A DNA stretch of 64,000 bases from Aestuariivirga sp. (lineage in GTDB: Bacteria; Pseudomonadota; Alphaproteobacteria; Rhizobiales; Aestuariivirgaceae): the NCBI RefSeq assembly GCF_020252395.1, contig NZ_JADCDB010000030.1, positions 1 through 64,000 of the forward strand, read 5' to 3'. The notes under the pieces are model-generated. The model did no database searches, was not told the DNA's origin, and saw nothing but the letters and a program-made list of their open reading frames with translations. The translations under genes and the position numbers were made by a program. This document shows positions 1 to 64,000 of the stretch, one piece after another (positions within the stretch are counted from its first letter, which is position 1; each line of letters opens with the position of its first letter).

Positions 1-55
1 CGGGCTTCCGTCCGGCTCATGCTGACCCCCAAAAAAGGGCCAGCCTACCGGACAG

Positions 56-92
56 ATCGTGTGCTACTTAAACCGGTCATATCGTGTGCTAC
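56..92. repeat. Pair of 12-bp direct repeats upstream of tRNA-Arg
   Basis: ATCGTGTGCTAC occurs at 56-67 and again at 81-92, a 25-bp period, in otherwise non-coding DNA before the tRNA. Short internal repeats of this kind are found in the ends of some insertion sequences, so this may be an eroded element end, but no transposase or matching opposite end is visible. No gene is recognised in 1-156. Confidence 0.4.
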
Positions 93-156
93 CGACACCC
101 TTAGCGCCAGCCATTGCCGAATGCCATGCCTATCGGTTATAGAGATGTCTCGCGCT

Positions 157-233
157 GCACCCGTAGCTCAGCTGGATAGAGTGCTGCCCTCCGAAGGCAG
201 AGGTCACAGGTTCGAATCCTGTCGGGTGCGCCA
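157..233 (+). tRNA. tRNA-Arg (anticodon CCG)
   Basis: The 77-nt sequence folds as a cloverleaf. The acceptor arm GCACCCG pairs with CGGGTGC and is followed by an encoded CCA end. The D-arm contains AGCTCAGCTGGATAGAG. The anticodon stem CTGCC/GGCAG encloses loop CTCCGAA, giving anticodon CCG, which reads the arginine codon CGG. The T-arm carries the invariant GGTTCGAATCC. It stands alone. Arginine tRNA genes are common integration sites, but no integrase and no displaced copy of the tRNA 3' end is seen in this window. Confidence 0.96.
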
Positions 234-655
234 GCGAATTATTGAAATTGAGAGGCAATCTGAAGGCATCTGGCCACCATCCGGTATGGCTGGAAATGCG
301 GCCACCACCGCTCAATGAATAGTGACCTGACCCTGAAGATTTCCTCCAGATAGATTTAGAGTCCTGCTCCGGAGTGCTCCGCCCCCATTCCCTGGATTAC
401 CCAAGGCTGGACTTTCTTGCCCTTTTCGCCAGTGACGGGCTGGATGCGCCACCGGCGTTATGCGGCTGGATCGGGGCGCTTTGTCCGATTGCGCTTTGGG
501 ATCATTCCCCGTTGCAGCACCTGGCCCAATCCTCCTTTCTTGATCGTGTGCCATCAAGGCTCATGAACCCATGCACATCCTGGCGCCCGCGGAGGCAGGT
601 GCTGAAGGTAAGACGGCCGCCCCAGCGGGCGGCCGCCCAACTTAACTGTGTGAGC
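234..655. other. Gene-free gap after the tRNA
   Basis: These 422 bp lie between the tRNA and the end of the liv/hyu operon. The ORFs called here are shadows or have no recognisable family. The only structure I can support is the hairpin near 614-635. The stretch GACCTGACCCTGAAG around 325-345 has the look of an insertion-sequence end, but I cannot match it to a named element, so it is left undescribed. Confidence 0.5.
614..635 (-). terminator. Intrinsic terminator after the 12-gene liv/hyu operon
   Basis: CGGCCGCCC and GGGCGGCCG form a perfect 9-bp stem around a 4-nt loop. Read on the minus strand, it lies 20 nt after the TAA stop of the substrate-binding protein and is followed by TCTTACCTT. 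Position and shape fit the end of the long minus-strand operon. The U-tract is imperfect, so efficiency is uncertain. Confidence 0.65.
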
Positions 656-1852
656 TTACTTGCTGGCGAGATAATCGACCGGGATCGGCTCCGAGATCGT
701 CCACTCGTCCACCACATGGGCCTTGCCGTTGTCGACGGCGGTGATCAGGTAGCGGCCCTTGTTTTGGTGGTGCAGTTCGGCGGTGAAGGTGCGCGGGCCG
801 AACAGCGTCGGCTCGTCCTTCATCTTCTCGAGTTCGGCGACCACCGCATCGGCATCCGTCGACTTCGCGCGCTCGACGGCCTTGGCCCAGACGTCGATCA
901 TCACATAGCCAGGATAGACATACTGGCTCGACGGATCGGAGCCGGTCGCCGCCTTGTACATGGCGTTGAACTCGTTGACCTTCGGGTTCGGGTCATCGCC
1001 ATGGACCGAGCCCTGGTCGGGCACGTAGAAGTTCGAGAGATCGGGCACCGCCGAGAGCCAGTAGCTGCCGGACATGCCAGAGCCGTTGAGGATCATCGAC
1101 TTGATGCCGGCGGCGCGCAGCTGCTTCACGGCGGACACGCCGCCCGGCATCATGGTGCAGAGCATGATGGCGTCCGGTTCCTGCGGCAGGCTCTTGATGC
1201 GGGTGATCTGAGCCGCGATCGAGGCGTCGTCGTTCTTGAACGTGTCCTCGCCCACGAGCTTGGCGTCAGCCAACTTCGGCAGCATCCAGTCGAAGCCGTC
1301 GCAGATGCCCTTGTTGTATTCGGTCCAGGTGTCGAGCAGGCGGTAGAAAGTGCGGGCGTTCTTCTTGGTGTAAGCCCATTCCGCCATGGTGGCGCCCTGC
1401 ACGGCCGCCAAGACCGAGGCCGAGAAGGAATGCGGGCCAACACCCTGGATGCCGGCCTTGATCGACTCGGCGCAGAGGAAAAAGGACACCTTGCCGGCGG
1501 CTTCCGCGGCAAGCGCCGCCGGTGCGCCGAAGTCATAGTCGCAGGACACGACCACGAGGTCGGCGCCCTTGTCGATCACCTCGAGGCCGGCCTTGGCGCC
1601 CTCGGCGCGGTCGGTCTTGGTGTCGGCGGCGACGATCTCGATCTGCTTGCCGAGCAGACCGCCGGCCTTATTGATCTCGTCGATGCGGATGCGCGCGGCA
1701 TCTTCCGCCGGCTTGTCATAGGCCTGCATGAAGCCCGATTGCGCGGTGGCGAAGCCAACGACGATCTTGCCGTCGTCGGCCATGGCCATCGGCGCTGCGA
1801 GCATCAGCGCACCCAGCGCCGCGCCCAGTCCTGCTTGCAGAATGCTCTTCAT
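656..1852 (-). CDS. ABC transporter substrate-binding protein, branched-chain amino acid/amide family
   Basis: This is a 398-aa periplasmic binding protein of the Leu/Ile/Val-BP (type 1 fold) family. A Sec signal peptide ends at APMAMA-DD (about residue 25). The mature start KIVVGFATAQSGFMQAYDK is typical of the family. The ATG at 1852 was chosen over the longer ORF because AAGAGGAGG sits just upstream and the signal peptide begins there. It is the last gene of the operon, 20 bp after the LivM-like permease, and should deliver the operon's substrate to LivHMGF. Given the hydantoinase/oxoprolinase genes upstream, the ligand is more likely a cyclic amide, hydantoin or oxoproline-like compound than a branched-chain amino acid; that is inference from context only. 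Confidence 0.9.
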   Translation of the reverse strand: MKSILQAGLGAALGALMLAAPMAMADDGKIVVGFATAQSGFMQAYDKPAEDAARIRIDEINKAGGLLGKQIEIVAADTKTDRAEGAKAGLEVIDKGADLVVVSCDYDFGAPAALAAEAAGKVSFFLCAESIKAGIQGVGPHSFSASVLAAVQGATMAEWAYTKKNARTFYRLLDTWTEYNKGICDGFDWMLPKLADAKLVGEDTFKNDDASIAAQITRIKSLPQEPDAIMLCTMMPGGVSAVKQLRAAGIKSMILNGSGMSGSYWLSAVPDLSNFYVPDQGSVHGDDPNPKVNEFNAMYKAATGSDPSSQYVYPGYVMIDVWAKAVERAKSTDADAVVAELEKMKDEPTLFGPRTFTAELHHQNKGRYLITAVDNGKAHVVDEWTISEPIPVDYLASK

Positions 1853-1871
1853 TAACGTCCTCCTCTTGAGT

Positions 1872-2942
1872 TTACACTGTCTTCCCATCCGCCGGAGCCT
1901 TTGGCTTGCCCCAGCCGGAAAGCTTGTTGGACGGCCACACGAGCTCACGGTTCTTGGTGAGGCCGGAGGGCCGGTACATCAGGATCACGATCATAACGAC
2001 ACCGATGGCGATTTCCTGCACGCCCAATGGCAGGGCGAAGCTGGCGCCGCCGATGTCCACGCCCTTCTCCATCCAGCGCAGCAGCTGGATGATGATGGAC
2101 AGGATGACGACACCCAGCACCGCGCCAGACAGCGAATTCATGCCGCCGACGACGAGCATAGAGAGGGTGATGAAGGTGAGACCGAGATAGAAGGTGTCAG
2201 GCGTCACGACACCGACGGAATGCGCGAAAAGCGCGCCGCCAAGGCCCATGATGCCGCCGGAAATCGTGAATGCGATAAGCCGCTCGCGCGGAATGTTAAC
2301 GCCCGAGGCGGAGGCCGCCGTCGCCTCGTCGCGCGCGGCGCGCAGCGCCAGGCCGGACCGCGAAATCTGGTGGGCATAGGCCACCAGAACCACCGCGATG
2401 GCGCACAGGAAATAGGGCCAGACCACGCGCACGATGGGAATGCCGACGACGGAGCTTTGCGCCCCCGTGACACTGTCCCAGTTGGAATAGACCTGGATGA
2501 TAACGGCCAGCACCGCGAAGGTGGCGATCGAGGCGGCGATGCCAGAGAGCCGCATCAGCACCTTGCCGGCGGCATAGGCGGCAAGGCCTGCGAAGATCAC
2601 CGCGGCGAGAAGCCCCCAGCCATAGGCCAGCTTGTTGTCGAGGATGATGTCGGGAAGGCCCTTGAGCTTCGACTTCTTGATGGCGGGCAGCATGGTGAGC
2701 CAGGCCGTCATATAGGCGCCGAGGCAGGTGAAGCCGATGTGGCCGAAGCTGATGACGCCGGAATTGCCGATGAACACGAAAAGCCCGACCACCAGCACCA
2801 CGCGGATGAAGATCTCGATGATCGTCTGGTTGAATGGGCCCGATCCCACGGCAAGAGCCGCCAGCTGCAGCACGCCGAGAATGACGATGAGGATGACCGG
2901 CGTGGTCCATGTGCGGGCGAGGATGGAGGGGCGGTCGGCCAT
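1872..2942 (-). CDS. Branched-chain-type ABC transporter permease, LivM-like
   Basis: A 356-aa integral membrane protein of the BPD_transp_2 family with about ten hydrophobic segments. The motif FVFIGNSGVISFGHIGFTCL in the first third is typical of LivM. The C-terminus MYRPSGLTKNRELVWPS is also typical of the family and likely faces the cytoplasm. Its start at 2942 lies 3 nt from the LivH stop. With the next gene it forms the heterodimeric pore of an importer whose ATPases are the LivG/LivF genes upstream in the same transcript. Substrate is not determinable from the permease sequence. Confidence 0.92.
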   Translation of the reverse strand: MADRPSILARTWTTPVILIVILGVLQLAALAVGSGPFNQTIIEIFIRVVLVVGLFVFIGNSGVISFGHIGFTCLGAYMTAWLTMLPAIKKSKLKGLPDIILDNKLAYGWGLLAAVIFAGLAAYAAGKVLMRLSGIAASIATFAVLAVIIQVYSNWDSVTGAQSSVVGIPIVRVVWPYFLCAIAVVLVAYAHQISRSGLALRAARDEATAASASGVNIPRERLIAFTISGGIMGLGGALFAHSVGVVTPDTFYLGLTFITLSMLVVGGMNSLSGAVLGVVILSIIIQLLRWMEKGVDIGGASFALPLGVQEIAIGVVMIVILMYRPSGLTKNRELVWPSNKLSGWGKPKAPADGKTV

Positions 2943-2945
2943 GCG

Positions 2946-3860
2946 CTAGACCCTCTGCTTCGCGGCCTTGGAGGCGAACAAGCCGTTCGGCCGCCAGATG
3001 AGCATGACGATGACCGCGCCGTAGACGAAGGCATCACGGAAGGGCCGCGCGTCCGGTGGAAGCACCACCTGCATGATGACCGTGGCGGCGCCGATGAGAT
3101 AGCCCGCAAGCACCGCACCCGGCAGGCTGCCGAGCCCGCCGATGACGGTGGCAACGAAGGCCACCAGCATCAAGTTGGCGCCCATGTTGATGTCGACCGT
3201 GCCGGTCTGGGTGACGAGGATGAGGCCCACGGCGGCAGCCAGCATGCCCGACACCGCGAAGGCCAGCATGATGACGCGGTTGGCGCGCACGCCCAGCATG
3301 CGCGCCATGGTGAAGTTCTCGGCGGCGGCGCGCATCTCGAGGCCGAAGCGGGTGCGTTTCAGGAAGACGGTGAGGGTAACAAGGATGACGATGGTGACGC
3401 CGATGGTGATGGCCTGCAGCGGCGGAATGCGTGCGCCCGCGATCTCGATCTGCCGGGTGAGGCTGGACCACAGGTCGATGGACTTGGGCCGGCTCGAATA
3501 GAGCATGAGCAGGAAATACTTGATGACGAAGCCCAGCGCGAAGGAGGCGATCATCATCGTGGCCGGATTGGCATTGCGGAAGCGGCGGAACACCACGATC
3601 TCGGAGAGGACCGACAGCCCAGCCCCCACCGCCAGGATGAAGGGCACGAGGATAACCGTGGGGAGGTTCCCCGCAAACACGATGGCCGCCGCGTCGATCG
3701 ACGGCCACAGCATGGCGAAGACGCAGAAGGCGATGTAGTCGCCATGGGCGAAGTTGACGAGCCGCATGACGCCGAAGATCAGCGCGATGCCAAGGGCGCC
3801 CAGCGCATAAAGGCTGCCGAGGCTCAGCGCATCGAAGAGGACCTGCAGCAACGCCGTCAT
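2946..3860 (-). CDS. Branched-chain-type ABC transporter permease, LivH-like
   Basis: A 304-aa membrane protein of the LivH family. The start MTALLQVLFDALSLGSLYAL and the motif RLVNFAHGDYIAF near residues 35-47 are diagnostic. The ATG at 3860 was preferred to the longer ORF (track start 3929) because the LivF stop ends at 3862, leaving 1 nt, and the family begins here. The C-terminus IWRPNGLFASKAAKQRV matches the usual short cytosolic tail. It is translationally coupled to both neighbours. Confidence 0.92.
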   Translation of the reverse strand: MTALLQVLFDALSLGSLYALGALGIALIFGVMRLVNFAHGDYIAFCVFAMLWPSIDAAAIVFAGNLPTVILVPFILAVGAGLSVLSEIVVFRRFRNANPATMMIASFALGFVIKYFLLMLYSSRPKSIDLWSSLTRQIEIAGARIPPLQAITIGVTIVILVTLTVFLKRTRFGLEMRAAAENFTMARMLGVRANRVIMLAFAVSGMLAAAVGLILVTQTGTVDINMGANLMLVAFVATVIGGLGSLPGAVLAGYLIGAATVIMQVVLPPDARPFRDAFVYGAVIVMLIWRPNGLFASKAAKQRV

Positions 3861-3861
3861 C

Positions 3862-4584
3862 TCAATGCTCTCCATATCCGAAATAGGCCTGGCGCAGCGC
3901 CTCGCCCCTGACGAGCTCGCGCGCATCACCCTCGAGCGCCACTTCGCCCGAGCGCATCAGCACCATGCGGCCGCCGGTGAGGCTCGCCCGCGTGGCGCTC
4001 TGCTCGACGATGAGCAGCGTGAGGCCGCGGCTGTCGCGCAGGCGGATCAGGGTCGCATAGACATCGTCGATGACCTTCGGCGCCAGGCCCAGCGACGGCT
4101 CGTCAATGGCAATGAGCCGGGGCCCCGCCATCAGGGCGCGGCCGATGACCAGCATCTGCTGCTGGCCGCCCGAGAGAACGCCCGCCTGCTGGTCCTTGCG
4201 GTCCTTCAGCATGGGAAAGACGGCATAGACCTGCTCGAGGTCCTTCGCCGTCTGGTCCTTGTCGGCGCGCATGCCGGTGCCAAGCCGGAGATTCTCCTCG
4301 ATGGTGAGGCCGCCGAACACCTCGCGGCCTTCGGGAACCATGGAGAAGCCAAGCCTCGCGATATCTTCAGGCGGCTTGCCGGCGATCGGCCGGCCTGCAA
4401 ACTGGATGAAGCCCTCGCGCGGGCTGACAACGCCGGCGATGGCCTTGAGCAGCGTCGACTTGCCTGCGCCATTTGGGCCAGTGACGAACAGCGTCTCGCC
4501 CTCTTCCACCTTTATGGACGCCTTGCGCAGCGCCGTGAGCTGGCCATAGCGGACTGAAATGTTTTCCACGGAGAGGAGACTCAC
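3862..4584 (-). CDS. Branched-chain-type ABC transporter ATPase, LivF-like
   Basis: A 240-aa cytoplasmic ATPase. It has Walker A GPNGAGKST around residue 36, signature LSGGQQQM around 136, Walker B LIAIDEPSLGL around 156 and H-loop IVEQ. The annotated ORF is longer, but GTG at 4584 overlaps the LivG TGA (GTGA) and has GGAAGGAG upstream, and the family's N-terminus LLSVENISVRYGQ begins right after it. The 4-nt overlap implies translational coupling with LivG, its expected partner. Confidence 0.92.
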   Translation of the reverse strand: MSLLSVENISVRYGQLTALRKASIKVEEGETLFVTGPNGAGKSTLLKAIAGVVSPREGFIQFAGRPIAGKPPEDIARLGFSMVPEGREVFGGLTIEENLRLGTGMRADKDQTAKDLEQVYAVFPMLKDRKDQQAGVLSGGQQQMLVIGRALMAGPRLIAIDEPSLGLAPKVIDDVYATLIRLRDSRGLTLLIVEQSATRASLTGGRMVLMRSGEVALEGDARELVRGEALRQAYFGYGEH

Positions 4585-5324
4585 AGCACCGCTCCTTCCG
4601 TTTCCGCCTGCGTGCCCATATAGGCGTGGCGCACCCGCTCGGACGCCTTGATAAGGGCGGGCGGCCCCACCTCGATCACTTCGCCGGAGTCCAGAACATG
4701 GATATGGTCGCAGATCGTCAACACCAGGCCGATGTTGTGTTCGATCAGAAGCAGACCGCACCTCACCTCCGCGATAATGCGGCGGATCAACTGGGCGAGA
4801 TCATTGGCCTCCTCCGCCGACATGCCGGCGGCGGGCTCGTCGAGCAGCAGGTATTTTGGCTCCAGCATCAACGCGCGGCCGATGGCGACGCGGCGCTCAT
4901 CCGTATAGGGAAGCCCGCCCGCGGCGCGCTCCGCGAGGTGCGGGATGCCGATCCATTCCAGCATCCGGTCTGCCTTCTTCGCGGCCTCGTGGCGGGAGAG
5001 GCCGAGGCCAACCCCCGTCACCTCCAGATTGTCGAGCACGGATAAGTCGGCGAAGAGCCTGCCCGACTGGAAGGTGCGGGCAATGCCCTTCTGCCGCACC
5101 TTGTAGGGCGGAACGCCCACGATGCTTTCGCCATCGAGGCTCACCGTTCCGCCGGTGGGCTTCTGGAATCCGGTCAGCACATTGACCAGCGTGGTCTTGC
5201 CCGCGCCATTGGGGCCGATCAGACCCGTCACCTTCCCGCGCGGCACGTCCAGCGTCACATTCGAGAGGGCGCGCAGCCCCTCGAAGGAAACCGAAACGTC
5301 CGATGCTGAAAGCGACTGGGCCAT
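4581..5324 (-). CDS. Branched-chain-type ABC transporter ATPase, LivG-like
   Basis: A 247-aa ATPase with Walker A GPNGAGKTT near residue 37, the LivG-typical GIARTFQ Q-loop region near 84, Walker B LLLDEPAAGMS and H-loop LIEHN. The signature region GGLPYTDERRVAIGRA departs from the canonical LSYGQQRRLEIARA: the second half of the signature motif is altered (PYTDERR), which is unusual but seen in some LivG-like proteins of catabolic loci. It lies 9 nt after hyuA. It energises import with LivF. Confidence 0.9.
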   Translation of the reverse strand: MAQSLSASDVSVSFEGLRALSNVTLDVPRGKVTGLIGPNGAGKTTLVNVLTGFQKPTGGTVSLDGESIVGVPPYKVRQKGIARTFQSGRLFADLSVLDNLEVTGVGLGLSRHEAAKKADRMLEWIGIPHLAERAAGGLPYTDERRVAIGRALMLEPKYLLLDEPAAGMSAEEANDLAQLIRRIIAEVRCGLLLIEHNIGLVLTICDHIHVLDSGEVIEVGPPALIKASERVRHAYMGTQAETEGAVL

Positions 5325-5333
5325 GACCCTCCG

Positions 5334-7418
5334 TTATCTCTTACTTTGCGTAATGACGTATGAGCCGCTGGCATCAAGCGCCGCGGTCCAGCCCGGTTCG
5401 ATGACGATGGTGGTCGTCACCTCCTCGATGATGGCCGGACCGGCGATGCTCGCGCCCGCGCCCAGTCTGGCGCCATCATAGACCGGAGTCTTGGCCGATT
5501 TTCCTGACGCCTCGAAGATCGCCCTCCGGTAGCCCTTCAATGCCTTGGCGGCTGGGGCGCCCTTCTTCAGCTTCGGGGCCTTGGGCTTGCCGATGCGGCC
5601 ATAGAGGGTCGACTCGATGTTGACCACCTCCACCGCATTGTGGCGCTCGGAATAGGTATAGAGCTCCTCGTGGCGGCGGTGGAAGGCATCCTTCACCTTC
5701 TCGATGGTCTTCTCGTTGATCGGGAAGGCGCCGATATCGACCGTGCACTCATGCACCTGGCCCACATAGCGCATGTCGAGGCTGCGCTTCACGTCGATCT
5801 GGCCAGCCTTGAAGCCGTCCGTCTTCAGATGCGCCACGCCCTGCTTCTCGATCTCGCCGAACAGCCGGTCGATGCGCTTGCAGGCAGCGGCATTGTCGAG
5901 CCGCAAGGGGGCCGTGGCCATGTAGTTGTACTTCACGTCCGAAATGATCTGGCCGAAGGCGCAGAGGCCCGACGCGAGCTTCGGCAGGATAATGGTGTCG
6001 ATCCCCATCTCGCGGGCGAGGGCCGTGATATGCGCGGCGGTGGCGCCGCCCGCCCCCACCAGCACAAAGTCACGCGGGTCATAGCCGCGCTCCACCGAGA
6101 CGCGGCGGATGCCGTTCACCATGTTGTTGTTGACGATGGTATACATGCCATAGGCCGCGCGCTCGACCGGGATGCCGAGCTTGTCCGCCACCTTGGTCTT
6201 GATCGCCTTCTTCGCCTTCTCGAGATCGAGCGGCAGCTTGCCACCGAGCAGGCCATCAGGATTCAGGTAGCCGAGCACGAGATTGGCATCCGACGTCGTC
6301 GGTTCCGTTCCGCCCTGGCCATAGCAGGCGGGGCCGGGTTCCGAGCCCGCCGATTGCGGGCCCACCTGGATCAAGCCCAGCGAATCGATCCACCCGATCG
6401 AGCCGCCGCCCGCACCCAGCGTTTCCACCTGGATCATCGGCACGCCGATCCTGTAGCGCAGAAAGTCGATATTCTTGTTGAGATTGGTGTGGCCGTCCTT
6501 GGTGAGCGTGATGTCGAAGGAGGTGCCGCCCATGTCCACCGTGATCACGTTCTTCTTCTTGAACGGGGCTGAGACATAGAGGCCCGCCTGCGGCGCGGAC
6601 GCGGGGCCGGAGTTGATGGCATAGACAGAGCGGTCCGTCATCGCCTGGCCGATGGCGAGACCGCCATTGGACTGGAAGTAGCGCACCGGCTGCTTCGCCC
6701 CCAGCGAGCGGAAATAGGCGTCGACCGCCTTCACGTATTTCCGCATGACGGGGGCGAGATAGGCATTCACCACCGCCGTCGATGTGCGGGTATACTCACG
6801 CACCTGCGGATAGAGTTCCGAGCCCACGGTGAGGATCGCATTGGGCAGCATCTTGCGCACGATCTCGGCCGCACGGCGCTCATGCTCCGGGTTCAACACC
6901 GACCAGACGAAGGAAATGGCGACGGTCTCCACACCTTCCTTGGCGAAAAGCTCGCAGGCCGCGCGCACGTCGCCGTCGTCCATCGCGACGCGCACCGAGC
7001 CATCCGACAGCACGCGCTCGCGCACGCCCTTTCGCAGGTAGCGCGGCACCAGCATGGTGGCGGCGGGATATTCCGGATCGTAACGGAAGCCATCTTCCTT
7101 GTGGCCGTTGCGGATCTCGATCGAGTCCTCATGGCCGGCGGTGCAAATGAGGCCCGTCTTGCCGCCGCGATGCGTGATGAGCGCATTGAGGCCGACCGTG
7201 GTGCCGTTGATGCACAGGTCGCAGTCCGAGACGAGACCGGCGGGCGTGATGCCGAAGTCATCGGCGATCAGCTTGAGGCCGTTCTCGATGGCCTTGGTGG
7301 GGTCCGATGGCGTCGAGAGCGCCTTGAACAGCTTGACGTCGCCCGTATTGCGGTTGGCGACGACGAAGTCCGTGAAGGTGCCGCCCGCATCGATGCCGAG
7401 ACGATAGGTGGTGCGCAT
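5334..7418 (-). CDS. hyuA: Hydantoinase/oxoprolinase subunit A
   Basis: A 694-aa member of the HyuA family (Hydant_A_N plus Hydantoinase_A, ASKHA fold). The N-terminal RLGIDAGGTFTDFVV phosphate loop, the internal VDMGGTSFDITL motif near residue 294 and the VGAGGATAAHI motif show an intact ATP-binding core. In characterised relatives HyuA pairs with HyuB for ATP-dependent opening of hydantoins, N-methylhydantoin or 5-oxoproline, or acts in acetone and acetophenone carboxylases. hyuB is immediately upstream. Because biotin carboxylase and Pxp-type genes share the transcript, the substrate is probably a cyclic amide. Start ATG 7418 has GGAGGACGG upstream. Confidence 0.92.
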   Translation of the reverse strand: MRTTYRLGIDAGGTFTDFVVANRNTGDVKLFKALSTPSDPTKAIENGLKLIADDFGITPAGLVSDCDLCINGTTVGLNALITHRGGKTGLICTAGHEDSIEIRNGHKEDGFRYDPEYPAATMLVPRYLRKGVRERVLSDGSVRVAMDDGDVRAACELFAKEGVETVAISFVWSVLNPEHERRAAEIVRKMLPNAILTVGSELYPQVREYTRTSTAVVNAYLAPVMRKYVKAVDAYFRSLGAKQPVRYFQSNGGLAIGQAMTDRSVYAINSGPASAPQAGLYVSAPFKKKNVITVDMGGTSFDITLTKDGHTNLNKNIDFLRYRIGVPMIQVETLGAGGGSIGWIDSLGLIQVGPQSAGSEPGPACYGQGGTEPTTSDANLVLGYLNPDGLLGGKLPLDLEKAKKAIKTKVADKLGIPVERAAYGMYTIVNNNMVNGIRRVSVERGYDPRDFVLVGAGGATAAHITALAREMGIDTIILPKLASGLCAFGQIISDVKYNYMATAPLRLDNAAACKRIDRLFGEIEKQGVAHLKTDGFKAGQIDVKRSLDMRYVGQVHECTVDIGAFPINEKTIEKVKDAFHRRHEELYTYSERHNAVEVVNIESTLYGRIGKPKAPKLKKGAPAAKALKGYRRAIFEASGKSAKTPVYDGARLGAGASIAGPAIIEEVTTTIVIEPGWTAALDASGSYVITQSKR

Positions 7419-7439
7419 GGCCCGTCCTCCTTCTCTCGC

Positions 7440-9242
7440 TTACGCCGCCGACCGCAGCCGCTTGGTGGCGGCCATGTCGACATCGAGGGTTATAGGATCG
7501 GTGATCACCACGCCATAATCTTCCGTGGCGCCCTTGATCGAGACGAGGCCGTTCTTGACATCCCACACCACCTTTTCGATCGGCCGCTCATAGGGGTTGC
7601 CGTATCCGCCGCCGCCGGGGTTCATGTTGGTGACGGTGTCTCCGGGCTGGATCGTCTCCATGATGTTGGTGCGCTTCACCTCGCTCTTGCCGCCGCGCGT
7701 CAGCATCACGCGGCCCACTTTCGAATCGATGTCCTTGGACTTCGCACCAGCCGCCCCCATGGCCGGAATGCGGCGGCCTTCGCCGAAGCCGATGCAGAGC
7801 ATTTCCTTGTCGAGGGGTTCGACCTCCCATGCCGTGCCGGATCCGCCGCGGAACTTGCCCGCACCGCCGGAGTCCGTCATCAGCGAGTACTTGTGGATGA
7901 TGATCGGGTAAGAATATTCGAGCAGCTCGACGTCGCCTGAGGTGAGCGCGCCGAAGCAGCATTCGGGGCCCACCGCGTGCCAGCCATCCTGCTGCGGCGT
8001 GGCGCCGCCGCCCGAGATGATGGTGGCGAGCACCATGGTGACGAATTCCTCGTTGGTGCGCGAATCCCAGCCGGCGATGTTGAGGCCATTGGCATGGCCC
8101 CAGCTCGCCGCCACCTTGGAGGGCATCGCCTTCTCGAAGGCAAGCCGCACCGCATCGGTCAGCGTCTCCATCGGCGTTGTGGTGCAATTCATGTGCGGGG
8201 CGGGCTCTGCCGCATTGCAGATCGTGCCCTTGGGCCCGAAATCGACCGAGACGCAGCGGTAGAGACCTTCATTGTAAGGCGGCGGCAGGGCGGCGAACAT
8301 CATCAGGCCCAGATAGACGCCCGAATGCGAATTGCCCTCGTAGGAGTTAATGAAATAGGGAATCTGCGGCGGAGATGAGATGGCGATGTGGCAGCGGTCA
8401 GCCTTGATCGTCACCGTCGCCTTGATCTCGAAATCGCCAAATCCATGGCCCGCATCCTCGAGGATGGCAACGCCCTCATAGGCGCCGTCCGGCACGCTCT
8501 TGATGAGGCCGCGCATGTGGCGGTCCGCCATATCGAGGAGCTCGTTGATGCAGGCATCGACGGTCTTTTCGCCGTATTTCTCCAGCATGGCGATGAGGTT
8601 GCGCTCGCCCACCTGGCAGGCGCCGATGAGCGCGTTGAAGTCGCCCTCCTGGTCACGCCTGGCGCGCATGTTGGTGAGGATCATGTTGAGCACGTCATGG
8701 CGCGGCTTGCCGCGGTCCCAGATCTTCACCGGCGGAATGCGCAGGCACTCCGCATAGATTTCCTTGGCGTTCGGGTTGTAGCCAGCCGGCACCGGACCGC
8801 CGATGTCAGTCAGATGGCCCTTGCACACCGTCCAGTAGACGAGCTTGCCCTTGTAGAAGACCGGCTTGTACATGCAGGTGTCGATCGCATGGCTGCCGCC
8901 GAAGGCCGGGTCGTTGTGGAGGATGAGGTCGCCCTCATGGATGTCGCCCTCGAAGAACTTGGCGACCGACTTCATGGCGGGGATGAGCGAGCCCAGATGG
9001 ATCGGGATATCCTGTCCCTGCAGGATCATCTCCGGCTTGGCGTTGAACAGCGCCGTCGAATAGTCATGCGCCAGGTTGAACACCGAGGAGCGCGCGGTCT
9101 TCTCCAGCGCCAGCGTCATCTCGCGCTGGGTGGTCTCCAGCACGCCGCGCACCACCGAAAGGGTGATGGGGTCCACCTTCACCGCCTTGCGGGCGGCCTT
9201 CTTTGCCCGTTTCTTGGCTGGCTTCTTGGCTGCTTTGGCCAT
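7440..9242 (-). CDS. hyuB: Hydantoinase/oxoprolinase subunit B with a basic N-terminal tail
   Basis: A 600-aa Hydantoinase_B family protein. The family domain begins at VDPITLSVVRGVLE (about residue 24) and includes NDPAFGGSHAIDTCM and GGGGYGNPYERP, both characteristic. Before it lies an unusual tail of roughly 22 residues that is almost all Lys, Ala and Arg (AKKPAKKRAKKAARKA). The ATG at 9242 has GCGAGGA upstream, so the tail is likely translated; an internal GTG near residue 22 or 24 is the alternative. It should form the catalytic complex with HyuA. Confidence 0.9.
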   Translation of the reverse strand: MAKAAKKPAKKRAKKAARKAVKVDPITLSVVRGVLETTQREMTLALEKTARSSVFNLAHDYSTALFNAKPEMILQGQDIPIHLGSLIPAMKSVAKFFEGDIHEGDLILHNDPAFGGSHAIDTCMYKPVFYKGKLVYWTVCKGHLTDIGGPVPAGYNPNAKEIYAECLRIPPVKIWDRGKPRHDVLNMILTNMRARRDQEGDFNALIGACQVGERNLIAMLEKYGEKTVDACINELLDMADRHMRGLIKSVPDGAYEGVAILEDAGHGFGDFEIKATVTIKADRCHIAISSPPQIPYFINSYEGNSHSGVYLGLMMFAALPPPYNEGLYRCVSVDFGPKGTICNAAEPAPHMNCTTTPMETLTDAVRLAFEKAMPSKVAASWGHANGLNIAGWDSRTNEEFVTMVLATIISGGGATPQQDGWHAVGPECCFGALTSGDVELLEYSYPIIIHKYSLMTDSGGAGKFRGGSGTAWEVEPLDKEMLCIGFGEGRRIPAMGAAGAKSKDIDSKVGRVMLTRGGKSEVKRTNIMETIQPGDTVTNMNPGGGGYGNPYERPIEKVVWDVKNGLVSIKGATEDYGVVITDPITLDVDMAATKRLRSAA

Positions 9243-9306
9243 TATGCGGTCCTCGCTGTTGCGGGCAGTGCAGGACGGCGCACTCCCCTGCCGGCGGCTG
9301 ATTGCA

Positions 9307-10275
9307 TCAGAGCGATGCCTTGAGCTTGTCGTAGAGCTTTGCCTGGTCGCGCCTCGCCTTCAGCGCCTGCGCCATGGTCACTTCCACGAAACGCGCCGGC
9401 GTGTGGGGCTGCAACTGCCCGATCAGGTCCATGTCGGCGGAAATCACGGTGCCCACCATGAAATAGCCGCCGCCCGACACCGCATCGCGGTGAAGCACGA
9501 TCGGCTCCGTGCCGCCCGGCACCTGGATGGAGCCGTAAGGATAGCAGGCATCGACGATATTGGAGGGGTCGGAGCCCGCGCCGAAGGGCTGCTCGCGCGG
9601 CACGAATTCCAGCGGGCGTCCGCCGCGGAAGCGATAGCCGATGCGGTCCGCCTCCGGCGCCACCTTCCAGGTGTCGGTGAAGAAGTGCTTGCCCGCTTCC
9701 GCTGTGATGCGGTGCCAGTAGAGGCCGGGCAGCATGCGCAGTTCCGCCGGCATGCCCGGCGCGCGGCGCAGCTTCTCGGGAATGGAGCGGCCTTCCTTGG
9801 CGCCCCGGCCCTTGCCGACAGGCAGCTTGTCGCCCGCTTCGAGCTTGCGGCCTTTGAACCCGCCGAGCGCCCCCAGCGTGTAGGTGGACCGCGAGCCGAG
9901 AACCACGGGCACGTCGATGCCGCCCGAAATGGCGATATAGGCGCGGGCCCCCTTCTTGAGGAAGTCGAAGGACAGAGTCTGGCCCTTCTTCACCTTGAAG
10001 GAGGTCCAGGTCTCGCGCGCCTCGCCGTTGACCTTAGGCGGAAGCTCCGCGCCGGTGACGGCAACGGTCGCATCATCCGTGAACTGAAGTTCGGGGCCCA
10101 TGAACACGGCTTCCAGCACCGCTGCCCCTTCCTTGTTGCCAACCAGGAGGTTTGCGGCCTTGAGCGCCAGGCGGTCCATGCCGCCTGAGAGCGGGATGCC
10201 GATGTGGTAGTAGCCCGGCCGGCCCAGGTCCTGCACCGTGGTCGAAAGGCCCGGCTTGATGACTTTAACGGCCAT
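9307..10275 (-). CDS. pxpC: PxpC/KipA-type carboxyltransferase-like subunit
   Basis: A 322-aa protein of the CT_A_B (AHS2) family. The motifs TTVQDLGRPGYYHIGIPLSGGMD, seen here as TTVQDLGRPGYY followed by PLSGGMD, and GGIDVPVVLGSRSTYTLGALGG are classical. The family comprises 5-oxoprolinase subunit PxpC, KipA and the carboxyltransferase half of urea carboxylase. It overlaps the PxpB gene by 11 nt, so the two are coupled as usual. Together with PxpB it could be an oxoprolinase or the carboxyl-transferring part of a biotin-dependent enzyme with the carboxylase encoded upstream. Confidence 0.9.
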   Translation of the reverse strand: MAVKVIKPGLSTTVQDLGRPGYYHIGIPLSGGMDRLALKAANLLVGNKEGAAVLEAVFMGPELQFTDDATVAVTGAELPPKVNGEARETWTSFKVKKGQTLSFDFLKKGARAYIAISGGIDVPVVLGSRSTYTLGALGGFKGRKLEAGDKLPVGKGRGAKEGRSIPEKLRRAPGMPAELRMLPGLYWHRITAEAGKHFFTDTWKVAPEADRIGYRFRGGRPLEFVPREQPFGAGSDPSNIVDACYPYGSIQVPGGTEPIVLHRDAVSGGGYFMVGTVISADMDLIGQLQPHTPARFVEVTMAQALKARRDQAKLYDKLKASL

Positions 10276-11140
10276 TGAGCGCCCCCATCAGCTTGGCGTT
10301 GTAACCATCCATGTCCTTCTTGAACTCGCCGAGATCGAAGGTCACGTCCTTCATTTTCAGGTTGAACTTGCCTTTCTCCACCGCGGCCACCGTCGCGTCG
10401 TATTCCTCGCGGCCGATGGGTTTCCACTTCACGATGTCGCCCGGCCGGAACAGGCACATGAACTCCTTCAGGTGCTTGATCTTCTGATTGGGGTCATAGA
10501 TCGGCACCGGGGTGATGCCGAACATCTGGTAGCCGCCCGCACCCCGCACCGAATAAATGCAGCCGAAGCAGCCGCCATGGCCGACCGTGAGCTTCGGCGT
10601 ATCCGTCCGTGGACGGAGGTATTTGGGCGACTGTATTTGCCGCTTGCGGTCCACCATCTGGTAGAGGAAGGGAAGCCCCGCCACGAAACCCACCATCGAA
10701 ACGAACCACGGCGCTCCCGAATGCGCCTTGATGAAACCGTCGACGCCATCGAGGTTGTTGATGCGCGCGGTGTATTCGATGTCGGTCGATTTCGGGTCCT
10801 GGTGGCGCTCGCGGAAGCGCATCAGCGTCTCGTGCGTCCACGGGTCATTATAGAGCACTGGAATCTCGATGATGCGCGACTTGATGACGGGCTTGGCCTT
10901 GGCCGCCGCCTTTTCGATCGCCTTCAGCTCCTTGAGCATGTCCGAAGGCTTGATGACGTCCGGATCGAACTTCACCTGCATCGAGGCGTTTGCGGGGCAG
11001 ATCTCGGTCACCCCCTTGATCCTAGCCTTCTTGACCGCCGCCGTCATGGACAGCGACTTGAAGAAGGCTTCGAGCGACATCTCCTCGTCGCACTCGACGA
11101 AGATGTGCTCGTCGCCTCCATAGGAATACCGCGTCTTCAT
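10265..11140 (-). CDS. pxpB: PxpB/KipI-type carboxyltransferase-like subunit
   Basis: A 291-aa protein of the CT_C_D (AHS1) family. The block SMVGFVAGLPFLYQM (typical GFxPGFPYL) followed by PKYLRPRTDTPKLTVGHG and a late GGYQMFGITP matches PxpB/KipI and the urea carboxylase C/D domain. It is longer than the usual 215-240 aa, with an extended N-terminal half of about 120 residues. HGGCFGCIYS contains two close cysteines. It precedes and overlaps pxpC. Confidence 0.88.
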   Translation of the reverse strand: MKTRYSYGGDEHIFVECDEEMSLEAFFKSLSMTAAVKKARIKGVTEICPANASMQVKFDPDVIKPSDMLKELKAIEKAAAKAKPVIKSRIIEIPVLYNDPWTHETLMRFRERHQDPKSTDIEYTARINNLDGVDGFIKAHSGAPWFVSMVGFVAGLPFLYQMVDRKRQIQSPKYLRPRTDTPKLTVGHGGCFGCIYSVRGAGGYQMFGITPVPIYDPNQKIKHLKEFMCLFRPGDIVKWKPIGREEYDATVAAVEKGKFNLKMKDVTFDLGEFKKDMDGYNAKLMGALNGR

Positions 11141-11156
11141 TGCTGCGCCATCCTCC

Positions 11157-12524
11157 TCATGAGTTCAGTCTGTGGGCGTTGGCTTCGAGCCACGGCTCGA
11201 GCCAGCGCGTGTGGAAATCCGCCTTCGCGATGCTTGCGTCCCGCGCCAGCAATTGGTGCAGCGGCTTGGTGGTCGGCAGGCCTTCGACGCCAAGCTCGTC
11301 CAGCGCGCGGGCCATGCGGGCAATGGCGCCGCTGCGCGTCCCGTCCCAGACGATCAGCTTGCCCAGGAGCGAGTCATAGAAGGGCGGAACCTGGTAGCCC
11401 TGGTAGAGCATGGTATCGAAGCGCGTGCCGGGGCCGCCGGGAATACGCAGCGCCGTCACCGTTCCGGGGGCGGGCTGGAAATTTCTGGCCGGGTCTTCGG
11501 CATTGATACGCACCTCGATGGCGTGGCCGTTGATCCGCACGTCCTCCTGCCGGATCGACAGCGGCTCGCCGCCGCAGATGCGGATCATCTCGCGCACCAG
11601 GTCGATGCCGGTGATCATCTCGGTGACCGGATGCTCCACCTGGATGCGGGTGTTCATCTCGATGAAATAGAAGTGATGTGTCTCGTCGTCATAGAGATAT
11701 TCGAGCGTGCCGGCGCCGCGGTAGTTGACGGCCTCGGCCAGCGCCACGGCAGAAGCGCAGAGCTTGTCGCGCACGGCCTGCGGCAGCACGGCGGAGGGCG
11801 CTTCCTCCCACACCTTCTGGCGGCGGCGCTGCAGCGAACATTCGCGCTCGAAGCAGTGAACCGCGCGCTGGCCGTCGCCTAAGATCTGCACCTCGATGTG
11901 GCGCGCCCGCTCGATGACCTTCTCGATATAGAGGCCGCCATCGCCGAAGGCGGCCTTGGCTTCGGCGGAAGCCTGCGGCATCAGCGTCTCGAATTCGCCC
12001 ATGTCATGCGCGATGCGGATGCCGCGCCCCCCGCCGCCCGCCGCGGCCTTGATCATGATGGGAAAGCCGATGGCCATGGCGATGTGCCTGGCATGTTCCG
12101 GATCGTCGACCCGCCCGTCGGAGCCCGGCACCACGGGAACGCCTGCGGCCTCCGCTGCAACGCGGGCCGCCACCTTGTCGCCCATCACGCGGATCGAATC
12201 GCCTCTCGGCCCCACGAAGATCAGCCCTGCGGCCTCGACGGCATCGGCAAAACCTGCATTCTCGGCCAGGAAGCCATAGCCGGGGTGCACCGCGTCAGCT
12301 CCCGTTTCCTTCGCCGCCTTCAGGATGGCCTCGATGTTGAGATAGGATTTCGCGGCATGCGGCGGGCCGATGTTCACAGCCTCGTCCGCCATTTTCACCG
12401 CCAGCATCTCGGCGTCTGCCGCGGAATGCACCTGCACGGTCTTGATTCCAAGCTCCCGCGCCGCGCGGATGATGCGCACCGCGATCTCGCCGCGATTGGC
12501 GATGAGGAGCTTCTTGATGGCCAT
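11157..12524 (-). CDS. accC: Biotin carboxylase subunit (AccC-like)
   Basis: A 455-aa ATP-grasp biotin carboxylase of normal length. It has the N-terminal KKLLIANRGEIAVRIIRA, the glycine-rich ATP loop AAAGGGGRGIRIA, HIEVQILGDG, the catalytic-face ERECSLQRRRQKVWEE and MNTRIQVEHPVTEMITG. It would carboxylate the biotin on the next protein using ATP and bicarbonate. No acetyl-CoA carboxyltransferase (AccA/AccD) is nearby; the only carboxyltransferase-like proteins are PxpB/PxpC in the same operon, so this is probably not housekeeping fatty-acid synthesis. It lies 2 nt after the carrier gene. Confidence 0.93.
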   Translation of the reverse strand: MAIKKLLIANRGEIAVRIIRAARELGIKTVQVHSAADAEMLAVKMADEAVNIGPPHAAKSYLNIEAILKAAKETGADAVHPGYGFLAENAGFADAVEAAGLIFVGPRGDSIRVMGDKVAARVAAEAAGVPVVPGSDGRVDDPEHARHIAMAIGFPIMIKAAAGGGGRGIRIAHDMGEFETLMPQASAEAKAAFGDGGLYIEKVIERARHIEVQILGDGQRAVHCFERECSLQRRRQKVWEEAPSAVLPQAVRDKLCASAVALAEAVNYRGAGTLEYLYDDETHHFYFIEMNTRIQVEHPVTEMITGIDLVREMIRICGGEPLSIRQEDVRINGHAIEVRINAEDPARNFQPAPGTVTALRIPGGPGTRFDTMLYQGYQVPPFYDSLLGKLIVWDGTRSGAIARMARALDELGVEGLPTTKPLHQLLARDASIAKADFHTRWLEPWLEANAHRLNS

Positions 12525-12526
12525 GC

Positions 12527-12757
12527 TCAGCCGATCTCCGCCAGCGGCTGCCCGGCCATCACCGGCTCTTCGTTCTCGGCGATGAACGTGATCTTGCCCG
12601 CGGCCTCGGCCTTCACCTCGGTGAAGGACTTCATCACCTCGATCAGCCCGATGACGTCACCCTTGGCGACCTTGTCGCCGTCATTCTTGTAGGCGGGCTT
12701 GTCGGGCGAGGGCCTGCGGTAGAAGGTTCCGGGAAGGGGCGAGAGAAGCTGGGCCAT
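12527..12757 (-). CDS. Short biotin carboxyl carrier protein
   Basis: A 76-aa protein that is almost only a biotinyl domain. The biotin lysine lies in the turn IEVMKSFTEV, the EVMK variant of the usual AMKM motif, flanked by GDVIGL and AAGKITFI. There is no Pro/Ala-rich linker as in housekeeping AccB. The N-terminal LLSPLPGTFYRRPSPDKP is typical of carriers in oxoprolinase-type operons. It sits between pxpA and the biotin carboxylase and is the presumed carboxyl shuttle between that enzyme and PxpB/PxpC. Confidence 0.88.
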   Translation of the reverse strand: MAQLLSPLPGTFYRRPSPDKPAYKNDGDKVAKGDVIGLIEVMKSFTEVKAEAAGKITFIAENEEPVMAGQPLAEIG

Positions 12758-12781
12758 TGTCTGTCCTCGTTTCTGAAAATG

Positions 12782-13510
12782 TCAGGCAGCGTCGATATAG
12801 GGTTTCACGGCCTCGCGCACGGCTTTGGCGATGGCCACCGCATTGGGCGTGTCGGAGTGAACGCAGATCGCATCGGCCCTGACCGCGACGTCGGCGCCGC
12901 CAACACCCTTGACCTTGCCTTCGCGGATGGCGCGCAGGCACAGTGCGGCGGCATGGGCGGGGTCCTTCGCCTCATGCTCGCGGGTGATGATGAGCGAGCC
13001 ATCGTCGCGATAGTCGAGATCGGCATAGAATTCGGCGATGAACCTGTGGCCGCGCGCGGTGTAGACCTTCTCGTGGAAGGTGTTGATCATCCCCATGAGC
13101 GGCGCCTTGAAGACATCCGCCGCATCGGCCACCGCCTGGGCCACCTCCTCCATACGCGCCGCCATGCCATAGAGCGAGCCATGCGGCTTGATGTGGTTCA
13201 AGGTCATGCCCTCGGCCTCGAGGAAGCCTTTGAGCGCACCCACCTGGTAGATGATGCAGTTGGCGAGCTCGTCACGCCCCATCTTCATCTCGCGGCGGCC
13301 GAAGCCCTGGAGGTCAGGGAGCGAGGGGTGAGCCCCCACCTTGACGCCGTGCTTCCTGGCGAGCTGCACCGTCGTGCGCATATGGTTGAAGTCGGAGGCG
13401 TGGAAGCCGCAGGCCACATTGGCCACGTCGATCAGGGGCATCAGCCCCGCGTCGTCGCCCATTTTATAGAGGCCGAACGCCTCGCCCATGTCACAGTTGA
13501 TGACTGTCAC
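12782..13510 (-). CDS. pxpA: 5-oxoprolinase subunit PxpA, LamB/YcsF family
   Basis: A 242-aa LamB/YcsF protein. The N-terminal INCDMGEAFG, then VANVACGFHASD and VGAHPSLPDLQGFGRREM, match the conserved metal/polysaccharide-deacetylase-like fold core of PxpA. PxpA with PxpB and PxpC makes the widespread bacterial ATP-dependent 5-oxoprolinase. It is the first gene of the minus-strand operon and is read divergently from a LysR regulator, so the promoter for all twelve genes probably lies just upstream. Confidence 0.9.
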   Translation of the reverse strand: MTVINCDMGEAFGLYKMGDDAGLMPLIDVANVACGFHASDFNHMRTTVQLARKHGVKVGAHPSLPDLQGFGRREMKMGRDELANCIIYQVGALKGFLEAEGMTLNHIKPHGSLYGMAARMEEVAQAVADAADVFKAPLMGMINTFHEKVYTARGHRFIAEFYADLDYRDDGSLIITREHEAKDPAHAAALCLRAIREGKVKGVGGADVAVRADAICVHSDTPNAVAIAKAVREAVKPYIDAA

Positions 13511-13626
13511 CTGAACCTCCCGCCCTGTACATCCTGCGCTTAAGCGCCATCTCTCCCAAGAGCTTGCGGGACAACGGAAATATTGTAAAATCAGAAAAAC
13601 TGTATCCCGCTATCGGAAAATCAGAT
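13511..13626. promoter_or_regulatory. Divergent promoter region between the lactam operon and its LysR gene
   Basis: A 116-bp intergenic region with an AT-rich core. AAAATCAGA occurs at 13587-13595 and 13617-13625, exactly 30 bp apart, that is about three helical turns on the same face. LysR regulators usually bind two such sites in the shared intergenic region to control their own gene and the divergent operon. The two copies are adjacent to the lysR start, so autoregulation is plausible. Confidence 0.55.
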
Positions 13627-14535
13627 ATGACGCTGTCGCTCAAACAGGTGCGCTATTTCATCGCTACGGCGGATGCGGGCCAGGTCAGCCAGGCGGCGAT
13701 CGAGCTCAACGTCTCGCAATCGGCGGTGACGGCGGCGATCAAGCAGCTGGAGGAGGACACCGGAGTTTCGCTGTTCAAGCGGCTGCCCAGCGGTGTCTCG
13801 CTCACCGCCGAGGGGGCGCGCTTCCTGCAACATGCCCGCAACATCATGGCGGCGGTGAATGCAGCGCAGCATGCGCCGCTGACCGAGGATACGGCGATCA
13901 GCGGCACGGTGCGGATCGGCGTCTCCTACACGGTCGCGGGCTATTTCCTGCCGCGCCACTATACCCGCTTCGCGCGCAGCTACCCGCGCATCCGGGCGGA
14001 GCTCTATGAGCTTCCACGCAATGCGATCGAGGGCGGCCTCAAGGACGGCTCGCTGGACCTGGCCGTCATGCTGGTCTCCAACCTGCAGGACAGGAAGCGG
14101 CTGGTCTTCGAAACTCTGATCCGCTCCCGCCGCCGGCTGTGGCTGCCGGTCGAGCACAGGCTGCTGACGGCGGAAGCGATTGCGCTTGAGGACGTGGCGG
14201 CGGAACCCTATGTCATGTTGACCGTCGATGAAGCCAACCTGACTGCCGGACGCTATTGGAAGCCCACCGGGCTGAGGCCGAACGTCATCTTCACCACGTC
14301 TTCGGTCGAGGCTGTGCGTTCCATGGTGGCCGACGGCATGGGCGTTACCATTCTCTCCGACATGGTCTACCGCCCCTGGTCGCTCGAAGGCCAGCGCATC
14401 GAGCTGCGCAACATCGTGGCGGATATTCCGACAATGGATGTCGGGCTGGCCTGGAACCCCGCGAAAGAACTGGGTCCGGCGGCGCGCACCTTCCATGAGT
14501 TCATGAGCCTGTCCTTCGGCGGAGCGGGCAACTGA
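13627..14535 (+). CDS. LysR-family transcriptional regulator
   Basis: A 302-aa regulator when started at ATG 13627. The ORF track starts 21 codons earlier at a TTG, but the family begins with LSLKQVRYFIATADAGQVSQ. The N-terminal winged HTH (about residues 4-62) includes AAIELNVSQSAVTAAIKQLE. The remainder is the type 2 periplasmic-binding-protein-like effector domain. Its divergent placement makes it the likely regulator of the pxp/hyu/liv operon, with the imported cyclic amide or its product as co-inducer (inference). Confidence 0.9.
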   Translation: MTLSLKQVRYFIATADAGQVSQAAIELNVSQSAVTAAIKQLEEDTGVSLFKRLPSGVSLTAEGARFLQHARNIMAAVNAAQHAPLTEDTAISGTVRIGVSYTVAGYFLPRHYTRFARSYPRIRAELYELPRNAIEGGLKDGSLDLAVMLVSNLQDRKRLVFETLIRSRRRLWLPVEHRLLTAEAIALEDVAAEPYVMLTVDEANLTAGRYWKPTGLRPNVIFTTSSVEAVRSMVADGMGVTILSDMVYRPWSLEGQRIELRNIVADIPTMDVGLAWNPAKELGPAARTFHEFMSLSFGGAGN

Positions 14536-14553
14536 GGCTGGCGGGCGCGATGC

Positions 14554-15504
14554 TCACGCGCCGGAAAACAGGCGTCCCGCCGGTGTGGCGGTGATCGCGC
14601 CATCCGCCGCGCGCGACAGGAACAGCGCGTCGAGACCAAGCCGTGCGGCGAGTGCGCCACCCTCGGCGGCCCCCAACACCATCAGCGCCGTCGCCCAGCC
14701 ATCGGCTTCGGCACAGGTGCCGGCGACGACTGTCACCGAAGCGGGGCTCGCGGTGAGCGGCGCGCCGCGCCGCGGGTCCATCGTATGCGACAACCTGCGG
14801 CCGCCGACGTCGACCCAGTGGCGATAATCGCCCGAGGTCGCCACCGCGCCATCCTCCAGCGCCAGCACCGAATGCGTCGCACGGCGCTCGGGGTCCGGCT
14901 GCTCCACCGCGATGCTCCACGGCTGGCCATCCGGCCGCAGGCCTGCCGCCCGCATTTCGCCGTCGATCCCGGCGAGAAAGGCGTGGATACCGAACTCCTG
15001 CAGCGTCTCCGCCAGCCGGTCCACGCCGTAGCCCTTGGCGATGCCATTAAGGTCGAGGGTGATCGCCCCGGTCTTCCTCAAGCGGCCTTCGCCAATCTCG
15101 AGCGTCTCCCAGCCCGGCCGGCGCTTCGCCGACAATGCGATGCGGATGCGCTCGCCGGTGGCCTGGCCGGGGCCGAAGCCCCACGCCGTCACGGCGTCAC
15201 CCATCCCCACATCGAAGGCCCCGCCCGAGTCACGCCCGATGGCAAGCCCAAGCCGCAGCACGTCGAGCAGCCGGCGCGGCGCGTCCATCCATTCGCCAAC
15301 GGGGGCGCGGTTGATGCGCATCAGGTCGCTGCCGGGCTTCCAGCCCGACATCTGCTGGTCCACCTCGTCCACCGCATCCTGCAGCGCCGCTTGCAGCGGA
15401 GCGACGTCAAAACGCGCATCGGTGAAGAACAGCGCCGACCAGCGCGTGCCCATGGTCGCGCCATTCAGCGCATGGCGTGCCGGTTCAGTAGACATCTTCG
15501 GCAT
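14554..15504 (-). CDS. apbE: FAD:protein FMN transferase (ApbE family)
   Basis: A 316-aa ApbE-family protein that transfers FMN from FAD to a Ser/Thr of target proteins. It has NGATMGTRWSA, the substrate-pocket GGAFDVGMGDAV, the hallmark DLNGIAKGYGVDR and the Mg-site SHTMDPRRGAP. No signal peptide is seen, although ApbE usually works outside the cytoplasm; the N-terminus overlaps the preceding gene by 20 bp, so an upstream start with a signal is unlikely. The neighbouring DUF2271 protein carries a TGAS-type acceptor motif and is the obvious target. Confidence 0.9.
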   Translation of the reverse strand: MPKMSTEPARHALNGATMGTRWSALFFTDARFDVAPLQAALQDAVDEVDQQMSGWKPGSDLMRINRAPVGEWMDAPRRLLDVLRLGLAIGRDSGGAFDVGMGDAVTAWGFGPGQATGERIRIALSAKRRPGWETLEIGEGRLRKTGAITLDLNGIAKGYGVDRLAETLQEFGIHAFLAGIDGEMRAAGLRPDGQPWSIAVEQPDPERRATHSVLALEDGAVATSGDYRHWVDVGGRRLSHTMDPRRGAPLTASPASVTVVAGTCAEADGWATALMVLGAAEGGALAARLGLDALFLSRAADGAITATPAGRLFSGA

Positions 15505-17692
15505 AGCGTCCTTCGGCCCGCAGCAGCTCGGGGGTCAATCCCGTGGGCGCCAGCATGTGCGCCAGCGCCTGGCTCACGCCGGCGGCCATGCCGCGCCCGC
15601 CGCACACCATGATGCGCGCACCCTCGCGGATCAGCTTCACCACCTCCTGCGCCTCGGCGCGCAGCGCGTCCTGCACATAATGCGGCCTCCTGCCGCGCGA
15701 GGCCGCGGTGACGAGGCTCGTCAGGCGGCCCTCCGCATGCCACTGCATCATCTCCTCGCCATAGAGAAAGTCGCTCGCCGCATGGCGCATGCCGAAGAAC
15801 AGGTGCATGGCGCGGTGCTGCGCATTGGCGCGGATGAAGCCCGCCAGCGGCCCGATGCCGGAGCCGGCGCCGACGAGGATCACCGGCACCTTGCCCCCGT
15901 CCACGCGGAAGGCCGGATTGGGCTTGAGGAAAGCGAGTGCCGTGCCGCCCGGCTCCATCATGGTCAGCTGGCCGGAGCACAACCCGCCAGGCTGGCGGCG
16001 CACCACGATCTCGATGAAGCCGTCGTCAGACGCAGACGCCAGCGAATAGAAGCGCGGCACGGTGGAACCCTGCGGGATCACCCCCAGAAGATCGCCCGCT
16101 TCAAAGCGCGCAAAGCCTGCGCCGGCGAGGCGCTGCCACAGCGAGGACTTTGGCACGGCAAAGCGCAGGATGGCGCTCGGCGCCTGCACCTCCGCGCCAT
16201 AATCGCGGCGCGAGACCAGCGTGATCGCGGTCGCCGCGGGCAGCACAGGCTGGTGTTCGAGGCTGAGCGGCAGGCCCAGCACGGCGCCGAGGTTACTGCC
16301 CCAGCGCGCGAAATCCTGCGGCGACTGGCGATCGACCGTGGCGACGCCGGGCATCTGCTGCCAGCCCTTCGCCGCTGCAAGCGATGCAACACGCTGCGCA
16401 TAACCGCAGAAAGCGGGGAAGCTCGAATCGCCAAAGCCCAGCACCGCCAGCTGCGCCGCGGGCGGCGTCTCCATCGCCTCGAGCTTCGCGAGAAAGCCCT
16501 TGGCCGAGGCCGGTTCGCCGCCATTGCCATAGGTCGCGGCAAGGATGAGAACGCGATGTGCATGCTGGAGCTTCGCCGCATCGAAGGACGACAGCGCCGC
16601 GGCATGCACCTGCAAGCCGGCGTCATGCAGCGCCTTGTGGAGCGTCGCGGCGAAGCCCCAGGTGCTGCCGCCCTCGCTGCCGGCGAGGATCACCGTATCG
16701 GCCCTGGCGAGCGGCGCATTGTTGTGGATGCGCGGCCGGCTGCGGCGGCCGGCGAGCCAGATCAGCGTGCCGGTGGCGCCCATCAGCGGCACGCTCAGCG
16801 CCATCAGACCGAGGACCAGGCCCAGCACCGAAGCGCCCTGCCCCGTATGCAGCATATAGATGGTCTCGGACACGCGCTCCCAGCCGCTGAGCGTCTGCCA
16901 GGCCAGCAGCGCGCCATTGCCCTGGTCGATATAGCCGGTGCCCGTGTCGGTCTTCACGGTGAAGACATCGGTCGCATCATCGGCCGCCGGGACGGAGAGC
17001 TCGCGCAGGCTCGTCACCGGCGTGCCTTGCAGGAAATTGATCGCCGACACCTTGACCCCGGTGTTACCGCTGACCGTGGCGGGAATCGCCAGCGCCGCCG
17101 GCTGGTCGGGCAGCAGGCCAAAGGCCGAGGCCGTCATATAAAGCGCCGTGACGGAGGACAGCATGAGGCCCACCACCGCAATGCGCGCGATCTCGACATG
17201 GAGGCGCCCTGCGAGCGGGCCCTTGATGGGCGCGAACCAGCGCCGCCAGCCGCCCGCACGCCGCGCCACCAGCAGCATACCGGACACGGCAAGCACCAGC
17301 ATCGCCAGCGCACCCAGCGCCATCACGATGCGCCCGCCATCCTCGAGGAACAGCGAGCGGTGGAAGTTGGTGAGCCAGCGCTGCACCGGGTTCGGATCGG
17401 CGGAGGCCACCGCCTTGCCTGTGGCCGGATCGATGGTCGCCGCCTCGGCCACGTCGCCGTTGAACCAGTAGGCGGTGATGCGGCCCGAGGGTGACCGCTT
17501 GATCTGCTCGACGCCCGGATAGCGCGCCGCGATGCGGCCGGCGAGATCCGCCACGCTCAAGGAGGTCTCTGCCTGCGGCGCCGTAAGGCGGTCGGCCGCC
17601 GGGAACACCGACAGCGCGGCGCCGCTCAGCGCCAGCATGAGGACGGACAGCAGGGCGAGAAGCCCCGGCCAGCGGTGCAGCAAGCGGATCAT
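15485..17692 (-). CDS. PepSY membrane protein fused to flavodoxin and NAD(P)H-flavin reductase
   Basis: A 735-aa transmembrane reductase. TM1 is at about 6-28, followed by a periplasmic PepSY domain (30-110). Conserved histidines NFHRSLF and MLHTGQGAS lie at membrane edges near residues 110 and 258. Further TMs are near 122-142, 168-190 and 268-292. The cytoplasmic half is a flavodoxin domain (about 330-465, FMN loop GSEGGST, AATYGNGGEP) and a ferredoxin-reductase-like unit (FAD motif RFYSLASA, NAD(P) motif VGAGSGIGPL). It should move electrons from NADPH through FAD and FMN to the membrane or periplasm. Similar fusions are annotated as ferric or siderophore reductases. It is coupled to apbE. 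Confidence 0.88.
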   Translation of the reverse strand: MIRLLHRWPGLLALLSVLMLALSGAALSVFPAADRLTAPQAETSLSVADLAGRIAARYPGVEQIKRSPSGRITAYWFNGDVAEAATIDPATGKAVASADPNPVQRWLTNFHRSLFLEDGGRIVMALGALAMLVLAVSGMLLVARRAGGWRRWFAPIKGPLAGRLHVEIARIAVVGLMLSSVTALYMTASAFGLLPDQPAALAIPATVSGNTGVKVSAINFLQGTPVTSLRELSVPAADDATDVFTVKTDTGTGYIDQGNGALLAWQTLSGWERVSETIYMLHTGQGASVLGLVLGLMALSVPLMGATGTLIWLAGRRSRPRIHNNAPLARADTVILAGSEGGSTWGFAATLHKALHDAGLQVHAAALSSFDAAKLQHAHRVLILAATYGNGGEPASAKGFLAKLEAMETPPAAQLAVLGFGDSSFPAFCGYAQRVASLAAAKGWQQMPGVATVDRQSPQDFARWGSNLGAVLGLPLSLEHQPVLPAATAITLVSRRDYGAEVQAPSAILRFAVPKSSLWQRLAGAGFARFEAGDLLGVIPQGSTVPRFYSLASASDDGFIEIVVRRQPGGLCSGQLTMMEPGGTALAFLKPNPAFRVDGGKVPVILVGAGSGIGPLAGFIRANAQHRAMHLFFGMRHAASDFLYGEEMMQWHAEGRLTSLVTAASRGRRPHYVQDALRAEAQEVVKLIREGARIMVCGGRGMAAGVSQALAHMLAPTGLTPELLRAEGRYAEDVY

Positions 17693-17704
17693 CGATAGCG
17701 GGCC

Positions 17705-18178
17705 TTACATCGAATAGGTGAAAGAGGAGATATAGCGGCGGCCCTTCACGGGCGTGCCGGCGCCGGCCGAAGTGAGCGGCACCACCACGTCATTGGGGCT
17801 CTCGCGCAGGTTCTCGGCCGCGGCGTCGATATGCAGCTTGTAGCCCTGGTCGAACAGCGCATCCTTGAGGTCCAGCGTCACCTCCAGAGTGCGGCCCGAG
17901 CCGACCGAGGCGCCGGTGATGCCGTTGATCTGCGAGGTGTCGCCGCCGGTGGCATTGTACCAGCCGGCGAGGTGCTGGAAGTAGCGGGTGCGCGAACCGG
18001 CAAGCCACAGGCTGCCGGCATATTTGTTGTTCTTGTCGGTGACGTAGAGCGCCAGATAGGCATTGTTGCCGCCGTAATCCTTAAGCTGCGCGCTCAGCGT
18101 CACGGGCCTGGCCATGGCCGCCGCAGGGAAGGAGAGCGCCGTGGTGAGCGCCAGGGCGGCAAGAAGGGACTTCATCAT
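17705..18178 (-). CDS. DUF2271 periplasmic protein, predicted flavinylated electron carrier
   Basis: A 157-aa secreted protein. The signal peptide MKSLLAALALTTALSFPAAA ends near AMA-RP. The DUF2271 domain follows (LALYVTDKNNKY, WLAGSRTRYFQHLAGWY). Near residue 85 lies GITGASVGSG, which matches the [ST]GA[ST] acceptor motif recognised by ApbE; DUF2271 proteins usually have SGAT here. Start ATG 18178 has GGAGA 9 nt upstream; the longer ORF is an artefact. It lies 12 bp upstream of the PepSY reductase gene and would receive its electrons. Confidence 0.8.
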   Translation of the reverse strand: MMKSLLAALALTTALSFPAAAMARPVTLSAQLKDYGGNNAYLALYVTDKNNKYAGSLWLAGSRTRYFQHLAGWYNATGGDTSQINGITGASVGSGRTLEVTLDLKDALFDQGYKLHIDAAAENLRESPNDVVVPLTSAGAGTPVKGRRYISSFTYSM

Positions 18179-18209
18179 CGTCGGGATTCTCCGAAGCTCG
18201 GCGTCAGCG

Positions 18210-18569
18210 TTACTTGACCTGCACCTTGGGCGCGGTGCTGTTGTCGAACAGCCCGTTCTGCGGCGGCGGAACGCTGCCGGCGGGGGCGGGCGCCGCGGCG
18301 GCCGGGCCGCAATTGCCATCGTCGTCCTCGCATTCGTCCTCATCGTCATCGTCCGATCCGCGGCGGCTGACGCTGCCGCCTTCCTTCTCGTGGTCATCGT
18401 CCTCGGCCAGCATCATCGGGCGCTGCTGGTCATCCGATCCGAGACGTGTTGACAGCGGCGACACGGTCTCGCCCGTGGCTGCCTTATGCAGCGCGCTCCA
18501 GGCGGGAAGTGCGATAGTCGCGGTCAGGGCGGCGGAAGCGAAAAGCAGGGTCAGCGTCTTTTTGGTCAC
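18210..18569 (-). CDS. Secreted acidic protein of unknown function
   Basis: A 119-aa protein started at GTG 18569 with AGGAGA upstream; the longer ORF lacks support. The signal peptide TKKTLTLLFASAALTATIALPAWS is clear. The mature part has an Asp/Glu cluster (GSDDDDEDECEDDDGNCG) with two cysteines, followed by a Pro/Ala-rich stretch and a short polar tail. I do not recognise a family. The acidic cluster resembles low-affinity metal-binding tracts. It is the first gene of the DUF2271-PepSY-apbE transcript. Confidence 0.7.
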   Translation of the reverse strand: MTKKTLTLLFASAALTATIALPAWSALHKAATGETVSPLSTRLGSDDQQRPMMLAEDDDHEKEGGSVSRRGSDDDDEDECEDDDGNCGPAAAAPAPAGSVPPPQNGLFDNSTAPKVQVK

Positions 18570-18622
18570 GTCAGGGTCTCCTTGTGTTAGCGCCTCGCAA
18601 CCTGCAGCGGGCAACTGAGCGC

Positions 18623-18666
18623 TTCCTGACGGCGGCGAATTTTCCGCTTCAGCTTGCCGTCAGGAA
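18623..18666. promoter_or_regulatory. Perfect inverted repeat TTCCTGACGGC, candidate operator
   Basis: TTCCTGACGGC (18623-18633) and GCCGTCAGGAA (18656-18666) form a perfect 11-bp inverted repeat separated by 22 bp, about 55-100 bp upstream of the acidic-protein start. GTCAGGAA also occurs in the two-component promoter at 19365-19372. The nearby response regulator is the natural candidate to bind. A transcript hairpin is the alternative reading. Confidence 0.5.
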
Positions 18667-18781
18667 TGCGGGCTCCGGGGCGAAGTGGCCCGAAACATGA
18701 ACGTCCCGTTCATCGTGGCCATTTCCACCCCGATCATCGCCGGGGTTGCCGGGCGCTCCCGTTGCGATGGCCGTCTCCCCT

Positions 18782-18861
18782 CATCATCGCCGGGCTTGTC
18801 TCGGCGATCCTTTTCCGCAGCCACCAAGAAAGATGCCCAGGACAAGCCCGGGCATGATGAT
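18782..18861. repeat. Dispersed-type imperfect palindrome
   Basis: CATCATCGCCGGGCTTGTC on the left and GACAAGCCCGGGCATGATG on the right form an imperfect inverted repeat of about 28 bp per arm around a short centre. The arms carry the GCCGGGCTTGTC/GACAAGCCCGG words typical of intergenic palindromic repeats dispersed in many alphaproteobacterial genomes. No second copy is seen in this window. Confidence 0.55.
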
Positions 18862-18988
18862 GTCAAGCAAGAGTTTGCCTGTGGTCGCAGGTACAATGAT
18901 GAAGAATAGCCGAACATAGCACGGGCAGCGCGCGCTGTCAAGGACTATTTTCCGAAAATGGGATTTACCATCCGAAAACGAACCCTCG

Positions 18989-19282
18989 TCAGTCCTCTTC
19001 CTCGGATTTTTCCGGCTTCTTGTGCTCGATCTTCAGCACCTCGAGGGTCGCGGGCTGCACCGTCGCCTCGAAGCTCTGGCCGGCCTGATCCTTGCCGTCG
19101 ATCTCGTAGCAGCCATCATCGATCTTGATCCGGCGCACGCTCCAGCCCTTGTCCTGGGCGAGCTTCACCACGGCCTCGCGCGGCTGCCAGTCGGACATGG
19201 GCACGAAGCAGCCCTCCTCGGCCAGCGCCTGGCCGGCCGGCAGGATCATCACGAGGCCCAAAATCGTCAGTGTCTTCCGCAT
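18989..19282 (-). CDS. Small PepSY-domain periplasmic protein
   Basis: A 97-aa protein starting at ATG 19282 with GGAAGGA upstream. The signal peptide MRKTLTILGLVMILPAGQALA is followed by one PepSY-like repeat (WQPREAVVKLAQDKGWSVRRIKIDDGCYEIDGKD) and a Lys/Glu-rich tail. Such single-domain PepSY proteins commonly sit beside OmpR-type two-component systems. It is read divergently from the response regulator and probably shares its promoter region. Two Cys (GCF, GCY) could form a disulfide. Confidence 0.82.
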   Translation of the reverse strand: MRKTLTILGLVMILPAGQALAEEGCFVPMSDWQPREAVVKLAQDKGWSVRRIKIDDGCYEIDGKDQAGQSFEATVQPATLEVLKIEHKKPEKSEEED

Positions 19283-19421
19283 CGGGTCCTTCCATGTTAC
19301 GGCCAGAATGGCCGGACCATGCGAGCCGAAGCTGACGGCATCCTGAAGCCCGGCGCAGGAGGGTGTCAGGAAAACGTCAGCCGCGGCGGCGAAGACGGCC
19401 TGACAAGACGGGCGGACCACC
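19283..19421. promoter_or_regulatory. Divergent promoter between PepSY gene and two-component system
   Basis: A 139-bp region. TGTCAGGAAAACGTCAG (19364-19380) contains GTCAGGAA, the half-site of the inverted repeat found upstream of the acidic-protein gene, and a second CGTCAG 9 bp on. CTGACGGCATCCTGA lies 30 bp before it. Repeated GTCAG words suggest the binding site of the OmpR-type regulator, with autoregulation. Confidence 0.45.
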
Positions 19422-20081
19422 ATGCGAATCCTGCTGATCGAGGACGACACGGTACTGGGCGCCGCGGTGCGCGACCAGATCGCCGCCGGCGGCCACTCGG
19501 TGGACTGGGTCAAGCGTCTCGACGCCGCGCACGACGCCATGGCGGGTGCGGCCTTCGACCTCGTGCTGCTCGACCTGATGCTGCCGGATGGCCTCGGCCT
19601 CACCTTCCTCAAGGCGCTGCGCAGCCGCGGCGACGTGACGCCAGTCATCATCCTTACAGCGCTCGACCAGGTGTCGGACCGCATCAGCGGCCTCAATGCC
19701 GGGGCGGACGATTATCTCGTCAAGCCCTTCGACCTCGCCGAACTCTCCGCCCGCATCGGCTCGGTGGCGCGGCGCTATGGCGGCAACCCCAGCCCCATCG
19801 TCACCCATGGCGCGCTGGAGATCGACCGCGCGGCGAAAAGCATCCGGCGCGGCGGCAAGCCGGTCACCCTCACGGCGCGCGAGTGGGCGCTGTTAGATGC
19901 CTTCCTGGCGCGGCCGCGGCAATTGCTCTCCAAGGCGCTGCTCGAGGAGAAGCTCTATGCCTTCGATGCCGAGGTGGAGAGCAACGCCATCGAGGTGCAT
20001 GTCAGCCGCCTGCGCAAGAAGCTCGGTCACGGGGTAATCCACACCGAACGCGGCCTCGGCTACCGGCTGGGCACGCCGTGA
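19422..20081 (+). CDS. OmpR-family response regulator
   Basis: A 219-aa response regulator. The receiver domain (1-115) has the acidic pocket EDD at 7-9, phospho-acceptor Asp51 in LLDLMLPDG and the conserved Lys in YLVKPFDL. The C-terminal winged helix (about 125-217) contains LTAREWALLDAFLARPRQLLS and VEVHVSRLRKKLG-type recognition helix residues. It overlaps the kinase gene (GTGA), so the pair is coupled. Likely targets are the PepSY/DUF2271 genes and itself. Confidence 0.93.
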   Translation: MRILLIEDDTVLGAAVRDQIAAGGHSVDWVKRLDAAHDAMAGAAFDLVLLDLMLPDGLGLTFLKALRSRGDVTPVIILTALDQVSDRISGLNAGADDYLVKPFDLAELSARIGSVARRYGGNPSPIVTHGALEIDRAAKSIRRGGKPVTLTAREWALLDAFLARPRQLLSKALLEEKLYAFDAEVESNAIEVHVSRLRKKLGHGVIHTERGLGYRLGTP

Positions 20082-21439
20082 GAAAACCCTGGAGCCTGCA
20101 GGCGCGGCTCGCCATCTCTCTCGGCCTGCTGCTCACGCTGCTCTGGGCCGCCGCCGCCTCGGTCACGGCACTGCTCCTGCGCGGCGAGATCAACCAGGTC
20201 TTCGATTCCGCCCTCCAGGAAACGGCCGAGCGCCTGCTGCCGCTCGCCGTCATGGACATCGTCGGCCGCGAGGACGATGCCGGCACCCAGCGCCTGGGAG
20301 CGCTGCGCGAGCGCAATGAATATTTCACCTATGTGGTGCGTGACGGGACGGGCCGCATCCTGCTCCAGTCGCATCATGCGGACCCGAACATCTTCCCGCC
20401 CTATGACGGGGCGGGCTTCCGCCAGACCGAGGGCTTCCGCATCTACAACGACGATGCGCTGAAGGGCACGGTGCGGATCTCAGTGGCCGAGCCCATGAGC
20501 CACCGCGCCACCGTGTTCCGGGAAATCGTCCTGGCGCTCGGCCTGCCGCTGCTGCTCGTCATTCCCATCGCACTCGCCGTCATCATCTTCGCGGTGCGGG
20601 CGAGCCTCGCGCCGCTGCGGCGCTTCCGCAAAGGGCTCGCGGGCCGCGGCAGCAGCGATCTCTCAGCCGTGCCGGCCGACGGGCTGCCGGCGGAACTAAA
20701 GCCGCTCGCCGCCTCGCTCAACGATGTGCTCGCCCGCCTCAAGGCGGCCTTCGAGGCCGAGCGCAGCTTTGCCTCCCATGCCGCGCATGAGCTACGCACT
20801 CCGCTCGCCGGCGCCATCGCCCAGGCGCAGCGCCTGCGCGGCGAGACCGGCGAGCCCGCCGCCGCCGCGCGCGCGGCGGAGATCGAGGCAACGCTGAAGC
20901 GCCTCACGCGGCTGTCCGAACGCCTCATGCAGCTGGCCCGGGCGGAAGGCGGCCGGCTGCGCCTCGATCAGCCGCGCGACCTCAGACCCGCCGCGCGCAT
21001 CGTGACGGAGGATGCGGCGCGGGGCACGCCCGAGGGCCGGGTCACGCTTCGGCTTCCCGCGGCGCCCGTGCTCTCCGACCTCGACCCCGATGCTTTCGGC
21101 ATCCTGCTTCGCAACCTCATCGAGAATGCCCTGCGCCATGGCGCGGCGGATGGACCCGTCGCGGTCACGCTGGCGGCGGACGGCCTGCTGACGGTGGCGA
21201 ATGACGGACCGGTGGTGCCGCCTGAAACGCTCGCGCGCCTCACCCGGCGCTTCGAGCGCGGCGGGTCGGGCAACGAGGGCAGCGGCCTCGGCCTCGCCAT
21301 CGTCGCGGCCATCGCCGGCCGGCTGAACAGCACGCTCATCTTGCGTTCGCCCGCCACGGGGCGCACACAGGGTTTCGAGGCGGCGATCAGGCTTCCGCTC
21401 GCGGCAGATCAAACCGTCACGAAACAGGCCGATGCATAG
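20078..21439 (+). CDS. Sensor histidine kinase
   Basis: A 453-aa kinase starting at GTG 20078 within the GTGA overlap; the longer ORF in the track is not supported. TM1 spans about 11-34 and TM2 about 150-174, flanking a sensor loop of about 115 residues. The DHp helix has the phospho-His in SHAAHELRTPLAG (about His237). The ATPase domain has N-box NLIENALRHG and G-box GSGLGLAIV. The signal is unknown; related QseC/TctE-type kinases sense metals, carboxylates or envelope redox state. Confidence 0.92.
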   Translation: MRKPWSLQARLAISLGLLLTLLWAAAASVTALLLRGEINQVFDSALQETAERLLPLAVMDIVGREDDAGTQRLGALRERNEYFTYVVRDGTGRILLQSHHADPNIFPPYDGAGFRQTEGFRIYNDDALKGTVRISVAEPMSHRATVFREIVLALGLPLLLVIPIALAVIIFAVRASLAPLRRFRKGLAGRGSSDLSAVPADGLPAELKPLAASLNDVLARLKAAFEAERSFASHAAHELRTPLAGAIAQAQRLRGETGEPAAAARAAEIEATLKRLTRLSERLMQLARAEGGRLRLDQPRDLRPAARIVTEDAARGTPEGRVTLRLPAAPVLSDLDPDAFGILLRNLIENALRHGAADGPVAVTLAADGLLTVANDGPVVPPETLARLTRRFERGGSGNEGSGLGLAIVAAIAGRLNSTLILRSPATGRTQGFEAAIRLPLAADQTVTKQADA

Positions 21440-21471
21440 AACTCCAGAATCCAGAATGAAGGCACGACATC

Positions 21472-22197
21472 ATGAGCGCCAATGAAGCGGCGAAACTTCC
21501 CTACCAGCCGGCTCACGAGGAGCTGCACTACATCAACCGCTCCGGCTGGCTGCGCGCCGCCGTGCTGGGCGCCAATGACGGCATCGTCTCGGTGTCGTCG
21601 CTGGTCGTCGGGGTCGCGGCGGCTGACCCCACGCCGTCCGCGGTGCTGATCGCGGGCTTCGCCGGCCTCGCCGCCGGCGCCATGTCCATGGCGGCGGGCG
21701 AATATGTGTCGGTGAGTTCGCAGTCCGACATCGAGCAGGCCGACATCGCGCGCGAGCGCCAGGCGCTTCTCGACACGCCCGAGGCGGAGGAGCACGAGCT
21801 TGCTGCGATCTATGAATCGCGCGGCCTGTCGCCCGCCACCGCGGCCCTGGTGGCGCGCGAGCTGACCGAAAAGGATGCGCTCGGCGCGCATGTGCGTGAC
21901 GAGCTCGGACTGTCCGAGGTGCATGCCGCCAACCCGCTGCAGGCGGCCATGGCCTCCGGCCTCACCTTCTCCGTGGCGGCAGCTCTTCCCGTTCTTGCCG
22001 CGGTCTTCGCGCCCGAGGGCCGGATCATTCCCACCGTCGTGGTCACTACACTGGTAGCCCTCGCCGGGCTCGGTGCGCTGGGCGCCCATGCCGGGGCGGC
22101 GCCGAAGCTGCCCGCCACGCTGCGCGTGCTGTTCTGGGGCGCGGCGGCCATGGCCATCACCGCCGGCGTGGGCCATATCTTTGGCGTCAGCGTCTAG
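21472..22197 (+). CDS. VIT1/CCC1-family iron/manganese transporter
   Basis: A 241-aa membrane protein of the VIT family, which exports or sequesters Fe(II) or Mn(II). TM1 includes GWLRAAVLGANDGIVSVSSL and is followed by AGAMSMAAGEYVSVSSQ, both diagnostic. The cytosolic metal-binding helix region is Glu-rich (TPEAEEHELAAIYESRGLS, EKDALGAHVRDELGL). Two or three further TMs follow. It is 32 bp after the kinase gene on the same strand and may be co-transcribed, tying the redox/two-component locus to metal homeostasis. Confidence 0.88.
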   Translation: MSANEAAKLPYQPAHEELHYINRSGWLRAAVLGANDGIVSVSSLVVGVAAADPTPSAVLIAGFAGLAAGAMSMAAGEYVSVSSQSDIEQADIARERQALLDTPEAEEHELAAIYESRGLSPATAALVARELTEKDALGAHVRDELGLSEVHAANPLQAAMASGLTFSVAAALPVLAAVFAPEGRIIPTVVVTTLVALAGLGALGAHAGAAPKLPATLRVLFWGAAAMAITAGVGHIFGVSV

Positions 22198-23042
22198 AGC
22201 GGCGAGTCAGATGAGCCGGGGCCGAGATTGCGGATCGCCTCGGCTGCCGCGGCGCGCTGCGCCGGGATGGTGGCGGACAGGATCTCGATGCGGTCGAAGC
22301 GGCCGGGGTGACCGGCCAGCTCCCGGCGCAGCGCGGCGCCAAAGGCCTGGCGCAACTCGGTGCCGATGTTGAACTTGGCGACGCGGTGCTGCCGCGCCAG
22401 CCGGCGGCGCGTTTCCGGGCTGATGCCGCTGCCGCCATGCAGCACCAGCGGCACGCGCGTCACTGCCGCGATGGCCTGCAGCGCCGCAAGGTCGATCCCC
22501 TCCGTGGCCTCGGTCTGCAGGTGCACGTTGCCCACCGATATGGCCAGCGCATCCACCCCGGTTTCGCGTTCGAACAGCGCCGCATCCGCAGGCTGGGTGA
22601 CGGCGGAGGCGCGTCCGCCGGCATAGCCGACGAAGCCCACCTCGCCCTCGACCGAAACGCCCGCAGCCCGCGCCGCCTCTGCCACGCGGCAGGTGAGCGC
22701 GATGTTCTGCCCGAGGGTGAGCGACGAGCCGTCGATCATCACCGAGGTGAAGCCCTCGCCGATGCCGGCGAGGCATTCCTCCAGCGTCACGGCATGGTCG
22801 ATGTGGCAGGCAACCGGCACGCGCGCATGTTCGGCAAGGTGGCGGAAAATTTTCCCGAGCACGGACACCGGCGTGTGGCGGCGCGCCCCCGGCCCCGCCT
22901 GCAGGATCACCGGCAGGCCCGCCTCCTCCGCCGCCTGGGTATAGGCAAGCGCATCCTCCCAGCCCTGCACCACAAGACCCGCCACGGCATAGCGCCCGGC
23001 GACGGCGGGCTGCAGCAGGTCACGGAGCGTGGCGACGGTCAT
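22194..23042 (-). CDS. Class II fructose-bisphosphate-aldolase family protein (IolJ-like)
   Basis: A 282-aa zinc-dependent class II aldolase. The catalytic Asp and zinc His lie in VACHIDHAV (about residue 82), the second-site Glu in EGEVGFVG, and further His in GNVHLQ and VLHGGSGI. GTELRQAF follows as usual. In this context it most likely cleaves the 2-deoxy-5-keto-gluconate 6-phosphate made by IolC (IolJ role), though other ketose phosphates are possible. ATG at 23042 overlaps the iolB stop. Confidence 0.85.
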   Translation of the reverse strand: MTVATLRDLLQPAVAGRYAVAGLVVQGWEDALAYTQAAEEAGLPVILQAGPGARRHTPVSVLGKIFRHLAEHARVPVACHIDHAVTLEECLAGIGEGFTSVMIDGSSLTLGQNIALTCRVAEAARAAGVSVEGEVGFVGYAGGRASAVTQPADAALFERETGVDALAISVGNVHLQTEATEGIDLAALQAIAAVTRVPLVLHGGSGISPETRRRLARQHRVAKFNIGTELRQAFGAALRRELAGHPGRFDRIEILSATIPAQRAAAAEAIRNLGPGSSDSPL

Positions 23043-23881
23043 TTGAACTTCGCGATCATGTCCTTGATGCCCGGAATGGTCTCCACCTGATAGGCATGTT
23101 CTGGCTGGAAGAACTGCACCAGCGGCCTCTGGCTCAAGCCCCCGAGGATGGTGAAGTAATACATCTCGTAGCCGGGCGCTGCGACGCAGGGGTGATAGCC
23201 CTTGTCGAGGATCACCGTGGACCCGTTGACGATGTGATAGGCATCGCCGGTCTTGCCGTCCTCGCGCTGGACCAGCTGCAGGCCGAAGCCGTGCGCCGGG
23301 CGAAAGCGGAAATTATAGGTCTCGTCATGGCGCGTTTCGAGCGGCAGACGGTCGGTGTCGTGCTTGTGCGGCGGAAACCCGGACCAGCCGCCCGCGCCCA
23401 CGGTGAATAGCTCCGACACCAGCAGGCGGCCCACCCTGTCACGGTACTTGGCGCCGAGGATATGCTTGATCTTGCGGTGCGTCTTGGTGCCGTCGGAGCC
23501 ATATTGCACCACATCGATGTCGGCGCTGCGCACCGCGAAGGGCTCGCCGCCGCCGTCGAAGCGGGCGCCGGCGATGAACACCTCCGCCGCCTCCGACACG
23601 CAGGTGAAGCGCGCCCTTGCGCCAGGCGGCACGAACACGCCTTCGGGCTCGCCGTCCCACACATCGGCGCCGCGGTTGCCGATGGCGGCGAAGCGCTGGC
23701 CTTCGACGCCAACGTCGAGCGTTCCCGTGGCGGGCACCACCGCCGTCTCGTAGCCGGGTACCCGATATTCGAAGGACACGCCGCGGCCGAGCTTGACGAT
23801 GTTGAAATAGTTGAGCGGCACGCGCGGATCGTCGATATCGACGATCGGGGCGTTGCGGTTGTCGAAGGGCGGAATGTGCAT
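23039..23881 (-). CDS. iolB: 5-deoxy-glucuronate isomerase
   Basis: A 280-aa IolB-family bicupin. ATG 23881 was chosen over the longer ORF since the family starts at HIPPFDNRNAPIVDID and the upstream part overlaps iolC. The second cupin has FPPHKHDTDRLPLE and ETYNFRF, the metal-binding motif of IolB, and GYHPCVAAPGYEMYYF, highly typical. It isomerises 5-deoxy-glucuronate to 2-deoxy-5-keto-gluconate in myo-inositol breakdown. iolC lies 7 bp upstream and the aldolase overlaps downstream. Confidence 0.93.
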   Translation of the reverse strand: MHIPPFDNRNAPIVDIDDPRVPLNYFNIVKLGRGVSFEYRVPGYETAVVPATGTLDVGVEGQRFAAIGNRGADVWDGEPEGVFVPPGARARFTCVSEAAEVFIAGARFDGGGEPFAVRSADIDVVQYGSDGTKTHRKIKHILGAKYRDRVGRLLVSELFTVGAGGWSGFPPHKHDTDRLPLETRHDETYNFRFRPAHGFGLQLVQREDGKTGDAYHIVNGSTVILDKGYHPCVAAPGYEMYYFTILGGLSQRPLVQFFQPEHAYQVETIPGIKDMIAKFK

Positions 23882-23888
23882 GGGGTCC

Positions 23889-24866
23889 TCAGGGCGCGTG
23901 GCGCGAGATGAAGGCGTCGAGTTCGGCGGCGGTGGGCGAGGCGGGGGCACAGCCCACCCGGGTGACGGTGATGGCGGCCGCCGCCGCGCCGCGCCGCACC
24001 CCGGCGGCAAGGCCAAGGCCCTGCGCGAGGCCGGTGACGAGGCCGGCCATGAAGGCATCGCCAGCACCGGTGGGCTTCAGCGCCGCCACGGGGAAGATGG
24101 GCGTTTCGAAACTGCCGTCGCCGGCGAAGGTGACGGAGCCCTTTTCGCCCATCTTGTAGATGACGGCGGCGCAGCGGGCGGCGAGCTGCCGCGCATGCGC
24201 ATGCCCGCCGCTGCCGCCGGCCAGCACGTCGAACTCCACGTCGTTGCCCACCACCATGCCGCTCAGCTCCGCCGCCTCCGCCGAAATGCGGGCGGCGTCG
24301 GCCGGACTGGCCCAGGAATAGGGGCGGTAGTCGAGGTCGAGGATGACCGGCCGCCCCGCGGCGCGCGCCATGCCGATGGCGCAGAACGCCGCAGCGCGCG
24401 ATGGTTCGGCGGCGAGCGCCGTGCCGGTGACAATGAGCGCGCCGTGGTCTGCGAAGCGGATCGGCGCCACATCCTCCGGGCGCAGCGCGAAATCCGCCGC
24501 GCCATTGCGGTAGATCACCGACTGGCAATCCTCGCGGCGGGTTTCCACCACCGCGAGCGAGGTGCGCGCCTCGCCGCCCGTGCCGCGCACGTGCTGCGTG
24601 CCCACGCCATAGCGCGCCAGTTCGTTCAGCACGAAGCGGCCCACCGCATCCTCCGACAGCGCGGTGACGAGCGCCGCCCTGCCGCCGAGTTTGACGATGC
24701 CCGCCGCGATGTTGGCGGCGGAGCCGCCGAGGGCGGCGGTGAAGTTCTGTGCGGCCTCGGCACGCGTGCCCGGCGGATCGGCATAGAGATCCATGCCGGC
24801 GCGGCCCAGCACGAGAAAATCATTGGCGGCGATCTGCGCCATATGGGAGTCTGGCGTGCCCAGCAT
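23889..24866 (-). CDS. iolC: PfkB-family kinase, 5-dehydro-2-deoxygluconokinase-like
   Basis: A 325-aa ribokinase-fold kinase. It has NFTAALGGSAANIAAGIVKLG near residue 40 (PfkB signature 1) and LKPTGAGDAFMAGLVTGL near 260 (signature 2 with the catalytic Asp). The region LDLDYRPYSW is typical of IolC. It would phosphorylate 2-deoxy-5-keto-gluconate. It is first in the minus-strand iolC-iolB-aldolase operon. A second possible start lies at Met9 but has no ribosome-binding site. Confidence 0.88.
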   Translation of the reverse strand: MLGTPDSHMAQIAANDFLVLGRAGMDLYADPPGTRAEAAQNFTAALGGSAANIAAGIVKLGGRAALVTALSEDAVGRFVLNELARYGVGTQHVRGTGGEARTSLAVVETRREDCQSVIYRNGAADFALRPEDVAPIRFADHGALIVTGTALAAEPSRAAAFCAIGMARAAGRPVILDLDYRPYSWASPADAARISAEAAELSGMVVGNDVEFDVLAGGSGGHAHARQLAARCAAVIYKMGEKGSVTFAGDGSFETPIFPVAALKPTGAGDAFMAGLVTGLAQGLGLAAGVRRGAAAAAITVTRVGCAPASPTAAELDAFISRHAP

Positions 24867-24913
24867 GCACCCGCCTGTTCTTGACGGGTGAGGATAGGTG
24901 GTGTGTAGTTTCG

Positions 24914-24929
24914 TTGCAAGCGCTTGAAA
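24914..24929. promoter_or_regulatory. LacI/GalR-type operator in the iolC/idh divergent region
   Basis: TTGCAAGCGCTTGAAA is centred on the palindrome CAAGCGCTTG with a central CG, the layout of LacI/GalR-family operators. It lies in the 79-bp region between iolC (minus) and the first Gfo/Idh gene (plus), 17 bp before the GTG start of the latter, so it could repress both. No LacI-family gene is present in the window. Confidence 0.55.
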
Positions 24930-24945
24930 GGCGAGGTGTTTTCAC

Positions 24946-26055
24946 GTGGCGCGCATCGGCATCGGCATCGTCGGCGGCGGCTATATGGGCAAGGCCCATG
25001 CGGTGGCCATGGCGGCCGTGGGCTCCGTGTTCGCCACCGCGCTCCGCCCCGCGCTTGAGACGATCTGCACGACGACGCCCGAGGGCGCGGCGGAGAAGGC
25101 CCGGCAGTTCGGCTTCGCCCGCGCCACCGCCGGCTGGCGCGACCTCGTTGCCGACCCGAAGGTCGAGGCCGTGGTGATCGCCAGCCCGCAGCACACGCAC
25201 CGCGACATCGCGCTTGCGGCACTCGCCGCAGGCAAGCACGTGTTCTGCGAAAAGCCTCTGGGCATGGGCGTGGCCGAGAGTGCCGAGATGCTGGCGGCGG
25301 CGGAGGCCAGCGGCCTCGTCCACATGACGGGCTTCAACTATATCCGCACGCCCGCCTCGCAGCTCGCCCGGCAGATCGTGGCCAATGGCGAGATCGGAAG
25401 GGTGACGTGGTTTCGCGCCGAGCACACGGAGGATTTCTGCGCCAGTCCGGATGAGCCCGCCTCGTGGCGCACGCGTGGCCGGGCCAATGGCAACATGGGC
25501 GATCTCTCGCCCCACATCGTCAATGCCGCGCTGGCCTTCATGGGCCCCATTGCCAGCCTCTGCGCCGAGATCGAGACGGTGCATGCCACAAGGCCCTCGC
25601 CCGCCGGGCCAGAGGCGGTGACCAATGACGACCAGGCGCAGATCATGTGCCGCTTCGCCTCCGGCGCCATGGGGCACCTGTTCATCAGCCGCGTCGCGAC
25701 GGGGCGCAAGATGGGCTATGCCTATGAGCTTCACGGCACGCAGGGCGCGATCCGCTTCGACCAGGAGGACCAGAACGCGCTGTGGCTCTACCGCGCCGAA
25801 GGCCCGCAGGCGCGGCGCGGCTTCACCAAAATCCTCACCGGCCCCGAGCACCCGGACTACAAGGCCTTCTGCCTTGGCCCTGGCCATGGCACGGGCTACC
25901 AGGACCAGATCGTCATCGAGGCGCGGGATTTCCTCGCCGCCATTGCCGAGGGCAGGCCGCGCTGGCCGAGCTTCGCCGATGGGCACCGCGTGAACCAGGT
26001 GATCGCGGCGGCATGGGAGTCGCACGAGCGGCGCGGCTGGGTGAATATGGCATGA
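24946..26055 (+). CDS. Gfo/Idh/MocA-family oxidoreductase
   Basis: A 369-aa NAD(P)-dependent dehydrogenase starting at GTG. The Rossmann motif GIVGGGYMGKAHA is N-terminal, the catalytic-loop CEKPLG lies near residue 97, and the second-domain GDLSPHIVNAAL near 185 carries the conserved active-site Asp and His. The family oxidises sugars or inositols at a ring carbon. Neighbouring iolB/iolC suggest an inositol isomer or derived ketose as substrate, but family membership alone does not fix it. Confidence 0.88.
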   Translation: MARIGIGIVGGGYMGKAHAVAMAAVGSVFATALRPALETICTTTPEGAAEKARQFGFARATAGWRDLVADPKVEAVVIASPQHTHRDIALAALAAGKHVFCEKPLGMGVAESAEMLAAAEASGLVHMTGFNYIRTPASQLARQIVANGEIGRVTWFRAEHTEDFCASPDEPASWRTRGRANGNMGDLSPHIVNAALAFMGPIASLCAEIETVHATRPSPAGPEAVTNDDQAQIMCRFASGAMGHLFISRVATGRKMGYAYELHGTQGAIRFDQEDQNALWLYRAEGPQARRGFTKILTGPEHPDYKAFCLGPGHGTGYQDQIVIEARDFLAAIAEGRPRWPSFADGHRVNQVIAAAWESHERRGWVNMA

Positions 26056-26071
26056 ACAGACGGGGCACGGC

Positions 26072-27229
26072 ATGGCGCGATTGAACTGGGGCATGATCGG
26101 CGGCGGCGAGGGGAGCCAGATCGGCCCCGTGCACCGCATCAGCGCCGCGATGGACGGGCTCTTCACCCTCGCCGCGGGCGCTCTCGACATCGACCCGGCG
26201 AAGGGCCGCGACTTCGCGCAGCGCATCGGCATAGCACCCGGCCGCGCCTATGGCGACTGGCGCGCGATGCTGGCGGGCGAACGCGGCCGCCCGGACCGGG
26301 TCGACCTCGTCACCGTGGCCACGCCCAATGCCACCCATTACGGGATCGCCAAGGCCTTCCTCGAGGAAGGCATCCACGTGCTGTGCGAAAAGCCGATGAC
26401 GGTGACGGTCGAGGAGGCCGAAGACATTGCCGCCACGGCGCAGCGCACGGGCGCCATCTGCGCCGTCAATTATGGTTACACAGGTTATCCGCTGGTGCGC
26501 CATATGCGGGCCATGGTGGCGCGGGGCGAGCTTGGCCGCATCAGGCTCTGCGTTGTCGAGTTTTCGCACGGCTTCCATGCCGACGCGGCGGATGCCGAAA
26601 ACCCGCGCATGCGCTGGCGCTACGACCCGGCACTGGCCGGCCTCTCCGGCCAGTTCGCCGATTGCGGCATCCATGCGCTGAACATGGCGAGCTTCGTCAC
26701 CGGCGAGAATGCGCGCGAACTGTCCGCCGATTTCCTCTCCGCCATCGCCAGCCGAAAGCTGGAGGATGACGCGATGGTGAATGTCCGCATGGACGGCGGC
26801 ACGCGGGTGCGGCTGTGGACGAGCTCCGTGGCGGTGGGCAGTTTCCACGGCCTCAACATCCGCGTCTTCGGCGAAAAGGGGGGCTTGCGCTGGGCCCAGC
26901 AATGGCCGGACCAGCTGCACTGGACGCCGCTCAACGGCCGCGCGCAAGTGATCGAGCGGGGTGCGGCGGATTCACCCGATGCGGCGCGCGCCACGCGCAT
27001 CGCCACCGGGCATTCCGAAGGCATGCTGGTGGCCTTCGCCAATATCTATGCCGATCTCGCCGAGGCGATCCACGCAAGGCGCGAGGGCCGCGCGCCCGAT
27101 CCGGCGGCAGGGCATTACCCGACCGCGGCCGACGGGCTGCGCTCCATCGCGGCGATCAAAGCCGCCGTCGACAGCGCCGCGCAAGGCGGGCAATGGGTCG
27201 ACGCCCGGCCGCCATCGCTGCGGCGCTGA
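26072..27229 (+). CDS. Gfo/Idh/MocA-family oxidoreductase (second)
   Basis: A 385-aa paralogue family member, 16 bp after the previous gene. It has NWGMIGGGEGSQIGPVHR at the N-terminus, a longer form of the Rossmann loop, then ATPNATHYG, CEKPMT near residue 108 and GQFADCGIHALNM near 195. The GEGSQIG loop distinguishes it from the first copy. It ends 3 bp before the converging livF gene. Both dehydrogenases are likely co-expressed and may act in sequence on one polyol. Confidence 0.87.
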   Translation: MARLNWGMIGGGEGSQIGPVHRISAAMDGLFTLAAGALDIDPAKGRDFAQRIGIAPGRAYGDWRAMLAGERGRPDRVDLVTVATPNATHYGIAKAFLEEGIHVLCEKPMTVTVEEAEDIAATAQRTGAICAVNYGYTGYPLVRHMRAMVARGELGRIRLCVVEFSHGFHADAADAENPRMRWRYDPALAGLSGQFADCGIHALNMASFVTGENARELSADFLSAIASRKLEDDAMVNVRMDGGTRVRLWTSSVAVGSFHGLNIRVFGEKGGLRWAQQWPDQLHWTPLNGRAQVIERGAADSPDAARATRIATGHSEGMLVAFANIYADLAEAIHARREGRAPDPAAGHYPTAADGLRSIAAIKAAVDSAAQGGQWVDARPPSLRR

Positions 27230-27232
27230 CGC

Positions 27233-27955
27233 CTAAATCTCGCCGCCGAGATAGAGCGCCTTCACGCGGTCATCCGCCAGGAGCTCCGCAGAATTGCCGG
27301 TGAGCGCAACCGTGCCCGTGGTCAAGGCATAGGCGCGCTGCGAGATGCGCAGCGCCATGCGGGAATTTTGCTCGACCAGCAGCACGCTTACCTTCTCGTC
27401 CCTGTTGATGGCGACAATGGAGCGGGCGATGTCCTGGACGAGCTTGGGCGCGATGCCGAGCGAGGGCTCGTCGAGCAGCAGGAGCCGCGGCTTGGCCATG
27501 AGCGCACGGCCGATCACCATCATCTGCTGCTCGCCGCCGCTCATGGTGCCCGCCGCCTGGGCATAACGCTCCTTGAGGCGGGGGAAGCGCGTCAGCACCA
27601 TGTCCAGCGTGCGGGCGATGTCCGCCTTGTCGCTGCGGGTGAAGGCGCCCATCAGCAGATTATCTTTGACACTCATGTAGGGGAAGACGCGGCGGCCTTC
27701 CGGCGCCATGGCGATGCCGGCCTTCACGAGATCAGCGGGGTTCTGGCCGTCGATACGCTGGCCAGAATAGTGGATCTCGCCCTTGCGGATCTTGCGAAGC
27801 CCCGTGATGGCGCGGAGGATCGACGACTTGCCCGCGCCATTGGCGCCGATCAAGGCCACCGTCTCCCCTTCATTGACGCTCAGCGACACGCCCCGCAGCG
27901 CATGGACGTGGTCATAGAAGAGATCGACGTTCCGGAAATCGAGGATCTGGCTCAT
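27233..27955 (-). CDS. Branched-chain-type ABC transporter ATPase, LivF-like (second system)
   Basis: A 240-aa ATPase. Walker A GANGAGKSS near residue 37, signature MSGGEQQMM near 139, Walker B LLLDEPSLGIAPKLV and H-loop VEQN are all intact. It is the distal gene of the second liv-type operon, 3 nt after LivG. Sequence differs throughout from the first system's LivF, so the two are not recent duplicates. Confidence 0.92.
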   Translation of the reverse strand: MSQILDFRNVDLFYDHVHALRGVSLSVNEGETVALIGANGAGKSSILRAITGLRKIRKGEIHYSGQRIDGQNPADLVKAGIAMAPEGRRVFPYMSVKDNLLMGAFTRSDKADIARTLDMVLTRFPRLKERYAQAAGTMSGGEQQMMVIGRALMAKPRLLLLDEPSLGIAPKLVQDIARSIVAINRDEKVSVLLVEQNSRMALRISQRAYALTTGTVALTGNSAELLADDRVKALYLGGEI

Positions 27956-27958
27956 CGT

Positions 27959-28738
27959 CTAGAGTCCGATCGCTTCGTCCTCGACGCCCAGATAGGCCTC
28001 GATGACGCGCTGGTTGTTCTGGATCTCGGAAGGCGTGCCCTCGGCGATCTTCTCGCCGAAGTTCAAGACCACGATGCGGTCGGAAATCTTCATCACCGCC
28101 GGCATGTCATGCTCGACGAGCAGCACGGTGAGGCCGCGCTCGCGCAGCTTCCGCACCATGGCCACGGCCTTCATCGTCTCGTCATGGTTCATGCCGGCGA
28201 AGGGCTCGTCCAGCAGCAGCACGGTGGGGTTGGTGGCAAGCCCGATGGCGATGCCGAGCGCCCGCAAATGGCCATGCGGCAGGTTGCGGGCCAGCTCGCC
28301 GCCGATGGCGTCGAGCCCGAGGAAGGACAGGATCTCATCCGCCGATCCGGCAAAACGCGCCTCGTCGCGGCGGGCTTCGGCGGAGCCGAGGAAGAAGCCC
28401 AGCAGCGAGGCTTTGGCGCGCAGCTGATGCGCCACGATCACGTTGTCGCGCACGCTCATGTTGCGGAAAATCGTCGTCTCCTGGAAGGTGCGAACGACAC
28501 CTTTGCGCGCCGCGATGTGCGGCGCCTGGTTGGAGATGCGCTCGCCCTTGAAGGTCACTTCGCCGGAGGTCGGCTTGAGGAAGGACGAGATCAGCTTGAA
28601 CAGCGTCGACTTGCCCGCACCATTGGGCCCGATGACCGAGAGGATCTCCCTCTCGTTCACACCGAAGCTCACGTCATTCACCGCGATGAGGCCGCCAAAG
28701 CGCTTGGTCAGTCCCTTGACCTCGAGGATCTGCGCCAT
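27959..28738 (-). CDS. Branched-chain-type ABC transporter ATPase, LivG-like (second system)
   Basis: A 259-aa ATPase with Walker A GPNGAGKST near residue 37, the LivG-typical GVVRTFQETTIF, signature-region LPHGHLRALGIA and Walker B VLLLDEPFAGMN. As in the first LivG, the signature motif is degenerate (NLPHGHLRAL instead of LSYGQQRRL). H-loop VEHDM is present. It lies 3 nt after LivM and pairs with LivF. Confidence 0.91.
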   Translation of the reverse strand: MAQILEVKGLTKRFGGLIAVNDVSFGVNEREILSVIGPNGAGKSTLFKLISSFLKPTSGEVTFKGERISNQAPHIAARKGVVRTFQETTIFRNMSVRDNVIVAHQLRAKASLLGFFLGSAEARRDEARFAGSADEILSFLGLDAIGGELARNLPHGHLRALGIAIGLATNPTVLLLDEPFAGMNHDETMKAVAMVRKLRERGLTVLLVEHDMPAVMKISDRIVVLNFGEKIAEGTPSEIQNNQRVIEAYLGVEDEAIGL

Positions 28739-28741
28739 GCC

Positions 28742-29704
28742 TCAGCCCTTCCGCTTCGCGCCGAGGCTCAAGAGGCCGTTGGGCAGCACCAGCATCAGCA
28801 CGATCATGGCGGTGGAATAGATCAGCAGCTGATACTTCTCCATCGAGAACAGCAGGTTCCAGCCGAGATAGAGCACCAGCGTGCCCAGCATCGGCCCGAA
28901 GACGTAGCCCAGGCCCCCGAGGAAGCAGTTGAGCATGAAGTTGACGCTGTCCGTGACCGTGAAGCTCGAGGGATAGATCGACTGCGTGGCGCCGATGAAC
29001 ACCGCCCCCGCCAGCCCCCCGAGGAAAGACGAGATGGCATAGGCCATGACGCGCAGCGCCGCGATGTTGACGCCGATCGAGGAGGCCAGCTCCTCGTTCT
29101 GCTGCAGCGACAAACAGATATGGCCGATGCGCGAATGGACGAGCCGGTACATCAGCGCGAAGCAGACGGTCATCAGCACAACCGAGAGATAGTAGAAGGC
29201 GATGCGCGGGTTCTCGAGCGTCGCGAAATCCGGCGCCAGCGCAAGGCCGAAAAGCGAGATCGGACCTGGCAGGGGGATGGAAGTGATGCCCTTGGCTCCG
29301 TTGGTGATAGGCACGGCCAGCGCCAGCAGCCGCATCACCTCGGTGAGGATCAGCGTCACCATGGCGAAATAGACACCGCGCAACCGCAGGATCGGCACGC
29401 CGATCAGGATCGAGGCCACGGCGCAGAAGATGCCGGCCACCGGCAGCGTCCACCAGAAGGACCAGCCGTAATACATGACGAGGATGGCCGAGACATAGCC
29501 GCCCATCAGCGCATAGGCGCCTTGTCCGATGTTGATGCGGCCGATATAGAAAGTAAGCCACACGCCCGCGCTGGCGATCGAGAGCAGCGCGACCGAGGTG
29601 AAGACATAGTAGAGATCGGTGCGGCCGGTGGCGGCGATCAGCCACGGCGCCACGACGAAGACGGCGATGAGAAAGAGAAGGAGGCCGATGATCTTCTTGG
29701 TCAT
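28742..29704 (-). CDS. Branched-chain-type ABC transporter permease, LivM-like (second system)
   Basis: A 320-aa membrane protein starting at ATG 29704 (MTKKIIGLLLFL); the track uses a TTG three codons earlier that overlaps the LivH stop, which is a possible alternative. It has GVWLTFYIGRINIGQGAYALMGGY, the LivM-typical segment, and a C-terminus LPNGLLSLGAKRKG. It forms the pore with LivH. About eight to ten TM segments are apparent. Confidence 0.9.
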   Translation of the reverse strand: MTKKIIGLLLFLIAVFVVAPWLIAATGRTDLYYVFTSVALLSIASAGVWLTFYIGRINIGQGAYALMGGYVSAILVMYYGWSFWWTLPVAGIFCAVASILIGVPILRLRGVYFAMVTLILTEVMRLLALAVPITNGAKGITSIPLPGPISLFGLALAPDFATLENPRIAFYYLSVVLMTVCFALMYRLVHSRIGHICLSLQQNEELASSIGVNIAALRVMAYAISSFLGGLAGAVFIGATQSIYPSSFTVTDSVNFMLNCFLGGLGYVFGPMLGTLVLYLGWNLLFSMEKYQLLIYSTAMIVLMLVLPNGLLSLGAKRKG

Positions 29705-29709
29705 GGCGC

Positions 29710-30576
29710 TCAACCCCAGGGCTTGCCCATCAGGCCATTGGGCCTGATCGAGAGGAACACCATGAGGGCTGCGAAGATGACAAGATACGTGACGTCGCCA
29801 TATTCGCGCAAGACCGTGAGGCCCACCGACTCCATCATGCCGAGGATGAAGCCGCCGGCGATGGCGCCGCCGGCCACACCCGCCCCGCCGATCATGATCA
29901 TCATGAAGGCCTTGACCGAGATCGGCCCGCCGATGCCGGAGTTTACGCCGGTGATGGAGACGAGAAGCCCGCCGACCACGCCCGCCAGCATCGCGCCCAT
30001 GGCGAAGCCGATCATGGTGTAGCGGTCGACCTCCACGCCCATCAGCTGGGCCGCCACGCGGTCCTGCGCGAGCGCCCGCATGGCGCGGCCCGTCTTGGTG
30101 TATTTCATAAAGGCGATGAAGGACAGGATCATCGCGGCGGCGACGGCGCCCACCACAATGCGGTCATAGGGCAGGATGATGCCGTAATCGTTGAACACGC
30201 CCTTAACGATCTTCGGGACCCCGCGCTGCTTCTCGCCGAAAATCAGCAGCATGACGGCATCGAAGAAGAAGGCGGTGGCGGCGGCGAGCAGCATGGTGCT
30301 CTCCTCGCGGTGGCTGCGCCTGATCACCGTTCGGAAGAGATAGCGCTCCATGAAGCCGCCGATGATGGCGAGGGTCAGGCCGGAGCAGAGGACGGCGATG
30401 GGAAAGGGCAGGCCCAGCTGGCCGTAAACCGTGTAGGTGATGAAGCCGCCCAGCACATACATCTGGCCATGCGCGAAGTTCAGCACGTTCATCAGACCGA
30501 AGATGAGCGTGAGCCCCAGCGCGATCAGGGCATATTGCGCCCCGAGGTAGAGACCGTTGGCGATGACCTGTTCCAT
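29710..30576 (-). CDS. Branched-chain-type ABC transporter permease, LivH-like (second system)
   Basis: A 288-aa permease. YLGAQYALIALGLTLIFGLM followed by NVLNFAHGQMYVLGGF is diagnostic of LivH. The C-terminal LSIRPNGLMGKPWG is also family-typical. It follows the substrate-binding-protein gene by 80 bp, with a strong hairpin in between, so its expression may be lower than that of the binding protein. Confidence 0.92.
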   Translation of the reverse strand: MEQVIANGLYLGAQYALIALGLTLIFGLMNVLNFAHGQMYVLGGFITYTVYGQLGLPFPIAVLCSGLTLAIIGGFMERYLFRTVIRRSHREESTMLLAAATAFFFDAVMLLIFGEKQRGVPKIVKGVFNDYGIILPYDRIVVGAVAAAMILSFIAFMKYTKTGRAMRALAQDRVAAQLMGVEVDRYTMIGFAMGAMLAGVVGGLLVSITGVNSGIGGPISVKAFMMIMIGGAGVAGGAIAGGFILGMMESVGLTVLREYGDVTYLVIFAALMVFLSIRPNGLMGKPWG

Positions 30577-30607
30577 CTGACGTCCGAATGCTGGTTTAAA
30601 TGGCTGA

Positions 30608-30630
30608 GGGGCCCGGCATGGCCGGGCCCC
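30608..30630 (-). terminator. Intra-operon hairpin after the binding-protein gene
   Basis: GGGGCCCGGC and GCCGGGCCCC form a perfect 10-bp stem with a 3-nt loop, between the binding-protein stop (30657) and the LivH start (30576). No U-tract follows on the minus strand. It most likely protects the upstream mRNA or attenuates transcription, raising binding protein over permease. Confidence 0.65.
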
Positions 30631-30656
30631 CAGTGCCGTCTTGTGTCAGGCGGTCA

Positions 30657-31850
30657 TCAGTCGACGGTGCCGACGAACAGCGTCTCGAACTTGCCGTCCT
30701 TGTATTCGTTGACCACCATGGGGACTGCCACCTGACGCTTCTGGCCGAAGGAGGTGGAGCCGACATATTTCAGCTTGGCGTCCGGGTCCTTGAGGTAGGG
30801 GTTCGGCGCTTCGAAGGTGTCGATGGTCTTCTTGAACTCGTCGACATTGTCGATGGCCTTGGGGTTGGCCTTCATGGTCTCGAGGATATAGTCGAGGACA
30901 TAGACCTTGGTGTTCGACTCGTCGTTATATTCGCCGAACTTCTTGGTATAGCGCGCGACGAATTCCTTCATGTGGTCCGACGCGATCTCCGGCGTCGAGG
31001 CGCCGCCCACCGAGATGAAGCCGTTGGCGAGTTCGCCGGCGCCCTCTTCCAGCACCTTGGCGTCCTGCGCGGTTTCGGTGGAGATCAGGCCCTCATAGCC
31101 CAGCTCGCGCGCCGCGCGGATCAGCAGCGGCGCATTGGCCGGCGCGACGCCCGAGAGCACCAGGAGGTCGGGCTTCAGCGCCACGATGGGGGTGAGCACG
31201 GGCGTGAAATCGCGCGTGTCGTTCTGGTAGGTGTCCTTGTCGGCCACCACCTCGAGGCCAAGCGCCTTGGCGGCGGCGACGCCGGAATCGCGCTGGCTCA
31301 GCGGGTCGGACTCGTTGGCGGCGACGAAGGCCACCTTCTTCACGCCCTTGTTGTCCATCAGATATTTGTAGATGGCCGGGCCCGACTGGTAGTTGGCGAT
31401 CATGCCCAGCACGGCGTTGGAGGCGGGCGCGGTGTAAAGCTCCTTCGGGAAGGCATAGGGGAAATAGATAATGCCGTTCTTCTCGGCCACCGGGCGGACA
31501 GCGGCCGCGCCGTCATCGACGTTGGGGCCCACCACGTAGTGGATGCCTTCCTGGGCCATCTTTTCCATGCCCTCGACGGCGCGCTTGGGGTCCTTCTGGT
31601 CGTCGAAGGTGACGATCTCGATCGTATAGGTCTTGTCGCCGATCTTCACGCCGCCCAGCTCATTGTACCATTCGGCGAGCGTCTGCATGGAGCGCACGTT
31701 GGACGTGCCCCAGGCGGCGGCCGGGCCGCTGGTGACGCCCACGAAGCCGATCTTGAGATTGGCATCGGCGGCGGACGCCGCATGGGCGCCGGCGAAAAGG
31801 GCAAGGGCGCTGGCGGCCCCGATCAAGGCACGGCGAGAAAGCGTAGGCAT
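30657..31850 (-). CDS. ABC transporter substrate-binding protein, branched-chain type (second system)
   Basis: A 397-aa periplasmic protein starting at ATG 31850 with AGGAGGG upstream. The N-terminus SRRALIGAASALALFAGAHA resembles a twin-arginine signal, with cleavage near ASA-AD. The mature protein begins LKIGFVGVTSGPAAAWG, typical of type 1 Leu-binding-like proteins, and contains KDTYQNDTRDFTPVL, common in amide/urea-like binders. It heads the livHMGF operon and is read divergently from a hydantoin-racemase-family gene, hinting at a nitrogen heterocycle ligand. Confidence 0.9.
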   Translation of the reverse strand: MPTLSRRALIGAASALALFAGAHAASAADANLKIGFVGVTSGPAAAWGTSNVRSMQTLAEWYNELGGVKIGDKTYTIEIVTFDDQKDPKRAVEGMEKMAQEGIHYVVGPNVDDGAAAVRPVAEKNGIIYFPYAFPKELYTAPASNAVLGMIANYQSGPAIYKYLMDNKGVKKVAFVAANESDPLSQRDSGVAAAKALGLEVVADKDTYQNDTRDFTPVLTPIVALKPDLLVLSGVAPANAPLLIRAARELGYEGLISTETAQDAKVLEEGAGELANGFISVGGASTPEIASDHMKEFVARYTKKFGEYNDESNTKVYVLDYILETMKANPKAIDNVDEFKKTIDTFEAPNPYLKDPDAKLKYVGSTSFGQKRQVAVPMVVNEYKDGKFETLFVGTVD

Positions 31851-32076
31851 GGAGTCCCTCCTGTCAGGTCTGACGTTCTTCCCATCGGTTCGCCCGGCGC
31901 CGCCGCATGGCTTGCGGTCTGGCTTGGCTGCCGGTCCGATTTTGAAGTTGGACTCGAATGCCGGAACATGCAATAAAAAAACACAACTGTATACACTTGG
32001 CTATGTTTCAGGCAGCCTGCCCAATTCCCGGTCAGGCCGCCCGGGACACGCCAGACTTGCAGGATGAGCGCCGGAC
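31851..32076. promoter_or_regulatory. Divergent promoter with TGTATACA palindrome
   Basis: A 226-bp region between the second liv operon and the racemase gene. CAACTGTATACACTTG holds the perfect palindrome TGTATACA at 31988-31995 inside an AT-rich stretch (AATAAAAAAACACAAC). GTATAC-centred palindromes are common operators for FCD-type GntR regulators, and one is encoded two genes away (32842-33573). Confidence 0.5.
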
Positions 32077-32838
32077 ATGAAGATCAAGGTCATCAACCCC
32101 AACACCACCGCCTCGATGACGGCGACGATCGCCGCCGCCGCGCGGGCCGTCGCCGCGCCCGGCACCGAAATCGTTCCCGTCACCTCGCGCTCCGGGGCGG
32201 TGTCGATCGAGGGCCATTACGACGAGGCGATGAGCATCGTCGGCCTGGTCGACGCCCTGAACGAGGACCCGGTGGCGGATGCCTATGTGATCGCTTGCTT
32301 CGGCGACCCCGGCCTCCTGGCGGCGCGCGAGATCGCCGAAGGGCCCGTACTGGGCATTGCCGAGGCCGCCATGCATGCGGCGAGTTTCGTCGCCACCGGA
32401 TTTTCCGTCGTCACCACTTTGGAGCGCACCCGCATCATCGCCGAGCATCTCGTGCGCAATTACGGCATGGAACATCACTGCCGCCGGGTGCGCGCCACCG
32501 ACATTCCGGTGCTGGAACTGGAAAGACCCGAATCCAACAGCCGCAAGCTGATCCTCGAGGAGTGCGAGCGCGCCATCACGGAGGATGGCTCGGGCGCCAT
32601 CGTGCTCGGCTGTGCCGGCATGGCAGACCTCAATGCCTGGCTCGAAGACAAGCTGGGCGTGCCCGTCATCGACGGCGTGACGGCCGCGGTGAAATTCGCC
32701 GAAGCCCTGGTGTCGCTGGGCCTTCGCACCTCGAAGCGGGGCGACCTCGCCTATCCGCTGCACAAGCCCTACAAGGGGGCGCTCGCCGCCTATGCGCCGC
32801 CGGACCGCAACCCGGCGCCCAAACGCAAGCTGGGCTAA
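32077..32838 (+). CDS. Aspartate/glutamate/hydantoin racemase family protein
   Basis: A 253-aa protein of the Asp/Glu/hydantoin racemase family. KIKVINPNTTASMTATI opens the sequence as in hydantoin and allantoin racemases. The two catalytic cysteines lie in YVIACFGDPGL (about residue 76) and IVLGCAGMADL (about 181). It interconverts enantiomers of 5-substituted hydantoins or a related compound. With a hydantoinase system elsewhere in the window, it could supply the preferred isomer (inference). It converges with the GntR gene. Confidence 0.85.
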   Translation: MKIKVINPNTTASMTATIAAAARAVAAPGTEIVPVTSRSGAVSIEGHYDEAMSIVGLVDALNEDPVADAYVIACFGDPGLLAAREIAEGPVLGIAEAAMHAASFVATGFSVVTTLERTRIIAEHLVRNYGMEHHCRRVRATDIPVLELERPESNSRKLILEECERAITEDGSGAIVLGCAGMADLNAWLEDKLGVPVIDGVTAAVKFAEALVSLGLRTSKRGDLAYPLHKPYKGALAAYAPPDRNPAPKRKLG

Positions 32839-32841
32839 ACC

Positions 32842-33573
32842 CTATTTGGCGGCGATGCCGCCGCGCCGCGCGGTGTCCTTCCCGAACAGCCGGCCGAAAT
32901 CGACGTTCACCAGTGCATTGGACAGGTCGAGCTGCGCCTCGATGTGCTGCAGGTGATGGTTCATGTATTGCACGGCGCGGGTCCGGTTGCGCTGGCGGAT
33001 GGCCGTGGCGATCTCCAGGTGCTCGCCATGCGAACAGGGAACGGCGCCGGGCGATTCATAAAGCGCGATGATCAGCGAGCTGCGCGACACAAGCTCGGTG
33101 AGGAAGCCCGTCAGCACCGGATTGCCGCCGATGCGGGCCAGCTGCAGGTGGAAGGCGCCGGAGAGCTTGAGCCGCTCTTCCTTGTCGCCCTTTTCAGCCG
33201 CTTTCTTCTCCTGCCGGGCGGTGTCGACGAGCGTGGCGATGTCGCGCTCGGAGCCCAGCTCGACCGCCCGCTCCACCAGCACCCGCTCCAGCGCCCGCCT
33301 GGCTTCGAACACGTGGCGCGCCTCTTCCGCCGAGGGCTTGGCGACGAAAGCCCCTTTATTGGGCACCAGCTCCACCAGCCGCTCATGCGCCAGCCGCTGC
33401 AGCGCCTTGCGGATCACCGTGCGGCTGATGCCGAAAGCCTGCGCCAGCGCATCCTCCTGGAGCGGCGTGCCGGGCGCAATGCGGTGGTCGATGATCGCCT
33501 TGTAAAGGCTCTGGTGCACCCGCTCGTCGGAAGTGCCTGCCCGCTTGGGGGGCCGTTTTGCCGCTCTCGCCAT
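32842..33573 (-). CDS. GntR-family (FCD) transcriptional regulator
   Basis: A 243-aa regulator. The winged HTH (about residues 15-82) includes LAQAFGISRTVIRKALQRLA. The FCD effector domain follows, with metal-ligand-like residues in FHLQLARIGGN and the C-terminal HLEIATAIRQRNRTRAVQYMNHHL. It ends 3 bp from the racemase stop and probably controls the divergent racemase and liv genes. Confidence 0.9.
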   Translation of the reverse strand: MARAAKRPPKRAGTSDERVHQSLYKAIIDHRIAPGTPLQEDALAQAFGISRTVIRKALQRLAHERLVELVPNKGAFVAKPSAEEARHVFEARRALERVLVERAVELGSERDIATLVDTARQEKKAAEKGDKEERLKLSGAFHLQLARIGGNPVLTGFLTELVSRSSLIIALYESPGAVPCSHGEHLEIATAIRQRNRTRAVQYMNHHLQHIEAQLDLSNALVNVDFGRLFGKDTARRGGIAAK

Positions 33574-33587
33574 GGCGCGATACTAAA

Positions 33588-33627
33588 GCATGTTCCGATC
33601 AGGTGGAATCACCTGATCGGGACATGC
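33588..33627. repeat. Long hairpin, probable dispersed palindromic element
   Basis: GCATGTTCCGATCAGGTG and CACCTGATCGGGACATGC pair over 18 bp with a single mismatch around the loop GAAT. It sits between gntR (starts 33573, minus) and cbpM (ends 33670, minus), so it could end the cbpA-cbpM transcript. The near-perfect symmetry and the GATCAGGTG core look like a palindromic repeat family of Rhizobiales rather than a plain terminator. Confidence 0.6.
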
Positions 33628-33669
33628 GCGAGAGTGGGAGAAAACGGACTTGCCGCGCGGCTCAGAAGA

Positions 33670-33945
33670 TCACTCTTCCGTCTGGCTGCCAATCCTGTTG
33701 GCCAGCGCCCAGCGCAGGCTGTGGATCTGGTCGACGAGGTTGAGGATCACGCCGATGCCCTCCTTGTTGACGCCAAGGTCGCCCTGCAAGTCGCGGATCA
33801 GGCCCGCACGCGCCAGGTCGGCTTCGGAGAACAGGGGCTCGGGATCAGCCTGCTCGGGTGACAGCCATTCTTCCTCAATCCACACTTCCAGTGTCTGCCG
33901 GTCAAGATGGGTGCGCAGAAGGAATTCGCTTTTGGTAATGATCAT
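33670..33945 (-). CDS. cbpM: Chaperone modulator CbpM-like
   Basis: A 91-aa MerR-like small protein. IITKSEFLLRTHLDRQTLEVWIEEEWL and the end LNLVDQIHSLRWAL match CbpM, which binds the J-domain of CbpA and blocks its cooperation with DnaK. It overlaps the cbpA gene by 4 nt (ATGA), the usual arrangement. Confidence 0.85.
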   Translation of the reverse strand: MIITKSEFLLRTHLDRQTLEVWIEEEWLSPEQADPEPLFSEADLARAGLIRDLQGDLGVNKEGIGVILNLVDQIHSLRWALANRIGSQTEE

Positions 33946-34868
33946 GACAGCATGTCCCGGCGCGGATCGTAGCTCGGCCCCGGCGTCCAGCCGGATAGGA
34001 AGTTTTCAAGGGCGGCATCGGGCTCGGTGGGCGCCATGACCTTGAGCTTGACGAGCTGATCGCCCGCACCGCCGCCCCTCTTCGGCACGCCCTTGCCCTT
34101 GAGGCGCAGCGTGGTGCCGGTGTTGGAACCCTTGGGGACCGCCGCCATGACGGCGCCCGTCGCCGTCGGCACCTTCACCTTGCCGCCCAGCACCGCCTCC
34201 TGGATGGTCACGGGCAGTTCGAGCAGGATGTCGTCACCCTCGCGCGTGAAGAAGCGATGCGGACGGATGGCGATGGCCACCAGCGCATCCCCCGGCGGAC
34301 CTTCGCCACGCGAGGGTGCGCCCTTGCCGCGCAGCCGCAGCACCTGGCCCTCCTCGATGCCGGCGGGAATGGCAACGTCGAGCGAGCCGCCATCGGGCAG
34401 CGTGACGCGGCGCGTGGCGCCATTCACCGCATCGAGGAAGTCGATCTCGAGTTCATAGGAACGGTCGGCGCCGGGCGCGCGGCGCGCCTGTTCCTGACGG
34501 CGGCGCAGCAGCTCGGCGAGAAAATCGTCCTGCGAGGCGAAATCGTCGAAGCCCGAACCCGCGGTCTGGTACTGGTAGCGGCGGCCGCCGGGGTCCTGGG
34601 CATATTCCTTGTAGTAGCGCTCATGCTGACGTTCCGCTCCGGAGGCGTCGATCTCGCCCGCGTCGAAGCGGCGGCGCTTCTCTTCATCGGACAAGAGGTC
34701 ATAAGCGCCGGCGGCCTGCTTGAACTTCTCCTCCGCCGACTTGTCGCCGGGATTCAGGTCCGGATGCAGCTTCTTGGCCAGCTTGCGGTAGGCCGACCTG
34801 ATCTCTTCGGCCGTGGCCGTCTTGGCCACGCCCAGTGTTTCGTATGGATCCTTCAACGAGCCCTCCAA
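33942..34868 (-). CDS. cbpA: DnaJ-like co-chaperone CbpA
   Basis: A 308-aa type II J-protein. The J-domain occupies about residues 6-70 with DPYETLGVAKTATAEEIRSAYR and the invariant HPD in KLHPDLNPGD. A G/F-poor linker (about 75-130) is followed by the DnaJ C-terminal substrate domains (RSYELEIDFLDAVNG, LELPVTIQEAVLGGKVKVPT). There is no zinc-finger. It stimulates DnaK ATPase; CbpM is its co-encoded inhibitor. Confidence 0.92.
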   Translation of the reverse strand: MEGSLKDPYETLGVAKTATAEEIRSAYRKLAKKLHPDLNPGDKSAEEKFKQAAGAYDLLSDEEKRRRFDAGEIDASGAERQHERYYKEYAQDPGGRRYQYQTAGSGFDDFASQDDFLAELLRRRQEQARRAPGADRSYELEIDFLDAVNGATRRVTLPDGGSLDVAIPAGIEEGQVLRLRGKGAPSRGEGPPGDALVAIAIRPHRFFTREGDDILLELPVTIQEAVLGGKVKVPTATGAVMAAVPKGSNTGTTLRLKGKGVPKRGGGAGDQLVKLKVMAPTEPDAALENFLSGWTPGPSYDPRRDMLS

Positions 34869-34900
34869 ACGGTGCAGGGCGCCAGTATAAGTCAGCGCAG

Positions 34901-34923
34901 GGCGCGGGGATATCCCCCGCGCC
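34901..34923 (-). terminator. Hairpin after the serine-cycle operon
   Basis: GGCGCGGGG and CCCCGCGCC form a perfect 9-bp stem with a 5-nt loop, 8 nt past the stop of the malyl-CoA lyase gene on the minus strand. No clear U-run follows, so it may slow or stabilise rather than fully end transcription before cbpA. Confidence 0.5.
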
Positions 34924-34930
34924 CCGCATC

Positions 34931-35908
34931 TCAGTGGGCGGCGATCTGGGCGGCCTTCTCCACCAGCACCTGGGCCTGGCGGATCGAGGCATAGTCGATC
35001 AGGCGGCCGTCGAGCGACACCGCGCCCTTGCCCTGGGCCTCCGCCTCCTTCATTGCCTCGAGGATGCGCTTGGCGCGCGTCACTTCCGCCTCCGACGGGC
35101 TCATCACCTCATTGGCGAGCGCCACCTGCGAGGGGTGGATGGCCCACTTGCCCTCGCAACCCAGCACCGCGGCGCGGGCTGCCGCGGCCTTGAAGGCATC
35201 GGGGTCGGAAAAGTTGCCGAAGGGACCGTCGACGGGCCTGAGGCCATTGGCGCGTGCGGCCACCACCATGCGGGCAATGGCATAGTGCCACATGTCGCCC
35301 CAGTGCACCTGGCGCGAATTGTCGGCGAGCGGTTCGGTCAGCACGGCGTAGTCGGCATTGGCGCCACCGATCGAGGTGGTGCGGGCGCGCGTCGAGGCGG
35401 CGTAGTCCGCCACGCCGAAGTGCAGCGACTCGTTGCGCCTGGAGGCCGCCGAGATCTCGTGCACGTTCTGCATGCCGAGTGCGGTCTCGATGATCAGCTC
35501 GAAGCCAATCCGCTTCTTGCGGTTCTTCGCGGTCTCGACCTGCGTCACCAGCATGTCCACCGCATAGACGTCGGAGGCGGAGCCGACCTTGGGGATCATG
35601 ATGAGGTCGAGGCGGCCGCTTGACTGTTCCAGCACGTCCACCACGTCGCGGTACATGTAATGCGTGTCGAGGCCGTTGATGCGCACCGAGAGGGACTTGT
35701 TGCCCCAGTCGATGTCGCCGATGGCCTGAATGATGTTCTTGCGGGCCTGGGCCTTGTCATCAGGCGCCACCGCATCCTCAAGGTCGAGGAACACGACGTC
35801 GGCAGCGGATTTCGCCGCCTTCTCGAACATCTGGGGCTGGCTGCCGGGAACGGCCAGTTCGCTGCGGTTCAGGCGCGGCTTGGCCTGTTCGACGGTAAAG
35901 AAGCTCAT
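34931..35908 (-). CDS. mcl: Malyl-CoA lyase
   Basis: A 325-aa CitE/HpcH-family lyase, the length of methylotroph malyl-CoA lyase. It has PRLNRSELAVPGSQPQMFEKAA, ADVVFLDLEDAVAPDDKAQA, the metal Glu/Asp in GFELIIETALGM, FGVADYAASTRAR and the C-terminal KWAIHPSQVALANEV. It cleaves malyl-CoA to acetyl-CoA and glyoxylate in the serine cycle. ATG 35908 starts the family-conserved N-terminus; the ORF is longer only by read-through. It is the last gene of the operon. Confidence 0.95.
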   Translation of the reverse strand: MSFFTVEQAKPRLNRSELAVPGSQPQMFEKAAKSAADVVFLDLEDAVAPDDKAQARKNIIQAIGDIDWGNKSLSVRINGLDTHYMYRDVVDVLEQSSGRLDLIMIPKVGSASDVYAVDMLVTQVETAKNRKKRIGFELIIETALGMQNVHEISAASRRNESLHFGVADYAASTRARTTSIGGANADYAVLTEPLADNSRQVHWGDMWHYAIARMVVAARANGLRPVDGPFGNFSDPDAFKAAAARAAVLGCEGKWAIHPSQVALANEVMSPSEAEVTRAKRILEAMKEAEAQGKGAVSLDGRLIDYASIRQAQVLVEKAAQIAAH

Positions 35909-35928
35909 GATCAATCCTATGCAACAGG

Positions 35929-36276
35929 TCAGGCGGCCTTGCGGCGGCGCAGGATTTCGGCCTGCGCCGCTTCGGGATCGAAGAGGCCGTTCTCGAACAC
36001 ATAGCGCACCAGCTGGTGGCGGCGGTAGAGGCCCATCTCGCGGATCGCGCGGGACATGTGGGCCTTGACCGTGGCGCTGCACACGCCGAGGAGATGGGCA
36101 ATCTCCTTGTCGGCGAGGCCGCAGCAGACAAGCTGCAGCACCAGCATCTGCATGGCCGAGAGGCGGCAGGGCTTAGGGTCATAGCGGTAGGAGCGGAGCT
36201 CCGGCACCACGTTGATGGCGCCGGACGCGGTCCTGATGCGCCCCAGGCGCACTGGGGTTTCAAGAGGCAGGTTCAT
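35929..36276 (-). CDS. Small LuxR-type HTH protein within the serine-cycle operon
   Basis: A 115-aa protein starting at ATG 36276. The C-terminal half is a LuxR/NarL-type HTH: LSAMQMLVLQLVCCGLADKE, then ATVKAHMSRAIREMG. There is no receiver or sensor domain, only about 40 N-terminal residues of unknown fold. It lies between mtkB and mcl, 10 and 20 bp away, so it is made together with the enzymes. It may tune the operon or partner with the divergent LuxR regulator by heterodimerisation. Confidence 0.8.
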   Translation of the reverse strand: MNLPLETPVRLGRIRTASGAINVVPELRSYRYDPKPCRLSAMQMLVLQLVCCGLADKEIAHLLGVCSATVKAHMSRAIREMGLYRRHQLVRYVFENGLFDPEAAQAEILRRRKAA

Positions 36277-36286
36277 GACGTCCACC

Positions 36287-37174
36287 TTACGCCGCCTTGA
36301 GGACCTTCTGCGCCGTGCTGCCGATTTCGGCAGGGGTCGGCGCAATGGCCACGCCCACATCGCGGAGCAGCTCCACTTTTTCGGAAGCGCCCTCGCCAAA
36401 GGCCTGGATGATGGCGCCGGCATGACCCATCTTGCGTCCCTTGGGGGCGGAGAGGCCAGCCACATAGGCGATCACCGGCTTCGTCATGTTGTCGCGGATG
36501 TATTCCGCGGCTTCCGCTTCCTGCGGGCCGCCGATCTCGCCGATCATCACGACCGCATGGGTGCCGGGATCGGCTTCGAACAGCTCGAGAATGTCCTTGA
36601 AAGAAGAGCCGTTGATCGGGTCACCGCCGATGCCCACCGAGGTCGAGACGCCGATGCCCAGTTCCATCATCTGCGCAGCGGCCTCGTAGCCCAGCGTTCC
36701 CGACCGGCCGACGATGCCGACATTGCCGGGGAGATAGATGTTGCCGGGCATGATGCCCATCATCGCCTTGCCGGGCGAGATGACGCCCGCGCAATTGGGT
36801 CCGATGAGGCGCATGCGGTTCTCCGCCCGGTAGCGGCGCATGTAGCGCTTGACGCGGATCATGTCTTGGCTCGGAATGCCGTCGGTGATGGCGACGCAGA
36901 GGCGCACATTGGCGTCTGCCGCTTCCATGATCGAGTCGGCCGCGAAGGGCGGCGGCACGAAAACGATCGAGGCCGTGGCCCGGGTCTTCTCCACCGCTTC
37001 CTTCATCGTGTCGAAGACGGGAAGGCCGTCGATCACCGTGCCGCCCTTGCCGGGGGTGACGCCACCCACGATGTTTGTGCCGTATTCGCGCATCTCCTTC
37101 GCATGGAAGGAGCCGATCTTGCCGGTGATGCCCTGCACCAGAACCGGCGTCGTACGGTCGAGAAGGATGCTCAT
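36287..37174 (-). CDS. mtkB: Malate-CoA ligase alpha subunit
   Basis: A 295-aa succinyl-CoA-synthetase-alpha-like protein. The CoA-binding fold starts [17 protein letters not shown]; the phospho-histidine is His251 in [27 protein letters not shown] is conserved. With MtkA it makes malyl-CoA from malate, CoA and ATP, feeding Mcl. Genomic pairing with mcl and sgaA separates it from housekeeping sucD. ATG 37174 overlaps the mtkA stop. Confidence 0.92.
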
Positions 37175-38370
37175 GCGTTCACCACCTTGAGGCCAACGGT
37201 GTTGGCGTTGTTCTTCCATGCCGCCACCGCGCGTTCGGCGGCTTCGGCCAGCGTATTGGCGCGGATGATGGGGAGGCCTGAGCGCGCCAGGATGCGGCGG
37301 CCCTCCTCCACATGCGTGCCCGCCAGGCGCACGATCACCGGCACGCCGGCGGGGCTCTTCTCCAGCGCCTGGACCACGCCTTCGGCAACCCAGTCGCAGC
37401 GGTTGATGCCGGCGAAGATGTTGACGAGGATGGCCTCGACGTTCTTGTCCATGGTCACGAGCTTGAAGGCCTTGGCCACGCGCTCCGGCGTGGCGCCGCC
37501 GCCGATGTCGAGGAAGTTCGCCGGCTCGCCGCCCGCCAGCTTGATCATATCCATGGTGGCCATGGCGAGGCCCGCACCGTTGACGATGCAGCCGATCTTG
37601 CCGGTGAGGCCGACATAGGACAGGCCACGGTCATTGGCGTGGGTCTCGCGCGGGTCTTCCTGGCTCTTGTCGCGGAGTTCGGCGACAGCCGGGTGGCGGA
37701 ACAGCGCGTTGTCGTCGAAGGTCATCTTGGCGTCGAGCGCCATGACGTGGTCGTCCTCGGTGACGATGAGCGGGTTGATCTCCAGCATCGTCGCGTCCAG
37801 CTCCTCGAAGGCGCGGTAGCAGCCCATCAGGGCATTCACCGCCGACTGGATCTGCGACGGCTTGAGGCCCAGGGCGAACGCGATCTCGCGCGCCTGGAAG
37901 GCCTGCATGCCGACGGCCGGCTCGACGCTGACCTTGACGATGGACTGAGGCTTCTCCGCCGCAATCTCCTCGATCTCCATGCCGCCTTCGGAGGAGGCGA
38001 CGACCATCACGCGCTCGGACTTCCGGTCCAGCACGAAGCCCAGATAGAGCTCCTTGGCGATGGCAACACCACCCTCGATGTAGAGGCGGCCGACGATCTT
38101 GCCGGCGGGACCCGACTGATGCGTGACCAGCTTCTTGCCGAGCAGGTCGTCGGCAGCGTCCATCACGTCGTCTTCAGAGCGGCAAAGCTTCACGCCGCCG
38201 GCCTTTCCGCGGCCGCCGGTGTGGACCTGCGCCTTGACAACCCACAGCTTGCCGCCAATTTCACGCGCGCGGTAAGCCGCCTGCTCGGGGCTGTAGGCCA
38301 GCGCGCCCTTGGGTGTTGCCACGCCGAAGCGGGCCAGGATTTCCTTGGCCTGATACTCGTGAATATCCAT
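37171..38370 (-). CDS. mtkA: Malate-CoA ligase beta subunit
   Basis: A 399-aa ATP-grasp protein of the SucC type. [20 protein letters not shown] opens it, [18 protein letters not shown] is the nucleotide-binding loop, and [20 protein letters not shown] and [18 protein letters not shown] complete the family pattern. The insertion-free length and context mark it as MtkA rather than SucC. The start at 38370 was set by this conserved N-terminus. It is 10 bp after sgaA. Confidence 0.92.
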
Positions 38371-38380
38371 GACGTGCTCC

Positions 38381-39574
38381 TCAGGCCGCGTTCTTGAGAG
38401 CGGCGGCCGGGGTGGCGCCGCGGTAATACTCGATGGCCGCACCCACGCCCGCGCCCGCCGTGACCGGCACGCCAAGGTCGCGCATCGCCATCTCGGCGCC
38501 TGCCAGCGCCTGGAGGCACATGATCTCGTTCAGGTCGCCCAGGTGGCCGATGCGGAACACCTTGCCCGCCACCTTGTTGAGACCCATGCCGAGCGACATG
38601 TTGTATTTGGTGTAGGCATGGCGCACGAGGGCGGCGCTGTCGAAGCCCTCGGGCAGCAGGATGGCGCTGACCGTGTCGGAATGCCACTTCGGCGCTGCGG
38701 CGCAGAGCCTGAGGCCCCAGGCCGAGACGGCCCGGCGCACGCCCTCTGCGAGGCGGTGGTGGCGGGCGAAGACATTCTCCAGGCCTTCGGCCAGCAGTAG
38801 GTCCGTCGCGGCCCTCAGTGCACGGAGCATGTGGAGCGGCGGGGTGTAGGGGAAGAAGCCGTCCTTGTTGGTCTTCATCATGTCTTCGAAATCGAAGTAG
38901 CAGCGGCGCATGGAGGCCACCTTGCGCGCGGCGAGCGCCTTGCCGGAGACGGCGAGGATGGCGAGGCCGGCGGGCATCATGAAACCCTTCTGCGAACCAG
39001 AGACGCAGATATCCACCTTCCACTCGTCCATGCGGAAGTCGATGGAGGCGAGCGAGCTCACCGCATCGACGAAGAGAAGGGCTGGATGATGCGCATCGTC
39101 CATCGCCTTGCGGACCGCGCCCACGTCGCTCGTGACACCGGTGGCGGTTTCATTGTGGGTGACGAGCACGGCCTTGTAGGCATGCGCCTTGTCGGCCTTG
39201 AGCTTCTCGGCGAAGATCTCGACCGGAACGCCCTCGCCCCACGGCACGTCGATCACGTCAGCCTCGAGGCCCATGCGGGTGCACATGTCAGCCCATAAGA
39301 GCGAGAACTGGCCGAAGCGGGCGATCAACACCTTGTCGCCGGGCGAGAGCGTGTTGGTCATTGCGGCTTCCCAACCGCCGGTGCCGGACGCCGGGAACAG
39401 GAAGACTTGGGCCGATTCGGTCTTGAACACCTTCTTCACGTCGGCGAAGAGCGGCAGGGTGAAGGCGGGCAGGTCCGGTGCACGCTGGTCCTCCATCGCG
39501 ATGTCCATCGCGAGACGCACCGCCTGCGGCACGTTGGTCGGTCCCGGAATGAAAAGGCCCCGTGTTCCTGACAT
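38381..39574 (-). CDS. sgaA: Serine-glyoxylate aminotransferase
   Basis: A 397-aa class V PLP aminotransferase. [20 protein letters not shown] is typical of Sga[18 protein letters not shown] follows, and the PLP lysine is Lys196 in [15 protein letters not shown]. It converts serine and glyoxylate to hydroxypyruvate and glycine, the defining step of the serine cycle. It is first in the operon sgaA-mtkA-mtkB-HTH-mcl; hydroxypyruvate reductase, ppc and glyA are not in the window. Confidence 0.95.
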
Positions 39575-39745
39575 GCACTTTCTCCCATCTGTGTTGTTGT
39601 GGTGGTCTCACCATGGACGGGCGGCCCGAAAATGAAAACACCCGGAAAACCAGCCTTTTGGCATCTATTAGGGTGGGTATTTTCCCACCTGTCCGAGCTG
39701 TAAATCTTCCTTGTCAACACTAGGCCTACCCGTTAGGGTGGGTTC
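39575..39745. promoter_or_regulatory. Divergent promoter of the serine-cycle operon with TTAGGGTGGGT repeats
   Basis: A 171-bp region. TTAGGGTGGGT occurs at 39668-39678 and 39733-39743, 65 bp apart. The first copy continues as GGTGGGTATTTTCCCACC, an inverted repeat with a 6-bp centre; the second ends 2 bp before the regulator's ATG and is preceded by CCTACCCGTT, again giving imperfect dyad symmetry. These are good candidates for binding by the LuxR-type regulator, including its own repression. Confidence 0.55.
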
Positions 39746-40360
39746 ATGACAGAAATCCGCAGTGTCATCATCGCCGACCCGAACACCATCATGCTCCAGG
39801 CCCTCTCGGAGTTGTTCGAGCGCGACAAGCGTTTCACCCTGGTTGCAACGTCCAAGACTGCCGAGGGTTTCCTCGAATCGTGCCTGCGCGTGCCGGTCGA
39901 CATCGGCGTCGTCGATTGGACCCTTCCGCAACTCGGCGCCGAGCGGCTGCTCGGCATCCTGCGCGACAGGCCGGATGCGCCGCGCATCGTCGTGTATTCG
40001 GGCGCGGGCGAGCCGGACGTGCCGCGCCGCGCCATGGCTGCGGGGGCGGCGGCGTTCCTGAGCCGCGACGCGCCGGAGCAGCAGCTGCTCGATGTCGCCG
40101 CCACCGTTGCTGCGGGCCGGATGGTGTTTCCCTTCATGGACGTGCGTTCGCTCAAGCGCGACCCGCGCGACAGCCTCACCGAGCGCGAGAAGACGCTGCT
40201 CGCCGCACTCGCCAAGGGCCGCACCAACACCGAGCTCGCAGCCGAACTCGACATTTCGATCAACACGGTGAAGTTCCACTTGAGGAACCTCTACGAGAAG
40301 CTCGGCCTCAACAACCGCTCCCAGGCGATTGCGTTCTATTATGCGAATGCAGTGTCGTAG
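39746..40360 (+). CDS. NarL/LuxR-family response regulator
   Basis: A 204-aa regulator. The receiver domain (1-120) keeps the phospho-acceptor Asp57 in VVDWTLPQLG, but the conserved lysine of the receiver appears as Arg (AAAFLSRDAPEQ), so its phosphorylation chemistry may be atypical. The HTH (about 140-200) has LTEREKTLLAALAKGRTNTE and ISINTVKFHLRNLYEKLGL. No kinase gene is adjacent. Divergent placement suggests control of the serine-cycle operon. Confidence 0.88.
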   Translation: MTEIRSVIIADPNTIMLQALSELFERDKRFTLVATSKTAEGFLESCLRVPVDIGVVDWTLPQLGAERLLGILRDRPDAPRIVVYSGAGEPDVPRRAMAAGAAAFLSRDAPEQQLLDVAATVAAGRMVFPFMDVRSLKRDPRDSLTEREKTLLAALAKGRTNTELAAELDISINTVKFHLRNLYEKLGLNNRSQAIAFYYANAVS

Positions 40361-40379
40361 ATCCCCCGCCACTCTGTCC

Positions 40380-40418
40380 GTCACCCCAACCAATTGGGAC
40401 GCTACACGCTGGGGTGAC
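40380..40418. terminator. Hairpin between converging genes
   Basis: GTCACCCCA (40380-40388) and TGGGGTGAC (40410-40418) form a perfect 9-bp inverted repeat around a 21-nt loop that includes the palindrome CCAATTGG. It lies between the converging response regulator and membrane hydrolase genes and could act as a two-way terminator. No T-runs flank it. Confidence 0.4.
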
Positions 40419-40456
40419 CCAACGGGATGGGTGCGACGGTGAACAAGGGGGCAGCC

Positions 40457-42118
40457 TCAGAGCCCCTTCCCTTCCATCCATTGATCGAGCCTCTGCATCT
40501 CCGCCTCGCCGATGCCTTCGGGCCGGATCAGCGCGCGCCAGCCCGCCGCATAATCGCGCGCCGCATAGACGTGGCCGCGGCCCTTCGGCACCGTCGTCGC
40601 CGTCATCATGTCGAAGGCGAGCTGGATGAAGGTGATGCCGGGATACCAGGTCAATGCCGGCGACACGCCCGCCCCGCGCGGCGCCTTCATCCAGGCGGGC
40701 TCCCTGCGCCACATGCCGGTCTCGAAGAAGGTGATGGCATCTGAAGGATATTGCAGATAGGCGATCTTCACCGGGCCCCAGCCGGGCGAGGCGATCTGCG
40801 CGCGGTCGCCGGCATTGAAGAAGCGGAACACGGCGGGTGTGCGGGCCTGCGGCAGCCAGGCGGGAGACTCCGTCAGCCGCGTCGCGGTCACCTGTTTCCA
40901 GGTGCGGCTGGCGAAGGGCGGACCCGCCCACAGCGCGCCCTCGAACGGGTCACCCAGCAGCGCATAGGCATCGGTCGCAAGATCGGAGTTGAGCGAGCCC
41001 AATGACAGGCCGAAGAGGAACAGCCGCGGCCGCTGGTCCTTGGGAAGGCTGCGCCAGTGGCCATAGACGGTGTCGAACACCTTCGCCGCCGTCTCCTCGG
41101 CATATTGCGGATCGACAAACAGCGTGAGCCAGCTCGGCAGATAGGAATACTGCACCGAGACGGAGGCGACGTCGCCCCCCGTCAGCACTTCGAGCGGCAG
41201 CATGGCGGCGGGATCCACCCAGCCCGTGCCGGTGGGCGTGGCAATCACCAGGAACTTGCGGCTGAAAGCATTGGTGCGCTTCAGTTCCGCGAGCGCCAAG
41301 GCGGCGCGCTCCTGCGGTGTATCAGCCGAGTTGAGGCCGACATATATCTGCAAAGGGTCCTTCGCCTCATGGCCGGTGAGGGCCGCGATTTCCGCCGCAG
41401 TGGGCTGGGAGAGCACGCGCAGCCGACCCTGGCGGCCGAGGTCCTCCCAGCGGACGAGCGAAGCGGCGCTTCCCGCCTTCATCGGGTCGGTGGGCTGGGC
41501 CTCCTCCGGCGGGATCAGCGCGTCGATGCGCCGGTAGGAGGAATCAAGCCCGCGCAGAAGCGCGTCGAGCAGCACGCCATTGCCGATCGACCAGAAGATC
41601 CACGAGGCGGCGACAACGGCGATCAAGACCGCCAGGCGGGGCGGCAGCACGCGGCGCAGCGGGGCGCCGACGAAGTCGCGCAGTGCCGCGAAGCAGCGGC
41701 CCGCCAGCATCAGAACCACGATGAGCAGCACCCCGGCGATCAGCAGCACGAAGGGCCAGCTGCCGCCATTGGGCTGCATGTCCAGCGCCTTGCGCACCTC
41801 GTCCTGCCAGCCCTCGCCCTTGAAGGCCGCGGCCAGCATGATAACGATGGCAGCCGCGGCAGCAAGCACGCGCATGGGCTTCAGCAGCAGCCGGGGCGGC
41901 AGCGGCAGGCCGAGCCACACCCACAGGGCTGCGATGCCCACCGCGAGCGCATAGCCCGTACTGAAGCACAGCCCGCCGATCGCCCCCTGCAGCAGCCCGT
42001 CGCGCGGGATGAGGCTGGGGGTGAGCGCCGCGGCCCAGAACAGCGCGCCGAGAATGAGCCCAGCGGCCGAGAAGGGGCCGGTGAGACGCTGGTAAAGTGC
42101 GGTGCCGAGTTTGCCCAC
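40457..42118 (-). CDS. Alpha/beta-hydrolase family membrane protein
   Basis: A 553-aa protein starting at GTG 42118 with AGGAG upstream. The N-terminal 170 residues contain four or five TM segments (AAGLILGALFWAAALTPSLI, GLCFSTGYALAVGIAALWVW and others). The C-terminal part is the Abhydrolase_9 domain with the nucleophile elbow LFGLSLGSLNSD (Ser in GLSLGS) and late His candidate near GRGHVYAARDYAAGW. The family is widespread and its substrate unknown; roles in lipid or envelope ester hydrolysis are guessed. A tiny gene precedes it. Confidence 0.85.
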   Translation of the reverse strand: MGKLGTALYQRLTGPFSAAGLILGALFWAAALTPSLIPRDGLLQGAIGGLCFSTGYALAVGIAALWVWLGLPLPPRLLLKPMRVLAAAAAIVIMLAAAFKGEGWQDEVRKALDMQPNGGSWPFVLLIAGVLLIVVLMLAGRCFAALRDFVGAPLRRVLPPRLAVLIAVVAASWIFWSIGNGVLLDALLRGLDSSYRRIDALIPPEEAQPTDPMKAGSAASLVRWEDLGRQGRLRVLSQPTAAEIAALTGHEAKDPLQIYVGLNSADTPQERAALALAELKRTNAFSRKFLVIATPTGTGWVDPAAMLPLEVLTGGDVASVSVQYSYLPSWLTLFVDPQYAEETAAKVFDTVYGHWRSLPKDQRPRLFLFGLSLGSLNSDLATDAYALLGDPFEGALWAGPPFASRTWKQVTATRLTESPAWLPQARTPAVFRFFNAGDRAQIASPGWGPVKIAYLQYPSDAITFFETGMWRREPAWMKAPRGAGVSPALTWYPGITFIQLAFDMMTATTVPKGRGHVYAARDYAAGWRALIRPEGIGEAEMQRLDQWMEGKGL

Positions 42119-42339
42119 TGCGCGGCGCTCCTGTTCGGGCGGAGGAAGACACTCGCGCGCTCCTCCTGTCAAGCGCAGCGGGGCGCGGCTCGCTTGCGCG
42201 GGGGATCGTCCTTGAGCCGCACCCGGGCCTCTTGCTCGAATTGCTTCTTGCGCTTGGGGTTGAAGGCATGGACGAGCACCGCCACGAAGGCGGCCGGCGC
42301 CGCCCATACCCACCAGGCCGGGAGGATGTTATGCATCAT
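42011..42339. repeat. Direct repeat copy 1 bounding the catabolic module
   Basis: Bases 42120-42339 are identical to 49094-49313 except for two substitutions in 220 bp. A further block, 42011-42045, matches 49064-49098 with about 85-95% identity, but 79 bp separating the two blocks here are missing from the other copy. The copy covers the whole CcoQ-like gene and the 5' end of the hydrolase gene. Both copies have the same orientation and enclose 6.8 kb. Confidence 0.9.
42169..42339 (-). CDS. CcoQ-like small membrane protein, copy 1
   Basis: A 56-aa protein: one TM helix (ILPAWWVWAAPAAFVAVLVH) and a basic/acidic tail AFNPKRKKQFEQEARVRLKDD. The tail follows the pattern of CcoQ/FixQ, the small subunit of cbb3 oxidase, but no cco genes are present. 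The ORF lies 51 bp upstream of the hydrolase gene on the same strand and has GGGGAGA before its ATG. In copy 2 the residue before LKDD is Pro, as in CcoQ; here it is Arg. Confidence 0.65.
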   Translation of the reverse strand: MMHNILPAWWVWAAPAAFVAVLVHAFNPKRKKQFEQEARVRLKDDPPRKRAAPRCA

Positions 42340-42372
42340 TCGCGTTGTCTCCCCAATTCGGCTGACGGGATC

Positions 42373-43266
42373 ATGAATCGTGGCGTGCATGCAATCGTTT
42401 TTGCCTTCTTCGACTCGCGCGAGGAGCTGTCGCGCGCCGCCATGCGCCAGCAGGTGGAGCTCTGCCTTGCCGCCGGCGTGGCGGGCATCGCGGCGCTCGG
42501 CCTTGCCACCGAGGTGGCGAAGCTCAGTTTCGCCGAGCGCTGCCGCGTTATCGACTGGACGGCGGAGGACGTGAACCGGCGCAGCACGCTGGGATTCACC
42601 ATCGGCGGTCAATCGGTTGGCGAACAGGTGGCGCTGCTGCGCGTGGCGGAACGGGCCGGGGCCCAGTGGCTGGTGCTGCAGCCGCCGCAGGTGGGCAGCT
42701 ACCCGGCCGAGGAATACATCGCTTTCTTCAGCCGCGTGATGGCGGAGACGGAGCTTCCCTGCGCCATACAGAACGCGCCGCAATATCTGGGCCGCGGCCT
42801 GGCCGACCGCGACATCGATGCGCTGCGCCGCCGGCATGCCAACTTCCGCATCATCAAGGCGGAGGCCACGGCCAACGATGCGGCGCGGCTGAAGGCGCTG
42901 GCGGGCCCGGACTTCCGCGTTTTCAACGGCCGCGGCGGGCTTGAGATGATCGAATGCCTGGAGGCCGGCTGCGACGGCTTCCTGCTGGCCCCCGATCTCG
43001 CCGACTATGGGGCGCGTGTCATGCAGCTCTTCGATGCCGGAGCGCGCGCGGCGGCGCTGGCCCTGCACCAGGAAACGCTGCCCGCCATCGGCTTCGCCAT
43101 GCGCTCGCTCGAGCACCTCGTCTGCTATGGCAAGCGGCTGTTTGCGGCGCGCGCCGGGCTGGCCGTGTTCGACCGCGCGCCAGCGCTGCGCCCCGAGGAG
43201 GCCGAACTCGCCCTGCTCGCGCAGATGGCGGACCGGCTCGGGCCGTTTCCCGCATTCACAGCGTGA
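42373..43266 (+). CDS. DapA/N-acetylneuraminate-lyase family protein lacking the usual Tyr
   Basis: A 297-aa TIM-barrel lyase. It starts at ATG 42373 (MNRGVHAIVFAFFD); ATG 42331 with GGAGG upstream is an alternative that lies inside the repeat. The Schiff-base lysine is in FRIIKAEATAND (about residue 160). The YN-x-P motif, whose Tyr assists catalysis in DapA and KDG aldolases, reads AIQNAPQYLG, so Tyr is Gln. GLATEVAKLS replaces the usual GTTGE loop. Likely a 2-keto-3-deoxy sugar acid aldolase or dehydratase in this module; exact reaction unknown. Confidence 0.82.
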   Translation: MNRGVHAIVFAFFDSREELSRAAMRQQVELCLAAGVAGIAALGLATEVAKLSFAERCRVIDWTAEDVNRRSTLGFTIGGQSVGEQVALLRVAERAGAQWLVLQPPQVGSYPAEEYIAFFSRVMAETELPCAIQNAPQYLGRGLADRDIDALRRRHANFRIIKAEATANDAARLKALAGPDFRVFNGRGGLEMIECLEAGCDGFLLAPDLADYGARVMQLFDAGARAAALALHQETLPAIGFAMRSLEHLVCYGKRLFAARAGLAVFDRAPALRPEEAELALLAQMADRLGPFPAFTA

Positions 43267-44002
43267 CAGGCGGGCCGTAGGCGGCGCGGATGTCGCGCTC
43301 GGCGTCGTCGATGAGGCGCGTCATCGCCTCGGTGGCGCCCTTGGCATCGCCCGCCTTCACGCAGGCGAGGATATGGGTGTGGGCGGCCACCGATTGCTTC
43401 AGCGTCACGCCGCGCAGCTGCTGGCCGCGGCGGCTGGCATGGAAGCTCTCGCGCAGCGCCGAGGCCATGCCCTCGAACAGGTAGGACAGCACGCGGTTGC
43501 CGCTGGCCAGCGCGATCGCCTCGTGGAACTCCACATCGGCCTGGTGGAAGCGCAGCTCCGCACCCTCCGCGTTCTTGTTCACCTCGGCGGCCGCGGCGCG
43601 CATGCGCTCCAGCGCGGCTTCCGCCGCCATCAGCCCAGCGCGGCTCGCCTGGCGGGCGGCCATGGTGACCGACTGGATCTCCAGCGAGCGCCGCACCTGA
43701 ATGAGGTCGAACAGGCACTTGGGGTCGGTGCGCAAGAGCGAGGTGAGGAACTCCGCAAAGACCGAGCCATCCGGCTGGCGCACGATGGCGCGGCGGCCGC
43801 GCGCCACGTCAAGCAGGCCGCGCCCCGCCAGCATCTTCACCGCCTCGCGCATGGTGACGCGGCTCACGCCATAACGCTCCGCCAGATCGGACTCGCTGGG
43901 CAGGCGCATGCCCGGCGTCATCTGCCCCAGCACGTGCTCGCTCAGGCGTTCGGCAACGCTGATGGCGGAGGGGCGGAGCCCGGCGGGCGGGGCGTGAGGC
44001 AT
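43256..44002 (-). CDS. GntR-family (FadR/FCD) regulator of the sugar-acid module
   Basis: A 248-aa regulator started at ATG 44002, the family's natural N-terminus. The winged HTH has LPSESDLAERYGVSRVTMREAVKML near residues 35-60. The FCD domain includes FDLIQVRRSLEIQSVTMAA, FHQADVEFHEAIALASGN and HTHILACVKAGD with the usual metal-binding Asp/His pattern. It overlaps the lyase gene end by 11 bp (converging) and is divergent from the transporter. Confidence 0.9.
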   Translation of the reverse strand: MPHAPPAGLRPSAISVAERLSEHVLGQMTPGMRLPSESDLAERYGVSRVTMREAVKMLAGRGLLDVARGRRAIVRQPDGSVFAEFLTSLLRTDPKCLFDLIQVRRSLEIQSVTMAARQASRAGLMAAEAALERMRAAAAEVNKNAEGAELRFHQADVEFHEAIALASGNRVLSYLFEGMASALRESFHASRRGQQLRGVTLKQSVAAHTHILACVKAGDAKGATEAMTRLIDDAERDIRAAYGPPVTL

Positions 44003-44241
44003 CAACTTGTAATATAACTTTTGCTGCAAAGCACAATGGCGATGTTGCGGAGCAACACCACCAACACCGGCAGCTTGCGCCAAAAGCCCCTGTTCTGCAA
44101 GTCTCCGGCGAGGGTGGTCACTCACCTCCAGAATCCGTCTTTACAGAGTTGTATGACTACTTTACCGTCACTGCCTGGCGCCATCCGGCCCAGAGACCGG
44201 CCTTCAAGCCGGCGTCACACACTCGTCTCGGGAGGACACTC
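44003..44241. promoter_or_regulatory. Divergent promoter with FCD-type operator
   Basis: A 239-bp region. TTGTATGACTA at 44149-44159 fits the TNGTNNNACNA operator pattern of FadR/FCD regulators exactly, and lies about 85 bp before the binding-protein ATG. A looser AT-rich site TTGTAATATAACTT lies at 44008-44021 next to the regulator start. Both would be expected targets of the adjacent GntR protein. Confidence 0.55.
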
Positions 44242-45246
44242 ATGATTCTGAAGTTCGTTTCGCTTGCCGCCGCCTCGGCGGCCGCCCTTGCCTTGACCTT
44301 CGGCGCCGCCAGCGCGGCGGAACCCACGCCGAAGTGGTGCGAGGGCGTGAAGATCGCCGCCTTCCCAGGCGGGCCGCAGGGCGGCGTCTTCGCCAACAAC
44401 GTCTATAACGGCTTCCGCCAGGCCGAGGCCGACCTTGGGCCGACGGTGACCTATTATTTCTCTGACTGGGATCCCAACAAGATGCTCCAGCAGATCCAGC
44501 AGGCGGTGGCCACCAAGGTGGATGGCATCGCCACCTATGGCTTCGCCGGCGAGGCGGCCACCGGCCCGATCGTCGATCAGGCCTTCGCCCAAGGCACGAT
44601 CTTCACCAGCCTCAACACAGCGCTGCCCGACAGCCAGAAGAAATTCGCCGCCAATGGCTTCGGCTATGTCGGCGCGCCGAACTACAGCGCCGGCTTCGCG
44701 CTGGGCTCGGAAGCCGCGAAACGCGCCAAGCTGCAGTCGGGCGACAGCGTCTTCGTCTGGGGCCTCAAGGGCCAGGGCGGCGACCGCGGCCAGCGCACCG
44801 TGGGCGTGATCGACGCCTTCGAGAAGGCCGGCGCCAAGGTCATCTACCAGGAGATCGACGCCGCCACCAACGCTGACCCGAATGCCGGCACCGCCACTTT
44901 CGTCGGCGTCATGGGAGCCAACCCCGGCGTCAAGATCGTGGTCACCGATCATGGCGGCCTCACTTCCAACGTCGGCGTCTATGCCAAGGCCGCCTCGCTG
45001 AAGCCGGGGCAGGTCTATTTCGCGGGCTTCGACATGTCGCCCAACACCGCCCAGGCGGTGAAGGAAGGCTTCCAGAACCTGGTCATCGACCAGCAGCCGT
45101 TCCTGCAGGGCTATATCCCGATCCTCAACATCTGCCTCACCAAGAAATATGGCTTCTCCGGCCTCGACATCAACACCGCCGGCGCCTTCGTCGACGCGAC
45201 CAATGTCGACGCGGTGGCGCCGCTGGCCGCCGTCGAGATCCGCTGA
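44242..45246 (+). CDS. Sugar ABC transporter substrate-binding protein (CUT2/ribose type)
   Basis: A 334-aa periplasmic type 1 binding protein. ATG 44242 has GGGAGGA upstream. The signal peptide MILKFVSLAAASAAALALTFGAASA is cut before AEPTPKWC. VYNGFRQAEADLGPTVTYYFSDWDPNKM, QAVATKVDGIATYGF and NTALPDS are typical of RbsB/FrcB-like proteins. A sugar or sugar acid is bound. It is first in the importer operon and followed by a terminator-like hairpin. Confidence 0.9.
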   Translation: MILKFVSLAAASAAALALTFGAASAAEPTPKWCEGVKIAAFPGGPQGGVFANNVYNGFRQAEADLGPTVTYYFSDWDPNKMLQQIQQAVATKVDGIATYGFAGEAATGPIVDQAFAQGTIFTSLNTALPDSQKKFAANGFGYVGAPNYSAGFALGSEAAKRAKLQSGDSVFVWGLKGQGGDRGQRTVGVIDAFEKAGAKVIYQEIDAATNADPNAGTATFVGVMGANPGVKIVVTDHGGLTSNVGVYAKAASLKPGQVYFAGFDMSPNTAQAVKEGFQNLVIDQQPFLQGYIPILNICLTKKYGFSGLDINTAGAFVDATNVDAVAPLAAVEIR

Positions 45247-45256
45247 CGCGCCGCTG

Positions 45257-45288
45257 CGGCGGCCTCCCGCAATGGGGGCCGCCGTTTT
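45257..45288 (+). terminator. Attenuator-like terminator between binding-protein and ATPase genes
   Basis: CGGCGGCCTCC pairs with GGGGGCCGCCG (11 bp with one G-U) around a short loop and is followed by TTTTCATT. It begins 11 nt after the binding-protein stop and precedes the ATPase start by 22 nt. Partial termination here would yield excess binding protein, the usual stoichiometry. Confidence 0.7.
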
Positions 45289-45310
45289 CATTCCTGCTGC
45301 AAGAGGCCTC

Positions 45311-46099
45311 ATGTCACAGGCGAACAAGGACGGCGCGGCATCCGTGCCGGTGATCGAACTCCGCAACGTGTCCAAGACCTTCGGCGAGGTGCGCTCGCTG
45401 TCCGGCATCGACTTCAAGGTCTATCCGGGCGAGATCGTCGGCCTGCTGGGCGACAATGGCGCCGGCAAATCGACCCTGGTCAAGACCGTGATGGGCTTCC
45501 ACCGCCCCGACTCCGGCGGCGACATCTTCTTCAAAGGCAAGCGCATCGACGACTGGTCGGTGGCGCGCGCCCGCGGGCTGGGAATCGAAACCGTCTACCA
45601 GGAACGGGCCCTGTGCGAGAAGCAGCCGATCTGGCGCAACATGTTCATGGGGCGCGAGCTGCGCACCAAGTGGGGCCTGCTCGACGTCAACCGCATGCGG
45701 GCCGAATGCGCGCGCCTGATGAGCGAGCATATGGGCTTCACGTCGGCCGCCGTGCACCCGGACAACATCGTCACCACCATGTCCGGCGGCGAGAAACAGG
45801 GCGTGGCCATCACCCGCGCCCTCTATTTCGACGCCGAACTCGTCATCCTCGACGAGCCGACCATGGGCCTGTCGCTGACCGAGACCAGGAAGACGCTGGA
45901 CTTCGTCGGCAACATCAAGAAGGCCGGCAAATCGGCGATCTTCATCGACCACAACATCTTCCACGTCTATCCCGTGGTCGACAGGCTCTATGTGCTGGAC
46001 CGCGGCAAGGTGGCCGGCGTCTACGACAAGAGTCAGATCACCATGGACCAGCTGATCGAGCGGCTCTACCACGTCGCCCGCACCGGCTCGCTGCATTGA
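45311..46099 (+). CDS. Sugar ABC transporter ATPase, single-domain (FrcA-like)
   Basis: A 262-aa ATPase with one nucleotide-binding domain, unlike the double-domain RbsA/XylG; the Rhizobiales fructose system FrcA has this form. Walker A GDNGAGKST near residue 47, signature MSGGEKQGVAI near 158, Walker B LVILDEPTMGLS and H-loop IFIDHNIFHV are intact. ATG 45311 follows a 64-bp gap containing the hairpin. Confidence 0.9.
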   Translation: MSQANKDGAASVPVIELRNVSKTFGEVRSLSGIDFKVYPGEIVGLLGDNGAGKSTLVKTVMGFHRPDSGGDIFFKGKRIDDWSVARARGLGIETVYQERALCEKQPIWRNMFMGRELRTKWGLLDVNRMRAECARLMSEHMGFTSAAVHPDNIVTTMSGGEKQGVAITRALYFDAELVILDEPTMGLSLTETRKTLDFVGNIKKAGKSAIFIDHNIFHVYPVVDRLYVLDRGKVAGVYDKSQITMDQLIERLYHVARTGSLH

Positions 46100-46108
46100 G
46101 AGGACACC

Positions 46109-47131
46109 ATGCCGACTGACACCGCAAAGGCAAGGCCGGCCGACAACCGCGTGGCCCCGCCCTCCTGGCTCCGCCGCTACGGCTCGCAGCTCGGCATCAT
46201 CGGCGTGGGGCTGGCCATGTGGCTGGGCTTCGTGATGGCCGCGCCCGCCGTCTTCACCAATATCGACATCTACAAGGCCTTCGCCCAGACCACGCCGCAA
46301 TTCGGCATCATCGCGCTGGCGTTGACCTTCGTCGTCATCACCGGCGAGATCGACCTGTCCTTTCCCTCGATCATGGCGCTCGGCACGGCGGCCTTCTGCC
46401 TGCTCGCCCAGGCCGGCGTTCCCTGGCCCATTGCACTGCTCGGCGCCTTCGCCACGGGCGCCATCTGCGGCTGGATCAACGGCACGCTGGTGGCAAGGCT
46501 CAACATTCCCTCGCTCGTTATCACCATCGGCACCTCCTTCCTGTTCCGCGGCCTCGAACTCGTTCTGATGAACGGCACCGGCGTGCCGCTGACGGCCGAC
46601 AAGTACCCCGCCCTCCACGCCATCTTCCGCGAGCCGGTGTGGGGCGTTCCCGTGCAGACGCTGTGGATGATCGCCGTCGCCATCGTGCTGTGGGTGCTGC
46701 TCAACCGCTCGCGCTTCGGCGCGCATGTCTTTCTCGTCGGCGACAATCCCACATCGGCGCGGCTGATGGGCGTCGACGTCGTCAGCGTCAAGACGCGGGC
46801 CTTCGTGCTCACCGGCGTCATCGCCGTGCTTGCCGGAATCATGACCTCGATCTACGGCTATTATTTCTGGCCGACCACGGGCGACGGCTTCCTGCTCAAC
46901 ACCATCGCGTCGGTCTTCCTCGGCGGCACATCGGTGTTCGGCGGCACCGGCTCGATCGTCGGGTCCTTCGTCGCCTCCTATATCATCGGCGCGATCAACG
47001 CCGGCATCGTGTCGGCGGGCATCAACGCCTTCTACACGCAGCTGTGCTTCGGCCTCGTCATCGTCGTGTCGGTGGTGCTGCAGACCATCATCGAGCGCCG
47101 CATCCGCCGCCAGTCGATCACCGGGCGCTGA
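46109..47131 (+). CDS. Sugar ABC transporter permease (RbsC/FrcC family)
   Basis: A 340-aa BPD_transp_2 permease with about eight to ten TM segments. ALTFVVITGEIDLSFPSIMALG is the hallmark of ribose/fructose-type permeases, and FGAHVFLVGDNPTSARLMGVDV is the conserved cytosolic EAA-like loop. The C-terminus IIERRIRRQSITGR is basic and cytosolic. It starts 9 bp after the ATPase stop. Confidence 0.93.
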   Translation: MPTDTAKARPADNRVAPPSWLRRYGSQLGIIGVGLAMWLGFVMAAPAVFTNIDIYKAFAQTTPQFGIIALALTFVVITGEIDLSFPSIMALGTAAFCLLAQAGVPWPIALLGAFATGAICGWINGTLVARLNIPSLVITIGTSFLFRGLELVLMNGTGVPLTADKYPALHAIFREPVWGVPVQTLWMIAVAIVLWVLLNRSRFGAHVFLVGDNPTSARLMGVDVVSVKTRAFVLTGVIAVLAGIMTSIYGYYFWPTTGDGFLLNTIASVFLGGTSVFGGTGSIVGSFVASYIIGAINAGIVSAGINAFYTQLCFGLVIVVSVVLQTIIERRIRRQSITGR

Positions 47132-47132
47132 C

Positions 47133-48296
47133 ATGAAGATCACGGCCGTCAAGAGCTTCTTGGTCAATGCGAAGCTCCGCAACTGGATTTTCGTGCGGGT
47201 GGAGACCGATGTGCCCGGCCTTTACGGCCTCGGCGAGGCGACGCTGGAGTTCCAGACGCGCGCGGTGGCCGGCGCCATCGGCGACCTGGCGCAGCTCATC
47301 ATGGGCGAGGACCCGCTAAACACCGAGCACCTGTGGCAGGTCATGTTTCGCCATCCCTTCTTCAAAGGCGGCATTGTCACCATGTCGGCGCTCTCCGGCA
47401 TCGACCAGGCGCTGCATGACATCAAGGCCAAGCACCTCGGGATTCCGCTGTGGCAGCTGCTCGGCGGCCTCTGCCGCAAGCGCCTTCGCATGTATGACCA
47501 TCTGGGCGGCGGCAATTCGGACGCGGTCTACAACTCCGCCGCCGTGGCCTCGTTCCGCGACAAGGCGGCGCAGTCGCGCGCCGACGGCTTCACCGCGGTG
47601 AAGATTCTCGCCGTCGGCAAAACCGCCCCGCTCGACGGGCTCGCCGCGCTGCGCGAGGCCGCGGCGCTGATGGCGGCGGCGCGCGAGGGCGGAGGCGATG
47701 ACATGGACATCATGGTCGATTTGCACGGCCGCACCACCGCAGCCATGGCGATCCAGTATGCGCAGGTGCTGGAGCCCTACCGGCCCTTCTTCATCGAGGA
47801 GCCCTGCCAGCCCGAGGATTGGCGCGGCACGGCCCGCGTGGCGCGCGCCACGCGCGTGCCCATCGCGGCGGGCGAGCGCCTCGTCCACCGCCACGAGTTC
47901 CTGCACCTGCTGCAGGCCGAAGCCATCGCCGTGGCGCAGCCCGACGTCTGCCATGCCGGCGGCCTCACCGAGGTGAAGCGCATTGCCGCGCTGTGCGATG
48001 CCTTCGGCGTTTCCATGGCGCCGCACAACCCGCTGGGCCCCATCGCCACCATGGTGAACATTCACCTCGGTTTCGCCACGCCCAACTTCCTGATCCAGGA
48101 AGTGATGCGCTCCGACGTGCCGTGGCGCGACGAGATCGTCTCCGGCGTCACCCCCATTATCGGCGGTTATGTCGAACCCAGCATGGCGCCCGGTACCGGT
48201 GTGGAAATCAATTTCGAGGCGGCGCAGAAATATCCCTTCGCCGAAGTGCAACCCATCCAGTGGCACCAGCACGACGGCAGCGTGGCGGACTGGTGA
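47133..48296 (+). CDS. Enolase-superfamily sugar-acid dehydratase, galactonate-dehydratase-like
   Basis: A 387-aa member of the mandelate racemase subgroup. GFTAVKILAVG holds a second-strand Lys; the metal ligands are Asp in DIMVDLHGRT (with the paired His), Glu in FFIEEPCQP and Glu in PIAAGERLVHR; the catalytic His lies in SMAPHNPLGPIAT. The DLHGR and APHNPLGP motifs resemble D-galactonate dehydratases. It should dehydrate an aldonate to a 2-keto-3-deoxy acid for the DapA-family enzyme. Start is 1 nt after the permease stop. Confidence 0.87.
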   Translation: MKITAVKSFLVNAKLRNWIFVRVETDVPGLYGLGEATLEFQTRAVAGAIGDLAQLIMGEDPLNTEHLWQVMFRHPFFKGGIVTMSALSGIDQALHDIKAKHLGIPLWQLLGGLCRKRLRMYDHLGGGNSDAVYNSAAVASFRDKAAQSRADGFTAVKILAVGKTAPLDGLAALREAAALMAAAREGGGDDMDIMVDLHGRTTAAMAIQYAQVLEPYRPFFIEEPCQPEDWRGTARVARATRVPIAAGERLVHRHEFLHLLQAEAIAVAQPDVCHAGGLTEVKRIAALCDAFGVSMAPHNPLGPIATMVNIHLGFATPNFLIQEVMRSDVPWRDEIVSGVTPIIGGYVEPSMAPGTGVEINFEAAQKYPFAEVQPIQWHQHDGSVADW

Positions 48297-49063
48297 TGGC
48301 GGGGAGACTCGAAGGCCAGCACGTGCTCGTCACCGGCGGCAGCCGGGGCATCGGCGCAGCCATCGTCGCGAAAGCGCTTGCCGAGGGCGCCAGCGTCAGC
48401 TTCATCGACATCGAGCAGACGACGGGGGAGGAGTTTCTCGCCTCTCTCGGGGCCGCGGGCCGCTGCCACTTCGGCGCCGGCAGCGTCACCTCCGCCGCCG
48501 ACATCGCGCGCGTCCATGATGCCGGTGTGGCCCGCTTCGGCCCGGTCACCGGCCTCGTCAACAATGCCGGGCGTAATTCCTATGCCGACCCGGTGGCCAT
48601 GACCGAGGCCGACTGGGATGACGTCTTCGCGGTCGACCTCAAGGCCGCCTGGCTGGTGGCCCGCCAGGTGCTGCCCGGCATGATCGCGGCCCGGCGCGGC
48701 AGCATCGTCAATATCGCCTCGATCCATGCCGACATGACCTATCCCGGCTTCTTCCCCTATGCCGCGGCGAAGTCCGGCCTCGTGGGCCTCACCCGCTCGC
48801 TGGCGCTCGACATGGGCAAGCACCAGATCAGGGTCAACGCGCTGTCGCCGGGCTATACAGAAACCTTCCTGGTGAAGGAGTTCTTCGAAAAACACGACGC
48901 CGCGCTGCGCCAGAAGGTGCTGGACGTGCACCCCATGGGCCGCATGGGCTCACCGGCGGAAATCGCCAATTGCGTGGCCTTTCTGCTGTCGGACGAGGCC
49001 TCCTTCGTCACCGGCGCCAACTGGCGCGCGGATGGCGGCTTGAGCGCGCGCTTCGCCGGCTGA
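48296..49063 (+). CDS. Short-chain dehydrogenase/reductase
   Basis: A 255-aa classical SDR. The cofactor motif TGGSRGIG lies near residue 14, NNAG near 90, and the catalytic Ser-Tyr-Lys are in IASIHADMTYPGFFPYAAAK with 13 residues between Ser and Tyr. ATG overlaps the dehydratase stop (TGATG). In this module it probably oxidises the imported sugar, or the 2-keto-3-deoxy acid. An Asp following strand 2 (SFIDIEQ) suggests NAD preference. Confidence 0.9.
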   Translation: MAGRLEGQHVLVTGGSRGIGAAIVAKALAEGASVSFIDIEQTTGEEFLASLGAAGRCHFGAGSVTSAADIARVHDAGVARFGPVTGLVNNAGRNSYADPVAMTEADWDDVFAVDLKAAWLVARQVLPGMIAARRGSIVNIASIHADMTYPGFFPYAAAKSGLVGLTRSLALDMGKHQIRVNALSPGYTETFLVKEFFEKHDAALRQKVLDVHPMGRMGSPAEIANCVAFLLSDEASFVTGANWRADGGLSARFAG

Positions 49064-49313
49064 GGCTTGGCGTCAGCGCCGCGGCCCGGAACAGCGCGGC
49101 GCTCCTGTTCGGGCGGAGGAAGACACTCGCGCGCTCCTCCTGTCAAGCGCAGCGGGGCGCGGCTCGCTTGCGCGGTGGATCGTCCTTGAGCGGCACCCGG
49201 GCCTCTTGCTCGAATTGCTTCTTGCGCTTGGGGTTGAAGGCATGGACGAGCACCGCCACGAAGGCGGCCGGCGCCGCCCATACCCACCAGGCCGGGAGGA
49301 TGTTATGCATCAT
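49064..49313. repeat. Direct repeat copy 2 with eroded hydrolase 5' fragment
   Basis: Bases 49094-49313 match 42120-42339 at 218 of 220 positions. Bases 49064-49098 match 42011-42045, which in copy 1 is coding sequence of the hydrolase TM region, but a 79-bp stretch that includes the hydrolase start is absent. The fragment here is therefore a dead remnant of the hydrolase gene. The junction lies in a GCGCG microhomology. Confidence 0.88.
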
Positions 49314-49316
49314 CAT
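49143..49316 (-). CDS. CcoQ-like small membrane protein, copy 2
   Basis: A 57-aa protein nearly identical to copy 1: an extra Met at the start and Pro for Arg in EARVPLKDD, the state expected in CcoQ-like tails. AGAGAGGAA precedes the ATG and differs from the site of copy 1, so each copy has its own translation signal. It follows gtrA on the same strand by 23 bp. Copy 2 looks the more ancestral. Confidence 0.65.
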   Translation of the reverse strand: MMMHNILPAWWVWAAPAAFVAVLVHAFNPKRKKQFEQEARVPLKDDPPRKRAAPRCA

Positions 49317-49339
49317 TTCCTCTCTTCGCGGCAGGCCGA

Positions 49340-49759
49340 TTACCGGAAAACATAGATACGCTGCAGCATGAACGCCGTTGCGACCGTCGGCATGGCTGCA
49401 AGCAGGCCTGAAACATATGGCCCCAAGCCGAAATGCATGAGCAGCGAGATGATGCCAAGGTTCACGGCATAGAGAAGCATCCAGACCGCGACAAAACGGA
49501 AGAAACGGCCGCGCAGTGTGCTCAGGAAGACCAGGCGGCCAAGCGTCACAAAGCTGAGGCAAATGCCAAATGCGAGAGCGCCGAAGCTCGCGAGGGCGAC
49601 AGGCAGGCCTATCCACGTGAGCAGCGCATAGACGGCGAAACTGCTTGCGGTGTTGAACGAGCCGACGAGCGCATAGCGGATGATCTGCGGGGAAAGACTG
49701 TGGCGCGCCAATCCTGTCTTGCCGTCATTCTCAGCCAAGGCGGGACACCAGCCGCTCAT
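49340..49759 (-). CDS. GtrA-like flippase family protein
   Basis: A 139-aa membrane protein with four TM helices. IIRYALVGSFNTASSFAVYALL at residues about 24-45 is the GtrA-family opening, and ATAFMLQRIYVFR the close. GtrA-like proteins move polyprenyl-linked sugars across the membrane with a GtrB-type glycosyltransferase. ATG 49759 overlaps the end of the preceding glycosyltransferase by 29 bp; a TTG nearer its stop is possible. Confidence 0.85.
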   Translation of the reverse strand: MSGWCPALAENDGKTGLARHSLSPQIIRYALVGSFNTASSFAVYALLTWIGLPVALASFGALAFGICLSFVTLGRLVFLSTLRGRFFRFVAVWMLLYAVNLGIISLLMHFGLGPYVSGLLAAMPTVATAFMLQRIYVFR

Positions 49760-50540
49760 AAGCGCCAAACAAGCGCCTTTGCTGGCCCACGCTCCAGCAG
49801 CGCAGCCGGATTTGCGCGCGAAGCACAGGCGAAATCCGCATCCCATGCTTTGAAGCCAGTCGAAGATACTCATCGGCGGCGCCACCGAGCCAGCCCCAGG
49901 TACTGTTGCCAGCATGATAGCGATTGGCGATCAAGGCGCGCGGAATATGCCAGGCCGGCTGGAGCCTGGAAATCCGCCATGAGAGATCCAGATCCGGGCC
50001 ATAGCGGAAGGCGGGATCATACCGGTGAGGGCCGAGGGCGCTCCTGCGGACGAGCAAGGGGATGCCGAACATGTTGCGCGTCTTGAATATCGATTGGCGG
50101 CCTGCCTCGTCGGCGTCGAAACGGCCCGTGCGATGGAAGCGGCGCGTTGCAAGCCTACGGCGTTTTTCGCCGACATAGGCCAGATCGCAGTAAACGGCGG
50201 AAACGTCGCTATTGGCCTCCAGCACCGCACGTGCCGAGGATATGGCATCTGGCGCATTCAGATAGTCGTCGTGGGAGAGGACCATGTAAAAGGGATCTTC
50301 AACCCGGTCGAGGAGACCGTTGAAGTTCTCGACCATCGAAACCAGCGCGGGCTGACGGATCACCTCCAGCGGAAGGCGCTGCTTCCACGCCTCCAGTATG
50401 TCGGCCGTGCGGTCAGTCGATGCGTTGTCGCTGACGAGGACCCTGTCGGCCGGGCAGGTTTGCATGGCAATGGAGGCCAGCGCCTGTTCAAGATAATTGT
50501 CGCCATTCCGGACTGGTATACAGATGGTTACACGGGTCAT
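49731..50540 (-). CDS. Family 2 glycosyltransferase
   Basis: A 269-aa GT-A enzyme starting at ATG 50540. MTRVTICIPVRNGDNYLEQAL opens the fold, VLVSDNASTDRT is the first nucleotide-binding Asp region, VLSHDDYL near 98 is the DXD-type motif and RYGPDLDLSWRI holds the catalytic-base region (ED/DLDL). There is no TM segment. It likely adds a sugar in the surface-glycan pathway encoded around it. Confidence 0.88.
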   Translation of the reverse strand: MTRVTICIPVRNGDNYLEQALASIAMQTCPADRVLVSDNASTDRTADILEAWKQRLPLEVIRQPALVSMVENFNGLLDRVEDPFYMVLSHDDYLNAPDAISSARAVLEANSDVSAVYCDLAYVGEKRRRLATRRFHRTGRFDADEAGRQSIFKTRNMFGIPLLVRRSALGPHRYDPAFRYGPDLDLSWRISRLQPAWHIPRALIANRYHAGNSTWGWLGGAADEYLRLASKHGMRISPVLRAQIRLRCWSVGQQRRLFGAYERLVSRLG

Positions 50541-50605
50541 GGGCCTTCTTTCATGCCCCGTCCGCTTAACGCAATTTGCTTGAACATACAAGCATTTGGC
50601 TGCGT

Positions 50606-51565
50606 CTAATGACCAACCCGGGGTTGGCGATCCCTGTCGTGATCTTGCCGGAGTACGTAGAGAGGCCGCTCCTTAACCTGCGAGAATATCCGTCCCACAT
50701 AGAGGCCGACAATGCCCATGGTCATCAGGTTGATGCCACCCAGAAGGGAAAGGATCACGACGGTCGAAGCCCAGCCCTGCACGGTGGCGTCATGCAACAG
50801 CCAGTTGATGATCACGATGATGCCATAGGCGAGCGCTGCAAGAGAAACCGCGGTTCCGAACCAGAACGCCATGCGGAGCGGTGCGTCGGAAAAGCCAATG
50901 ATGCCGCTCAACGCAAGCCGGATCATCTTGATCAGCGGGTATTTCGTCTTTCCTGCATGGCGGCCTTGGCGAACATATTCTACGTAGGTTTGGCGGAAAC
51001 CCAGCCAGCTGATCATGCCGCGGACGAACCTGTCCTGCTCGCGCATGGACCGGAAGGATTCCACGACCTGACGGTCGAGCAGGCGGAAGTCGCCGACGTC
51101 CGGGTCAATTCCGACCGAGCTGAAACGGCGCAGAATGCGATAATAGATGTAGGCGGAAAGCCGCTTGAACAGCGTTTCGTTTTCCCGGCGGCTTCTCCTT
51201 CCCGAGACGATTTCCCAACCCTCTTTCCACTTGCCTATCATGGCAAGGACCACCTCCGGCGGATCCTGGAGATCCGCATCCATCACGATCACCGCGTCGC
51301 CCGATGCATGGTCCAGCCCAGCCGTTATGGCGATTTGGTGGCCGAAGTTGCGCGACATGCGCAACAGACGGTAGCGCGGGTCGTGCCGCGCCTTCTCCCG
51401 CAGCATGAATGCCGAGTCATCACGGCTGCCGTCATCGACAAGCAGGACCTCGACGCTGCCGTCAAGCTGGGCGATCAGCTTGTCAAGCCGGAGAATGAGC
51501 TCCGGAATCACTTCCGCCTCGTTGAAGATCGGAATGACGATACTGTAACGGATGTTGTCAGCCAT
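50606..51565 (-). CDS. GtrB/DPM1-type polyprenyl-phosphate glycosyltransferase
   Basis: A 319-aa GT2 enzyme with two C-terminal TM helices (about 225-250 and 262-288). YSIVIPIFNEAEVIPELI, VLLVDDGSRDDS and the catalytic VMDADLQDPPEV are classical, as is VGDFRLLDRQVV. It transfers a sugar from a nucleotide donor to undecaprenyl or dolichyl phosphate, which the GtrA-like protein could flip. Confidence 0.93.
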   Translation of the reverse strand: MADNIRYSIVIPIFNEAEVIPELILRLDKLIAQLDGSVEVLLVDDGSRDDSAFMLREKARHDPRYRLLRMSRNFGHQIAITAGLDHASGDAVIVMDADLQDPPEVVLAMIGKWKEGWEIVSGRRSRRENETLFKRLSAYIYYRILRRFSSVGIDPDVGDFRLLDRQVVESFRSMREQDRFVRGMISWLGFRQTYVEYVRQGRHAGKTKYPLIKMIRLALSGIIGFSDAPLRMAFWFGTAVSLAALAYGIIVIINWLLHDATVQGWASTVVILSLLGGINLMTMGIVGLYVGRIFSQVKERPLYVLRQDHDRDRQPRVGH

Positions 51566-51804
51566 TTTCCTTCCGTCACGCCCCTTTCCCGGAACGCGCC
51601 GCGATCAGCCTAAGCGGTTGCCGGTTCCATATTGGTTAAGGTTTCGGCTGCCGGATGCGCGCTGGAACTATGCCGTCGCCCAAGGCTTGCGGTTGCACGG
51701 GCGCGGCAGGCAGGCTTTAAGGATTGATAGGCGATCGTTACGGTTTTATAAGGCCGTCCGGCGAGTGACGGATGGCGGATCGGGGAATCTGGGCAGATGA
51801 TGCG
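51566..51804. promoter_or_regulatory. Divergent promoter region of the glycan locus
   Basis: A 239-bp region between the GtrB-like gene (minus) and rfbF (plus). It is less GC-rich than neighbouring DNA, with CGATCGTTACGGTTTTATAAGG upstream of rfbF containing a TTTATAA box that could be a -10-like element. GATGATGCGATGAAG contains in-frame ATG choices; the conserved MKAVILAGG start was used. Confidence 0.45.
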
Positions 51805-52572
51805 ATGAAGGCGGTGATCTTGGCGGGGGGCTACGGTACCCGCATCTCCGAAGAATCCACGCTCCGGCCGAAGCCCATGGTGGAGATCGGAGGCCGGCCC
51901 ATCCTGTGGCATGTCATGAAGATATATGCCGCTCACGGCATCACCGATTTCGTCATTTGCCTCGGCTACAAGGGATATGTCATCAAGGAGTTCTTCGCCA
52001 ATTACTACCTGCATGGCGCGGACGTAACGGTGGACACCAGTACAGGCTCCATGGAGTTCCACGAGGCGGTAACGGAACCCTGGCGGGTGACGTTGTCGGA
52101 AACCGGACTCGACACGATGACGGGCGGCCGGCTCCGAAGGGTGACGCGCTATCTGGGCGACGGTCCGTTCTGCATGACCTACGGCGATGGCGTGAGCAAT
52201 GTCGATATTGGCAAGCTCATCGCATTTCACAAGAACCACGGCAAGGCAGCCACGCTGACTGCCGTAAACCCGCCCGGACGTTTCGGGTCCCTCGACCTCA
52301 AGAGTTCGCGAGTGGAGCGTTTCACGGAGAAACCCCCCGGAGACGGCACATACATCAGTGGCGGCTTCTTTGTCCTCGAACGCCGCGCGCTGGATGCCAT
52401 CGAGGATGACCAGACTGTCTGGGAACGTGGCCCTCTCGAAAAGCTCACCGCGGCCGGAGAATTGATGGCCTATCGTCACGATGGTTTCTGGCAGCCTATG
52501 GATACGCTGCGCGACAAGCAGCATCTCGAAACCCTGTGGCAGTCGGGACAGGCGCCCTGGAAGATATGGTAG
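51805..52572 (+). CDS. rfbF: Glucose-1-phosphate cytidylyltransferase
   Basis: A 255-aa nucleotidyltransferase. [18 protein letters not shown] and [19 protein letters not shown] form the CTP/sugar-phosphate site; [10 protein letters not shown] near residue 128 holds a metal Asp; [24 protein letters not shown] and [13 protein letters not shown] are diagnostic of RfbF. It makes CDP-glucose, committing the locus to CDP-linked deoxysugars. The next gene overlaps by 7 bp. Confidence 0.95.
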
Positions 52573-53648
52573 GCAGGCTTCCCGATGCGAATTTCTGGGA
52601 GGGCCGGCGCGTTCTGTTGACAGGACACACCGGCTTCAAGGGCGCGTGGCTCGCGCTGTGGCTGAAGCGCCTTGGCGCCGTGATCAGCGCTGTCGCGCTG
52701 CCGCCGCCTGCGGGACCGTCACTCGCCAACGCAGCGCGTGCCGATGAAGCCTGTTCAGGGATCATGCTCGACATTCGCGATGCCGCGGCGCTTGCTCATG
52801 CCGTGCGCGAGAGCAGGCCTTCCGTCGTGTTCCACCTCGCGGCGCAGGCGCTCGTACGCCAGTCACTGGCGGACCCGCGACAGACATTCGAAACCAATGT
52901 GAACGGAACGCTCAATCTTCTCGAGGGCGTGAGAAACGCGGAGGGCATCGACGCTGCGGTCTTCGTCACGAGCGACAAGGTCTATCTGAACGACGGACGC
53001 GAGCGGCCGTATCGTGAAGATGACGCGCTAGGCGGCAAGGATCCCTACTCAGCATCCAAGGCGGCCTGCGAGATTGTCATCAGGAGCTATGCGGAATGCT
53101 TCTTCCCCACCGGGCGGCCGGCAATTGCGACGGCAAGGGCGGGCAACGTGATCGGCGGCGGCGACTTCGCTGTCGACCGGATTGTGCCAGACTGCGTTCG
53201 TGCCGCGGCTGGCAATAGGTCCATCCTGCTGCGCCACCCCCGTTCGGTGCGGCCCTGGCAGCATGTGCTTGACTGCCTGTGCGGATATCTCCTCTTTGCG
53301 GAGACGCTTGTCAGCGCCCCGGCAGGCCTGCCGCGCGCGCTCAACTTCGGGCCCGGCGGCAGACGCGCAGTGACCGTGGAATCGATCGCAATTGCCATGC
53401 GGGACGCGCTCGGTTCGTCATCGCAGATCACCCATGCGGCGCAGCACGACGATCGCGAATCGGGCCTTCTCCTGCTTAACAGCGATCTTGCCCGCAGCAG
53501 CCTTGGCTGGCAGGACCGGCTTCCGGCCGATCTCGCCATTGCATGGACTGCCGGCTGGTACCGGCAGTGGTCCGAAGGCAAGGACATGCGGGCGCTGACT
53601 CTCGCGCAAATCGAGGGCTATGGCGCGATACGGGAGCATGCTGAATGA
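52566..53648 (+). CDS. rfbG: CDP-glucose 4,6-dehydratase
   Basis: A 360-aa extended [21 protein letters not shown] near residue 17 is the NAD site typical of Rfb[24 protein letters not shown] with the catalytic Thr/Asp/Lys, and [11 protein letters not shown] with the Tyr-x3-Lys pair follow. [17 protein letters not shown] is also specific. It makes CDP-4-keto-6-deoxyglucose. ATG 52566 is used; the longer track start lies inside rfbF. Confidence 0.95.
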
Positions 53649-54877
53649 GCGTGCCCTGCCGCTATTGCCAATCGCCTCTGGCTCTCGAACTTATTGATCT
53701 CGGCCAGCAGCCGCTTGCCAACAGCTATCTCGAACCCAGCCCTGCTGCCATCGCAGCAGAACCGCGCTTTCCGCTGCGCATCATGATCTGTGAGGCCTGC
53801 TACCTCGTCCAGGTCGAGGAGAGCATTCCGGCTGAGACAATATTCGACGCGAACTATGCCTATTTCTCGTCCTATTCGTCCTCATGGGTTGCCCATGCCA
53901 AGCGATTCACCGATGAGGCGGCCCAACGCTTCGTGCTGGGGCCGGACTCAATGGTCATCGAGATCGCGTCAAACGACGGTTATTTGCTTCAGCACTTTGT
54001 CGCCCGGAACATTCCCTGCCTTGGCATAGAGCCCGCCGGAAATTGCGCGGAAGCCGCGCAGGCCCGTGGCGTTGAGACCATGGTGGCCTTCTTCAACCGC
54101 GATACGGCGCGGCACCTCGCCGGCACGGGAATCAGGGCTGATCTGATGATTGCCAACAATGTACTGGCCCACGTACCGGACATCAGCGGTTTCGTGGCGG
54201 GTTTTCCGCTGGTGTTGAAGCCGCAGGGTGTCGCCTGTTTCGAATTTCCCCACCTTCTAAGCATGATTTCCGGCTGCCAGTTCGACACGATCTATCACGA
54301 GCACTATTCCTATCTGTCGCTGACCATCGTGGACCGCATCCTGAAACAGAACGGAATGCGCATCTTCGATGTCGAGAAATTATCCACGCATGGCGGCAGC
54401 CTGCGCGTCTTTGTCTGCCTTCAAGGCGCAGACCACGATGAAACCGCGCGTGTGGCTGCGCTCCGGCAGGATGAAACGGCAGCCGCACTCGATCAGCCCC
54501 GCGGCTACCGTGATTTTGCGTCACGGGCACGGCTCATGCGCGATGACCTGCTGGACTATCTGGCCGCGATCCGGAAGCGCGGCGAGCACGTCGCTGCCTA
54601 TGGCGCGGCGGCCAAGGGAAACACCTTCCTGAACTATTGCGGCGTAGGGCCCGCCGATATCGGCTTCGCTGTCGACCGCAATCCCCGGAAGCAAGGAAAG
54701 CTGCTGCCGGGCTCCCACATTCCCGTCGCACCTCCGGATCTCTTGCGGACGGCGCGTCCAAAAGCCATTCTTATCCTGCCGTGGAACCTCGTCGGGGAAA
54801 TCGCTGCCGAACATGCCTATGTGCGCGAATGGGGTGGCCACTTCGTTGTTGCATCGCCGAAGCTGCGGCAGTTGTGA
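53645..54877 (+). CDS. NDP-sugar C-methyltransferase (TylCIII type)
   Basis: A 410-aa three-domain methyltransferase. The N-terminal zinc domain has CRYC (5-8) and CEAC near 48-51. The SAM domain begins VIEIASNDGYLLQHF near residue 99. The active-site HEHYSYLS near 215 and THGGSLRVFV are typical. The C-terminal domain has AYGAAAKGNTFLNYCG. Family members add a methyl at C3 of 4-keto-6-deoxy sugars; here the CDP-4-keto-6-deoxyhexose from RfbG is the likely substrate. ATGA overlap with rfbG. Confidence 0.9.
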   Translation: MSVPCRYCQSPLALELIDLGQQPLANSYLEPSPAAIAAEPRFPLRIMICEACYLVQVEESIPAETIFDANYAYFSSYSSSWVAHAKRFTDEAAQRFVLGPDSMVIEIASNDGYLLQHFVARNIPCLGIEPAGNCAEAAQARGVETMVAFFNRDTARHLAGTGIRADLMIANNVLAHVPDISGFVAGFPLVLKPQGVACFEFPHLLSMISGCQFDTIYHEHYSYLSLTIVDRILKQNGMRIFDVEKLSTHGGSLRVFVCLQGADHDETARVAALRQDETAAALDQPRGYRDFASRARLMRDDLLDYLAAIRKRGEHVAAYGAAAKGNTFLNYCGVGPADIGFAVDRNPRKQGKLLPGSHIPVAPPDLLRTARPKAILILPWNLVGEIAAEHAYVREWGGHFVVASPKLRQL

Positions 54878-54878
54878 C

Positions 54879-55433
54879 ATGAGGATATCCGCCGTGTCCA
54901 TCCCCGGCCTCGCTGTCGTGACGGCTGACACCGCAAAGGATGAGCGCGGCGCCTTTACGAGATTCTATTGTGGCGAGACCTTCGCAGCCGCCGGGCTTGG
55001 CTTCACGCCCATGCAGGTCAATCTGTCACGCAACCCGGCGCGGCACACATTGCGGGGCATGCATTATCAGGATCCGCCCAGGGCGGAAGCAAAGCTTGTG
55101 CATGTGACGCGCGGCGCCATCTATGACGTGGCGCTGGATCTGCGGCCAACCAGCGCCACATATTGCCGCTGGTTCGGCATCCGGCTTGATGCAACTTCAT
55201 CGGCCGGGATTTTCATTCCCGAAGGCTTCGCGCATGGCTACATCACGCTGGAACCCGATTCCGACGTGCTCTACCACATGGGACGCATCTTCGAGCCTGG
55301 CTTCGGCAAGGGTGTTCGCTGGAACGATCCCACCTTCGCGATCGACTGGCCTGCGCACCCGGCGGTCATCTCCGAACGCGATGCCCATTACCCTGACTAC
55401 GCCGGCCAAGACGGGCCGGAGACCGCGGATTGA
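54879..55433 (+). CDS. dTDP-4-dehydrorhamnose 3,5-epimerase-like protein
   Basis: A 184-aa RmlC-fold cupin. DERGAFTRFYCGETFAAAG, NLSRNPARHTLRGMHYQ (the catalytic His in RGMHYQ), AIYDVALDLRPTSATY and IPEGFAHGYITLE are conserved. It should epimerise the 4-keto sugar at C3 and/or C5, probably the C-methylated CDP intermediate. ATG 54879 starts 1 nt after the methyltransferase stop. Confidence 0.9.
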   Translation: MRISAVSIPGLAVVTADTAKDERGAFTRFYCGETFAAAGLGFTPMQVNLSRNPARHTLRGMHYQDPPRAEAKLVHVTRGAIYDVALDLRPTSATYCRWFGIRLDATSSAGIFIPEGFAHGYITLEPDSDVLYHMGRIFEPGFGKGVRWNDPTFAIDWPAHPAVISERDAHYPDYAGQDGPETAD

Positions 55434-55452
55434 TCCGCCGCCGGCCGGCCGG

Positions 55453-56223
55453 TCATCTTGTTCTCTTCAGGAAGCCGTCCGATGCCACCGTGATGAGAAG
55501 CTTGGTATCCATCAGCTTGTCGATTTCGAACTCATCATGATGCTTCAGATATTCCCGCACCGCCGTCTTGGGATTGTTGCCCTTGCCCCAGGGGCGGTCC
55601 GGGTAATGCCCTTCCGGCATGTCTTCGATCAATGTGTCGTACACGACACAGTAACTCCCAACGCTGGTGAGTGGGGCATATGCCTCGAGTTCTGCCAGCA
55701 CATGTTCATGCGTGTGGTTGGAATCGAGGAGCACCATGACCCGATTGAATGAACTTGCCCGGGCCCTGACGCTTTCGATCACCTTCCGGTCGGCCGAAGA
55801 CCCCTGGATCATGTCGATGCGGTGGCGCAGCGGATGAGCCTCGACGGCCGCGCGATTGTGGGATCGTATGTCTATGTCGACTCCAAGCACGCGCCGCCGT
55901 GGCTTACTCGGGTCAAGTGGTTTTCCGCTCTCGACGGCTTCGGCATACTCAATCAGTGCAAGGATCGATGCACTGAGGATGAGCGAACCCCCATGCGCAA
56001 TGCCAGTTTCGATGATGAGGTCAGGCTTCACCTGCCAGATCAGCTCCTGTGTTGCGACGATATCCTGCGGATACTGGATGATCGGGCGGCCCAACCAGAA
56101 AAAATTGTAGGGGTAAAGCGCAGCGGAACTGGCGCGCAGGAAAGCGCCAGCCTCGGCAACGAGCGTGTCGTCCGCCCACCACCGGGTGACCCGCTCAGCG
56201 ACCTCTTTTTCATGCTGTGTCAA
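55453..56223 (-). CDS. Cephalosporin-hydroxylase/rhamnosyl O-methyltransferase family protein
   Basis: A 256-aa CmcI-family methyltransferase. LGRPIIQYPQDIVATQELIW is the family signature, PDLIIETGIAHGGSLILSAS forms the SAM-binding region and VLLDSNHTHEHVLAELEAY the metal/active-site strand. Such proteins O-methylate sugars of cell-surface glycans. Its ATG overlaps the stop of the epimerase gene upstream. An O-methylated end sugar is plausible. Confidence 0.85.
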   Translation of the reverse strand: MTQHEKEVAERVTRWWADDTLVAEAGAFLRASSAALYPYNFFWLGRPIIQYPQDIVATQELIWQVKPDLIIETGIAHGGSLILSASILALIEYAEAVESGKPLDPSKPRRRVLGVDIDIRSHNRAAVEAHPLRHRIDMIQGSSADRKVIESVRARASSFNRVMVLLDSNHTHEHVLAELEAYAPLTSVGSYCVVYDTLIEDMPEGHYPDRPWGKGNNPKTAVREYLKHHDEFEIDKLMDTKLLITVASDGFLKRTR

Positions 56224-57116
56224 GGCAGATTTCCTTCAGTTGAACGAATCGTGGTGAGATTCCTGCCCGCACCGTCAGGCATGGAAAGCAAGCGCCTGAT
56301 CTTGGTGGCGTCACCCCAGAAGGCAAGGGGCTCAAGGTCGGAATAGGAAAAATGCCCAAGGTTGAGCTCCATGCGCACACCACGTTCCCGGATCCAGCCT
56401 TCAACCAGACTGCGGACCGAAACGGGCTTGCCTGAACAAACATTGACGGGTCCAGGATCGCCATGTCCCAGGGCAAGCCGGGCAATCATGTCGCCCATGA
56501 CGGGTGCTGGAAGATAGTCGCGCAACTGGTCGCCGGGCGACATGTTGAACAGAGCCTCGCCGCGGGATGCCGCGCGCAGGAACTGCCCGAACAGGGACGT
56601 CTCCGGCTGACCATCGCCAAATGTATAGAAGAGCCGGGCCCACACCAAGGAAAAGGAAAGGTTCCGCTTCAGGAATTCTATCTCGCGACGAAGTGCATCC
56701 TTGGCAAACCCATATGGATTGGAGGGGCGGGTGGGGTCCGTCTCCGCCAGCGCTCCCGGCTGCATGCCGTATTCGAAACAGGTGCCCGTCACCAAAAGCC
56801 GCCCGAGGCCGCCCATCAAGAGGTATTTCAGAAAGAGATATTGCCGCGGAAGTTCAACCTCAAAATGGTGTGCGGAATTGTAGTTGGGCAGTCCGTGCCA
56901 CGCCATGTGCAAGACACAGTCTGGCCGCCCCAGCAGATCAAAGGCATCGCTCCGCGGTTCCGCCATGTCGAGGTGAGCCATGGAGCATCCCTCCAGCCAT
57001 GGCTTGGGGTTGCTTGCGGTTCGCATCATGGCGGTAACGCGCGCACCCCTTGACAGCAAGGCAGGAACGACGTGCCTACCCAGAAAGCCCGTAGCACCCG
57101 TCACCGCGATGTGCAT
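56220..57116 (-). CDS. NAD-dependent epimerase/4-ketoreductase
   Basis: A 298-aa extended SDR starting at ATG 57116. GATGFLGRHV is the cofactor motif; LVTGTCFEYG replaces the usual TSS-x-VYG strand, and NPYGFAKDALRRE holds the Tyr-x3-Lys pair. RDYLPAPVMGDMIARLA and VNVCSGKPVSVRSL are typical of RfbJ/CDP-abequose-type reductases. It may reduce the 4-keto group as the last step to the activated sugar. Confidence 0.87.
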   Translation of the reverse strand: MHIAVTGATGFLGRHVVPALLSRGARVTAMMRTASNPKPWLEGCSMAHLDMAEPRSDAFDLLGRPDCVLHMAWHGLPNYNSAHHFEVELPRQYLFLKYLLMGGLGRLLVTGTCFEYGMQPGALAETDPTRPSNPYGFAKDALRREIEFLKRNLSFSLVWARLFYTFGDGQPETSLFGQFLRAASRGEALFNMSPGDQLRDYLPAPVMGDMIARLALGHGDPGPVNVCSGKPVSVRSLVEGWIRERGVRMELNLGHFSYSDLEPLAFWGDATKIRRLLSMPDGAGRNLTTIRSTEGNLP

Positions 57117-57305
57117 TTTTCTGCCTCCTTGGCCCAACCGCCGTACACTGAAGATCAACCGTCATGTTGCCAGGTTACTGGGTCTTCGTGACTGACGAAC
57201 GCGCAAGCTGCCAGAATCACTGCGGCAGGTAAAGCGCAGCCAGACCTCCACGTGAACGGGATGAAGGGCCGGAAGCCGGCGCCATGAAACAGCATTGATG
57301 CGGTG

Positions 57306-58181
57306 CTAGCTTGCCCGCTGGGCAGCGGCCAGTTCTGCGGCCTCGATTTCGGCCCAGTCACCGGCAGGCATGACCCTGGCTGCCTCGGCCACGTCCCGTG
57401 TCCATACGAACAGGCAGAGGAAAGGCACGGCCCCCACCTTCGTCAGATGCGGCTGCAGGGATGGGTTCCACACCGGCTCGCCTGCGGGCTTGACGATGAG
57501 CGGGCGTTCCGGCGCGAAACGCCAGCCGTGGGGCCCCGTGAGTGGCGCGTAGAGTTCCGGCGCGCGGTGGCAATGATCGCGGTAGAGCACATGCGGCGCG
57601 ATGAGGAACAGGCCCAGTTCGAAATCCGCCGCTGGGAAGGGCGCATCACCGCCGGCGATCGCCGCAAAGGCATGGCCTTCGGCGAAGCTCTCGCCGATCT
57701 CGTGGCGAGGGTAACGGTCATAGCTGATCCAGGCGAGATGGGGTGCGGCCGCCGCAATCGCGTCCGCGAGATGCGGGGCATGTTCTGCTGCGTGGCGAAG
57801 GGCCGTCTCCAGCCAGCGCTCGACGACCGGGTGCTGCTTTGCCGGACTGTGGCCCGCCTCAGGCCCGCAGCGCGCCAGACCGCGGCGCACGTCCTCATGG
57901 CCGGGGTGGGTGAGATCCGCGAGGTAGTCGCCCGCGGCCGCAAGCAGCCGCCGCAGGACGCTGGCCGCCGAACCGGGCAGAGGCAGCACCGGTGGCAGCC
58001 CGCGTTCCTGCAGCAGTGTGGCGGGGTCGCGCGCGTCGAAGGGCGAGGCCTCGCGATAGAGATCGAGCTGCGCCTCGCTCAGCACGCCCTGGCGGAACAG
58101 TTCCATCGCCGCGCCATAGCGCACGCGGCCCGAACCCGGGATGCCAAGAGGCGTGTGCAGCAGCTGCAGCGTTTCATCCAT
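57306..58181 (-). CDS. DMSP-lyase-like cupin protein
   Basis: A 291-aa protein. The C-terminal cupin has His203 and His205 in YRDHCHRAPELY, Glu209, Tyr211 and a further His245 in NPSLQPHLTKVG, the ligand set (two His, Glu/Tyr, His) of DddL/DddQ/DddW-type dimethylsulfoniopropionate lyases. The N-terminal 150 residues are helical. Family members cleave DMSP to DMS and acrylate, but many relatives are uncharacterised. It overlaps the permease gene by 8 bp and closes the Rieske/Pot-type operon. Confidence 0.72.
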   Translation of the reverse strand: MDETLQLLHTPLGIPGSGRVRYGAAMELFRQGVLSEAQLDLYREASPFDARDPATLLQERGLPPVLPLPGSAASVLRRLLAAAGDYLADLTHPGHEDVRRGLARCGPEAGHSPAKQHPVVERWLETALRHAAEHAPHLADAIAAAAPHLAWISYDRYPRHEIGESFAEGHAFAAIAGGDAPFPAADFELGLFLIAPHVLYRDHCHRAPELYAPLTGPHGWRFAPERPLIVKPAGEPVWNPSLQPHLTKVGAVPFLCLFVWTRDVAEAARVMPAGDWAEIEAAELAAAQRAS

Positions 58182-59013
58182 TGGCGCGGAATGCCATTTG
58201 CTCGTCCAACTGGCGGCGGCGCCCGGCGCGGTTCATGGCAATGCCGGCAACCGCCACGCCGATCGCCACGACGCTCACCATCAGGGTTGCCAGGGCATTG
58301 ATGTCGGGCGTTACGCCAAGCTTCACCTTGGACCAGATGAGCAGCGGCAGCGTGGTGCTGCCAGGCCCCGTGGTGAAGGAGGTGATGACCACATCGTCGA
58401 GCGAGATGGTGAAGGCCAGCAGCCAGCCGGACATGATGGCGGGCGAGATCACCGGAATGGTCACGTCGCGCATCACCTGCCAGGGCCGCGATCCCAGGTC
58501 CATCGCCGCTTCCTCGATCGACCGGTCCGACTGCAGCATGCGGGCCTGCACGATGGTGGTGACGAAAACCATGGAGAAGGTGATGTGGGCGAGCGTCACC
58601 GTGGTGAAGCCGCGCTCGCCCGGCCAGCCGATCCAATCCGCCATCAGGATGAAGAACATCAGCGACGAGATGCCGGTGATCACCTCCGGCATGATCAGGG
58701 GCGCGGTGACGAGGCCGGAGAACAGCAGCCGGCCGCGGAAACTCGGGAATCGCGCAAGTGCGATCCCCGCCATGGCGCCGAGGATGGTGGCGATGGTGGC
58801 GGAGACCAGCGCGATCTCCAGCGACAGAACCAGCGCATCGAGCACCTGCTTGTTGGAAAACAGAGCGAAATACCACTTGGTCGAGAATCCGCCCCATACG
58901 CTGGCGAGCCGCGAGGCGTTGAAGGAGTAGACGATCATCGACAGGATGGGGATGTAGAAAAAAGCGAAGCCGAAGGCCAGCATCGAGACCAGGAAACTGT
59001 GACGGCGCTTCAC
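58174..59013 (-). CDS. Spermidine/putrescine-type ABC transporter permease, PotC-like
   Basis: A 279-aa permease of the BPD_transp_1 family with six TM helices. FFYIPILSMIVYSFNASRL opens it, and the EAA loop EEAAMDLGSRPWQVMRDVTIPVI contacts the ATPase. FTISLDDVVITSFTTGPGSTTLPLLIW is the PotC-typical segment. It overlaps both neighbours and pairs with the PotB-like permease. Confidence 0.93.
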   Translation of the reverse strand: MKRRHSFLVSMLAFGFAFFYIPILSMIVYSFNASRLASVWGGFSTKWYFALFSNKQVLDALVLSLEIALVSATIATILGAMAGIALARFPSFRGRLLFSGLVTAPLIMPEVITGISSLMFFILMADWIGWPGERGFTTVTLAHITFSMVFVTTIVQARMLQSDRSIEEAAMDLGSRPWQVMRDVTIPVISPAIMSGWLLAFTISLDDVVITSFTTGPGSTTLPLLIWSKVKLGVTPDINALATLMVSVVAIGVAVAGIAMNRAGRRRQLDEQMAFRANG

Positions 59014-59927
59014 TTTGAACCCTCCGCCTTGGCCTGGAAATGGCCATAGATCACGGCAGGCCCCACCATGAGCACCAGCAGCACCACGGCAATGGCCGAC
59101 GCCATGGGCCAGTCGCGCGCCGCGGAGAACTGGTCGGAGATCACCCGCCCGATCATCGGGCTTGCGGCGTCGCCCACCAGTGTCGGGATCACGAGTTCGC
59201 CGGCGGCCGGGATGAAGACCAGCATGCCGCCCGCCACGATGCCGGGAATGCTCTGCGGCAGCGTCACATCGAGGAACACCTGCCAGGGCCTGGAACCGAG
59301 ATCGAGGGCCGCCTCGTCAAGCGCCGGGTCGAGGCGCTCGAGGCTGGCATAGAGCGGCAGGATCATGAAGGGCAGGTAGGTATAAACCATCACCAGCACG
59401 ACGGCGAAGTTCGAGTGCATCATCGGCATGAAGTCGACGGCCCAGCCTTGCGGCACGATGGCGTTCCAGATCTTGGTGAGCCCCACGTTGAACCAGCTCG
59501 AGCGGCCCATCAGCCCCATCCAGGCATAGACGCGCAGCAGGAAGGAGGTCCAGAAGGGCAGGATCACCAGCATGAGCAGGATGTTGCGCCAGCTCTTCGA
59601 CACGCGGGTGAGGCCCAGCGCCATGGGATAGCCGATGAGCAGGCACAGGGCCGTCGCGATGCCGGCACTCACCAGCGAGGTGATGAAGGCGCGGAAATAG
59701 AGTGTGTCCGTAACCGCGCGCGCATAGCCCTGGAGATTGACCAGCGGATAATCGCCGCCGAACGAGATGGGCGGCGCTGTCGCCGTCTTGGTGGCGACAC
59801 TCATCGCGATGACGATGAGGAAGGGCAGGAGGAAGAAGAACAGCAGCCAGACATAGGGCACGCCGATCAGCAGGTTGGACCAGCCTTTGCGGTCGAACCA
59901 GCGCTGCAGGCCCTTGCGATCCATCAT
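59010..59927 (-). CDS. Spermidine/putrescine-type ABC transporter permease, PotB-like
   Basis: A 305-aa permease starting at ATG 59927, next to the ATPase stop; the longer track ORF runs back through potA. WLLFFFLLPFLIVIAMSVATK begins TM1, MVYTYLPFMILPLYASLE is family-typical, and the EAA loop DEAALDLGSRPWQVFLDVTLPQ is intact. The pore partner is the PotC-like gene downstream. Confidence 0.93.
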   Translation of the reverse strand: MMDRKGLQRWFDRKGWSNLLIGVPYVWLLFFFLLPFLIVIAMSVATKTATAPPISFGGDYPLVNLQGYARAVTDTLYFRAFITSLVSAGIATALCLLIGYPMALGLTRVSKSWRNILLMLVILPFWTSFLLRVYAWMGLMGRSSWFNVGLTKIWNAIVPQGWAVDFMPMMHSNFAVVLVMVYTYLPFMILPLYASLERLDPALDEAALDLGSRPWQVFLDVTLPQSIPGIVAGGMLVFIPAAGELVIPTLVGDAASPMIGRVISDQFSAARDWPMASAIAVVLLVLMVGPAVIYGHFQAKAEGSK

Positions 59928-59928
59928 C

Positions 59929-61032
59929 TCACCCCGCCAGCACGATGGCGGAGGATGGCGCGAAGGAGATCCACACCCGGTCATCCCAGCCGGCGGCGCG
60001 CGAGCCCTCGCCGCCGCGCCGGGCATTGACCGCGTGGGCCTGCACCAGCGCGCCCGACGGCAGCACCACGCGATAGAGGCTGTCCTTGCCGAAATAGGCA
60101 AGGTCCTTCACCGTGCCCTGGAAGGCATTGGCGCCCTCGGGACGTTCCTTCGAAATGAGCAGCTTCTCCGGGCGGATGGCGAGGGTTGCCTCCTGCCCCT
60201 CAGCAAGGCCCGGAACGTCGCGCGCCATCACCTCGCCGCCCAGCGCCGGCACCGACAGCCGCAACTGCTCCGCTTGCCGCTCGACAATGGTGGCCGGGAA
60301 GGAGGTGATGGAGCCGATGAAGCCGGCCACGAATTTGCTGTTGGGGAATTCATAGACCTCGCCAGGGCTGCCCACCTGCCTCACCTCGCCCCGGTCCATC
60401 ACCGCGATGCGGTCGGACAGCGTCATCGCCTCTTCCTGGTCATGGGTGACGACGATGAAGGTGACGCCGGTGCGCTGCTGTATCGACATCAGCTCGAACT
60501 GGGTGCGCTCGCGCAGTTTCTTGTCCAGCGCCGCCAGCGGCTCGTCGAGGAGCAGCAGCTTGGGCTGGCGGGCGAGTGCCCTTGCGAGCGCCACGCGCTG
60601 GCGCTGGCCGCCCGAGATCTGGTGCGGCTTGCGCGTCGCATAGGGCAAGAGCTGCACGAGCTCCAGCATCTCGCGCACCCGCGCCGCTTTCTGCCCGGCC
60701 GCCATGTTCTCGTGCTTCAGGCCGTAGCCGACATTCTTCTCGACACTCATATGCGGGAACAGGGCATAGGACTGGAACATCATGTGGACCGGGCGGTCCC
60801 ACGGGGCCACCCCCGTCATGTCCCGTCCGTCAAGGAAGATCTTGCCGGAGGACGGCTCCTCGAAGCCCGCCAGCATGCGGAGCAGCGTGGTCTTGCCGCA
60901 GCCCGAGCCGCCGAGCAGCGAGAAGATCTCGCCCTTGTTGATGCTGAGCGTGACGTTACGCACCGCCTGGAAGGGACCGAAGAACTTCGAGATGTTCTCG
61001 ATCCTGAGGAAGGGCTCCCCCGCCGCCGCCAT
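59929..61032 (-). CDS. Spermidine/putrescine-type ABC transporter ATPase, PotA-like
   Basis: A 367-aa ATPase. Walker A GGSGCGKTT near residue 37, Q-loop MMFQSYALFPHM, signature ISGGQRQRVALAR near 138, Walker B LLLLDEPLAALDKKLRE and H-loop VTHDQEEAMTLSDR are perfect. A C-terminal TOBE-like regulatory domain (about 245-365) includes LAIRPEKLLI. It powers import of the compound bound by the next protein. Confidence 0.95.
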   Translation of the reverse strand: MAAAGEPFLRIENISKFFGPFQAVRNVTLSINKGEIFSLLGGSGCGKTTLLRMLAGFEEPSSGKIFLDGRDMTGVAPWDRPVHMMFQSYALFPHMSVEKNVGYGLKHENMAAGQKAARVREMLELVQLLPYATRKPHQISGGQRQRVALARALARQPKLLLLDEPLAALDKKLRERTQFELMSIQQRTGVTFIVVTHDQEEAMTLSDRIAVMDRGEVRQVGSPGEVYEFPNSKFVAGFIGSITSFPATIVERQAEQLRLSVPALGGEVMARDVPGLAEGQEATLAIRPEKLLISKERPEGANAFQGTVKDLAYFGKDSLYRVVLPSGALVQAHAVNARRGGEGSRAAGWDDRVWISFAPSSAIVLAG

Positions 61033-61036
61033 AATG

Positions 61037-62146
61037 TCAGCCGCCCGTCTTGATCTCGGTCCAGGTGCGGGTCAGCGTCTCTTCCTGCTCGGGCGTCATG
61101 GGGTTCAGGGTAAAGAGCCGGGCCTTGGTTTCGGCATTGGGGTAGATCGCGGGGTCGCTGGTGATCGACTTGTCGACCAGGGGCGTTGCCGCCTTGTTGG
61201 CATTGGCATAGCCGATGAAGTTGGTTGCGGCGGCGACGACCTCAGGCCGCAGCATGTAGTTGAGAAAGACATAGGCATTGTCGGCGTTCTTCGCATCCGA
61301 GGGAATGGCCCACACGTCGAACCAGGCCGGCGCACCCGACTTCGGCACGAAATATTCGAGATCGAGCTCGATGCCCGCATCCGCCGCGCGCTTCTTGGCC
61401 ACGCCATAGTCGCCCGACCAGGTGTTGACGGCGCAGACCTCGCCATTGGGCAGCGTGGTGAGAAAGTTGGTATTGTCGAAGGTGGCGATGTAGGGCCTGA
61501 TCTTGGCGAAGGCCTTGGCCAGTTTCTTGTAGTCATCGGGCCCGGCCTTGTTCGGGTCTATGCCCAGCCACTTCATGACAACCGGCCCGATGTCGGTGGG
61601 ACTGTCGAGAATCGAGAGGCCGCAGCTCGCAAGCTTCTGGGCATTGTCGGGATTCATGATCGTATCGAGGCTGTTGAAATCGGCGTCCGGCAGCAGCTTC
61701 TTCACCATGTCCATGTTGTAGGTAAAGCCCACCGTGCCCCAAGTATAAGGCACGCCATAGCCGTTGCCGGGGTCGAAGCCCTGGAGAATCTGCAGGATCT
61801 CGGGATCGAGGTTCTTCCAGTTCGGCAGCTTGGATTTGTCGAGCTTCTGGTAGACCTTGGCCTTCACCATCTGCGGCAGCTTGAGACCCGCCTGCAGCAC
61901 CACGTCGTAACCGGAAGACCCGGCCAGCATCTTGGCCTCCATCTCCTCCGAGCTTGCATACATGTCGTAGACGACCTGGATGCCGGTTTCCTTGGTGAAG
62001 TCGGCGATGGTGCTTTCGCCGATATAATCAGCCCAGTTATAGACATTCACCACGCCTTGATCGGCGCTTGCGCGGCGCACCCAGGGCATGCCAATTCCGG
62101 CGGCGGCGGCCATGGCGGCCATGACGTTACGGCGGGTCAGCGGCAT
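61037..62146 (-). CDS. Polyamine/onium-type ABC transporter substrate-binding protein, PotD/PotF-like
   Basis: A 369-aa type 2 binding protein starting at ATG 62146 with GGGAGGA upstream. TRRNVMAAMAAAAGIG resembles a twin-arginine signal, cleaved near ASA-DQ. VVNVYNWADYIGESTIADFT and ETGIQVVYDMYASSEEMEAKML are typical of PotD/PotF. VNTWSGDYGVAKKRAADAG follows. Ligand is a cation; with Rieske demethylase-like enzymes and the cupin in the operon, a methylated onium compound is as likely as a polyamine. Confidence 0.92.
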   Translation of the reverse strand: MPLTRRNVMAAMAAAAGIGMPWVRRASADQGVVNVYNWADYIGESTIADFTKETGIQVVYDMYASSEEMEAKMLAGSSGYDVVLQAGLKLPQMVKAKVYQKLDKSKLPNWKNLDPEILQILQGFDPGNGYGVPYTWGTVGFTYNMDMVKKLLPDADFNSLDTIMNPDNAQKLASCGLSILDSPTDIGPVVMKWLGIDPNKAGPDDYKKLAKAFAKIRPYIATFDNTNFLTTLPNGEVCAVNTWSGDYGVAKKRAADAGIELDLEYFVPKSGAPAWFDVWAIPSDAKNADNAYVFLNYMLRPEVVAAATNFIGYANANKAATPLVDKSITSDPAIYPNAETKARLFTLNPMTPEQEETLTRTWTEIKTGG

Positions 62147-62181
62147 CAATTCCTCCCGTGATGGTTATCTCTTCCGCCAGC

Positions 62182-63399
62182 CTAGAACGAGGCCGTGGAC
62201 TGGCAAATCAATTCTTCATTCGCACGCGGCAAAGGTCTGTCCGAAGGTTCAGCGGGCAGCGTCATGACGGGCATCAGCTTGCGCAAGCCGTCGTGGTGGC
62301 GGCGCAGCCCATATTCGAGATCGGAGAGGTGGAAGCCCTCGAAGGCCTCCGACTTCATCGACTCGTTCGACCAGATCGAAAGCTGCTGGTCTTCCGCCGA
62401 GGTGAAGCGGTCGATGCGGAAGGCGAGGTAGCGCGCCAGCCGCGTGGCGCGGCTTTCATTGGGCCAGCGGTACATGCGGCCGGAAAGCCGCGTACGCCCG
62501 GGGCCCAGCGGGATCTCCTGATAGAACTGCGCTCCTTCCGGCGTCACCGCGAAGACCGCATTGGGGAACAGCCCGTAATAGGTCCAGGCCTTCTGCAGAT
62601 GCAGCGGAAGATCGGGGCGCGGCGGCGAGATGCGCGCGTAATTCTTCACCGACCAGCCGCGCGCCGCACCCTCGTCGAACCAGCCGATCGACACCGACAG
62701 CCCATCCTTCAGGTGCAGGTCGCGATAGGTGCGGCCATAGAGTTCCTGCAGGCCCGGATGGGCGAGCGCCACGTGATAGCCCTCGTTATCGACGTCACGC
62801 ACCGACTTCCAGTTCACCGGAAGTTCCGCCGTCCAGTCGAGGTTGCGCGCCGGCAGCAGCTTCTCGAGGCCGTAGGCAGCGAAGTCGGTTTCGTAGGGAG
62901 CGAGCAGTTCGGAAACCGATGGCTGCGGGCCCGGCTTGAAGCGGATGAAGATGAAGCCTTGGAACATCTCCATCTCGATCGGCTTCAGTCCGAAATCCTC
63001 GCGCTTCAACTCGCCGAAGCTCGAAGGCCGCGCCGCGCCGCGCAAGGATCCATCGAGATTATAGACCCAGCCATGGAACGGGCAGACGATGGCGCCCTTG
63101 CAATGGCCCTTGCTGCCATCGACGACGCGGGCGCCGCGGTGGCGGCAGAGATTGTGGAAGGCGCGCACCACGCCGTCCTGCCCGCGCATGATGACGGCGC
63201 GCTCGCCCAGCATGTCGAAGGAGAGCCAGTCGCCCGCCGCCGGAATGTTGCCGACATGGCCCACCACCTGCCAGTGGGTGAGGAACAGCTGGTCGCGCTC
63301 GAGGTCGAAGAGCGCCTGCGAATGATAGGTCCAGGCGGGCAGGCCGCCGCGGTCCCAGCCGTTTGGAATGGCAATGGTGTCGTAGGGAAGTCCGGTCAT
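62182..63399 (-). CDS. Rieske non-heme iron oxygenase alpha subunit
   Basis: A 405-aa oxygenase. The Rieske [2Fe-2S] ligands lie in NLCRHRGARVVDG and VCPFHGWVYNLDG (Cys-x-His and Cys-x2-His). The mononuclear iron site begins DVDNEGYHVALAHPGLQE, with the 2-His pattern, and the bridging Asp is in DVDNE. Members with this C-terminal domain demethylate or hydroxylate quaternary amines, carnitine or aromatic acids. No reductase gene is in the window. ATG 63399 overlaps the stop of the next Rieske gene. Confidence 0.9.
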   Translation of the reverse strand: MTGLPYDTIAIPNGWDRGGLPAWTYHSQALFDLERDQLFLTHWQVVGHVGNIPAAGDWLSFDMLGERAVIMRGQDGVVRAFHNLCRHRGARVVDGSKGHCKGAIVCPFHGWVYNLDGSLRGAARPSSFGELKREDFGLKPIEMEMFQGFIFIRFKPGPQPSVSELLAPYETDFAAYGLEKLLPARNLDWTAELPVNWKSVRDVDNEGYHVALAHPGLQELYGRTYRDLHLKDGLSVSIGWFDEGAARGWSVKNYARISPPRPDLPLHLQKAWTYYGLFPNAVFAVTPEGAQFYQEIPLGPGRTRLSGRMYRWPNESRATRLARYLAFRIDRFTSAEDQQLSIWSNESMKSEAFEGFHLSDLEYGLRRHHDGLRKLMPVMTLPAEPSDRPLPRANEELICQSTASF

Positions 63400-64000
63400 G
63401 GTTCAGGCTCCATTGCCTTGCGCACCCATTGGTGGAAGCGGTGGATCTCGTATTCCTCGGGCATCAGCCGCGCCGCGCGGAAGGCGGGCGAGCGCATGCC
63501 GCGCTGGTTCATTTCGGAAGCCGCGCCATCCTGCTCGATGACCAGCGTGGCGAAGGCGGCGACAGCCGCGGCATCGAAGCCCGGCTGGGCCAGCGTCTCC
63601 CGGCTGAAATGCCATTCGGCCACGAGGCGCGTGCGCTCCGGCGCCACGGGCTCGATCCGCACCGAGCGCACATAGTCTGCATGGGCCACCACATAGGCGG
63701 CAGGCCACAGCGTCACGAACGTGTAGCCCGCCAGCCGCTCCGCCTCGGAGAGACCGGGGAAGATGGGCCCGCAGGGCGCGCCACTCGTGGTCCAACTTGT
63801 TGCGCCAGGGCGCAGGCGGGAGTTTGGCGGGTCTTCCGGCGTCCAGCCAAACGCTTCGGACGGGCCCATGATGCCTTTGCCATAGACCGGCGCCATGTCG
63901 CAGAGTTCCGGGTGGATGCCGGGGCAATGCAGGCACTCGGAATAATTTTCCCAGAAGGTTTTCCAGTTGCAGGCGATCTCCGTCTGCCAGCGATGGCCCG
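63396..64000 (-). CDS. Rieske oxygenase alpha subunit, GbcA-like (5' part beyond window)
   Basis: An open frame runs past the window end: the track begins at an internal Met, but reading upstream gives CNWKTFWENYSECLHCPGIH and PELCDMAPVYG, the mononuclear-iron region of glycine-betaine/choline-type Rieske monooxygenases. The C-terminal half (about 200 residues) is present, with FVTLWPAAYVVAHADYVRSV and ERTRLVAEWHFSRE. The Rieske cluster domain is outside the window. It is the most upstream visible gene of the operon. Confidence 0.88.
   Translation of the reverse strand, partial: GHRWQTEIACNWKTFWENYSECLHCPGIHPELCDMAPVYGKGIMGPSEAFGWTPEDPPNSRLRPGATSWTTSGAPCGPIFPGLSEAERLAGYTFVTLWPAAYVVAHADYVRSVRIEPVAPERTRLVAEWHFSRETLAQPGFDAAAVAAFATLVIEQDGAASEMNQRGMRSPAFRAARLMPEEYEIHRFHQWVRKAMEPEP

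Follow-up and report, generated by a model that had tools for sequence, protein, structure and literature searches.

A PepSY-like, DUF2271 and ApbE membrane electron relay in Aestuariivirga with an ApbE that lacks a signal peptide

Introduction

Covalent flavinylation of exported proteins is treated as an extracytosolic reaction, for which FAD has to be available in the periplasm. Gene clusters encoding PepSY-like proteins, DUF2271 proteins and the FMN transferase ApbE were described by Meheust et al. in 2021, in a report that also demonstrates flavinylation of DUF2271 and connects the clusters with iron reduction (PMC8238504). A related set of genes, Caulobacter CCNA_03155-03159, is a Fur target and a fitness requirement under EDTA (PMC12004947). 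On the side of the membrane reductases, FoxB of Pseudomonas aeruginosa is a diheme ferrisiderophore reductase whose four heme-ligating His are divided evenly between the two membrane faces (PMC13038864, PMC11334425), and its electron donor is unknown.

Here, we analyzed a locus within a 64,000-nucleotide stretch of Aestuariivirga sp. DNA (the window), and compared it with the 81 loci of its own subfamily and with a separate phylum survey of DUF2271-linked ApbEs. The locus is a PepSY-like/DUF2271/ApbE membrane electron relay, a kind of system already described in bacteria, and its ApbE carries no signal peptide.

Results

Organization of the locus

The three core open reading frames of the original prediction were recovered with exact coordinates on the minus strand, together with their Pfam domains (Table 1). 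The genes for ApbE and the 735-residue reductase, which the prediction placed in one operon, share a 20 nt overlap, and a gap of 12 nt separates the end of the DUF2271 gene from the reductase gene. A PepSY_TM (PF03929) gene lies adjacent to the ApbE and DUF2271 genes, inside the five-gene distance that characterizes PepSY-like flavinylation systems, and at least one key gene, that of DUF2271 with its signal-like N-terminus, encodes the signal peptide expected of such systems. The reductase histidines, the additional genes of the locus, the Asn in the flavinylation motif and the signal-less ApbE were features that the prediction had missed.

Table 1. Features of the locus, with positions in the window
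Feature	Position	Strand	Evidence
ApbE, FAD:protein FMN transferase, 316 aa	14554..15504	-	PF02424 E=1.8e-76, 257.6 bits
PepSY_TM-flavodoxin-NADPH reductase, 735 aa	15485..17692	-	PepSY_TM PF03929 2e-32; Flavodoxin_1 9e-13; NAD_binding_1 2e-12
DUF2271 protein, 157 aa, beta-sandwich	17705..18178	-	PF10029 E=7.1e-30; model pLDDT 77.6
Flavinylation motif N-G-I-T-G-A-S, residues 85-91	17906..17926	-	alignment, conservation, model
Asp-rich small secreted protein (119 aa), GTG start codon preceded by AAGGAG	18210..18569	-	conserved C-terminal tail PAPAGSVPPPQNGLFDNSTAPKVQVK
Sigma-70-like promoter TTGACA-17-TATGTT, extended TG	18913..18941	-	consensus match only
PepSY_2 small secreted protein, 97 aa	18989..19282	-	PF13670 E=2.8e-27; in 76/81 loci
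OmpR-type response regulator, divergent	19422..20081	+	PF00072, PF00486; in 72/81 loci
Sensor histidine kinase, 2CSK_N periplasmic domain	20078..21439	+	HisKA, HATPase_c; in 69/81 loci
VIT1-family Fe/Mn transporter	21472..22197	+	PF01988 E=9e-66

As in the systems of PMC8238504, we find a PepSY_TM protein with a fused NAD-binding domain, a DUF2271 protein with the [ST]GA[ST] pattern, an ApbE and, as is sometimes the case there, a VIT1 gene, a set for which a role in iron reduction has been proposed. The locus differs from them in carrying Asn at the position of the motif Asp and in the absence of a DUF4198 gene, none being found among the adjoining genes by Pfam scan; DUF4198 is a frequent neighbor in PepSY-like systems and not a defining requirement. 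The accessible text makes no mention of a cytosolic ApbE, of an Asp-rich protein with a conserved tail, or of a unit formed by a two-component system and PepSY_2. Caulobacter CCNA_03155-03159 likewise combines PepSY, DUF2271, ApbE and NADPH flavoprotein genes, but there the PepSY protein and the flavoprotein are encoded separately, DUF4198 is present, and the genes are Fur-regulated.

The promoter candidate precedes the Asp-rich, DUF2271, reductase and apbE genes, with one such match found against 0.5 expected in shuffled sequences. The Asp-rich protein has no match in Pfam or NCBIfam; its tail, PAPAGSVPPPQNGLFDNSTAPKVQVK, recurs in 65 of the 81 loci, on an Asp-rich body in 42 and on a PepSY_2 body in 23. 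The GTG start of the sensor kinase gene overlaps the stop of the response regulator gene, and a possible RExxE iron-binding motif in the kinase (RERNE) was dropped, being kept in only 33 of 69 relatives.

The reductase is probably a diheme cytochrome

The AlphaFold2 model of the reductase (pLDDT 81.6) contains four transmembrane helices (2-37, 114-146, 160-190 and 288-317), two periplasmic PepSY regions and a cytosolic diflavin reductase part. His residues 6, 111, 165 and 282 are invariant in 79 of 79 relatives and, in the topology model, lie two at each membrane face; they are probably heme ligands. Four His at heme-ligand positions, two on each face, are also the arrangement of FoxB, another PepSY_TM reductase; unlike FoxB, the protein described here has its own diflavin module, and a gene for a flavinylation substrate adjoins its own. 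FoxB was not recovered when the membrane half was searched by sequence against solved structures, and matches to the diflavin module prevailed in the fold search; the basis of the likeness is therefore Pfam, together with the four His and the published descriptions.

Foldseek matched the model to the CYPOR, CysJ and NOS reductases. The flavodoxin and FAD/NADPH reductase domains follow the same order as in CysJ and cytochrome P450 reductase, the SR...YVQ stretch and the DVY C-terminus resemble those of CysJ, and the NADPH-site residues S665 and R666 are found in 79 of 79 relatives. Unlike in those enzymes, the diflavin part is fused behind a PepSY_TM membrane domain.

DUF2271 carries a conserved flavinylation motif

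The DUF2271 protein scored 103.9 bits against PF10029 (cut-off 27.3) and has a Sec-type signal peptide, probably cleaved after AMA; a signal-like N-terminus was recognized in 81/81 relatives by a hydrophobicity rule and inspection. No close fold match was found among solved structures, and in the model the motif loop sits between helix 71-76 and strand 97-105. The predicted match of GITGAS to the ApbE acceptor motif held: it aligns with the site at which DUF2271 is known to be flavinylated, and relatives conserve it. FMN had been placed on either Thr or Ser; the alignment points to Ser91, the last motif residue (codon 17908-17906), and not to the Thr. At the corresponding site, the DUF2271 protein of Amantichitinum ursilacus is flavinylated by its own ApbE (PMC8238504).

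The pattern is only four residues long and might in principle occur by chance in an ordinary secreted protein. This is extremely improbable and already contradicted by motif conservation, since the pattern aligns with the known site, keeps its final Ser/Thr in 78/78 diverse DUF2271 proteins and is linked to apbE; among 45 close relatives, none departs from I87, G89, A90 or S91. The canonical motif, D-x-x-[ST]-G-A-[ST], has been published with a strictly conserved Asp, which is replaced here by Asn85, six residues before the acceptor. Across 84 sequences, the first position is N in 62, D in 21 and S in 1. On sequence grounds, we infer that DUF2271 carries covalent FMN on Ser91 in this lineage.

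ApbE lacks a signal peptide

The closest solved ApbE is 5mgy (E=2e-59), and the HTMDP and ADGWATAL stretches aligned with those of solved ApbEs. The protein has neither signal peptide nor lipobox. A longer N-terminus was rejected: the open frame, of 326 aa, reaches only about 10 codons upstream of the ATG before an in-frame stop, and similarly short upstream frames are found in 68 of 77 relatives. Signal peptides were called by a revised hydrophobicity rule and inspection, instead of SignalP; a first rule had overlooked lipoproteins and had returned two false positives with a VLVP-type N-terminus (L156 and L157), and the controls missed by the revised rule were read by eye. Among stand-alone ApbEs adjacent to DUF2271, a signal peptide was found in 0/77 from the window's subfamily and in 1/49 from the phylum survey, that is, ApbE is signal-less in 125 of 126 pooled loci. 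Control ApbEs carried one in 59/70 cases by rule, a contrast with Fisher p=2e-21 by rule, and in 69/70 with the remainder judged by eye.

Signal-less ApbEs cluster on the tree, and their ApbE domains contain on average 1.6-3.1 Cys, compared with 0.36 in lipoprotein ApbEs, an independent sign of a cytosolic location. These sequence features suggest a cytosolic location for the enzyme that attaches the flavin, both in this locus and in over 100 related gene clusters. It was expected to act on the exported protein in place, a part of the original prediction that fits poorly with an ApbE whose gene has neither a signal peptide nor the space to encode one. The standard model could be retained if a non-classical route took ApbE to the periplasm, where it would flavinylate DUF2271, and ApbE-DUF2271 fusions are indeed exported: four clear cases carry a signal peptide, and a further fusion outside these four (L035) could not be judged. 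Such a route is unlikely given the Cys content, the clustered and consistent signal-less state, and N-termini that, at most loci, could not be extended.

Like the cytosolic ApbE of Klebsiella pneumoniae, which matures fumarate reductase, the enzyme could instead modify a protein that remains in the cell, leaving DUF2271 unflavinylated in this lineage. Cytosolic ApbEs of Klebsiella and trypanosomatids do modify intracellular fumarate reductases, and the Asn in the motif would be in line with such a role, but replacing the Asp by Ala had only minor effects with the Klebsiella enzyme (PMC12052999). We consider this distinctly unlikely, because the GAS residues are invariant in DUF2271, ApbE is linked to DUF2271 in 77/81 loci (some missing cases being contig ends), and no FMN_bind, NqrB/RnfD or DUF3570 protein, the other ApbE substrates, was found in the complete genome. 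ApbE is single-copy in this genome, a situation tallied in 29 further survey genomes. The reductase was also rejected as a cytosolic target, its [ST]GA[ST] occurring sporadically (6/79) and unconserved. In contrast to Klebsiella, where the substrate stays cytosolic, the only recognizable substrate here is exported.

Electron route and the metal

The likeliest reading is that an NADPH-fed, PepSY-like flavin/heme reductase passes electrons to a flavinylated periplasmic DUF2271, which in turn reduces a metal, with FMN loading performed by the cytosolic ApbE. Electrons from cytosolic NADPH would enter the FAD of the FNR domain, move to the FMN of the flavodoxin domain, cross the membrane from an inner heme b (H6/H165) to an outer heme b (H111/H282), and reach the FMN on Ser91 of DUF2271, from which a periplasmic metal or metal chelate, most likely ferric (or another oxidized metal), would be reduced. 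The route from NADPH through FAD, FMN and PepSY to DUF2271 had been anticipated and fits the domain anatomy, with the transmembrane hemes omitted; it corresponds to the PepSY-like model already published (PMC8238504) and is not a new inference.

Metal would probably be reduced just outside the inner membrane. The predicted metal reduction is suggested by association, through the adjoining VIT1 gene and the relatives from Caulobacter and Alteromonas, which are iron-regulated or required under chelation (PMC12004947, PMC3751524, PMC7190382). The VIT1 gene is the sole full-length VIT1 match in the genome. Counting against iron, VIT1 is absent from most loci (present in 16/81, within the flank examined) and may export metal. 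The relay could serve something other than iron uptake, such as copper reduction for oxidase assembly, or the handling of metal or redox stress, in which VIT1 would act as an exporter controlled by the two-component system. Relatives of VIT1 often transport metal from the cytosol. A two-component system, PepSY_2 and a strongly acidic secreted protein are encoded at the locus, and the PepSY_TM protein CrpH supports heme-copper oxidases (PMC13038864). We regard such roles as possible but doubtful, since PepSY-like/DUF2271 clusters respond to Fur or to iron in Caulobacter, Shewanella and Alteromonas (PMC8238504, PMC7190382, PMC3751524). For copper in particular, the adjoining transporter argues against the reading. 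VIT1 proteins handle Fe and Mn, not Cu.

Discussion

With ApbE apparently confined to the cytosol, the carrier probably receives its FMN prior to export. In the likeliest scheme for this lineage, cytosolic ApbE would place FMN on DUF2271 before or during Sec export, and not a periplasmic ApbE afterwards. We lean slightly towards the more general proposal that, in many Pseudomonadota, cytosolic ApbE flavinylates the unfolded DUF2271 precursor, which would then cross SecYEG with its FMN bound. Seven-residue tags suffice for ApbE (PMC12052999), and the Sec channel opening may reach about 22 A (PMC5963308). The Asn in place of the canonical Asp counts against this explanation. The A. ursilacus ApbE of the published flavinylation test had a signal peptide (PMC8238504), and periplasmic loading therefore occurs in the family too. 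Cytosolic FMN loading of exported DUF2271 is not discussed in the accessible literature on these clusters.

The unannotated Asp-rich protein, with its conserved tail, is likely a new component of these metal reductases. A signal-less ApbE lineage paired with Sec-exported substrates would point to a different logic, in which the cofactor is loaded inside the cell and exported via Sec. If flavinylation does precede export, no periplasmic FAD would be needed, and it could no longer be assumed that every extracytosolic substrate of ApbE receives its FMN outside.

Core genes and flavinylation motif

The coordinates predicted originally for the ApbE (FAD:protein FMN transferase), reductase and DUF2271 genes proved exact, all on the minus strand. 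Family matches of the three proteins were well over curated cut-offs, except for FAD_binding_6, the sole sub-threshold match (19.7 bits versus 21.1), which was backed by fold comparison. The GITGAS motif, proposed as an ApbE acceptor, does align with the site at which flavinylation was shown in the DUF2271 protein of Amantichitinum ursilacus (PMC8238504), and by analogy its last residue, Ser91, is the putative FMN acceptor. The motif has the form NGITGAS in 62 of 84 relatives and DGITGAS in 19, the remainder being near variants. In a broader alignment (78 DUF2271 proteins) the final Ser/Thr alone is constant; the middle residues vary, GPT and SAT forms being common, so that the motif as published may be too restrictive. 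GPT, SAT or APT replaces the published GA[ST] in many DUF2271 proteins (L036-L045, L156-L199; L numbers denote loci). Weak partial DUF2271 matches (20-25 bit, profile positions 64-114) were also seen in frames of ~225-277 aa from other genomes (L017-L031).

Features of the DUF2271 locus and its surroundings in the window
Feature	Position	Strand or direction	Remarks
Biotin carboxylase (AccC-like), LamB/YcsF (PxpA-like) and neighbours	10265-13510	minus	resembles a 5-oxoprolinase-type cluster
LysR regulator	13564-14535		adjoins the 5-oxoprolinase-type cluster
ApbE	14554-15504	minus	316 aa
PepSY_TM-flavodoxin-NADPH reductase	15485-17692	minus	735 aa
DUF2271 protein	17705-18178	minus	157 aa
Small secreted Asp-rich tail protein	18210-18569	as DUF2271 operon, upstream	unannotated; also in relatives such as L070, L063, L069
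Palindromic element	18780-18860		intergenic; contains GACAAGCCCGG in each orientation (0.03 expected across the window); like short intergenic repeats of Hyphomicrobiales; holds a terminator-like hairpin
PepSY_2 protein	18989-19282	as DUF2271 operon, upstream	
OmpR-type regulator, sensor kinase, VIT1-family transporter		divergent from DUF2271 operon	

Compartment of ApbE and proposed loading of its substrate

ApbE carries no signal peptide: the protein starts at the ApbE domain, and only ~10 codons of open frame lie above its ATG. Within the window's subfamily, a signal-like N-terminus was found on none of 77 DUF2271-linked ApbEs versus all 81 DUF2271 proteins, and in the phylum-wide DUF2271 survey on one (the lipoprotein L172) of 49 ApbEs that stand alone next to DUF2271. 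A signal peptide is present in four clear ApbE-DUF2271 fusions (L200, L201, L203, L204); a fifth, L035, was not judgeable. The DUF2271 motif is often degenerate in these four (HGIARET, DGVTRPT). Among 70 control ApbEs from the same phylum, picked irrespective of DUF2271, 59 were signal-positive by the same rule (p=2e-21 for the contrast with DUF2271-linked ApbEs, by rule), and ten of the other 11 show a lipobox by eye, L286 being the only exception. On the tree, the signal-less state required three changes versus 46 in shuffles. As a second, independent sign, ApbE domains of lipoproteins contain a mean of 0.36 Cys (70% have none) against means of 1.6 and 3.1 in signal-less ApbEs, taxon bias included, and this higher content would agree, as expected, with a reducing compartment. 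A short N-terminal motif, RVLVPxxL..P, recurs in the signal-less ApbEs of classical DUF2271 clusters (L156, L157, L173, L176 and similar) and may act as a docking peptide.

In 30 genomes, the window's included, the signal-less ApbE adjoining DUF2271 is the sole ApbE (E<=1e-20). A hidden cytosolic substrate is a weakened explanation, and the exported DUF2271 protein is the only recognisable substrate, because no FMN_bind, NqrB/RnfD or DUF3570 protein was found in the window's genome. The simplest reading is that DUF2271 receives its FMN before or in the course of export. A seven-residue motif suffices for ApbE (PMC12052999), the Sec channel opening is reported as ~22 A (PMC5963308), and no twin-arginine signal was seen in the listed N-termini of the window's subfamily. 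That ApbE is itself exported by a non-classical route and flavinylates DUF2271 in the periplasm seems unlikely to us, even with a precedent for export without a signal in Rhizobium (PMC5963308). We found no discussion of pre-export flavinylation in the largely open-access literature searched.

Proposed electron route through the reductase

The AlphaFold2 model of the reductase (pLDDT 81.6) contains four TM helices and two PepSY regions, and the positively charged loops RRAGGWRRWF and GRRSRPRI indicate a cytosolic position for the flavodoxin and reductase domains. Of four His that are invariant in 79/79 relatives, H6 and H165 sit on the cytosolic side of the membrane and H111 and H282 on the periplasmic side. 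Two His per membrane face is also the pattern of FoxB, a diheme ferrisiderophore reductase (PMC13038864, PMC11334425). C-terminally, the protein carries a diflavin reductase module of the CysJ/CYPOR type that retains the SR...YVQ stretch of CysJ and NOS, which favours NADPH as donor. The His at both faces, together with this module, suggest that electrons would pass from NADPH through FAD, FMN and two hemes to the periplasm. The order NADPH, FAD, FMN, periplasm of the original prediction is retained, with the proposed hemes, absent from that account, now added.

Gene neighbourhood and conserved tail

The closest named locus, L046, is from Aestuariivirga and encodes a DUF2271 protein 92% identical to that of the window, which assigns the window to an Aestuariivirga-like alphaproteobacterium. 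Comparison with 80 relatives with flanks showed a very stable arrangement, with PepSY_2 in 76, the regulator in 72, the kinase in 69 and VIT1 in 16 of the 81 loci. In 65 of the 81, a small secreted protein encoded near DUF2271, usually directly preceding it, ends in a conserved C-terminal tail, NPAPAGTVAPPxNGLFGxGxPPxVxVN. The bodies are Asp-rich in 42 loci (acidic runs of up to 27 residues) and hold a PepSY_2 domain in 23; that bodies so unrelated share one tail suggests that it serves in docking or sorting. In several loci without the tail protein (L060, L071, L089, L112, L113, L124), the frame before DUF2271 resembles cytochrome b561 by eye.

Function and relation to the published class

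ApbE, DUF2271, PepSY_TM and full-length VIT1 proteins are each encoded once in the genome, VIT1 at the DUF2271 locus. A second, partial VIT1 match (L290, genome contig C17) lies in a 386-aa frame, possibly of an MbfA-like ferritin-VIT1 protein. We infer that the system reduces metal, and count VIT1 at the locus in support. Related clusters are iron-regulated (PMC12004947, PMC3751524, PMC7190382), and mutants of Caulobacter CCNA_03155-03159 are EDTA-sensitive (PMC12004947). Copper instead is a serious alternative, with CrpH as precedent among PepSY_TM proteins (PMC13038864). The system is a member of the published flavinylation class, from which it differs in its probably cytosolic ApbE, its tail protein and its two-component/VIT1 setting.

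Follow-up and report, generated by a model that had tools for sequence, protein, structure and literature searches.

The window analysed here is a stretch of 64,000 nucleotides from Aestuariivirga sp. (contig NZ_JADCDB010000030.1, positions 1 to 64,000). It contains a seven-gene operon on the minus strand, which encodes, in this order, two Rieske oxygenases (Rsk1 and Rsk2), the four subunits of a Pot-type importer (PotF, PotG, PotH and PotI) and, as the last gene, a cupin (Table 1). The genes overlap or are separated by gaps of at most 36 bp. Rsk1 crosses the edge of the window and extends to contig position 64535 (locus L008). A first-pass annotation had described the cupin gene as co-encoded with a Pot-type importer and Rieske oxygenases and as overlapping a permease gene, and both descriptions are borne out: the genes form one tight operon with two Rieske genes, and the 5' end of the cupin gene shares 8 bp with the permease gene. 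The identical 8-bp overlap is found in seven more loci (L003, L004, L029, L030, L034, L035 and L078), so the cupin gene is real and coupled to its neighbour. L004 is from Aestuariivirga litoralis, which has the same operon; going by the nearest loci, the genome of the window is from the genus of this species. The observation is far beyond chance.

Table 1. Features of the operon and its regulator, with window coordinates unless marked otherwise.
Feature	Coordinates	Strand	Remarks
Cupin-DLL protein (Pfam: PF16867), 291 aa	57306..58181	-	ATG start; catalytic/metal set Y200 H203 H205 E209 Y211 H245, W260
N-terminal domain of the cupin (residues 1-70)	57972..58181	-	homologous to a free-standing ~80-aa protein of relatives
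PotI/PotC-type permease	58174..59013	-	BPD_transp_1; best NCBIfam match PotI, 310.6 bits, below the equivalog cut-off
PotH/PotB-type permease	59010..59927	-	282.3 bits against the PotH cut-off of 489
PotG/PotA-type ATPase	59929..61032	-	potA subfamily TIGR01187, 385 against a cut-off of 355.6
PotF-type binding protein	61037..62146	-	W37 D39 Y40 W244 D247 D278 Y314 kept
Rsk2, Rieske oxygenase alpha subunit, CntA/GbcA-like	62182..63399	-	bridging E205, D at position 203
Rsk1, Rieske oxygenase alpha subunit, Stc2-like	63396..64000	-	Y203/E205 quaternary-ammonium signature
BetI-like TetR regulator	contig 64683-65345 (outside the window)		divergent from the operon

The regulator scores 105 against a cut-off of 201 for the BetI equivalog (TIGR03384) and is therefore called BetI-like only. 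Between the regulator and Rsk1, a near-palindromic block with the consensus TTGACTGGTTGAACTGTCAATCAA is conserved in five species and resembles a BetI-type operator (L008:8598-8620, contig 64597-64619, outside the window). This candidate site came from the five-species alignment; a search for inverted repeats in the intergenic region of the regulator gave no hit at the thresholds used. The operon contains no Rieske reductase gene, no acuI, acuR or dddT and no BCCT or OpuA gene.

Promoter and terminator scans 3' of the cupin gene found nothing. The region downstream of the operon (49340-57158) looks, judging by its ORF sequences, like a nucleotide-sugar/glycosyl-transfer cluster. Coding scores are lower there, which suggests a differing codon usage and possibly an acquired stretch.

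The cupin and its family

The cupin matches the Pfam family DMSP_lyase (Pfam: PF16867) with residues 111-255 at 78.3 bits (E 7e-22; curated cut-off 27). In a single-sequence search of the PDB its nearest solved structures were solely DMSP lyases, namely 4b29 (1.7e-7), 5cu1 and the DddQ structures 5jso/4la2. Glucose-6-phosphate isomerase cupins were among its distant profile matches. The 3-His-1-Glu metal site and the two catalytic tyrosines of the cupin-DLL family are all present. The six residues Y200, H203, H205, E209, Y211 and H245 align with the published catalytic residues Tyr120, His123, His125, Glu129, Tyr131 and His163 of DddQ (PMC4437653), and W260 aligns too. The five residues that the first-pass annotation had named (His203, His205, Glu209, Tyr211 and His245) are numbered correctly and match the DddQ set. 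An AlphaFold2 model of the cupin, built from five sequences only, reached a mean pLDDT of 41.5 and was set aside.

The same annotation had taken this metal site as the mark of a DMSP lyase, and here the comparison with the family leads elsewhere. Our cupin set comprised 108 proteins, of which four or five are an isolated ~80-aa domain or a fragment and were left out of the conservation analysis. At every one of the six catalytic positions, about 95-99% of the members (~100 of 104) keep the residue. As the catalytic set is near-universal in PF16867, including members in unrelated operons, it is a mark of the family as a whole and does not single out DMSP lyases. Among the cupins of the gene module described below, there is a single His-to-Arg change (L017/L036), and all others keep the full lyase set with both catalytic tyrosines.

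In the phylogenetic tree, the module cupins form one clade (support 0.92), which also takes in a single orphan encoded on a Mesorhizobium plasmid. The DddQ structures and the cupin of an acuR-acuI-dddL type locus (L097) fall outside this clade and show 21-26% identity. L097, which consists of a TetR regulator, an AcuI homolog and the cupin, is the sole locus with an AcuI homolog among those fetched up to and including the class-wide PF16867 survey. The genome of the window has an acuI gene over the cut-off (C1:4627), which is unlinked to the operon. In general, acuI genes are common and their presence is not specific for DMSP lysis. Tree and gene neighbourhood place the cupin in a distinct cupin-DLL clade within a predicted methylated-amine module. 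No description of such a module was found in the searched open-licence PMC papers.

Compared with DddQ, DddL, DddW and DddK, the window cupin shares the cupin domain and the complete catalytic set, and likely the same metal-carboxylate/tyrosinate chemistry. It differs by its separate clade and its surroundings, Rieske oxygenases and a polyamine-type importer in place of a linked acuI, and by an extra N-terminal domain. This domain has no match to any Pfam family even at E 10. Its ~80-aa homologs are encoded after potI or after a GcvT gene in relatives. According to the alignment, the window cupin gene is a fusion of this ~80-aa domain with the cupin; the fusion is found in ten loci.

There are also PF16867 proteins in other settings. 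In R. etli p42f and relatives, a PF16867 cupin lies in an N-demethylation cluster with ProVWX, TMADH-like, ETF and formaldehyde genes. As in the window and its relatives, the cupin adjoins an onium importer and a TMADH-like flavoenzyme (the window has the importer, the relatives also the TMADH-like gene). The R. etli clusters differ in having a ProVWX importer as well as ETF and formaldehyde genes and neither Rieske nor PotFGHI genes, and their cupin is only 22-25% identical. Another example is Phaeobacter, with a PF16867 cupin beside a CoA ligase, a hydroxyacyl-CoA dehydrogenase, a thiolase and a betaine-type importer.

The betaine-type clusters of Rhizobium contain a second PF16867 protein next to the ETF genes (L080:10282-10980, L084:11369-12061). 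It aligns as F H Q R F F, having lost most metal and catalytic residues, and is possibly a non-catalytic paralog. L045-L056 and L064 hold additional PF16867 paralogs, which share about 30-37% identity with the window cupin; several of them lie near genes for a Pot-type ATPase, DUF1194, an iron alcohol dehydrogenase, an M24 peptidase, an alpha/beta hydrolase or an amidase.

The importer, the Rieske oxygenases and a larger module in relatives

The importer is closer to PotFGHI than to PotABCD. All four NCBIfam equivalog cut-offs are missed, with scores of 378.6 (cut-off 636) for PotF, 426.5 (613) for PotG, 282.3 (489) for PotH and 310.6 (476) for PotI; the ATPase does meet the broader potA subfamily (Table 1). 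The binding protein keeps the amine-binding residues D39, D247 and D278 and the aromatic box W37/W244/W276; all PotF orthologs of this type likewise have the three acids and the box, with F or W at position 276. The roles of the PotF pocket residues, including D39 and D247 as proximal amine acids, have been described (PMC8666671). The distal pocket of the window protein is altered by E185D, S87L and F88K. Across the orthologs E185D is again seen, S87 is replaced by Leu, Ile, Met or Gln in most and position 88 is variable. Like the PotFGHI putrescine importer, the system thus has four subunits in one operon and a binding protein with amine-binding acids and aromatic box; it differs in its distal pocket, in the missed cut-offs and in its linkage to methylamine enzymes.

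Because the amine acids and the aromatic box are conserved, a polyamine-like ligand is predicted for the binding protein, and we infer a polyamine-like cationic amine head with a bulkier or more hydrophobic distal group, for example an N-methyl group. This prediction disfavours DMSP and glycine betaine as import substrates by the reasoning of the first-pass annotation, which had counted missing lyase activity together with a binding protein specific for putrescine or spermidine against its own proposal.

A polyamine-type importer had been called unusual in this role. That view does not fit the surveys, as Pot-type permeases lie near about seven of some 57 class-wide PF16867 loci and a Pot importer is present in 28 of the 39 FAD-FAD-GcvT loci introduced below. 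With the query counted, the genome of the window encodes about six PotI homologs that score above 130 bits, so some chance neighbours of PF16867 genes are to be expected and the enrichment of Pot permeases is modest. The association of PF16867 with importers of cationic compounds is recurrent.

Group V Rieske oxygenases, which act on quaternary ammonium compounds, are recognised by a bridging Glu205 together with an aromatic residue (Va) or Asn (Vb) at position 203, where Tyr203 is the cation-pi residue of group Va (PMC7948474). Glu205 is found in Rsk1, in Rsk2 and in every readable ortholog. Rsk1 has the complete Y203/E205 signature in 14 of 14 readable sequences, and its nearest structures in the PDB are 3n0q and then the stachydrine demethylase Stc2. 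Rsk2 is nearest to the carnitine monooxygenase CntA and has Asp203 in all readable sequences, so that it belongs to neither Va nor Vb by position 203. The pair thus resembles the group V enzymes CntA, GbcA and Stc2 in its structural matches, in E205 and, for Rsk1, in Y203 and C206/C209; it differs from them by the tandem arrangement of two alpha-subunit genes, by an operon without a reductase gene and by Asp203 of Rsk2.

Beyond the window, gene calling on the fetched loci showed a larger module in the same genus and outside it. It comprises a BetI-like TetR regulator, a class III aminotransferase, two CrtO-like FAD oxidoreductases (FADa and FADb) and a GcvT-like protein. Furthermore, it holds Rsk1, Rsk2, PotFGHI, the ~80-aa protein, a flavoprotein similar to TMADH and histamine dehydrogenase, the cupin, an amidohydrolase and a methyltransferase. 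A plasmid of Fuscovulum ytuae (Rhodobacterales) carries a near-full copy with the fused cupin and without the TMADH-like gene. The window holds a reduced module of the Rieske pair, the importer and the cupin. Its genome has no close orthologs of FADa (best identity 29%), the GcvT-like protein (35%) or the amidohydrolase (31%), and its closest TMADH-like homolog shows 52% identity. Other enzymes would therefore have to take the downstream steps.

The first-pass annotation had seen in the operon the import and breakdown of a methylated sulfonium or ammonium compound. A methylated onium compound still fits, and the ammonium version is favoured by the group V signature of Rsk1, the BetI-like regulator and the TMADH-like, GcvT-like and FAD enzymes of the relatives. 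The proposed role of the cupin as a DMSP lyase is the part that finds no support.

A survey for the FADa-FADb-GcvT triad returned 39 loci, two of which overlap in one genome. Of these, 28 contain a Pot-type importer, 5 the cupin and 9 an ADP-forming acyl-CoA synthetase and/or an acyl-CoA dehydrogenase. The cupin and the synthetase or dehydrogenase occur together in none of the 39, a count that comes from few and related, hence non-independent, loci, some of them cut by contig ends. Two of the synthetases were checked, and DddX is the solved structure nearest to both, at 278 and 270 bits, with 213 and 226 bits for the runner-up. DddX is an ATP-dependent DMSP lyase, for which a figure legend gives Tyr391 as the cation-pi residue (PMC8163506). 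Both checked proteins keep the phospho-histidine and the Trp at chain position 391 and lack the proposed base E432. The sister modules without cupin hold an ADP-forming acyl-CoA synthetase of DddX-like type; relative to the cupin, such an enzyme has another fold, is CoA-dependent and is absent from the window operon. It may be that cupin and CoA route stand in for each other in processing the same carboxylate, as cupin lyases and DddX do for DMSP; the DddX-like proteins may also be plain acyl-CoA ligases.

The triad is found with a BetI-like regulator, a methyltransferase and a Pot-type importer across Alphaproteobacteria (L146, L149-L155, L177 and others), and several of these loci then carry the ~80-aa protein. 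It has the look of a pathway that breaks down methylated amines; a limited search of open-licence PMC papers found no described counterpart of the FAD-FAD-GcvT-Pot module. An aldehyde dehydrogenase is present in two of the larger modules, and the one in L068 is closest to PuuC of the polyamine pathway, below its cut-off. In one relative, a 120-aa ChrR-type Cupin_7 protein (L048:9667-10029, minus strand) replaces the DMSP_lyase cupin between the ~80-aa protein and the amidohydrolase. A DmdA role was considered for the GcvT-like protein of the relatives and rejected (score 121 against a cut-off of 410).

A candidate route for a methylated amine and its alternatives

In the reading that we prefer, with a probability of about 45%, the operon imports and demethylates an N-methylated, polyamine-like amine, and the cupin acts on a carboxylate intermediate as a metal-dependent beta-lyase that probably breaks a C-N bond. 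The PotFGHI-type system would take up a quaternary or tertiary N-methylated amine with a polyamine-like cationic head, which the two Rieske oxygenases would then oxidise or demethylate. In the larger modules the aminotransferase, in two cases with the aldehyde dehydrogenase, could convert a primary amine to the carboxylate form. In the cupin, the metal would bind this carboxylate and a tyrosinate would take the alpha proton, upon which the beta onium group leaves. The leaving group would likely be an amine, yielding acrylate or a related unsaturated acid, which would be DMSP-lyase chemistry with nitrogen replacing sulphur.

The mechanism proposed for DMSP cleavage by DddK has the carboxylate bound to the metal and a tyrosinate as the base; DddK also accepts secondary amines, dimethylamine among them, and couples them to acrylate (PMC12582016). 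It follows that this active site is able to form a C-N bond beta to a carboxylate and, the reaction being reversible, to cleave it as well. As the amine addition was near completion at 100 mM (PMC12582016), eliminating a secondary amine may be an uphill reaction, except where acrylate is drawn off or a quaternary amine leaves.

The preferred reading draws support from the Rsk1 signature, the PotF pocket, the BetI-like regulator, the module enzymes, the DddQ-type site and the chemistry of DddK, and also from the mutual absence of cupin and DddX-like enzyme and from the PF16867 cupins in other N-demethylation clusters. It is weakened by the lack of close module orthologs in the window genome, by Asp203 of Rsk2 and by the operon having no Rieske reductase. 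The mutual absence counts for less given the few related loci, the partial contigs and the missing E432 of the DddX-like proteins.

In a more specific version, which we hold to be unlikely, the cupin would be specialised as a C-N beta-lyase ('aza-DMSP lyase'). The Pot system would bring in a methylated polyamine, the primary amine of which would be oxidised to a carboxylate, and the resulting beta-ammonio acid, of the beta-alanine betaine type, would be split into amine and acrylate; the DddX-like CoA-dependent enzyme of the sister modules would do the equivalent job. As specific substrates, diatom methylated polyamines, trimethyllysine and beta-alanine betaine were considered and set aside, having no support beyond guesswork.

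The alternative that survives best, though we regard it as somewhat doubtful, is a cupin without lyase activity, acting in N-methylamine catabolism as an isomerase, a hydrolase, a dioxygenase or an accessory metal protein, for example as a partner of the ~80-aa protein and of the FAD/GcvT or TMADH-like enzymes. The distant glucose-6-phosphate isomerase matches would suit such a role, as would the ~80-aa protein, which is encoded behind GcvT elsewhere and forms part of the cupin in the window, the Cupin_7 protein in the cupin's place in one relative, and the second R. etli PF16867 protein without most metal ligands. It is harder to reconcile with the full lyase set, including both tyrosines, in all module cupins except for the one His-to-Arg change, and with the mutual exclusion of cupin and DddX-like enzyme.

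A genuine DMSP lyase of the DddL/Q/W type, in an operon that imports DMSP or DMSP and betaines, appears improbable and has no specific support. Its catalytic residues, its solved relatives and the acuI gene of the genome agree with it, but the residues are near-universal in the family, the clade is separate at 21-26% identity, acuI is unlinked, the importer has polyamine-binding residues, BCCT and OpuA genes are missing and the GcvT-like partner is far from the DmdA cut-off. Very unlikely, too, is an ordinary operon for putrescine or spermidine uptake and use with the cupin and Rieske genes as incidental neighbours: the conserved PotF pocket and the strong PotFGHI similarity would be expected of it, but it leaves the Rieske pair unexplained, as well as the missed equivalog cut-offs, the gene order with the 8-bp overlap at eight loci, the many genomes that link Rieske genes to PotFGHI and the full module of a Rhodobacterales plasmid. 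To our knowledge, Rieske oxygenases with the quaternary-ammonium signature have no role in plain polyamine use.

Consequences for DMSP-lyase annotation

Many genes annotated as 'DMSP lyase' are taken as evidence for the production of dimethyl sulfide. As the diagnostic residues are also present in members from operons for nitrogen compounds, annotation based on these residues would overestimate DMSP cycling. The known cupin DMSP lyases have a millimolar Km for DMSP (PMC5395565). If true, an 'aza-DMSP lyase' would give a part of the cupin-DLL family, with its poor affinity for DMSP, a physiological role, and the linked importer, with a ligand that can be measured, makes the ancestral role of the cupin-DLL fold testable.
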